22,473 nucleotides of DNA from a virus: the IMG/VR virus record IMGVR_UViG_3300037587_000149, positions 1-22,473 of that record; one strand, given 5' to 3'. The position numbers and the translations under genes were made by a program. This document shows, in pieces, positions 1 through 22,473 of this stretch (within the stretch, counting starts at the first letter, position 1; each line of letters begins with the position of its first letter). A model generated the notes under the pieces. That model did no database searches and was not told the origin of the DNA. It worked only from the letters and a program-made list of their open reading frames with translations.

Positions 1-649
1 CCATGTAAATGTATTCTAAATTGCTTTTCTCTGCGCCCGCAGCAAGGGTCAGCATAAACGAACCAGTGAACCCTGTGAGAGCTGTCAAAGATCCGCCCGT
101 AAATGTAATCGGCTTGCTGATAGTCAGTCCAGATGATAACCCATAATTTTTGCCTTCCAAGTATACTACTATAGGGTTTCCGCCTACGCCTGTACCAGAT
201 GCGTCAGAAAGAGCCTCTGCAGCAGTAATAGTAGCCTGTAGGGTCGCTTGATCGTCTGTTGTTCCATCCCCAGCAGAGCCGAAATCTGCCGGGTTTATAA
301 ATCTCTGTAATCTATTTTGTACTGTCCTATCTGTCGCACCTACACCCCCCTGATTATATGGGGTTGTACTCGCTGTTGTTTCAGCAACGGGATCGGCTTC
401 CCCGAAGCCTGTTTGCACTCCGTTCTTATCCTTAAGCTGTACCTTATACGTGCCCGAGATGAATATGTCAGGGAACACGCCGTCAGAGTCAGCGATTACC
501 GGATTCGAATTAGGAATAGTCCCTGCAGCGTCTGAGAATGTGTCTTTAGGCGTCGATGTGCCTGTAGAAAAGAAAAAAAGTTGAGAACCGTCAGATGGAC
601 TAATGCCATCTCCTGAGTCGAAGACCGGGGCAATAAATCGTGACGCCAT
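1..649 (-). CDS. Tailspike / receptor-binding protein, N-terminal part (runs off left edge)
   Basis: An open frame of 216 codons starts at ATG 649 and continues past position 1, so only the N-terminus is present. Residues about 20-90 (GSQLFFFSTGTSTP, NSNPVIADSDG, SGTYKVQLKD) resemble the virion-binding N-terminal domain of phage tail fibres and spikes. Residues 118-145 (INPADFGSAGDGTTDD) are the typical entry to a pectate-lyase-like right-handed beta-helix. The likely role is host-surface binding, possibly with glycan cleavage, as for P22 gp9; the catalytic part lies outside the window. An SD (GAGG, 7 nt spacing) supports the start. It follows the gp16-like ejection gene as the last late gene, but a plus-strand endonuclease gene now separates the two. 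The family call rests on motifs only. Confidence 0.8.
   Translation of the reverse strand, partial: MASRFIAPVFDSGDGISPSDGSQLFFFSTGTSTPKDTFSDAAGTIPNSNPVIADSDGVFPDIFISGTYKVQLKDKNGVQTGFGEADPVAETTASTTPYNQGGVGATDRTVQNRLQRFINPADFGSAGDGTTDDQATLQATITAAEALSDASGTGVGGNPIVVYLEGKNYGLSSGLTISKPITFTGGSLTALTGFTGSFMLTLAAGAEKSNLEYIYM
638..649. repeat. Left copy of a 12-bp imperfect direct repeat flanking the HNH gene
   Basis: TCGTGACGCCAT here and TCTTGACGCCAT at 1229-1240 agree at 11 of 12 positions. On the minus strand each copy encodes Met-Ala-Ser-Arg. This copy is the true tailspike start; the other is the orphan start at the end of the gp16-like gene. The pair brackets the HNH cassette. Confidence 0.6.
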
Positions 650-664
650 AACGAAACCTCATTT

Positions 665-693
665 ATGATATAATTGGTAACAGGGTGCGGCAA
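665..693 (-). promoter_or_regulatory. Weak sigma70-like promoter candidate for the tailspike
   Basis: On the minus strand TTGCCG (693-688) is followed after 17 bp by TATCAT (670-665), with 4/6 and 5/6 matches to consensus. The -10 overlaps that of the divergent HNH promoter. A caveat is that the predicted transcript would begin inside the tailspike SD, which argues against efficient use. Confidence 0.22.
669..674 (+). promoter_or_regulatory. Extended -10 promoter candidate for the HNH-AP2 gene
   Basis: A perfect TATAAT preceded by TGA gives an extended -10 (TGATATAAT, 666-674), 59 bp before the HNH start codon. No good -35 is present at 16-18 bp upstream. The same TGATATA core occurs at the late promoter near 21394 and before the capsid leader at 13268, both on the minus strand. 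Confidence 0.45.
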
Positions 694-700
694 ACACCCT
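682..700. other. Hairpin in the HNH-tailspike intergenic region
   Basis: AGGGTG and CACCCT form a perfect 6-bp stem with a 7-nt loop. There is no T-run on either side, so it does not look like a terminator. It would fall in the leader of an HNH transcript started near 681. Confidence 0.4.
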
Positions 701-733
701 ATCACCTAACAAAGACTTACTAAGGATAAGCCA

Positions 734-1234
734 ATGTCAAAGCCTATTATAACCCAAACCCGCCTCAAAGAAATTCTTAGCTATGATGCAGAGTCTGGAC
801 TGTTAACTTGGAAAACATCTACTTCTAATCGTGTCAAAGTTGGCGCAATAGCTGGCACTAAAATGAATACCGTATATATAGCCATCGGCATCGACGGGCC
901 GCAATATCTAGCGCATAGGCTGGCTTTCTTATACATCACAGGGGGCACCCCTTTCGAAGTTGATCATATAGACCATAACCCTTGCAATAACCGATTTACA
1001 AACCTGCGCCCTGTGTCTCATCAGCAGAACGGATGCAACCAAAGACTTAGGAAAACAAATACTAGCGGGTTTATGGGGGTCCGATGGGATACTCCGCGTA
1101 ACAAATGGCACGCATCTATAAGAGCCAACGGAAAGAAGATGTTCCTTGGTCGATTTGCCAGCTTTGAAGAGGCAAAAAAAGTAAGACTCGAAGCCGAGGC
1201 TAAATATGGATTCCACCAAAACCACGGCTCTTGA
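734..1234 (+). CDS. HNH homing-type endonuclease with AP2 DNA-binding domain
   Basis: This 166-aa protein has an HNH nuclease core at residues 75-100 (VDHIDHNPCNNRFTNLRPVS; His78 and Asn82 are candidate metal and catalytic residues). An AP2-type DNA-binding domain follows at about 111-147 (SGFMGVRWD, WHASIRANGKK, LGRFASFEEA). HNH-AP2 fusions are free-standing phage homing endonucleases that cut DNA and spread their own gene. It is the only convincing plus-strand gene in the window, with its own SD (AAGG) and extended -10. Its stop lies 5 bp from the stop of the convergent gp16-like gene. It lies between near-identical 12-bp repeats, suggesting recent insertion at a gene junction. The family call is firm; mobility is inferred. 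Confidence 0.9.
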   Translation: MSKPIITQTRLKEILSYDAESGLLTWKTSTSNRVKVGAIAGTKMNTVYIAIGIDGPQYLAHRLAFLYITGGTPFEVDHIDHNPCNNRFTNLRPVSHQQNGCNQRLRKTNTSGFMGVRWDTPRNKWHASIRANGKKMFLGRFASFEEAKKVRLEAEAKYGFHQNHGS

Positions 1235-1240
1235 CGCCAT
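1229..1240. repeat. Right copy of the 12-bp imperfect direct repeat flanking the HNH gene
   Basis: TCTTGACGCCAT matches 638-649 at 11 of 12 positions. It spans the last codons of the HNH gene and, on the minus strand, the orphan ATG that overlaps the gp16-like stop codon. Confidence 0.6.
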
Positions 1241-1253
1241 TATTGTTGCTCCT
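1238..1253 (-). promoter_or_regulatory. Orphan SD plus TAATG start, relic of the old tailspike junction
   Basis: On the minus strand AGGAG (1253-1249), an 8-nt spacer and ATG (1240-1238) form an ideal start signal whose A overlaps the gp16-like TAA stop. The frame begins Met-Ala-Ser-Arg like the tailspike, then runs antisense through the HNH gene for 103 codons with no recognisable content. It is best read as a stranded start site left by insertion. Confidence 0.6.
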
Positions 1254-3015
1254 GGGTTGTCTGTTGAGTCGCGCTTTCAATAGCTCCCGGTGCTGTTGTT
1301 ACCGCGGCTAATATCTTATTCCCTTGTGCAATCTCTGCTGCTTCTCGGAGTAGTGGATTTTTAGCCACTACTAAATTATCAAGCGCTATATCCGGCCTAG
1401 ACAACAATTCAGATAATTCGGCAGATGTTCTTAGTTTCTTTGGAGTTGCGTCAATATAGGCGCGCGCGATCCCTTCCGCATTGCTTCCTGCCCTAATTAC
1501 AGTATCTGCAAACTCTGCATTCTTCCGCGTAAGCTTCTGAGCCAGCTTTCTAGATACCTGCCCGATTACAGGAACGGCAACCGCGCCTATTGGTCCACCT
1601 ACAGCGGCACCAGCAGCAGAACCGGCCAACCCTCCTAGAATGTTTGTTGCATGGCCTTCTGTAAATCCTAACCGCCCTATAACCTTTGCGATGTTGCCTG
1701 TTGTCGTGCCTCTAACAACCTGCTGCATAGCCTCAATCTCTCCTTTCTTGAAGAACCGAGATTTTTTTTTGTTGTTCAATATGCTTCTGAATTGAGTGAC
1801 AAGGCCATTCTCAAAACCGCTTGCTTGGTTCTTGGCTTTCTCAAAGGATTCATTGATTAGTTCCGACCTCCTTGCACGACCCCATAACTCACGTGCAACT
1901 TTAAACTTCGGCGTTATCTCTGCCGCGGTCAATGTGCCTTTCTTGAATGCAGTTGGGCTAACTATATCTAGGAAGCTGTCGATATTGTCAACAATGATAC
2001 TGCCCAATGCCGCGTCTGCAGGCTCTAATGATTTAGCTGCGTTCTGCGCCACCTTGCGTAACGTGTCAACCTGAGTAAGTGTTGGCGCGGTACCTAATTC
2101 TGACTCAAGCCGCCTTAATACGCTGGCTGTCTTTGGAGTCAAATCTTCATCGAATCCTGACTTGCGGACAGCTTGATTGATACGATTTACCATGCCTTTG
2201 AAGGCTTTAGGCTGCAAAGACACTCCCGAATCATCTAACTCTTTATATACTCCACGGGATATATCCTTTATCTGCTCGATATCCGGAGCCGCAGAGACAA
2301 CTGCTTTCTTCACCTGCCTGCTATTTGACGCTGCTTTTAAATTCTCCGCGGTCTTTAACGACCCCTTCGCGCCAGCGACACCTATTAACTCAAGCAATAA
2401 GGTAGGTATTGTTGTTGCTGCCGCGGCTAGAACAGGGCTGCTTGTTGCCTTAAATGTCTCGTCGCCTAGGAATTTCTCAGAAGTCTGTAACACATCAGCT
2501 ACAGGCTGCAGCACTTCGCCTACAGCCTCTAACCCTCGCTGCCCTTCTTCTGACTGTGGTTTTACTGTAATAAATTCTCTAGTTGCTTCTACCGCCCTTG
2601 CTCCTGCGCCTGGTTCTGCAAAAGGGTTCACTGCTTGAGCAATGCCGGCAAGCCCCGCTATGGGCTCAGCAATTGCCCCTGTTGCTAATGTTACGGCTGG
2701 TTCAACAACGGACAACACGGAAGTTCCATCATCCGCTACTGGAGGTTGAAACCCTGCCGCTTGTGCTTGAGCAAGGATGTTAGGATCTATTTGTTGCTGA
2801 GTAGCGCTAGTGATATCAGGAGCAACACCACCAATATCTGTTGGCTGGACATCTGGCAACCTCTGCTGTGCTGTTTGTGTTGGCTGGGCAACTGGAGTGG
2901 CCTCCGCGGGAGTTGTAGGCTCACCAAAGAAAGTTCTGATCGACTGCCCGATTACCTCATCAGGGGTTCCATCAGGAAACTCAAACCTTTGCCCTTCAAC
3001 CTCAACTATAGGCAT
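1240..3015 (-). CDS. DNA ejection protein, P22 gp16-like
   Basis: This 591-aa protein (P22 gp16 is about 609 aa) is last in the ejection trio and is expected to leave the capsid with the genome and help it cross the cell envelope. Residues 1-31 carry the short N-terminal motif common in phage internal or ejection proteins (VEVEGQRFEFPDGTPDEVI). A Pro/Thr/Gln-rich linker follows (about 32-85). Several Ala/Gly-rich hydrophobic stretches could act in membranes: near 105-130, 195-220 and 455-485 (GGLAGSAAGAAVGGPIGAVA). The middle is helical. The start ATG overlaps the preceding stop (TAATG) behind GAGGG. Its own 3' end carries an SD and TAATG for a gene that has been displaced. Function is inferred from position, size and the N-terminal motif. 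Confidence 0.72.
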   Translation of the reverse strand: MPIVEVEGQRFEFPDGTPDEVIGQSIRTFFGEPTTPAEATPVAQPTQTAQQRLPDVQPTDIGGVAPDITSATQQQIDPNILAQAQAAGFQPPVADDGTSVLSVVEPAVTLATGAIAEPIAGLAGIAQAVNPFAEPGAGARAVEATREFITVKPQSEEGQRGLEAVGEVLQPVADVLQTSEKFLGDETFKATSSPVLAAAATTIPTLLLELIGVAGAKGSLKTAENLKAASNSRQVKKAVVSAAPDIEQIKDISRGVYKELDDSGVSLQPKAFKGMVNRINQAVRKSGFDEDLTPKTASVLRRLESELGTAPTLTQVDTLRKVAQNAAKSLEPADAALGSIIVDNIDSFLDIVSPTAFKKGTLTAAEITPKFKVARELWGRARRSELINESFEKAKNQASGFENGLVTQFRSILNNKKKSRFFKKGEIEAMQQVVRGTTTGNIAKVIGRLGFTEGHATNILGGLAGSAAGAAVGGPIGAVAVPVIGQVSRKLAQKLTRKNAEFADTVIRAGSNAEGIARAYIDATPKKLRTSAELSELLSRPDIALDNLVVAKNPLLREAAEIAQGNKILAAVTTAPGAIESATQQTTQEQQ

Positions 3016-4229
3016 TATTGAACCCTCTTGCCGCTACGATCAAACTGAATTACAGGCTGTTCTTCTTCCTGCTCTCTGCCGACCAATTGTGCCTTGCTAA
3101 CTCCGAACTGTTCGCCAATATCAATGATTTTATCGATTGCCTTCACATTGTCAGCGCTCGAGCGGTCGAATATCTTTTTAGCCTGATTCAAGAAGTCAGC
3201 ACGTTGAGTCACTCCTAACCGCTCGCCTGTCACAACTTTATTGAACTGGTTTCTGACCCGTTCAGGAACCCCCGCAGCATTGGCCGCTGTAGCAAATTCA
3301 GACTCACGAACCACAGAGCCGGGGTCCAGCATCTTCATAAAGTTGAAAATCAGAGCCAAATCACCAGCGGCGCTTGGGTCTTCGGACGATGCTTCAATGC
3401 GACCAAACGCCGAGTTGATCTTGTTAAACTCTGCGCTTGCTGTTGTGATCTCCGCGCGCAACTTCTTAGCCCTGTCGAATGAAGTATCTGAAGCTTTTAG
3501 ATCAGCTTTTAACTGCGCCTCAGTCTGCTCCTTCTGCTGGGCCTGCGGATCAACCCCAAGAATTTGTTTCAATGCGTTCTGAAAAGGGGGGGAGCCTTTA
3601 ACAAACCCGGCGCTAGTTAGTTGTTGCTCCACCAGCAATGGGTCAACCGGCTTGCGTTGCTGCTCAATGCTTTTCCCTGCTATCACCGCCAGCTCCTCAC
3701 GGCTAAACGCCTGAGCCTGTAACAATTTAGCTGCTTGAAGTCTCTGATCATCTGACATTGCAAGAAGCTGACGCGATTGGGAGGCATCACCACCTTCGGC
3801 CTCAACAGTTTTGATCTGTTGCTGTAAGAACTCGTCCTGCTGTTGTCTGTTGCCTGCTGCCAATTCTACGTTTAAGCCTAATTGAGCTGCCCTTAGAACT
3901 TTTGCTTCGTTGTCTAGCTTGAATTCAGCCCTTAGCTTCTTCACCACATCCGGCTGCGTGAATAGCAGATCCGCTATTTCAGCATTTATCTCACCCGCTG
4001 GAGCGCCTGCACGTTTACGCGCTAACAAGCCTTGTGCTTGCTGCTGAGCTGCTGCCGTCTGCTGGGCCTGTTGTTGAGCAAGGCCTTGCTCTTGCTGGGT
4101 ACCTTGAATGCCTAAGCGCTGCTGCTGAAGAATGTTCTCGCCCTGAGAAACCTGCTGCCCTTGCTGGATTCCGCCCAGCACATCAGGCGTTAAGCTTCGA
4201 CCGCTGAATTGTAATGGTGCTAATACCAT
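3015..4229 (-). CDS. DNA ejection protein, P22 gp20-like
   Basis: This 404-aa protein sits between the gp7-like and gp16-like genes, the position of P22 gene 20 (about 471 aa). It has a long Gln/Ala-rich region near residues 20-75 (QQGQQVSQGENILQQQR, AQQTAAAQQQAQ). Long charged helices follow, with a conserved-looking C-terminal part (SSEDPSAAGDLALIFNFMKM, LDPGSVVRESEF, about 280-345). Phrases like DPGSVVRESEF are common in phage internal virion proteins. It has no transmembrane segment. The expected role is as a minor virion protein ejected with the DNA. The start has a modest SD (GGGTGA) and lies 4 bp after the upstream stop; its stop overlaps the next ATG. The assignment rests on synteny and composition. 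Confidence 0.68.
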   Translation of the reverse strand: MVLAPLQFSGRSLTPDVLGGIQQGQQVSQGENILQQQRLGIQGTQQEQGLAQQQAQQTAAAQQQAQGLLARKRAGAPAGEINAEIADLLFTQPDVVKKLRAEFKLDNEAKVLRAAQLGLNVELAAGNRQQQDEFLQQQIKTVEAEGGDASQSRQLLAMSDDQRLQAAKLLQAQAFSREELAVIAGKSIEQQRKPVDPLLVEQQLTSAGFVKGSPPFQNALKQILGVDPQAQQKEQTEAQLKADLKASDTSFDRAKKLRAEITTASAEFNKINSAFGRIEASSEDPSAAGDLALIFNFMKMLDPGSVVRESEFATAANAAGVPERVRNQFNKVVTGERLGVTQRADFLNQAKKIFDRSSADNVKAIDKIIDIGEQFGVSKAQLVGREQEEEQPVIQFDRSGKRVQ

Positions 4230-4233
4230 GAGA

Positions 4234-4827
4234 TCACCCGAATATGTCTGCTAGCGTGGTTGCAAGCCCTACAGCCTGCTCTAAGCCTGATGCTTCTGCT
4301 TGCTGTGCGCCTAGTATACCAGTTGCTCTTGCTGCTGCCTCTGCTTGTGTTAGGTCGCCAACTGTACGAGCTGTTTCTATACCAAACGCGCCGAGTGTCG
4401 TTCCAGCGGATAAACCCCCTCCTGACAATTGAGCAAGCTCCTGCCGTTGCGCCCCTATGTCTTGAGCAGCGAACCCCGCCGCCTGCTCTTGTAAGGCTGT
4501 GCGAACGTTGCCACCACCTAAGCCACCAATAGCCGAAGCGTTACGCAATAGAGCTCTCTGTTGTCGATCACGAATGAACTTCTGCCCGGGTGATTCGGCA
4601 ATCTGAGCAAATGCTGCTTGCTGTCCTTCAATGCCCCCTAAACCAGCTAGAGCCGCACGACTACCCAAAGCCGCCTGACCTACTTGCTCAAACCCGCCTA
4701 ACCGTTGTTCTGCGCCTTCAAAAGCCTGTAACTGTAGAGGAATAGCCGCCTGCGCTCCTAGGGCTTGAACCTGCCCTGCTTGTGTGGCTGCGCCCTGTGC
4801 GTTTGTTGGATCTAGGAAATCAACCAC
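4234..4827 (-). CDS. DNA transfer/ejection protein, P22 gp7-like
   Basis: This 197-aa Ala/Gly/Gln-rich protein contains the pattern seen in phage DNA-transfer proteins: SPGQKFIRDRQQRALLRNAS, then GGLGGGNVRTALQEQAAGFA, then AQDIGAQRQELAQLSGGG (about residues 78-138). The family form is an SPG motif, a small-residue turn, then helices ending in a Leu-rich LSGGG-like turn. P22 gp7 is about 229 aa and lies in the same place, ahead of gp20 and gp16. The protein is probably packaged in the procapsid and ejected at infection. It follows the Gly-rich gene by 1 bp. The family motif makes this the most secure of the three ejection calls. Confidence 0.75.
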   Translation of the reverse strand: MVDFLDPTNAQGAATQAGQVQALGAQAAIPLQLQAFEGAEQRLGGFEQVGQAALGSRAALAGLGGIEGQQAAFAQIAESPGQKFIRDRQQRALLRNASAIGGLGGGNVRTALQEQAAGFAAQDIGAQRQELAQLSGGGLSAGTTLGAFGIETARTVGDLTQAEAAARATGILGAQQAEASGLEQAVGLATTLADIFG

Positions 4828-4828
4828 G

Positions 4829-5539
4829 TTAAACCCTCCCTAAAGCGCCTGGGAACGCTTGCAAGTTAACCGTAGGCAATGGGCCTAGACGATTAAGAAA
4901 TTGATTCTGAGGCTGCTGAAAGGGCGTTTGTGCTGGAGCTAGACCAGATTGACGCCCTGTTGCTGCTAGCTGTTGCGCAGGCTGGCTGATTACTCCTCCA
5001 TCCCTTCCTCTTCCCCCTACCTGCCCTCCTAACTGCTGACCTGCTGGAGAAACCCCGGCTAGACTTGGGCCTGCTTGTGTTGGCGCTGCTTGTGCTGGTG
5101 CTGCCGCCTGCTGTTGCGCTGATTCCGCGTCTTCTTGGCCAAAAGCCTTCCCTGCTATAGCGCCTAACTTTGCTCCAGCCAGAGGGCCAACCCCAAGCAA
5201 CGTCCCAGCTAATGCGCCGCCAGCAGCACCTATTTGTTCTGGTGTTAAGCTGGACAGAAAATTCCCAAAGGCTGATCTAACGTCTGCAACACCAGTACTC
5301 AACTGCGCTCCTATGACTCCTCCTAGTGCGCCAGGCCCTGAAAAGCTAGTCACATCGCCTGTTCGTGCATCGATGTTTGCGCTTAAACCACCGCCTAAAT
5401 CAGCGCTTAAAGTTCCTGATGGACCTCCACCTCCCCCGCCTCTTGATGCCCTTCCCGCAGCGGATGCCCTGGAAGATCGACCAGGCGCTGAAGAACCGCT
5501 GAACCCTCCTCGCCCCCTGCCGCCTGTTGATTCTGCCAT
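4829..5539 (-). CDS. Gly/Ala-rich virion protein, possibly P22 gp14-position factor
   Basis: This is a 236-aa low-complexity protein. The first 40 residues are Gly/Ser/Arg-rich and disordered (GGRGRGGFSGSSAPGRSSRA). A hydrophobic glycine-zipper-like segment lies near 105-130 (GAAGGALAGTLLGVGPLAGA), and the C-terminus is Gln/Pro-rich. Its place just before the gp7-like gene corresponds to P22 gene 14, but I see no specific sequence signature. The glycine-zipper segment would fit a membrane-active ejection component. The SD is GGGGATAGG. Function is unassigned beyond probable minor virion protein. Confidence 0.5.
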   Translation of the reverse strand: MAESTGGRGRGGFSGSSAPGRSSRASAAGRASRGGGGGGPSGTLSADLGGGLSANIDARTGDVTSFSGPGALGGVIGAQLSTGVADVRSAFGNFLSSLTPEQIGAAGGALAGTLLGVGPLAGAKLGAIAGKAFGQEDAESAQQQAAAPAQAAPTQAGPSLAGVSPAGQQLGGQVGGRGRDGGVISQPAQQLAATGRQSGLAPAQTPFQQPQNQFLNRLGPLPTVNLQAFPGALGRV

Positions 5540-5553
5540 AACCTATCCCCTAC

Positions 5554-5889
5554 TTATGAAAGCTCATTTCCGGTTACTCTAAACACTATCGAGAGAGCAA
5601 AATTACTCTCCATCCTCAAAGTGCCGCCTGCTGGTATCAAATGGTTAACAATGGAGTTGCCAGGGTCAAATGCATCAATGACCAATATCTTTAACGGCGT
5701 TGTGGCTTCTGAGGTCGTGGCCCCTGATGCGAATATATAAGCTCGATATGTTTTGTTTGAATCAGTGTTATTCGTGCCTGTGAATGCTGTTATAACAGTC
5801 CCAGCGCCATCTGAAGGCGATGTATAAAACGTCTGTATAGTGTCGGCCAGCGTGTTCTGGACGCTGTTAACTAATACCGCAGCAGCCAT
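5554..5889 (-). CDS. Small beta-rich structural protein, unknown
   Basis: This 111-aa protein is rich in Thr, Ser and beta-branched residues (TFYTSPSDGAGTVITAFTG, NKTYRAYIFASG, HLIPAGGTLRMES). It has no signal peptide or membrane segment. It reads like a small all-beta virion protein of the tail or fibre accessory type. Its ATG overlaps the stop of the upstream fibre-like gene (TAATG), suggesting coordinated synthesis, perhaps as a fibre partner or chaperone. No family is recognised. Confidence 0.5.
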   Translation of the reverse strand: MAAAVLVNSVQNTLADTIQTFYTSPSDGAGTVITAFTGTNNTDSNKTYRAYIFASGATTSEATTPLKILVIDAFDPGNSIVNHLIPAGGTLRMESNFALSIVFRVTGNELS

Positions 5890-7160
5890 TAGTTGGCCCT
5901 CGATATAGCGCTAGACACGAGTATGTTTGTGGTGTTGTCGTTGTTCTCTACAAATACCTCATAGAAGTCAGTTGTAGAGAATGTCTCTTGCCAAGGTATT
6001 GTTATAGACGATGGAGAGCCAGAACTTGCTGAACCTGATCGCTTTGAATTGGCGACAACAACACCTCCTATCGCGACATAGGCTGATAGATTGATGTTTG
6101 TTCCGCTTGCTGGTTCGACAGAGACAGAGACAGTCAGAGGCAGAGTGGCATCCTTTCCGCCATCATATGTGACCCTTCCTGCTGTGGTGCCGGTCGCTTG
6201 GCTAGTCCTCTCAACTACCCAAGTACCCGCAACTAGAACAGCGTTTGACCCGTCTGAACTAGATGCAGCAATCACCGTTGCGACAGCGTTATTCTGCATA
6301 GACAAAAGACCATCAGGCCGAGTGTCTGCGATGTCGTCGTTATGAAAGAAGTTCCACAATGCATCATCTACGGTTACGCCAGATAGTATGGTTCCAGCCC
6401 CTGACGTTAACATCCGAGTGATGATAGCCGTGCCTCCTGCGTTGATGTTCGCAGAAGATGCAGCGCCAGTGATAAGAGTTGTGGCCGCTCCTAGGTTGGC
6501 TAGAATCAGGTCCAGAACAATCGCGTCGAAGGTTGCCGTGCCAAAATTAAACAGGCTTCCACCGGTAACGTTGGTTGCTGACACTTCCCATAACCAAGTA
6601 TTCCAACTGCCTGTTATAGTGCAGCCGCTTGACGTTATAGAGGCTGGGCTAACGTTGGTAAAACGAACCGTTGAACCGCTGGCTCCGCCACTATTAAACA
6701 GTCCAAACGTAGCACAAGACACCGTGCAATCATTCATTCTAAACAAAGTGTCGGTATTATCTGAGAAGTTGATCACCCGGCCTGCCGCACACGATATTGA
6801 TATGTCACTTATCCTTGCCGTGTCGTTCAGAATGGTGAACATATCTGCTGTGCCGGTATAAGTGAGAGTAACAGCAATAGACTCTATTCCTGATACAGCA
6901 CAACCATCACCCATAACCAACTCATTGGTGCCCAGACTGATGTCATCGCCAACAAGATACTCAGTATCATCAGCGAGAGTGATTACACTAGAAACAGGAG
7001 TTGGGAAATCTGCCAGGACATTGACGATAACCCTTTGTGTTGGGCCGGTGAGTCCAAACAACTCGGTGAAGTTGTCGTTGATCTTATCGCCGCCGCTGCG
7101 CCAAGTATCGCCGGTTCTATCGTTGGCTGCTGCGCCTATGTTAATTATTTGCTGAGCCAT
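5889..7160 (-). CDS. Tail fibre-like protein with beta-helical body
   Basis: This 423-aa protein opens with the phage fibre/baseplate motif INIGAAANDRTGDTWRSGGD followed by KINDNFTELF (residues 5-35), which commonly marks virion attachment ends of fibres. Residues about 60-260 show repeating Ser/Thr/Asn beta-strand turns (SDISISCAAG, RMNDCTVSCATFGLF) consistent with a right-handed beta-helix or similar fibre fold. The C-terminal 110 residues look like a compact beta-domain. It follows the gp10-like gene and an 88-aa gene, near the place of the P22 tail needle gp26, but it has no needle-like heptad coiled coil. It may be a second receptor-binding protein or a central fibre. Both neighbouring junctions are TAATG. 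Confidence 0.6.
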   Translation of the reverse strand: MAQQIINIGAAANDRTGDTWRSGGDKINDNFTELFGLTGPTQRVIVNVLADFPTPVSSVITLADDTEYLVGDDISLGTNELVMGDGCAVSGIESIAVTLTYTGTADMFTILNDTARISDISISCAAGRVINFSDNTDTLFRMNDCTVSCATFGLFNSGGASGSTVRFTNVSPASITSSGCTITGSWNTWLWEVSATNVTGGSLFNFGTATFDAIVLDLILANLGAATTLITGAASSANINAGGTAIITRMLTSGAGTILSGVTVDDALWNFFHNDDIADTRPDGLLSMQNNAVATVIAASSSDGSNAVLVAGTWVVERTSQATGTTAGRVTYDGGKDATLPLTVSVSVEPASGTNINLSAYVAIGGVVVANSKRSGSASSGSPSSITIPWQETFSTTDFYEVFVENNDNTTNILVSSAISRAN

Positions 7161-7426
7161 TACGCCTCATCCATATCAAAAGAAAACTCGGTTGAATCCC
7201 ACGTTAAACTGTCGCAATCCCATGTTAAGGGTTGATCTGAGCCTATCTGCTCTTGTAACGCAAACACTGCAGCAGACAGGTTTTGAATAATTTGAGCATC
7301 AACAGCCGTTGCAGAGTCATTAACGGTTGCTGCAGTTCGTTCAAGATACTCCATGAAGCGAGTGGTGCCGATCCCTTTGCCTGTTAGAATCTCGCCTCTT
7401 CTTGGAGGTATAATCTTATCGGCCAT
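7160..7426 (-). CDS. Small tail-associated protein with WDS-type repeats, unknown
   Basis: This 88-aa protein has a helical middle (RFMEYLERTAATVND, IIQNLSAAVFALQEQIGS) and an acidic C-terminus with a short repeated unit: PLTWDCDS, LTWDSTEF, SFDMDEA. Alternating Trp-Asp-Ser units recur in small phage proteins next to fibre genes, but I do not know their function. TAATG overlaps join it to the gp10-like gene upstream and the fibre-like gene downstream, so it is probably a tail-tip or fibre-attachment component. Confidence 0.5.
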   Translation of the reverse strand: MADKIIPPRRGEILTGKGIGTTRFMEYLERTAATVNDSATAVDAQIIQNLSAAVFALQEQIGSDQPLTWDCDSLTWDSTEFSFDMDEA

Positions 7427-8889
7427 TACTGAGTACCCCCCTCTGCATTAGCTTCAAGCTTGAGAATATTCCGCTTAACTGGATCAGATCCGCTGAACCT
7501 TAAAACCCTTAAGCTAGGGATTGTCCCCTGTTTGCGCCAAATTGTTTTCTGATTGAATACCCCGATTTTACCATACTTGCGGCTAAACTCACTGGAGAAG
7601 GTTTTACCATTATCAGAGAAGTCCATTCTTACAACTGGATCAGAGCCTTGCCCCGTTGTTAAGCCGACCCCGGCTTCCATGAATAACTCTATTTCACCAA
7701 AGAACGATCTCATGCCTTGATTAGAGAATGGAGCAGATGATTTAGACCAGAATAAAACATTCCCATATTCCTCGAACGTCTCTAAGTCCAATTCGCCTAT
7801 ACGCCCGTCGATCTGATCCCCAACCAAAAGCTTTCCGCCTAGCCTGATAATGGAGTTTGCTCGCCAGCGGTTGTCTGTAACGCCTGACTGCTGCTCGTGC
7901 CATGAGCTATTACCAGCTAGCGCAGATGTTGTTGCATCGTACGTGAAAGTCTTCGATGGGATCCTGCTCGATTCAAACGTGAACGATACAAAGAAATTCC
8001 CTCCTTCCGCTCTAACCAAAGAGAATGAATTGGCTATTTCAGCCTCGGTAAACTTTTGAATGGCGTTATCAATGGCTGATGTGCTGATCTTCTGCACTGA
8101 ACTTGAGCCGGTTACTTTCCAGATTGCCGCCTCTTCATTCTCGCCACCTCCGACAAATACAAATGTATTGTCAAATTCAGCCAAACTAAACTTGGCATAA
8201 ACGCCTTTCTGGATGTTCGCGCCTGGGATACGCTGAAATGGGAAGCCTGCTCCACCTACGTTCTGAAATAGCTCTATCGTTTGTTCACCAGTTACAAACA
8301 GTTCATTGTGGTTAACATGCAGGGCAACTATGCGATCTGGATTAATTTCTGCTGTTCCAAAGTCGAGCGCATCATAAGTAAAAGGGTCATTGAGGGCGGA
8401 GTTAAAGAAGACGCTTCCATCTGCTGCAGAGAACACAAAGAATCCATCTTTGAAAACGACTGTACTAGAGGTGATAAAATCTACGTCTGTGATTTGGGCG
8501 AGCGTGTCGGCTTCGTTATCGAATGCAAAAGCATCACCACCAGGCACTACAATTACAAGAAATTGCCCGTTGTTAGCAAGCGATACCCGGCCCGTCCCTG
8601 TAACGGTTCCGATATCAACAATCACACCAGCAGCAGTTACGGAATAAAGACGATTCCCATTTATAAAATACCCCACTCCTTTCATGATTTGAGAGCCACG
8701 GTTAGAGCCTGTGATAGTTGCGCCTGATGTGGTGAAGGTCTTAGTGCCAGGGCATCCAAACAAAGCCCTCTGGTTGAGCGCTGTGGCCTGCGGGATAACA
8801 GGGTATAGATTGATGCATCTTTGCGCCGATAACGGCAGAGAGGCCGACGCATAGAAGCCTGTGCCTATTTCAAGCTGAACGCGGGGCAT
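7426..8889 (-). CDS. Packaged-DNA stabilisation / tail accessory factor, P22 gp10-like
   Basis: This 487-aa protein is close to P22 gp10 (472 aa) in size and lies directly after the gp4-like gene as in P22. The N-terminus (GFYASASLPLSAQRCINLYP) and the beta-propeller-like succession of short strands (GRVSLANNGQFLVIV, FKDGFFVFSAADGSVFFNSA, HVNHNELFVTGEQTIELFQN) match the gp10-type hub that seals the portal-gp4 channel and bears the needle and tailspikes. No enzymatic motif is expected. TAATG overlaps occur at both ends. The call is made with good confidence from synteny plus the conserved N-terminal pattern. Confidence 0.8.
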   Translation of the reverse strand: MPRVQLEIGTGFYASASLPLSAQRCINLYPVIPQATALNQRALFGCPGTKTFTTSGATITGSNRGSQIMKGVGYFINGNRLYSVTAAGVIVDIGTVTGTGRVSLANNGQFLVIVVPGGDAFAFDNEADTLAQITDVDFITSSTVVFKDGFFVFSAADGSVFFNSALNDPFTYDALDFGTAEINPDRIVALHVNHNELFVTGEQTIELFQNVGGAGFPFQRIPGANIQKGVYAKFSLAEFDNTFVFVGGGENEEAAIWKVTGSSSVQKISTSAIDNAIQKFTEAEIANSFSLVRAEGGNFFVSFTFESSRIPSKTFTYDATTSALAGNSSWHEQQSGVTDNRWRANSIIRLGGKLLVGDQIDGRIGELDLETFEEYGNVLFWSKSSAPFSNQGMRSFFGEIELFMEAGVGLTTGQGSDPVVRMDFSDNGKTFSSEFSRKYGKIGVFNQKTIWRKQGTIPSLRVLRFSGSDPVKRNILKLEANAEGGTQ

Positions 8890-9833
8890 TAGTCGAACTC
8901 CGGCTGAATAAGCAGCGAGCTTGGTTCCTCGTCAAAGCCTAAGATATTCTCAAGGAACACAGCCGCTTTACTGATCACGCTCTGGACCTTAGCAACCGGC
9001 GCATCGTAATCATCAGCCAGTCGAGCAGCTAGGTTATAGATAATCGCCTGCAACCATTCCACCGGCATATCCAGATCGTTTTCTTTGTCGTCAATATCTT
9101 CTATCGGGCGCTCGTAAGTGATCCGCACGAAGTCATCGATGCTGTCGGCTGTCTGCCACACATAAAACCGGCCATTGCCTAGCTGGGGGGAATAGTAATA
9201 GTTCACTACCGTCCCTTGCGCCTCTTTAGCTGGCTGATTGAAGTAGTCAAACCGCGACATTGAGGGGACTTCGACCTCAGAATCAACGTTGAACGTCTTT
9301 CTTCGCGCTCCAATCACCCTTAGTGGGCGTTGTATCAAGTCGGTGAAGGTGAAAACAGTGCTCCCGGCTGCTGAAACGGTGGGAATGCCGGTGGTTATGG
9401 TGATCTGAGTCGGTGAGTCAACGCTGACGATGGTAGTCCAGTGCCGAATGCCTGAATCTAAGGCGATCCCCGCGTTATCCAGGGCAGTCATGCCGGTTGT
9501 ACTGACCACCTCTATAACGTCCGCCAATGCCACCTCTGCGTTAGTCGTCGTGGTGCTTACAAAGTCATCAAGGTCGGTTGCTTCGTCGCCTGTAGCGCCT
9601 AAGAAGTAGTCTGTCTTGCCCTTATCAAGAAAGATAACGCCTTCCTGCTTAGACCAGAGGTGCAAACCCTGTCCCTGCCACGCTTTGAGCATGATGTTTA
9701 GCTCGTCTAACCCGTCTTGGATCTCAAACGACTCAAGGTTCTGTTCTGCTACCTTAACGCCGATCTTCCCGAAGGCTTTCTCAATAACCTTTTCGGCTGT
9801 CATGGAGAAATTTACTGATCCAGATGTAGCCAT
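8889..9833 (-). CDS. Head-to-tail adaptor, P22 gp4-like
   Basis: This 314-aa protein resembles phage gp4-type head-tail connectors. The N-terminal helical region (EKVIEKAFGKIGVKVAEQNL, IQDGLDELNIMLKAWQGQGL, about residues 14-57) is characteristic. A beta insertion follows at about 75-170. The remaining part holds LQRPLRVIGARR-like and VRITYERPIEDI motifs, then WLQAIIYNLAARLADDYDAP. It is predicted to bind below the portal after packaging and form the platform for the gp10-like factor. P22 gp4 is shorter (166 aa); longer versions with a beta insertion occur in many podoviruses. Starts and stops overlap neighbours as TAATG. Confidence 0.78.
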   Translation of the reverse strand: MATSGSVNFSMTAEKVIEKAFGKIGVKVAEQNLESFEIQDGLDELNIMLKAWQGQGLHLWSKQEGVIFLDKGKTDYFLGATGDEATDLDDFVSTTTTNAEVALADVIEVVSTTGMTALDNAGIALDSGIRHWTTIVSVDSPTQITITTGIPTVSAAGSTVFTFTDLIQRPLRVIGARRKTFNVDSEVEVPSMSRFDYFNQPAKEAQGTVVNYYYSPQLGNGRFYVWQTADSIDDFVRITYERPIEDIDDKENDLDMPVEWLQAIIYNLAARLADDYDAPVAKVQSVISKAAVFLENILGFDEEPSSLLIQPEFD

Positions 9834-10093
9834 TACAGATCGTCCTGTGTCGGTGGATCAGAGAAATCATCAGCAGGTCGGACGCGGGTGTCTTCTACCG
9901 CAATCTTATCGGTGCGCCCTTTGATCTTGAGCTGAGGATGAGCCGGGTTCCAATTGCGCTTATGAGTCAGCAACCCTTTCTGAGTGCCGCTTAACTTCCG
10001 CATCTCTGAACGCTTATGCTTAAACCCGGTGATGTCGTCAATAGCGTTTGAGTCACCAAGCTTGAGATTGTTTCTGCGATTCTTGCGGCGCAT
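9833..10093 (-). CDS. Small basic-to-acidic protein, unknown
   Basis: This 86-aa protein has a strongly basic N-terminus (MRRKNRRNNLKLGDS), a middle with HKRSEMRKLSGTQKG, and an acidic end (DDFSDPPTQDDL). It is probably a cytosolic or virion-associated protein with an RNA- or DNA-facing basic patch. It lies between the 38-aa gene and the gp4-like adaptor with TAATG overlaps on both sides, so it is likely part of head completion. No family is recognised. Confidence 0.5.
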   Translation of the reverse strand: MRRKNRRNNLKLGDSNAIDDITGFKHKRSEMRKLSGTQKGLLTHKRNWNPAHPQLKIKGRTDKIAVEDTRVRPADDFSDPPTQDDL

Positions 10094-10209
10094 TACTTAG
10101 TCTTCCGCTTAGCCTTCCGCTTATCGTTCTTGCCAGCTGTATTCTGCGGCTGATTAGGCTCAATTTGAGAGCCTTTCTGTTGCTGCTCTGTTTGACGTAA
10201 TCTAGACAT
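10093..10209 (-). CDS. 38-aa highly basic micro-protein
   Basis: A complete 38-codon frame begins at ATG 10209 inside the preceding stop (TAATG) and ends in TAA overlapping the next ATG. Such double overlap makes it a convincing gene despite its size. The sequence is Gln-rich at first (RQTEQQQKGSQ) and ends in a lysine/arginine cluster (KNDKRKAKRKTK), suggesting nucleic-acid binding or charge neutralisation in the head. Function is unknown. Confidence 0.6.
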   Translation of the reverse strand: MSRLRQTEQQQKGSQIEPNQPQNTAGKNDKRKAKRKTK

Positions 10210-10499
10210 TACCCTGCCTCCGTAATTTCAACAGTTCCGGTAGTGGATGCACCAGTTAGACGCCAGCCCTTGTAAGGCTCTTTGACCAGTCCAACGGCTC
10301 CGGCTGCAATGGTTGTTGCTCCAATAGCTGGTACGTCAAAGGTAGGGCTAGTGTTTTGTTGAATGTTCTGATTGGTCACTGTCAATGTGAGGGTGACAGA
10401 TGTCAGATTCTGGATTGTTGCGCTGTACTGTGCACCTCGACGCCAGTTAGGCGCGAAGTCCTTAGTAGTATCAGCAGTAAATACGAGTGTGCTTGACAT
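10209..10499 (-). CDS. Small beta-structured virion protein, possible decoration
   Basis: This 96-aa protein is almost entirely beta-prone: TLVFTADTTKDF, YSATIQNLTSVTLTLTVTNQ, DVPAIGATTIAAGAVGLVKE, GWRLTGASTTGTVEITEAG. It resembles a small immunoglobulin-like or jelly-roll domain such as those that decorate capsids or complete heads, but no family signature is visible. It lies 43 bp after the beta-helix gene with SD GAGG, and its stop overlaps the 38-aa gene. Confidence 0.5.
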   Translation of the reverse strand: MSSTLVFTADTTKDFAPNWRRGAQYSATIQNLTSVTLTLTVTNQNIQQNTSPTFDVPAIGATTIAAGAVGLVKEPYKGWRLTGASTTGTVEITEAG

Positions 10500-10542
10500 G
10501 GCTCAGGCCTCAAAGGGTGCCTTCCTTGGCTGGGAGAAACTC

Positions 10543-11505
10543 TTACGATGCTTGTACAGAGCTGATAGACGTTGCACTAGCCGCTGGGCCGTTGACGAAT
10601 ACGCCGATAGTAGTAGATAGAGCAGTACAGCCCACCTCCATGCCACCTTGGACAACGACCACGCCTTGAGTCTGCGCACTGTCAAACTTGATAGCCTGCG
10701 CCGGATCAGCCGAACCTAGAACCGCGTTGATATAAGTGCAGTTCTTGAGCAGCAACATCCGCTCGATATCAGTAGCACCAGTGCCGTGAAGCATTGAAGC
10801 AGCTGTCGAAGTGGTGTTGATCGGGAACAAACAATCTTCGAAGATCACATCACGGGCAACTTTGCCAGAGATAGTTGTCCGGTTGAACTTCACGTTAGGC
10901 CGGTTTACGGTTACCTGATGAACCAGGGAGCCGATAGAACAGCGCAGATAAAACGAGGAGTCACCGTTACACAAGAGAACCGCAGACGTTACCTGATCGA
11001 GATCGGTAGACTTCACCATCTCGCAGTTAGTCATCTGAGTAAACTCGCCACCATCAGCAAAGGCATAGAGGCTAGTCGCCAGGGTATCCGCCGAATCAAA
11101 CTTAATATTGGTGAAAGTGTTACCGACACCAGTATTCTTTACGATTGCGATTGCTGATCCGGTAGTAACTCCCATAGTCCAACGAGTACGCTGTCCGATA
11201 TAACGGGAACCACCACCAAGGCCGACAAAATGAATTCGGCTTTTGGTCAGATCAAGCTCGTCATTGGTTGTTGATGTTGAATGCTCTGAGTTACCAGCCA
11301 TCAGAATGACGGTGTTGGTGTCGGTTACAGCCTTATCGACTGCTTGGCCAACGGTCAAGAATGCATCACGCCGATTCTTGCCACTGTTTGCTCCGGTTGC
11401 GTCTGGATCAACCCAGATGTATTCCCCGAATGTGGTCGGAACACTCGCGCCAACTGCAGGGATACCGAAGCTAGTCACGCCGTTAGGAAAATTAGTAAAG
11501 CCCAT
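10543..11505 (-). CDS. Right-handed beta-helix capsid-associated protein
   Basis: This 320-aa protein comes directly after the major capsid gene. The N-terminus (GFTNFPNGVTSFGIPAVG) is a leader seen in phage head-associated proteins. The next part (YIWVDPDATGANSGKNRRDA, FLTVGQAVDKA) is the entry motif of pectate-lyase-like folds, followed by coils such as SRIHFVGLGGGSRY, NTGVGNTFTNIKFDSADTLA and DVIFEDCLFPINTTS. It is likely a head fibre, decoration or virion-bound glycan-interacting protein. No catalytic residues can be assigned. The SD (GAGGTGG) is good. Its position in the head cluster, rather than with the fibres, is notable. Confidence 0.62.
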   Translation of the reverse strand: MGFTNFPNGVTSFGIPAVGASVPTTFGEYIWVDPDATGANSGKNRRDAFLTVGQAVDKAVTDTNTVILMAGNSEHSTSTTNDELDLTKSRIHFVGLGGGSRYIGQRTRWTMGVTTGSAIAIVKNTGVGNTFTNIKFDSADTLATSLYAFADGGEFTQMTNCEMVKSTDLDQVTSAVLLCNGDSSFYLRCSIGSLVHQVTVNRPNVKFNRTTISGKVARDVIFEDCLFPINTTSTAASMLHGTGATDIERMLLLKNCTYINAVLGSADPAQAIKFDSAQTQGVVVVQGGMEVGCTALSTTIGVFVNGPAASATSISSVQAS

Positions 11506-11563
11506 AATACCACCTCAAAAGTTAGAAGCAGTGAGGGGCCGGGAAAGCCCCCCACCAGTATTG

Positions 11564-12487
11564 TTAAACGCCTGCAGAAGCGAAAGCCCCGCGAGGGTCT
11601 GTCCAGCCAAATGCATACCGTTCATCCGCCTTAAAACGAGCATTCGAGGTTCCGAAGTCGTTGTCCTGCTCAAAGCGTACTTCTTGACGGGTAAAGTACT
11701 TCATGCCGTCAGGGGAGTTCGTCTTGATGAACCAGGCAGTGTCTGAGGTCAGATAGTTGTTAACCATGTGACCCGCAGGCAGCATTCCAGTAGACCGGAT
11801 AGCATTAACCGCGTTGTTGCCGGTATCGTTCTGCAGGACGCTGTTCATAATGCGCTCTGCTTCAAATCCCAGCTTAGGCGGAACAATCAGACGCTCACCA
11901 CGAATGGCGATACGCAAGCCGCGAGGGTCGGTTGCCTCGTTGATCTGAATCAACAGATCCTCAATGCTCGCTTCAGACAAGGCCGCAGGAGTTGCCAGCT
12001 CGTTACTGAAGGTGGTCGAGTCTGAAGGGCCGTTAACGTGCGCGGTAGAGAACAATTCAACACCGTCACCGCCAGTCATCAGAAACGAGGAGTTAAACCC
12101 TCGGTTGTAGACGTTAGCACCAACGTTCTCTTTGGTTTGACGCATTGAGAAAGCCAGAGCGCGCGCACGACGAGTAAACAGGTTATAAAGGTTATCTTCC
12201 ATCGCTTCCCGGGTGACGATAAAGCCTTTGGCATACGTCAGGTTGGGATACTTAGGAGTAAAGCCTTCCTGTTGAGAATCGTAAGCAACCCCTGAGCCTT
12301 CTTGTTTGACCGGAGCCAAACCGAAGCCTTCAAACTGTTGATCGATCTCAAATGCTTTCTGTGAGTTTTCGGTGTCATACAGCATATCCCATTGCTGGGT
12401 ATGCTCTTCGTATGCTTGGCCGAATACGTTCTTGACGCCTTCTTGTAAAAGGCGCGAGATATTACCAGTTGTGATTACACCAGCCAT
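11564..12487 (-). CDS. Major capsid protein
   Basis: This 307-aa protein shows a coat-protein pattern. A helical N-arm (NISRLLQEGVKNVFGQAYEE) is followed by TQQWDMLYDTENSQKAFEID and an extended E-loop-like region. Then come LTYAKGFIVTREAMEDNLYN, the P-domain-like helix FTRRARALAFSMRQTKENV, and a C-terminal beta segment (WFIKTNSPDGMKYFTRQEVR, DERYAFGWTDPRGAF). This fits an HK97-fold head subunit of Mu gpT-like type rather than P22 gp5 itself, which is 430 aa. The very strong SD (AAGGAG, 6 nt spacing) fits high expression. It lies after the cement-like gene and after the scaffold, as expected. It is probably assembled with help from the scaffold and the GroES-like protein. Confidence 0.85.
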   Translation of the reverse strand: MAGVITTGNISRLLQEGVKNVFGQAYEEHTQQWDMLYDTENSQKAFEIDQQFEGFGLAPVKQEGSGVAYDSQQEGFTPKYPNLTYAKGFIVTREAMEDNLYNLFTRRARALAFSMRQTKENVGANVYNRGFNSSFLMTGGDGVELFSTAHVNGPSDSTTFSNELATPAALSEASIEDLLIQINEATDPRGLRIAIRGERLIVPPKLGFEAERIMNSVLQNDTGNNAVNAIRSTGMLPAGHMVNNYLTSDTAWFIKTNSPDGMKYFTRQEVRFEQDNDFGTSNARFKADERYAFGWTDPRGAFASAGV

Positions 12488-12497
12488 GATCTGCTCC

Positions 12498-13067
12498 TTA
12501 TACGCCTACAGCGCCATTGATGGTTGATTCATTGATACGGACAACGAGAGTCGTACCTGCGGGGGCGGGGAACGTGATATCCCCTGAGTCTTTAACACCC
12601 ACAACCCGGACCTGCTCAGTAGTAGAAGCAGCATTGCCGGTGGTATTAACGACCATGTTTGAGTTAACCAAGTTGCCAGAAGCGGTTGCAGCAGTGACAG
12701 TCACAGGCAAGTTACCGCCTACATCAGTCAGTGCGAACGTACCACCAAGGGTTTCAGCTTCAAGCAGCATGTCAGGATCGACAGCAACTTTAACGGTGCC
12801 CCCTGTGGAAGCGGCAAGCCCTTTAGCTTCAAGGTCAGAGATGTTTGTGTCGATAGCGACGATGACTCCGGTAATCAAATTACCAGTGCCTGCGGTGATT
12901 GCATCGACTTCGGAAAGACCTGTTGCAGCCTCTAGGTTGCCAGTCTCAACGACCAGATCTCCTACGGACAACAGAGTTGCATGAGTCGCGTCAACCGCGA
13001 ATGTTTGGACCTTACCCGTGTAACCTTGCCCGGATAGATCCTGAATGGGACGAAATCCGCCAGCCAT
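12498..13067 (-). CDS. Capsid cement/stabilising-like protein
   Basis: I choose ATG 13067 (189 aa) because GAGG lies 8 nt upstream; a longer frame to 13106 lacks such a site and adds an atypical hydrophobic N-terminus. The protein is Ala/Thr/Val-rich and beta-prone (GKVQTFAVDATHATLLSVGD, GNLITGVIVAIDTNISD, GGNLPVTVTAATASGN, EQVRVVGVKDSGDITFP). It lies just ahead of the major capsid gene, 10 bp apart. Such proteins often act as head decoration or scaffold-associated cement. It begins downstream of the structured leader at 13088-13276, so it is the first gene of the capsid block. Function is inferred. Confidence 0.62.
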   Translation of the reverse strand: MAGGFRPIQDLSGQGYTGKVQTFAVDATHATLLSVGDLVVETGNLEAATGLSEVDAITAGTGNLITGVIVAIDTNISDLEAKGLAASTGGTVKVAVDPDMLLEAETLGGTFALTDVGGNLPVTVTAATASGNLVNSNMVVNTTGNAASTTEQVRVVGVKDSGDITFPAPAGTTLVVRINESTINGAVGV

Positions 13068-13087
13068 AATAGAATCCTCAAATTGAG

Positions 13088-13112
13088 AAATTAAAAATAA
13101 GCCCAAATGGGC
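13088..13112 (-). terminator. Terminator-like hairpin ahead of the capsid block
   Basis: On the minus strand GCCC-ATTT-GGGC (13112-13101) is followed by TTATTTTTAATTT. The stem is only 4-5 bp, so termination would be partial. It lies 21 bp before the cement-gene start and downstream of two other stems, which suggests attenuation. Its 3' arm TTTGGGC could instead pair perfectly with GCCCAAA at 13247-13241. Confidence 0.5.
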
Positions 13113-13122
13113 AAACGTTTAA

Positions 13123-13158
13123 CTAATCAATCAGGACATCTATCCGGGTATTGATTAG
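13123..13158. repeat. 9-bp inverted repeat in the capsid leader
   Basis: CTAATCAAT (13123-13131) and ATTGATTAG (13150-13158) are perfect complements separated by 18 nt, which itself contains a GGA/TCC mini-stem. It may be an RNA hairpin or a dyad operator for a dimeric regulator. It lies between the large hairpin and the terminator-like stem. Confidence 0.6.
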
Positions 13159-13199
13159 GGGCTGAGTGCATCTACATCTCAACCACTAAAGTGACTATC

Positions 13200-13256
13200 G
13201 GGACTCTGGGTGCGCCTGCCATTGACGAACATGGCTTTTCTTTGGGCGTGAGTCCC
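13200..13256 (-). ncRNA. Three-tier hairpin, candidate cis-regulatory leader RNA
   Basis: GGGACTC (13200-13206) pairs perfectly with GAGTCCC (13250-13256). Stacked inside are CGCC/GGCG (13213-13216 with 13245-13248, flanked by wobble pairs) and GCCAT/ATGGC (13218-13222 with 13231-13235) around an 8-nt loop. Bulges are TGGGT on one side and an 8-nt T-rich strand on the other. The 16 Watson-Crick pairs in 57 nt within a non-coding gap suggest a functional RNA fold. I place it on the minus strand because all flanking genes and the downstream terminator-like stem read that way. It is not a tRNA: there is no T-arm and the loop size is wrong. Confidence 0.5.
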
Positions 13257-13267
13257 TATGTGGGTAT

Positions 13268-13276
13268 TCTATATCA
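13268..13276 (-). promoter_or_regulatory. Extended -10 promoter candidate for the capsid block
   Basis: On the minus strand TGATATAGA (13276-13268) is an extended -10-like site. Together with upstream bases it shares TTGTGATATA with the late promoter near 21394. The -10 hexamer matches only 4 of 6 and the -35 (TTGTTT at 15 bp) is poor. A start near 13261 would give a leader of about 195 nt containing three stems. Confidence 0.35.
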
Positions 13277-13299
13277 CAATGGAATATAAAACAAAAGAC

Positions 13300-13716
13300 T
13301 TAGATTATATCCCTCTCCACGACCTTGTTTTGTCCTTGCGGAACATACTCGCTGTCACCCAACGTCTGCGCGTCCTTTTGAGTGGCATCGATATTGCGTT
13401 TCTGCTGCTTTGCCATATCTTCTTGGTACAATTCCATGGGCAAACGCATTAGAACATGAGTATTGCCTTTCCCGGCTGGCAGTTCTACCTTCTCACCTTC
13501 GTGTTTAACGAACTCCCACCAAGCGGCCTCCATTTGCTGAAGCTTGCCCGGGTGATCAGGCCCAGTAATTGCCCAATAATATTGATAGCCTTCCTCTTTC
13601 AATGAAGCAGGTACATTCAGCTTATTGCCTGCGCTCATTGGCACACGAGCTGGTCGTGCCTGGTTACGTTCACCATCACGATCTGGAGTACGGGGCTTTG
13701 GTCCGGGCTTAGCCAT
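13300..13716 (-). CDS. Conserved-type protein between scaffold and capsid, unknown
   Basis: This 138-aa soluble protein starts with a basic Pro/Arg-rich tail (AKPGPKPRTPDRDGERNQAR). A folded part follows: AGNKLNVPASLKEEGYQYYW, then GKLQQMEAAWWEFVKHEGEK, VELPAGKGNTHVLMRLPMEL and YQEDMAKQQKRNIDA. Its ATG overlaps the scaffold stop (TAATG, with SD GAGG upstream), tying it to procapsid assembly. Similar short proteins sit between scaffold and coat genes in P22-like environmental phages to my recollection, but I cannot name a function. It is the last gene before the structured leader. Confidence 0.6.
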   Translation of the reverse strand: MAKPGPKPRTPDRDGERNQARPARVPMSAGNKLNVPASLKEEGYQYYWAITGPDHPGKLQQMEAAWWEFVKHEGEKVELPAGKGNTHVLMRLPMELYQEDMAKQQKRNIDATQKDAQTLGDSEYVPQGQNKVVERDII

Positions 13717-14540
13717 TAGTTTTTCCTCGAATCTTGGACTGATTTCAGAAACTGCTTCTCATCTTTGAACATGTCCTTACCGAACATCTCATATTCACGC
13801 GCTTCTTGTGATGTAAGGTCACTCATGGATAGCTCTTTGCTGTTCCGCTGTCGTTGTCGCGGCTGTCTGCTCTGTTCAGTCATGGTTGCACTCTCTCTGC
13901 GAGGGTTGTTTGGTGCCTGCTCCACTGCGTATAGCTTGGCAAGCTGATCATCAACGTATTTAAGCGCTGAGTCGTATGTAGCATTGGGCTTGCTAGACGC
14001 GATCTGATAAAAGGTATTCGCCTGAATGGTGCGCTCGTCGTTAGGGTCTGCACTCCATGAGTTCTTTGACTCCCATTCCAGGATCTCTGAAGCCTTGCCT
14101 GGCTGCGCTGATTGGACAGGCTCCACAACAGTGCTTTCGATCTGAGTCTGAAGCCGATCATAAAGAGCTGTATCCGCCTCCTCTACTGCTTGGCGTTGCT
14201 GTGCCTTGAGATCGTTAATTGCCGCTGTTTGTTGTGCCGCGTGTAACTTATTAAGGCTAGCGATTCGGCTATCCATGTCGTCCTGCGCCCGGCGTGTCTC
14301 TGCCTTAGCATCGCGCACCTGGGTCTGCATCTCGCCGTACAGGTTATACTCGCCTGCAGTCTTCCAGTTGTCCGGGTTGCCTTCAAACTGGTCTTCAGGA
14401 CGCCATCCGTCATCATATGCCCGCTGCTCTACAGGGGATAGGTTAAGCTGCTCCTCTTCGTGTTGCTCTTCTAGCTGCTGGTCTGCCTCATCAGGCAACT
14501 GTTCAGCGCCTAGCGCTTCTGCAATCTGCTCTTCACTCAT
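13716..14540 (-). CDS. Scaffolding protein
   Basis: This 274-aa protein is highly charged, Gln/Glu-rich and predicted helical, with acidic N-terminus (EEQIAEALGAEQLPDEADQQ), central coiled coil (about 75-140; QTQVRDAKAETRRAQDDMDS) and a basic/charged C-terminal region ending in KDEKQFLKSVQDSRKN. Such composition, size (P22 gp8 is 303 aa) and location between portal and coat identify a capsid scaffold. It would direct coat polymerisation and portal incorporation and then leave or be recycled. A basic stretch near 220-235 (RQPRQRQRNSKEL) and the C-terminal helix are candidates for coat binding. A strong SD (GGAGG, 8 nt) lies within the end of the GroES-like gene. Confidence 0.78.
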   Translation of the reverse strand: MSEEQIAEALGAEQLPDEADQQLEEQHEEEQLNLSPVEQRAYDDGWRPEDQFEGNPDNWKTAGEYNLYGEMQTQVRDAKAETRRAQDDMDSRIASLNKLHAAQQTAAINDLKAQQRQAVEEADTALYDRLQTQIESTVVEPVQSAQPGKASEILEWESKNSWSADPNDERTIQANTFYQIASSKPNATYDSALKYVDDQLAKLYAVEQAPNNPRRESATMTEQSRQPRQRQRNSKELSMSDLTSQEAREYEMFGKDMFKDEKQFLKSVQDSRKN

Positions 14541-14921
14541 CTATTTATCCTCCAGCTGCTTCTGCAGCATTTCCAGGAAGTCTCCGTTAGCTAGACCCAT
14601 AATGTCCTGGTCGCTGACATAACGGTAGTTCTCAAACGCTTTGCTGTACTCCCCAGCACGGGTGAACTTGCCGTCATACCGCGTTGAAAGCTCGACAATA
14701 TCGCCTAGATCAACGCCCCAATCCGCAGGGGTTTCACATCCGGCATAACCCATGAATGAGGTGGGGCCAAACGCAATGATTCGGGCAATGTCGCGCCCTT
14801 TGCGCTCTCGTTTCTCTTCATTGTCAGATGTGAGGATGATTCCTGTAGCTGATTTAACCTGAACAGGAATGATCTCAACTAGGACGTTGTAACCGAGTGG
14901 TAGAACTGGTGGTTGCTTCAT
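14541..14921 (-). CDS. GroES-like co-chaperonin (Cpn10 family)
   Basis: This 126-aa protein aligns by eye with GroES. PLGYNVLVEIIPVQVKSATG then IILT (residues 8-31) parallels the GroES N-terminal strand and mobile loop. The Ile-Ile-Leu at 28-30 matches the Ile-Val-Leu tripeptide that contacts GroEL. GRDIARIIAFGP matches the RGEVLAVG strand, VDLGDIVEL matches VKVGDIVIF, and YRYVSDQDIMGLA matches VLIMSESDILAIV. An insertion of about 15 residues lies near 55-70, and a charged 20-residue tail ends the protein. It probably caps host GroEL to fold the coat or other virion proteins, as T4 gp31 does. It lies between portal-linked genes and the scaffold, with SD GGGAGG and an ATGA overlap. Confidence 0.75.
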   Translation of the reverse strand: MKQPPVLPLGYNVLVEIIPVQVKSATGIILTSDNEEKRERKGRDIARIIAFGPTSFMGYAGCETPADWGVDLGDIVELSTRYDGKFTRAGEYSKAFENYRYVSDQDIMGLANGDFLEMLQKQLEDK

Positions 14922-15319
14922 GACTGAGCCTCCCTATCAGCTAAGCTCTTCAAGGTGAGGTCAGAGTAATCTAGAGAGTCTTGAATGATCATTTTCACCG
15001 AAACAAATGGCGACCCATTTATGCTTATCCCTAAATCTGGATGAATACGCATCCCACGAACGTCTTCTTCCATGGTTTTGTATTTTATGGTGGGGCCTTC
15101 CCGCTGGTCGTGATATTCAGTCTTATCTTCTAGGGACTTAACCCATTCAAGAGTTTTTCCTTCTGTATTCATCAAATTATCAGGAAGTTTCATTAAGAGA
15201 TAATCCTTCCCTTCTAGGCAAAGATATTCCTCATTAAGGAGCGGCATTGGCTCAAAGCCTTCTCTCTCCCTATTAAAACAAACTTTGGTATTAACCCATA
15301 CATAATTACTATCCATCAT
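14918..15319 (-). CDS. Hypothetical protein in portal-scaffold interval
   Basis: This 133-aa soluble protein has mixed alpha/beta composition with segments NYVWVNTKVCFNREREGFEP, EEYLCLEGKDYLLMKLPDN and IHPDLGISINGSPFVSVKMI. It has no signal peptide, membrane segment or recognised motif. ATGA overlaps join it to the 73-aa gene upstream and the GroES-like gene downstream, so it is translated in the same block. The start could be either of two adjacent ATGs behind AGAGG. Function is unknown. Confidence 0.55.
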   Translation of the reverse strand: MMDSNYVWVNTKVCFNREREGFEPMPLLNEEYLCLEGKDYLLMKLPDNLMNTEGKTLEWVKSLEDKTEYHDQREGPTIKYKTMEEDVRGMRIHPDLGISINGSPFVSVKMIIQDSLDYSDLTLKSLADREAQS

Positions 15320-15537
15320 TCAGCCTCTTCTAAGACAGTTTCATAGCCCATAAGAAGTGCTTCTGCACCTTCTATAAGCCCCTCTTTAAACGCCGTTCTG
15401 AGCGCCGTCTGATCTACTGTATCCATCATGCTAGATTCTGATCTAGCAGATTCAATCTCCTCCTTGACCTGTTTAAATACTGCCTTGGTTACAGGGTGGC
15501 TATTCCAATCCTGCAGGTCCGCTTTGGTTAGTAACAT
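15316..15537 (-). CDS. Small helical protein overlapping the portal 3' end, unknown
   Basis: This 73-aa mostly helical acidic protein (LTKADLQDWNSHPVTKAVFK, QVKEEIESARSES, LRTAFKEGLIEGAEALLMG) starts 38 bp inside the portal gene behind a clear AGGAG at 8 nt, and ends in an ATGA overlap with the next gene. Small helical proteins of this type after portal genes are common in podoviruses. The role is unknown; it may assist portal or scaffold assembly. Confidence 0.6.
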   Translation of the reverse strand: MLLTKADLQDWNSHPVTKAVFKQVKEEIESARSESSMMDTVDQTALRTAFKEGLIEGAEALLMGYETVLEEAE

Positions 15538-17671
15538 TTGTCAGCTCCTGTGCTGCTCGTTGGTTTTGCAACTCCTGCTGGTCTAGCTGGAGCGCGGTGG
15601 TGTACTGATTCGAAAGGTTCTTAGTATCTTCCGTCTCAGCCTCTTCGAGAGTCTTGATGGTCTTGGCCTCATTCAGGGTTGTTTCTGAATCACCCTTGTC
15701 TAGGTCCATAGCTAGTTTAGCGTCCTTCCGTGCTTCCTCTCTCTCCAATGCTTCAGCCTGTGCTGCTGCAATGAGATCAAGGCGCTCCTGTTCACCTAGA
15801 ATAAGCTGCTCAAGCTGTGGGTTCTCTGCCAGTAACCGCTGCAACTGCTGATCTGGTGCCTCTTCTGGATAGACTTCATCTCCTACCGTTGAACCGATAG
15901 CCTCAAAGAAGTTCTTAATGATTGGCCGCACATCGCCACCCGTGAACGCTACTAATTGAGCCTGGCTGATCTCAGCATTAGCCTGAATGATGCGCTGTGT
16001 TTTAGTCGCAACTTCAGGGTTAGCAACCGGGACGATATCCATTCCTCGAAGATTGAAGTCTACTTCAAAGTTTGCCTGTTCATCATCCAGTATCTCCTGA
16101 TACTGCAGGGGATCGGTAAACTTAGCGTTCAACTCATGTAGCTTACGGAACTCTGAAGACATAGCCCGATATAGGCGTTTAACAATGGCTCCCGTAGCCT
16201 CCAGCTGCTCATCGACAAGCGCTAATGTGGTGCCTACCGGGGTGTTAGCACCCAAAGCCCCTTTAAGATCAGCTGAGGAGGCTAGGTCTTTAGCATTAGC
16301 AATCATGAACTGCAACAGCGCGAAGAGAGTAGGGCTAGGCTCTTTGAATGGTAAAGGCCGGATGCCGTTCTGCAGATCTTGAGCGCTGATCCCTGTCTGT
16401 TTCCACTCTCCCGGCTTAAATGAGCTGGTACCCATCCTCTTTCTGAATCCTCTCGCTACCCATCCTCCTTGTAGATTTGCTAATGTGCCTGCGTCAAATA
16501 GCTGGTTTGTAACCGCGTTAATACCTGAAATGATGGCGCTCAACAGATGGACATAACCAACATCTAAGAAGCCACCTTGAGGATCACGAAGGAATCCATA
16601 CTTGGTGACGTTCTCTTCTGCATCAATTCGCACAACTTCACGATCACCCGAAGTTTCAGGCAATGCTCCGCCATCAGCCATCAGCCGATCAAGCGTGGTC
16701 GCTCTGCGATTCTTATCATCCTTGACCAATACGTCTTTCGGCTCAAATCTTGGCGTAATTCTTACAACTGTGCCGGTAGATTCTTGGAATACGATGGTGT
16801 AAGGCTCTTCATAACCATCTTTATCCAGATCGGAATAACCATCTTGCTCAATAAAGCTGGTGAACTTGTCGTTCGATGCTTCTTGATCAGACTCGTCTAC
16901 TCGATCACCCAAGTTCAATTCGACATCAAGCCATAGTCCCTGCCGTTGTTTCTCCTCTACTTCATTGGCGCTGAAGTCATGGATTTCAGAGAAGCGACGA
17001 AGCCGAGTGATAGATGTGGCGTCTTGGCTAACCGCAAAGTTGGGATATGTCACTAGCCTAGAGTCTGGCCGCCCTAGTTGGGCATCAAAGAAAGTCTTTT
17101 TGAATACTGTGCCGGTGTAGGGAATGTCATAGATCAGCTTCTCATGCTCATCTCTCCATTCAGACATTTCAACGTTTAACTGCCAGTTCTGGAACTCAGC
17201 TACTCGCTCACCTCTCTCAAACTTCTGATTCTGCGGATCCTTACCAATGACTTTAATCTTGAGGATCTCGTAACCACGGAGCAATTCAGTCGACGCTCTG
17301 TCGGAGAACTTGAGACCGGCTTTCGACAGTTCGGGAGATTTGAAGTTCGATGCACCATCCCAAGGCTCAGAACGGGGGTGGGTCTCTTGCTTAACCAGAT
17401 CAAGGCCGAATTCTACTAGCTCTGCCCACTCTGACATAGAGTCTTGGTCAGCCTCATACCCTTCCTTCGCTAGACGCCCGACAGCTAACAGCGTGTCATC
17501 AGAGAACATATCAGCGATGTTAGGCTTAGGGCTGAAGATAGTGCGCCCGTCTGGGGCCTGGTCGACTAGGAACATATCCGCCAGTAGCTCAACGCCTTCA
17601 AGCTCGGTAATGTCCCGGTCTTCCTCTTTGTCTAGCTCTTGGTCTTCTACATCGCTGCTAATGATTGCCAT
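15500..17671 (-). CDS. Portal protein, P22-like
   Basis: This 723-aa protein is almost exactly the size of P22 gp1 (725 aa) and directly follows the terminase block. It forms the dodecameric DNA channel at one capsid vertex. The acidic N-terminus (EDQELDKEEDRDITELEG) precedes a long alpha/beta body with LRGYEILKIKVIGKDPQNQK, YDIPYTGTVFKKTFFDAQLG and GGWVARGFRKRMGTS. The region from about 610 onward is a Glu/Gln/Ala-rich helix (AAQAEALEREEARKDAKLAM) like the P22 portal barrel that extends into the head. The SD is weak (AGG at 9 nt). The stop overlaps the start of the 73-aa gene by 38 bp. Confidence 0.85.
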   Translation of the reverse strand: MAIISSDVEDQELDKEEDRDITELEGVELLADMFLVDQAPDGRTIFSPKPNIADMFSDDTLLAVGRLAKEGYEADQDSMSEWAELVEFGLDLVKQETHPRSEPWDGASNFKSPELSKAGLKFSDRASTELLRGYEILKIKVIGKDPQNQKFERGERVAEFQNWQLNVEMSEWRDEHEKLIYDIPYTGTVFKKTFFDAQLGRPDSRLVTYPNFAVSQDATSITRLRRFSEIHDFSANEVEEKQRQGLWLDVELNLGDRVDESDQEASNDKFTSFIEQDGYSDLDKDGYEEPYTIVFQESTGTVVRITPRFEPKDVLVKDDKNRRATTLDRLMADGGALPETSGDREVVRIDAEENVTKYGFLRDPQGGFLDVGYVHLLSAIISGINAVTNQLFDAGTLANLQGGWVARGFRKRMGTSSFKPGEWKQTGISAQDLQNGIRPLPFKEPSPTLFALLQFMIANAKDLASSADLKGALGANTPVGTTLALVDEQLEATGAIVKRLYRAMSSEFRKLHELNAKFTDPLQYQEILDDEQANFEVDFNLRGMDIVPVANPEVATKTQRIIQANAEISQAQLVAFTGGDVRPIIKNFFEAIGSTVGDEVYPEEAPDQQLQRLLAENPQLEQLILGEQERLDLIAAAQAEALEREEARKDAKLAMDLDKGDSETTLNEAKTIKTLEEAETEDTKNLSNQYTTALQLDQQELQNQRAAQELTNVTNQSGPAGLE

Positions 17672-17684
17672 TCTGATAACCTAA

Positions 17685-17942
17685 TCAATAAGGTGAAAAT
17701 TGTGCTTTCATTTCAAACATTGCCCACAACGCTAAGATGACACCAGATAACGCGTACTCGCTAGGCAGAAGTCCTATACCGATAAGCATTAAAGCTACAT
17801 CGCAAGAAAGAATAACACCATCAACGCGCCTGAACCTTTGCCATAGAGTTTTCTTCTTATATGGCTTGATCTCAATATTATTGACCACATCGCCCCATTC
17901 TTCTTTGCTTAGATTTGGCATGCGTCCAAAGAAAATAGCCAT
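17685..17942 (-). CDS. Small two-segment membrane protein, unknown
   Basis: This 85-aa protein has a basic N-terminal half (IKPYKKKTLWQRFRRVDG) and two hydrophobic stretches at about 43-60 (VILSCDVALMLIGIGLLP) and 63-77 (YALSGVILALWAMFE), consistent with a hairpin in the inner membrane with a cytoplasmic N-terminus. Size and topology would fit a holin-like or superinfection protein, but a place between terminase and portal is unusual for lysis genes and no holin signature is seen. It starts 1 bp after the preceding stop. Confidence 0.55.
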   Translation of the reverse strand: MAIFFGRMPNLSKEEWGDVVNNIEIKPYKKKTLWQRFRRVDGVILSCDVALMLIGIGLLPSEYALSGVILALWAMFEMKAQFSPY

Positions 17943-17943
17943 A

Positions 17944-18102
17944 TCAATACCCCATCACTTTCATAGCGATCTTATCTCGCGTAGCTCTAGCGTTGCCCAT
18001 CAGTTTGATGAATAGAGGATCGGGACCAGTTGCCGGGGTGTATTGAGCGACGATGCACTTCCCGTAATCCTCAAGCTTTGTCTTCTTTGGTGCTTCAGTC
18101 AT
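17944..18102 (-). CDS. 52-aa protein downstream of terminase, unknown
   Basis: I place the start at ATG 18102, one base after the large-terminase TAG, which suits coupled translation; the frame stays open further upstream, but that part runs antisense-like inside the terminase gene and has unnatural composition. The product begins TEAPKKTKLEDYGKCIVAQY and ends NARATRDKIAMKVMGY. The last four residues (VMGY) are the same as those of the large terminase, which also ends SVMGY. Function is unknown. Confidence 0.5.
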   Translation of the reverse strand: MTEAPKKTKLEDYGKCIVAQYTPATGPDPLFIKLMGNARATRDKIAMKVMGY

Positions 18103-18103
18103 C

Positions 18104-19687
18104 CTAGTACCCCATGACACTAGCTTCGCTAAAGTCGTCTTCGTATTCATCCCAATCATCATCAGATGATACCACGAAACCCCCGCTGAACCCCAAAGCC
18201 ATGTATTGTTCAGCGTCTGCCGGGTGAGAGTATTTATTCTTGTCAGGCTTATCTCTATATCGATCCTCGCCTGATACTTGAACACGCTTATATTGATAGC
18301 CTCCGATCTTTCCTTTCCGAATCATAGGGCACTTTCGGCTGACGAGATAACCAGGTTCACCGTCAACCAACTTGATGATGAAGGAGTTAACCGCATCGAT
18401 ACGCTTTGTAGGATCGTTAGTGGGCGCAGGCTCAGTTTCAAAGCCGAGGTTGAGCGGCTGGATAATGTCGCCGTCTTCGTTGTCGTCGATATACTCATCA
18501 TTGAGGATCCCCATGGCGCTCTTAGCTTCAGCCTCGCCGCGTCCTTTGCCTGCCGGGTCAATGTAGCTAAACGCTACTTCAATGCCGTAGAAGTTACGCT
18601 GCAGAAATGGCTTAACAACATCCCTAGCAAACTGCCTCACTCCCATATCTTCTGACACTAGCTCAGCAATAACCCGGAGCTGGCCGCGCTGCGTCATCTG
18701 TCCAATTATGCATGAAGGCGTTAACCCTCCGTCCCATCCCAACCCTATAGGCAAGTCTTCAATCACTCCTAGCGGCTTCTCAGGGCAGTGTAAGCGATCA
18801 TTGTACTGAGGATATACAGGTTTACCGTCTTTGATCGTGCCGTAGTTGCCCAGCACCATGACATTGATATGGTCTTCAGTGTTACCCGCGATCATGTCCA
18901 GGTAGTACTGATAGCCCCCCGGCAGGAAGGATATGTTCTCAGCTAACGGGTTGGGCTTGTATTCACCATCAGGCTGCTTGAGCAGAGGAGATGGGCCGCG
19001 CACGAAGTCGAATATCTCGCTGACGGCACGCTTGGCTTGGCTTGATTTGTTGGATCTAAGGCAACCTTCCTCTGCTAGTTGATACCACCAATGATCATCT
19101 TCAGGTGGGTTTGTATCCATCAGTACGGCTTTACGGGTACATGGCTTATAGCTTCCTTGCTCATCCCTGGGGGCCTTGTAGTCGCCTTTGTCCACATACC
19201 CATCGATCTGTGAAGGATAACGCCCGATACGCTCACGAGCCGCTTTAAGGACCGCGTATGGTAGCTCCTTAGCCTCGTTCATGAATACGCCTGTCACCTC
19301 AAGGGATAGAAGCTTCTTAACGTCATCTGGTCGATCAAGCGCCAGGAAGATAAACTTGCATTGAACTCTGGTGCCATCAGGTAGCGGATAATCCATCTCC
19401 CCCCGCATAGGCTTGAGAGTGATGCCGCATATCTCGTGAGGTATCCACTGTTTGAACGTGGCTAGTGTGGTTGTCTCCAGCATATCGTAAGTGTTACGAA
19501 CAACAGCCCACTTGGTTAGCCGTATGCCGTCACAGTTAGGCTCTTGCAGGTTGGACAGGCGGTGCATTTCGTTGATGCAGCATACGCTCTTGCCATTTCC
19601 GACCGGACCTAGAAAGCCACGCACAACCTTATCGGATGCATGGAAGCGAGCGGCTGTGGGTGATGCTACATAGGTTACGGTCTTCAT
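18104..19687 (-). CDS. Terminase large subunit
   Basis: This 527-aa packaging motor carries an N-terminal ATPase: Walker A GPVGNGKS (27-34), Walker B VTGVFMNEA (131-139, Glu138 catalytic) and the coupling motif DTNPP (191-195). A C-terminal RNase H-like nuclease has acidic residues Asp319 (GLGWDGG), Asp377 (YIDPAGKGRG) and Asp491 (HPADAEQY). It docks on the portal and pumps DNA into the procapsid, cutting the concatemer. P22 gp2 is 499 aa. No SD precedes ATG 19687 (the upstream bases are C-rich), and the start overlaps the previous stop as ATGA, so translation probably depends on coupling. All core residues are intact. Confidence 0.93.
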   Translation of the reverse strand: MKTVTYVASPTAARFHASDKVVRGFLGPVGNGKSVCCINEMHRLSNLQEPNCDGIRLTKWAVVRNTYDMLETTTLATFKQWIPHEICGITLKPMRGEMDYPLPDGTRVQCKFIFLALDRPDDVKKLLSLEVTGVFMNEAKELPYAVLKAARERIGRYPSQIDGYVDKGDYKAPRDEQGSYKPCTRKAVLMDTNPPEDDHWWYQLAEEGCLRSNKSSQAKRAVSEIFDFVRGPSPLLKQPDGEYKPNPLAENISFLPGGYQYYLDMIAGNTEDHINVMVLGNYGTIKDGKPVYPQYNDRLHCPEKPLGVIEDLPIGLGWDGGLTPSCIIGQMTQRGQLRVIAELVSEDMGVRQFARDVVKPFLQRNFYGIEVAFSYIDPAGKGRGEAEAKSAMGILNDEYIDDNEDGDIIQPLNLGFETEPAPTNDPTKRIDAVNSFIIKLVDGEPGYLVSRKCPMIRKGKIGGYQYKRVQVSGEDRYRDKPDKNKYSHPADAEQYMALGFSGGFVVSSDDDWDEYEDDFSEASVMGY

Positions 19688-19920
19688 TTGGGAGGGATGC
19701 GTTCAAACGGATTCTTGTCTCCAGAGTAATACGCCTCTGTAGAACCCGGCGTGACATAGATTGCCTGCGTTTCATTTGAAGGCTGGACAAGTGAAAAGCC
19801 ATTTTCATTTAACACTTTTAGCATCTCTCTCGCGCATTCTTCCTCCTCTCCTGCATAGGCTCCAGATATATAACGAGACATAGCTTCTGCCATCACACCT
19901 ATCTTTGGATCAATCATCAT
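19684..19920 (-). CDS. 78-aa protein coupled to terminase, unknown
   Basis: I choose ATG 19920 because AGAGGGAG ends 6 nt before it; the frame extends to 19956 without an SD. The product MMIDPKIGVMAEAMSRYISG continues with an acidic helix (GEEEECAREMLKVLNENGFS) and a C-terminal NPFERIPPK. It overlaps the end of the 63-aa gene by 11 bp and hands over to the large terminase by an ATGA overlap. Synthesis of TerL probably relies on ribosomes finishing this gene. Function is unknown. Confidence 0.55.
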   Translation of the reverse strand: MMIDPKIGVMAEAMSRYISGAYAGEEEECAREMLKVLNENGFSLVQPSNETQAIYVTPGSTEAYYSGDKNPFERIPPK

Positions 19921-20101
19921 TGCCATCTCCCTCTGAGCCTTTAACCATTGGGACATAAACCTCTCTATCCATATCCTTCCACTCTTTGCTGTGGTCTATA
20001 ACCCAGCCTTGACGCTCCATTTCAAACTGAACGCCTGACCATACCCAAACCACTCTGTCCTTGCGATTAGGATCATAATGAAAACTCTTTTCTTCACTCA
20101 T
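19910..20101 (-). CDS. 63-aa protein, unknown
   Basis: The start ATG 20101 is preceded by GGGGAGAAGGGCG and overlaps the last codons of the 34-aa membrane protein. A longer frame beginning at TTG 20194 has no SD and simply reads the membrane gene out of frame. The product (SEEKSFHYDPNRKDRVVWVW, SGVQFEMERQGWVIDHSKEW) is soluble with many aromatic residues and an acidic tail (GSEGDGNDD). No family is recognised. Confidence 0.55.
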   Translation of the reverse strand: MSEEKSFHYDPNRKDRVVWVWSGVQFEMERQGWVIDHSKEWKDMDREVYVPMVKGSEGDGNDD

Positions 20102-20198
20102 CGCCCTTCTCCCCAGCCCAAACAGCATAAAAAAATAACCCAGCACAGCTAACGACGACCAAGGCGAATAGCCCGATACTAACAGCAGATTCAATCAT
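20094..20198 (-). CDS. 34-aa single-pass membrane micro-protein
   Basis: ATG 20198 is preceded by GGGGAGAAGAGCG, a strong SD, and overlaps the terminase small-subunit stop. The 34-codon product (IESAVSIGLFALVVVSCAGL, then FFYAVWAGEKGDE) is one transmembrane helix with a short acidic/basic tail. It shares its ribosome-binding module with the next gene. It could modulate the membrane or lysis; no specific role is claimed. Confidence 0.6.
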   Translation of the reverse strand: MIESAVSIGLFALVVVSCAGLFFYAVWAGEKGDE

Positions 20199-20577
20199 CG
20201 CTCTTCTCCCCATTAAAGGCCATATTGAAAATTACGTCAGTATCAACCGCTACTTTCTTCACGTTAGCATCAAACCCGCCAGTGAAGTCAGTAAGAGCTT
20301 TCCAGGCTGCAACTCTAGCGCTCTGAGTGCATCCCTCGCCGTTGCTTGTAGCCTCAAGGAGCAATCCGGTAACGATGTCGTCAATAGTCACTAGCGCCTT
20401 CTTAGAAGCATTAGCTTTGAATGCGTCCACAGCCGATGAAATGTTATCTTTACTCATCAACCGAGAACCGGCCATTTCTGCGCTTCTTTCGCTATAGCCT
20501 GCAGTGATTGCGGCTTGGGTGGCGTTGAATCCATTGCAGCAATACGCTTCTACGAATGCTTGTTGTTTACTGTTCAT
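20191..20577 (-). CDS. Terminase small subunit
   Basis: I start at ATG 20577 (128 aa), since it overlaps the upstream stop as ATGA and the sequence then begins NSKQQAFVEAYCCNGFNATQ, the usual opening of small terminases. Residues 2-50 contain the conserved helix-turn-helix NATQAAITAGYSERSAEMAG for DNA (pac or cos) recognition. The C-terminal part (about 65-110) is helical and presumably oligomerises into a ring that docks TerL. Four small genes (34-, 63-, 78-aa and overlaps) separate it from the large subunit, which is more than usual. The packaging site may lie within or near this gene, as in P22, but none is visible. Confidence 0.85.
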   Translation of the reverse strand: MNSKQQAFVEAYCCNGFNATQAAITAGYSERSAEMAGSRLMSKDNISSAVDAFKANASKKALVTIDDIVTGLLLEATSNGEGCTQSARVAAWKALTDFTGGFDANVKKVAVDTDVIFNMAFNGEKSDD

Positions 20578-20894
20578 CTGCACCCCCCGTCTACCGAATC
20601 TATACAAGCTATGTAGTTGCCGTTCTGTTGCTCAACCTGAACTTTGTATAGCCCTTCCCCATCTACCTCTGGGAATCGACCCTCACAGTCAGCGAGGATC
20701 GGGTTAGGTAAGACTGAGATACAGCCCTTATGGGTAACGCATTTGGGATAGGTTGTCTCTATCTCGTAAAAGTACACCTTGCCGCACGATAGTAGCTCTC
20801 TTCGTGCTCTGAAGTAGCCAATGTCTCTACCTCTGTTTGTGAACTCTGATTCTTGATAGCTCTCTACCAAGTCTTTCAATATCTGTTTAATCAT
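20574..20894 (-). CDS. 106-aa protein, unknown
   Basis: This soluble protein begins IKQILKDLVESYQESEFTNR and continues with GYFRARRELLSCGKVYFYEI, then a Cys-containing beta-rich C-terminal half (YPKCVTHKGCISVLPNPILA, DCEGRFPEVDGEG). The start has SD GGGGA and the stop overlaps the small terminase ATG (ATGA). The cysteines are irregularly spaced, so a metal site is uncertain. Function is not recognised. Confidence 0.55.
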   Translation of the reverse strand: MIKQILKDLVESYQESEFTNRGRDIGYFRARRELLSCGKVYFYEIETTYPKCVTHKGCISVLPNPILADCEGRFPEVDGEGLYKVQVEQQNGNYIACIDSVDGGCR

Positions 20895-20915
20895 CTTCCC
20901 CGCCTCTACGGTTGA

Positions 20916-21059
20916 TCAATGTAAGACCCAAGGAGCGCTTACCTCTGCCCCTGTGGTCAATCCTTCTGCGTTCTGTTCTAGCACTACCCACCATGATTCT
21001 TCATGATAATAATAGAACTCGTCTCTGTACTCCAGGTATTGAACGTCCATTTCTTCCAT
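20916..21059 (-). CDS. 47-aa aromatic-rich micro-protein
   Basis: I choose ATG 21059, which has GAGGTGG 3-4 nt upstream; the frame extends to a TTG at 21110 with no SD. The product is rich in Tyr, Trp and Glu (EEMDVQYLEYRDEFYYYHEE then SWWVVLEQNAEG). Its start lies just inside the gap after the zinc-ribbon gene stop at 21068. Function is unknown. Confidence 0.45.
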   Translation of the reverse strand: MEEMDVQYLEYRDEFYYYHEESWWVVLEQNAEGLTTGAEVSAPWVLH

Positions 21060-21067
21060 AGACCACC

Positions 21068-21223
21068 TCAATACTTCTTGGTTGCTTGCCCACTCCCATC
21101 GAAACGCCAAGGCTTGCTTGCTTGTCCCTTCTCCGCCGGGTTCATCTCACGCCACCCCTCGCACTTCCTGCACTTGGTATAGGTTAGCGGCTTATCTTTG
21201 ACCTTAATACAGCCAGGGCACAT
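21068..21223 (-). CDS. 51-aa zinc-ribbon micro-protein
   Basis: A complete frame starts at ATG 21223, one base after the preceding stop. The product begins MCPGCIKVKDKPLTYTKCRK and has paired CxxC knuckles at residues 2-5 and 18-21, a minimal zinc ribbon, followed by a basic tail. Only a weak SD (AAGAG) is present, so coupled translation is likely. It may bind nucleic acid or a host polymerase; that is inference. Confidence 0.6.
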   Translation of the reverse strand: MCPGCIKVKDKPLTYTKCRKCEGWREMNPAEKGQASKPWRFDGSGQATKKY

Positions 21224-21224
21224 G

Positions 21225-21365
21225 TCAGGATCTCTTGCGCTTGACGGTATTGAGAGCCTGGGCGACTGCGCGCTTCTGAGGCTTGCCTTCTGACTTCAGC
21301 TTGCTGATCTTGCGCGAGACTTTCTTTGCCGTCTTCTTTCGCTCTGGCTTGGTATGGCCTGGCAT
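21225..21365 (-). CDS. 46-aa very basic protein, DUF6496-like
   Basis: The first gene of the late operon starts at ATG 21365 with SD GAGGG at 7 nt and about 22-29 nt after the predicted transcription start. The product (PGHTKPERKKTAKKVSRKIS then KLKSEGKPQKRAVAQALN) is about one-third Lys/Arg. The ending SEGKPQKRAVAQALN resembles the small basic phage and bacterial family DUF6496, which has no known function. A longer frame in another register overlaps it but lacks an SD and has poor composition. Confidence 0.6.
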   Translation of the reverse strand: MPGHTKPERKKTAKKVSRKISKLKSEGKPQKRAVAQALNTVKRKRS

Positions 21366-21393
21366 GATTCAGCCCTCTATCCAAATACCATAA

Positions 21394-21421
21394 ATTATAT
21401 CACAAATACAGCAGCCGTAAA
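21394..21421 (-). promoter_or_regulatory. Late-operon promoter with extended -10
   Basis: On the minus strand TATAAT (21399-21394) is preceded by TGA, giving a consensus extended -10. A -35-like TTTACG (4/6) lies 16 bp upstream and is formed by the T-run of the adjoining terminator. Transcription would start near 21387 and enter the 46-aa gene and then terminase. It is the only strong promoter seen ahead of the structural genes. Confidence 0.7.
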
Positions 21422-21441
21422 AAAGCCCTCACGAAGAGGGC
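21419..21441 (-). terminator. Rho-independent terminator of the upstream operon
   Basis: On the minus strand GCCCTC-TTCGT-GAGGGC is a perfect 6-bp GC-rich stem, followed at once by TTTTTT. It ends the block that contains the HNH, Cys-rich and membrane micro-genes. The late promoter begins inside its T-run. Confidence 0.88.
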
Positions 21442-21482
21442 AAAGGAGAGTACAGAGATGAAGGGTCATCATAGCAGCTCGA

Positions 21483-21587
21483 TCAGGAGGATGCTATATC
21501 TTCCATCCACTCCCTAAACTCCACTATGTTCCCCTCATACCCTATACCAAGGAGCATTACGAAGCCTATGATCAGCCAGGGGCTCAT
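21483..21587 (-). CDS. 34-aa single-pass membrane micro-protein (second)
   Basis: ATG 21587 overlaps the stop of the 73-aa gene (ATGA). The product begins MSPWLIIGFVMLLGIGYEGN, one hydrophobic helix of about 14-15 residues, then an acidic amphipathic tail (EFREWMEDIASS). No strong SD is present, so coupling is likely. It is the last gene before the terminator. Function is unknown. Confidence 0.5.
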   Translation of the reverse strand: MSPWLIIGFVMLLGIGYEGNIVEFREWMEDIASS

Positions 21588-21805
21588 GATTCACGCTCTT
21601 GTGCTGCTATCAAATCCTTGCACTCCCAGCAGTCGCTCTTAAATCCGTGCCCGCCGTGGTCGCAACAGTGGTACATTCCGCGTGGTCCTCCTTTGACGGC
21701 AATTAGACCATGCTCTGATAGGTAGGCTTTCACATCTTCTAGCGCTGCCTGCTCGTAATCTGGAATGCCATTGCCTTGGTTGAACTCTTGACGATATAAC
21801 CTCAT
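21584..21805 (-). CDS. 73-aa Cys/His-rich protein, unknown
   Basis: This protein has a helical N-terminal half (DYEQAALEDVKAYLSEHGL) and a possible metal site in the C-terminal half: YHCCDHGGHGFKSDCWECKD, with Cys47, Cys48, His50 and Cys59, Cys62. The start has AGGAG at 7 nt. It lies between the HNH-type gene and the membrane micro-gene in the same transcript. Zinc binding is likely; the role is unknown. Confidence 0.6.
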   Translation of the reverse strand: MRLYRQEFNQGNGIPDYEQAALEDVKAYLSEHGLIAVKGGPRGMYHCCDHGGHGFKSDCWECKDLIAAQERES

Positions 21806-21820
21806 CTCTCATCTCCTATA

Positions 21821-21836
21821 GCCCCTACTTAGGGGC
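21821..21836. other. Intercistronic hairpin
   Basis: GCCCCT-ACTT-AGGGGC is a perfect 6-bp stem with a 4-nt loop between the HNH gene and the 73-aa gene. It has no T-run and sits just before the AGGAG of the next gene, so it may stabilise or partition the mRNA. Confidence 0.5.
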
Positions 21837-21856
21837 GGGTTGTTAGTATTGGTTAA

Positions 21857-22291
21857 TCAGAAAGGGTTCTTTCCTTCCCCGTTCTTCTTATGCCATTGAC
21901 TATGACAGCCAGGGCATAGCCAGCGAACAATGAGTGGGAGCGCATAATCATCATGATGCCCATGCAATCGGCTAGGTTTTGACCCGCATTTCGAACAGTG
22001 ATCAGGCTTCTCCATTCTGCCCGCCTTTACTGCATTGCACACCATTGTCGATGCCATCCTTTTGAGAGGATTATTCTTCTCCCAGTCATCTCTATACTCC
22101 TTCGACTGCCTATTACCCCTCTCTCTGTCATAAGCCCGATAATAATCTAAGTTATCTTTTCTATTCTCCCTTACATCCTTCTTGTTACACCCCTTGCACT
22201 TATTGACATGACCATCTGCCATCTGTGGATGCTTATAAAAGCTGGAGAGCTTTTTAGACTCTCCGCACTTGAAACACTTCTTTGACTCCAT
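21857..22291 (-). CDS. HNH-type zinc-finger endonuclease
   Basis: This 144-aa protein has an N-terminal four-Cys zinc knuckle (CFKCGESKKLSSF at 6-9 and CKGC at 32-35). A basic helical spacer (RENRKDNLDYYRAYDRERGN) follows. A second Cys pair at 99-102 (CSKCG) and an HNH-like core come next: LHGHHDDYALPLIVRWLCPG, then CHSQWH (His112, His113, Asp114, Cys126, Cys129, His130, His134). Phage proteins of this shape are usually annotated as HNH endonucleases; they may be homing or packaging-related nucleases, though packaging HNH proteins normally adjoin terminase. The SD is GGGGAG. It is the first gene after the promoter at 22351-22324. Confidence 0.75.
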   Translation of the reverse strand: MESKKCFKCGESKKLSSFYKHPQMADGHVNKCKGCNKKDVRENRKDNLDYYRAYDRERGNRQSKEYRDDWEKNNPLKRMASTMVCNAVKAGRMEKPDHCSKCGSKPSRLHGHHDDYALPLIVRWLCPGCHSQWHKKNGEGKNPF

Positions 22292-22323
22292 GACTCCCCG
22301 CCCTATGCTGTATCTACGTTAGT

Positions 22324-22351
22324 AGTATAGCACTGGTTAGAACGGGGTCAA
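22324..22351 (-). promoter_or_regulatory. Sigma70-like promoter for the HNH block
   Basis: On the minus strand TTGACC (22351-22346) and TATACT (22329-22324) are separated by 16 bp, each 5/6 to consensus, with TGC making an extended -10. The -35 overlaps the stop codon of the single-stranded DNA-binding protein gene. A start near 22317 gives a 25-nt leader to the HNH gene. Confidence 0.7.
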
Positions 22352-22473
22352 TTAAAAGGTATGTCATCATCTAAGTCGTCCATTCCAGGTTGTTGCGGCT
22401 GTGGTGCTCGATTGTCTCCCTGCGTAGGCATCTGTTGCTGTTGTCGTGGCTGTTGCTGAGATGGTTGTTGCTG
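22348..22473 (-). CDS. ssb: Single-stranded DNA-binding protein, C-terminal 41 residues
   Basis: The frame enters from the right edge and ends at TGA 22350-22348. It shows a Gln/Pro-rich disordered linker (QQQPSQQQPRQQQQMPTQG) and the acidic tip GMDDLDDDIPFN. This tip is the hallmark of bacterial-type SSB, where the terminal Asp-rich IPF peptide recruits replication and repair partners; one Asn extends past the usual terminal Phe. The OB-fold lies beyond the window. It indicates a replication/recombination module to the right of the late genes. Confidence 0.85.
   Translation of the reverse strand, partial: QQQPSQQQPRQQQQMPTQGDNRAPQPQQPGMDDLDDDIPFN

Follow-up and report, generated by a model that had tools for sequence, protein, structure and literature searches.

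An apparent insertion scar of a free-standing HNH-AP2 endonuclease cassette at a gp16-tailspike junction

Free-standing endonucleases near essential phage genes

Free-standing phage endonucleases of the HNN/HNH-AP2 type (phrog_99), such as those of Xp10, Xop411 and OP1 and the T5-type HEGs (PMC2248197), together with the related IPA-HNH HEGs of ICP1 (PMC10448857), combine an HNH_3 with an AP2 domain and lie between genes, near essential structural genes, at locations that vary between related phages. HEGs are located at boundaries of genetic exchange (Barth et al., PMC10448857). The intronless homing endonucleases segG, segF and mobE of T4 likewise lie between essential genes, with effects on neighbouring promoters and translational coupling and with co-conversion of their flanks (PMC2988022). 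In addition to co-conversion, one-sided illegitimate DSB repair with microhomology junctions has been described in T4 (PMC2988022). The HNH nuclease family has thus been described before, as have its mobility close to essential genes and the routes of repair (PMC2248197, PMC2988022, PMC10448857).

The locus described here resembles both groups and lies in a viral stretch of 22,473 nucleotides, the whole of which was analysed and is called the window. In comparison to the described HNH-AP2 HEGs, its scar can be read to the base, with a cassette end directly after Asn-His-Gly, a stop borrowed from the target, two flanking target starts and an antisense orientation. A small literature search found no scar resolved to the base in which a start is duplicated and a stop borrowed. 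The T4 endonucleases belong to another nuclease subfamily and are nearly all co-oriented with their neighbours, segD being the sole antisense case; mobility has been proven for several of them (PMC2988022), and that of the cassette in the window is putative. The insertion is clearly the fossil of a known kind of event, and the locus appears to be a genuine and well-resolved scar, left by the insertion of a free-standing endonuclease of the homing type whose homing activity is putative. This trace of a selfish nuclease gene entering an essential operon is unusually readable, as the old start, the exact edge, the borrowed stop and the rebuilt start are all visible, and relatives provide the empty site.

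The gp16-tailspike junction and its two MASR starts

The junction carries the following features.

1240-3015, minus strand: gp16-like internal virion/ejection protein gene (ORF), 591 aa, ending QEQQ*; relatives in L001 (69%), L053 (62%) and L004 and L006 (48%)
1249-1253, minus strand: AGGAG, an SD that probably belonged to the ancestral tailspike start and now serves the orphan start; relatives read AGGAGCAACAATAATG (L022, identical) and AGGAGCAACAATAAATG (L010)
1229-1240, minus strand: orphan start ATGGCGTCAAGA (MASR), probable relic of the ancestral tailspike start (sequence, repeat counts); L015 reads ATGGCCTCAAGATTC, with the same AGA codon
929-1240, minus strand: orphan ORF of 103 aa, antisense to the HNH gene
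734-1234, plus strand: HNH_3-AP2 endonuclease gene, free-standing, intact, phrog_99, antisense to the late operon (ORF, Pfam, PHROG, alignment)
657-660, minus strand: GAGG, new SD of the present tailspike, 7 nt from its ATG (sequence)
638-649, minus strand: present tailspike start ATGGCGTCACGA, the second copy (sequence, 12-mer repeat counts)
2-649, minus strand, running off the window (<2): 5' part of the tailspike gene (ORF), 216 aa, with a pectate-lyase-like match beyond its N-terminal part

On the minus strand, the 3' end of the gp16-like gene reads ...CAGGAGCAACAATAATGGCGTCAAGAGCC, and its TAA stop (1242-1240) overlaps an ATG at 1240 to form TAATG. The AGGAG is embedded in the last gp16 codons, and the 8 nt that separate it from this ATG read CAACAATA (1248-1241). 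This arrangement is the one described in the original prediction, which also named nine other TAATG junctions; all are present, each with an SD-like stretch upstream. The tailspike at 649 opens ATGGCGTCACGATTT (MASRF), and ORF translations and a 12-mer comparison bear out the claim that the orphan frame begins in the same way, the two 12-mers lying 591 bp apart and differing in one base (11/12 identical). Only two of the 690 ATG 12-mers in the window encode MASR, namely the orphan start and the tailspike start. The tailspike start, itself aside, finds its best match among these 12-mers in the orphan (11/12), with the next at 10/12. The sequence ATGGCGTCANGA has four matches with at most one mismatch, a number reached in 0 of 100 shuffles, and it occurs exactly only at the two MASR starts.

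Viral contigs were scanned with the tailspike N-terminus, both alone and as an alignment, and with gp16. These scans yielded 13 gp16 loci and 19 relatives whose tailspike N-terminus is complete and at least 61% identical. In 15 of the 19 close tailspike relatives, the tailspike starts -11 to +13 nt from the upstream stop, and eight have the exact TAATG (distance -1; L014, L016, L018, L019, L022, L026, L027 and L029). Other distances are 0 (L010), 2 (L015 and L025), -4 (L021), -11 (L020), 12 (L028) and 13 nt (L017), and the longer ones are 34 (L013), 46 (L012), 153 (L011) and 1203 nt (L024). One close tailspike relative without HNH reads ATAATGGCGTCACGT at the empty site. The junction of L018 reads AGAATAATGGCGTCACGT (longer stretch, AGAATAATGGCGTCACGTTTT), that of L022 is identical to the window, that of L010 reads AGGAGCAACAATAAATGGCCTCTCGT, and that of L015 reads AGGAGCAGTAATAATGGCCTCAAGATTC. 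Empty sites leading from gp16 through TAATGGCGTCA into the tailspike, as had been predicted, are therefore found in L018 and L022. The junction is also tight in most gp16 homologues, with TAATG in L053 and L060, TAAATG in L001 and ATGA overlaps in L054 and L064; in L004, L006, L053 and L060, gp16 directly abuts the next structural gene. When the flanks in the window were joined by script, the junction matched L015 and L018 at 25 of 31 positions each, whereas the present leader gives 18 and 20 matches. With L001, nucleotide homology (70% over 1.2 kb) extends from 2469 as far as 1236, where it breaks off inside the orphan start.

Comparison with these relatives shows the ancestral state, the junction usual in this phage group, AGGAG...TAATG with an overlapped tailspike ATG, in line with the earlier proposal that the tailspike once started at 1240. 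Given the tight gp16/tailspike junctions of the relatives, the SD inside the last gp16 codons would be the ancestral SD of the tailspike. The present gap of about 590 bp was seen in no relative lacking HNH. Translational coupling from gp16 would now run into a dead-end antisense frame, and the tailspike would depend on the new GAGG, about 590 nt downstream of the gp16 end and orphan start. The case thereby shows how a late structural gene can survive the loss of translational coupling.

Among the relatives compared, no two near-identical phages differ in the presence of the cassette. The tailspike of the best gp16 relative (69%) is a different one, and in the records whose gp16 homologue comes with a MASR tailspike (L004 and L006), gp16 is 48% identical. 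Phage records gave no DNA match to the window, and no further viral contig holds the exact pattern AGGAGCARCAATAATGGC-MASR.

Several relatives hold other genes at this position. In L024 (1297-2500), the junction holds a different HNH-AP2 gene, antisense and encoding a 366-aa double HNH-AP2 protein, with a promoter-like TTTACG-18-TATAAT pointing to the tailspike and no convincing orphan start. Read by eye, the junctions of L032 (2297-2500) and L034 (2298-2500) apparently hold short antisense ORFs for small hydrophobic proteins, with their own leader. Because of the HNH-AP2 gene in L024 and the apparent antisense small genes in L032 and L034, the gp16-tailspike junction appears to be a hotspot of exchange. 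In L013 (2464-2503), an 11-codon mini-ORF links gp16 and tailspike through TAATG overlaps at both ends, forming a translation relay.

The HNH-AP2 gene, its leader and the cassette edges

The plus-strand HNH gene had been placed between the two MASR starts, and it is found there. It encodes a protein of 166 aa, with the following features at its ends.

1226-1228, plus strand: last family-conserved codon, Gly of Asn-His-Gly, inferred 3' cassette edge (alignment A3; variable tails after NHG in relatives)
722-726, plus strand: AAGGA, SD of the HNH gene (sequence)
676-706, no strand assigned: leader hairpin with 12-bp arms, folding better as minus-strand RNA (folding); conserved in L077/L152, L154 and L158
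666-674, plus strand: extended -10-like TGATATAAT, candidate HNH promoter and 5' cassette edge (sequence); TGGTATAAT in relatives

The HNH_3 domain (PF13392) is matched with E 9e-13 and 48.1 bits, against a cut-off of 24.8, and its His/Asn positions H78, N86 and N90 are invariant in alignment A3 of six HNH-AP2 proteins. The AP2 match (PF00847; E 1.8e-5) scores 25.4 bits, under the curated Pfam cut-off of 33.3, while phrog_99 matches residues 1-165 with E 2e-69. Between 500 and 1400 of the window, there is no group I/II intron match and nothing in Rfam above the curated threshold. The gene is not within an intron or intein, as the gp16 and tailspike frames are both intact at its sides.

In the six aligned proteins, the C-terminus is conserved through Asn-His-Gly and divergent beyond, and the tails of H-x-N-H-G type proteins in 80 further loci are variable. 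In the window, the last base of NHG is 1228, and the start repeat (1229-1240) adjoins it without gap or overlap. The 3' cassette edge would accordingly be placed at 1228/1229, which refines the proposal that the cassette entered after the first tailspike codons. Ser166 (TCT) and the stop (TGA) of the HNH gene are the antisense of AGA and TCA in the old start. Since the conserved HNH end directly adjoins the start repeat, the gene takes its last codon and stop from the strand opposite the old tailspike start. A target-derived tail in another gene is seen in L152, where the HNH tail AKQVSTQ* is the antisense of the 3' end of an intact upstream gene.

The whole 84-nt leader folds with -27.8 kcal/mol (z -4.3) as minus-strand and -11.8 (z -0.3) as plus-strand RNA, and a 36-nt stretch of it has z -4.2 and -1.3, respectively. 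This strand asymmetry, with better folding antisense to HNH, is also present in L077/L152. The window leader is homologous to the leader of an antisense HNH gene that stands among other genes in L077/L152 (score 39, with 26 as the highest of 1000 shuffles), as well as to the HNH leaders in L154 and L158. In these relatives, the homology reaches the equivalent of TGGTATAAT and then diverges, placing the likely 5' cassette edge near 665. The conserved leader of this HNH subfamily thus consists of an extended -10-like TGNTATAAT, the hairpin and the SD (window 650-733, L152:7152-7234, L154:5613-5690 and L158:1691-1776), and the cassette is antisense and head-to-head with the neighbouring gene in L152, L158 and the window. 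In L158, a phage-like contig filed under a Flavobacteriales MAG, the same HNH cassette lies antisense just before a likely homologue of the window gene at 3015-4229, and apparent last codons of the preceding gene (MEKQ*) remain beyond its far side.

In three phage or viral records (L050:5917-5982, L110:2916-2980 and L129:2922-2988), HNH-AP2 genes are directly preceded by Rfam int-alpA RNA, which suggests that structured leaders are a common part of HNH-AP2 cassettes; the window leader does not match int-alpA RNA. A leader match to L013 (AATTATATCA) was rejected as unproven, its p of 0.013 being that of one of 23 tests. A minus-strand tailspike promoter, TTGCCG-17-TATCAT (693-665, 9/12), was also dropped, since four such sites in comparison to 1.9 in shuffles are no better than chance.

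Origin of the second tailspike start

A parallel case exists in a sister phage (the L007 record), whose gp14 is 96% identical to that of the window. There, an HNH-AP2 gene of the same family (45%; L065:1501-2220) has inserted in sense orientation in a 73-aa gene after the portal gene, for which window 15537-15316 is the empty site, and the target start again stands on both sides of the cassette. The HNH frame opens on the start codon of the 73-aa gene and takes over its first nine codons, ATGTTACTAACCAAAGCGGATCTACAG, which match the window at 25 of 27 positions and encode MLLTKADLQ, the window-type allele. After the HNH stop, the target gene restarts with ATGACGTTAACGAAAGAAGATTTACAG (MTLTKEDLQ), and the body that follows hardly differs from the L069 allele and does not resemble that of the window. 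With a window-type copy upstream and an L069-type body downstream, the two target starts appear to be different alleles; part of the LTKADLQ match could be convergent, as the family's own HNH N-terminus is similar. The two insertions differ in what is taken from the target, namely the start codon and SD in L065 and the antisense, for a stop, in the window. Furthermore, the allele switches across the HNH gene in L065, whereas in the window a single base (AGA/CGA) bears on co-conversion.

It is very likely that an HNH-AP2 cassette inserted at the old gp16/tailspike TAATG junction, orphaning the old start. The comparisons above show an insertion at a former TAATG junction, a start that has been orphaned and a stop taken from the target. 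In the ancestor, gp16 would have ended AGGAG...TAATG, and the ATG in this overlap would have been the start of the tailspike. The mobile cassette, made up of the HNH-AP2 gene and its promoter-hairpin-SD leader, would have entered antisense, four codons into the tailspike, with its edge at 1228/1229. The severed four codons would persist as the orphan start, their antisense giving the last codon and stop of HNH, and translation of the tailspike would now begin at a second MASR start, which has an SD of its own. Recombination may have copied HNH together with the donor's tailspike start into the recipient, joining at or near the recipient's own start through short homology. Because the flanking starts in L065 appear to be two alleles, the AGA and CGA copies can by analogy be read as recipient and donor alleles and not as a fresh duplication. 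The second start most likely came with the cassette from a donor phage, as this one base and the L065 analogy suggest. Of the earlier claim that the first codons were duplicated or recreated with a new SD, the second MASR start with its GAGG stands, but a donor allele is more probable than a start made afresh. Among the relatives, no donor with the same leader beside the same tailspike was found, and the 16 nt (650-665) between the cassette edge and the tailspike start are unaccounted for in the insertion model. The HNH-less site expected under this model would read AGGAGCAACAATAATGGCGTCA(A/C)GATTT.

A different driver is possible, with clearly lower probability, if the incoming tailspike module already had a divergent HNH gene upstream and was joined at the shared MASR start, HNH being a passenger. 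The tailspike is indeed mosaic, as L003 shares 90% identity over window 1-360 and has another N-terminus, gp15 and gp16 are likewise mosaic relative to L007, and the junction is a likely hotspot. However, the HNH leader is found again among unrelated genes (L152 and L158), which argues that the cassette moves on its own. Physically, this passive exchange overlaps with the insertion favoured above and differs only in the driver. The nuclease may have driven the event or been a passenger on a tailspike swap, and homing by active cleavage is putative. A local origin of both starts is rather unlikely. Repair of a staggered or gapped cut would here have copied about 12 bp within the same phage, with one copy mutated later (C/A), and the repeat, 11/12 identical, does abut the cassette edge exactly at 1229. 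The other copy, however, lies 16 nt from the promoter-like cassette end, unlike a target-site duplication, and the flanking copies in L065 are clearly different alleles. A literal 12-bp target-site duplication was dropped as the leading model, since a gap remains between the second copy and the other cassette edge. Small HNH enzymes are not known to produce 12-nt staggers, which also counts against local duplication.

It is improbable that the cassette separated two starts of an ancestral relay, in which a short MASR frame with a stop preceded the tailspike start. The flanks joined at 1229/665 do read ATGGCGTCAAGATAA, followed by the present SD and start, and L013 has its mini-ORF relay, but tandem MASR starts occur in none of the relatives compared. 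Least credible by far is an orphan frame that is a real gene or begins at a chance ATG. It has a good SD and 103 open codons, but its product, whose conservation would have spoken against the original prediction, is without match in Pfam, PHROG or the relatives' loci, and open antisense frames of this or greater length, codon on codon, also occur in some other HNH genes (L077, L098 and L073). Its first 12 bases are also those of the tailspike start in all but one position, and they stand where the tailspike starts in relatives. The orphan ORF is probably not a functional gene.

Together with L065, the insertion at the old TAATG junction suggests a pattern in which cassettes arrive with a donor copy of the target start. 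Tentatively, and with well under even confidence, HNH-AP2 cassettes of this family may repeatedly enter coupled stop/start junctions, each bringing or leaving a second target start, so that the nuclease takes its stop or start from the old copy and the essential gene restarts from the new one ('start-swap'). If true, selfish genes would recurrently come to be tolerated, and their deletion made difficult, by this route.

Elsewhere in the window, a 106-aa ORF (20574-20894, minus strand) has a weak match (E 0.0056) to phrog_26190, the family to which the tailspike N-terminal part also belongs, and may be a copy of that domain that has been displaced or has degenerated. A second nuclease gene, endonuclease-VII-like (phrog_2340), lies at 21857-22291 on the minus strand.
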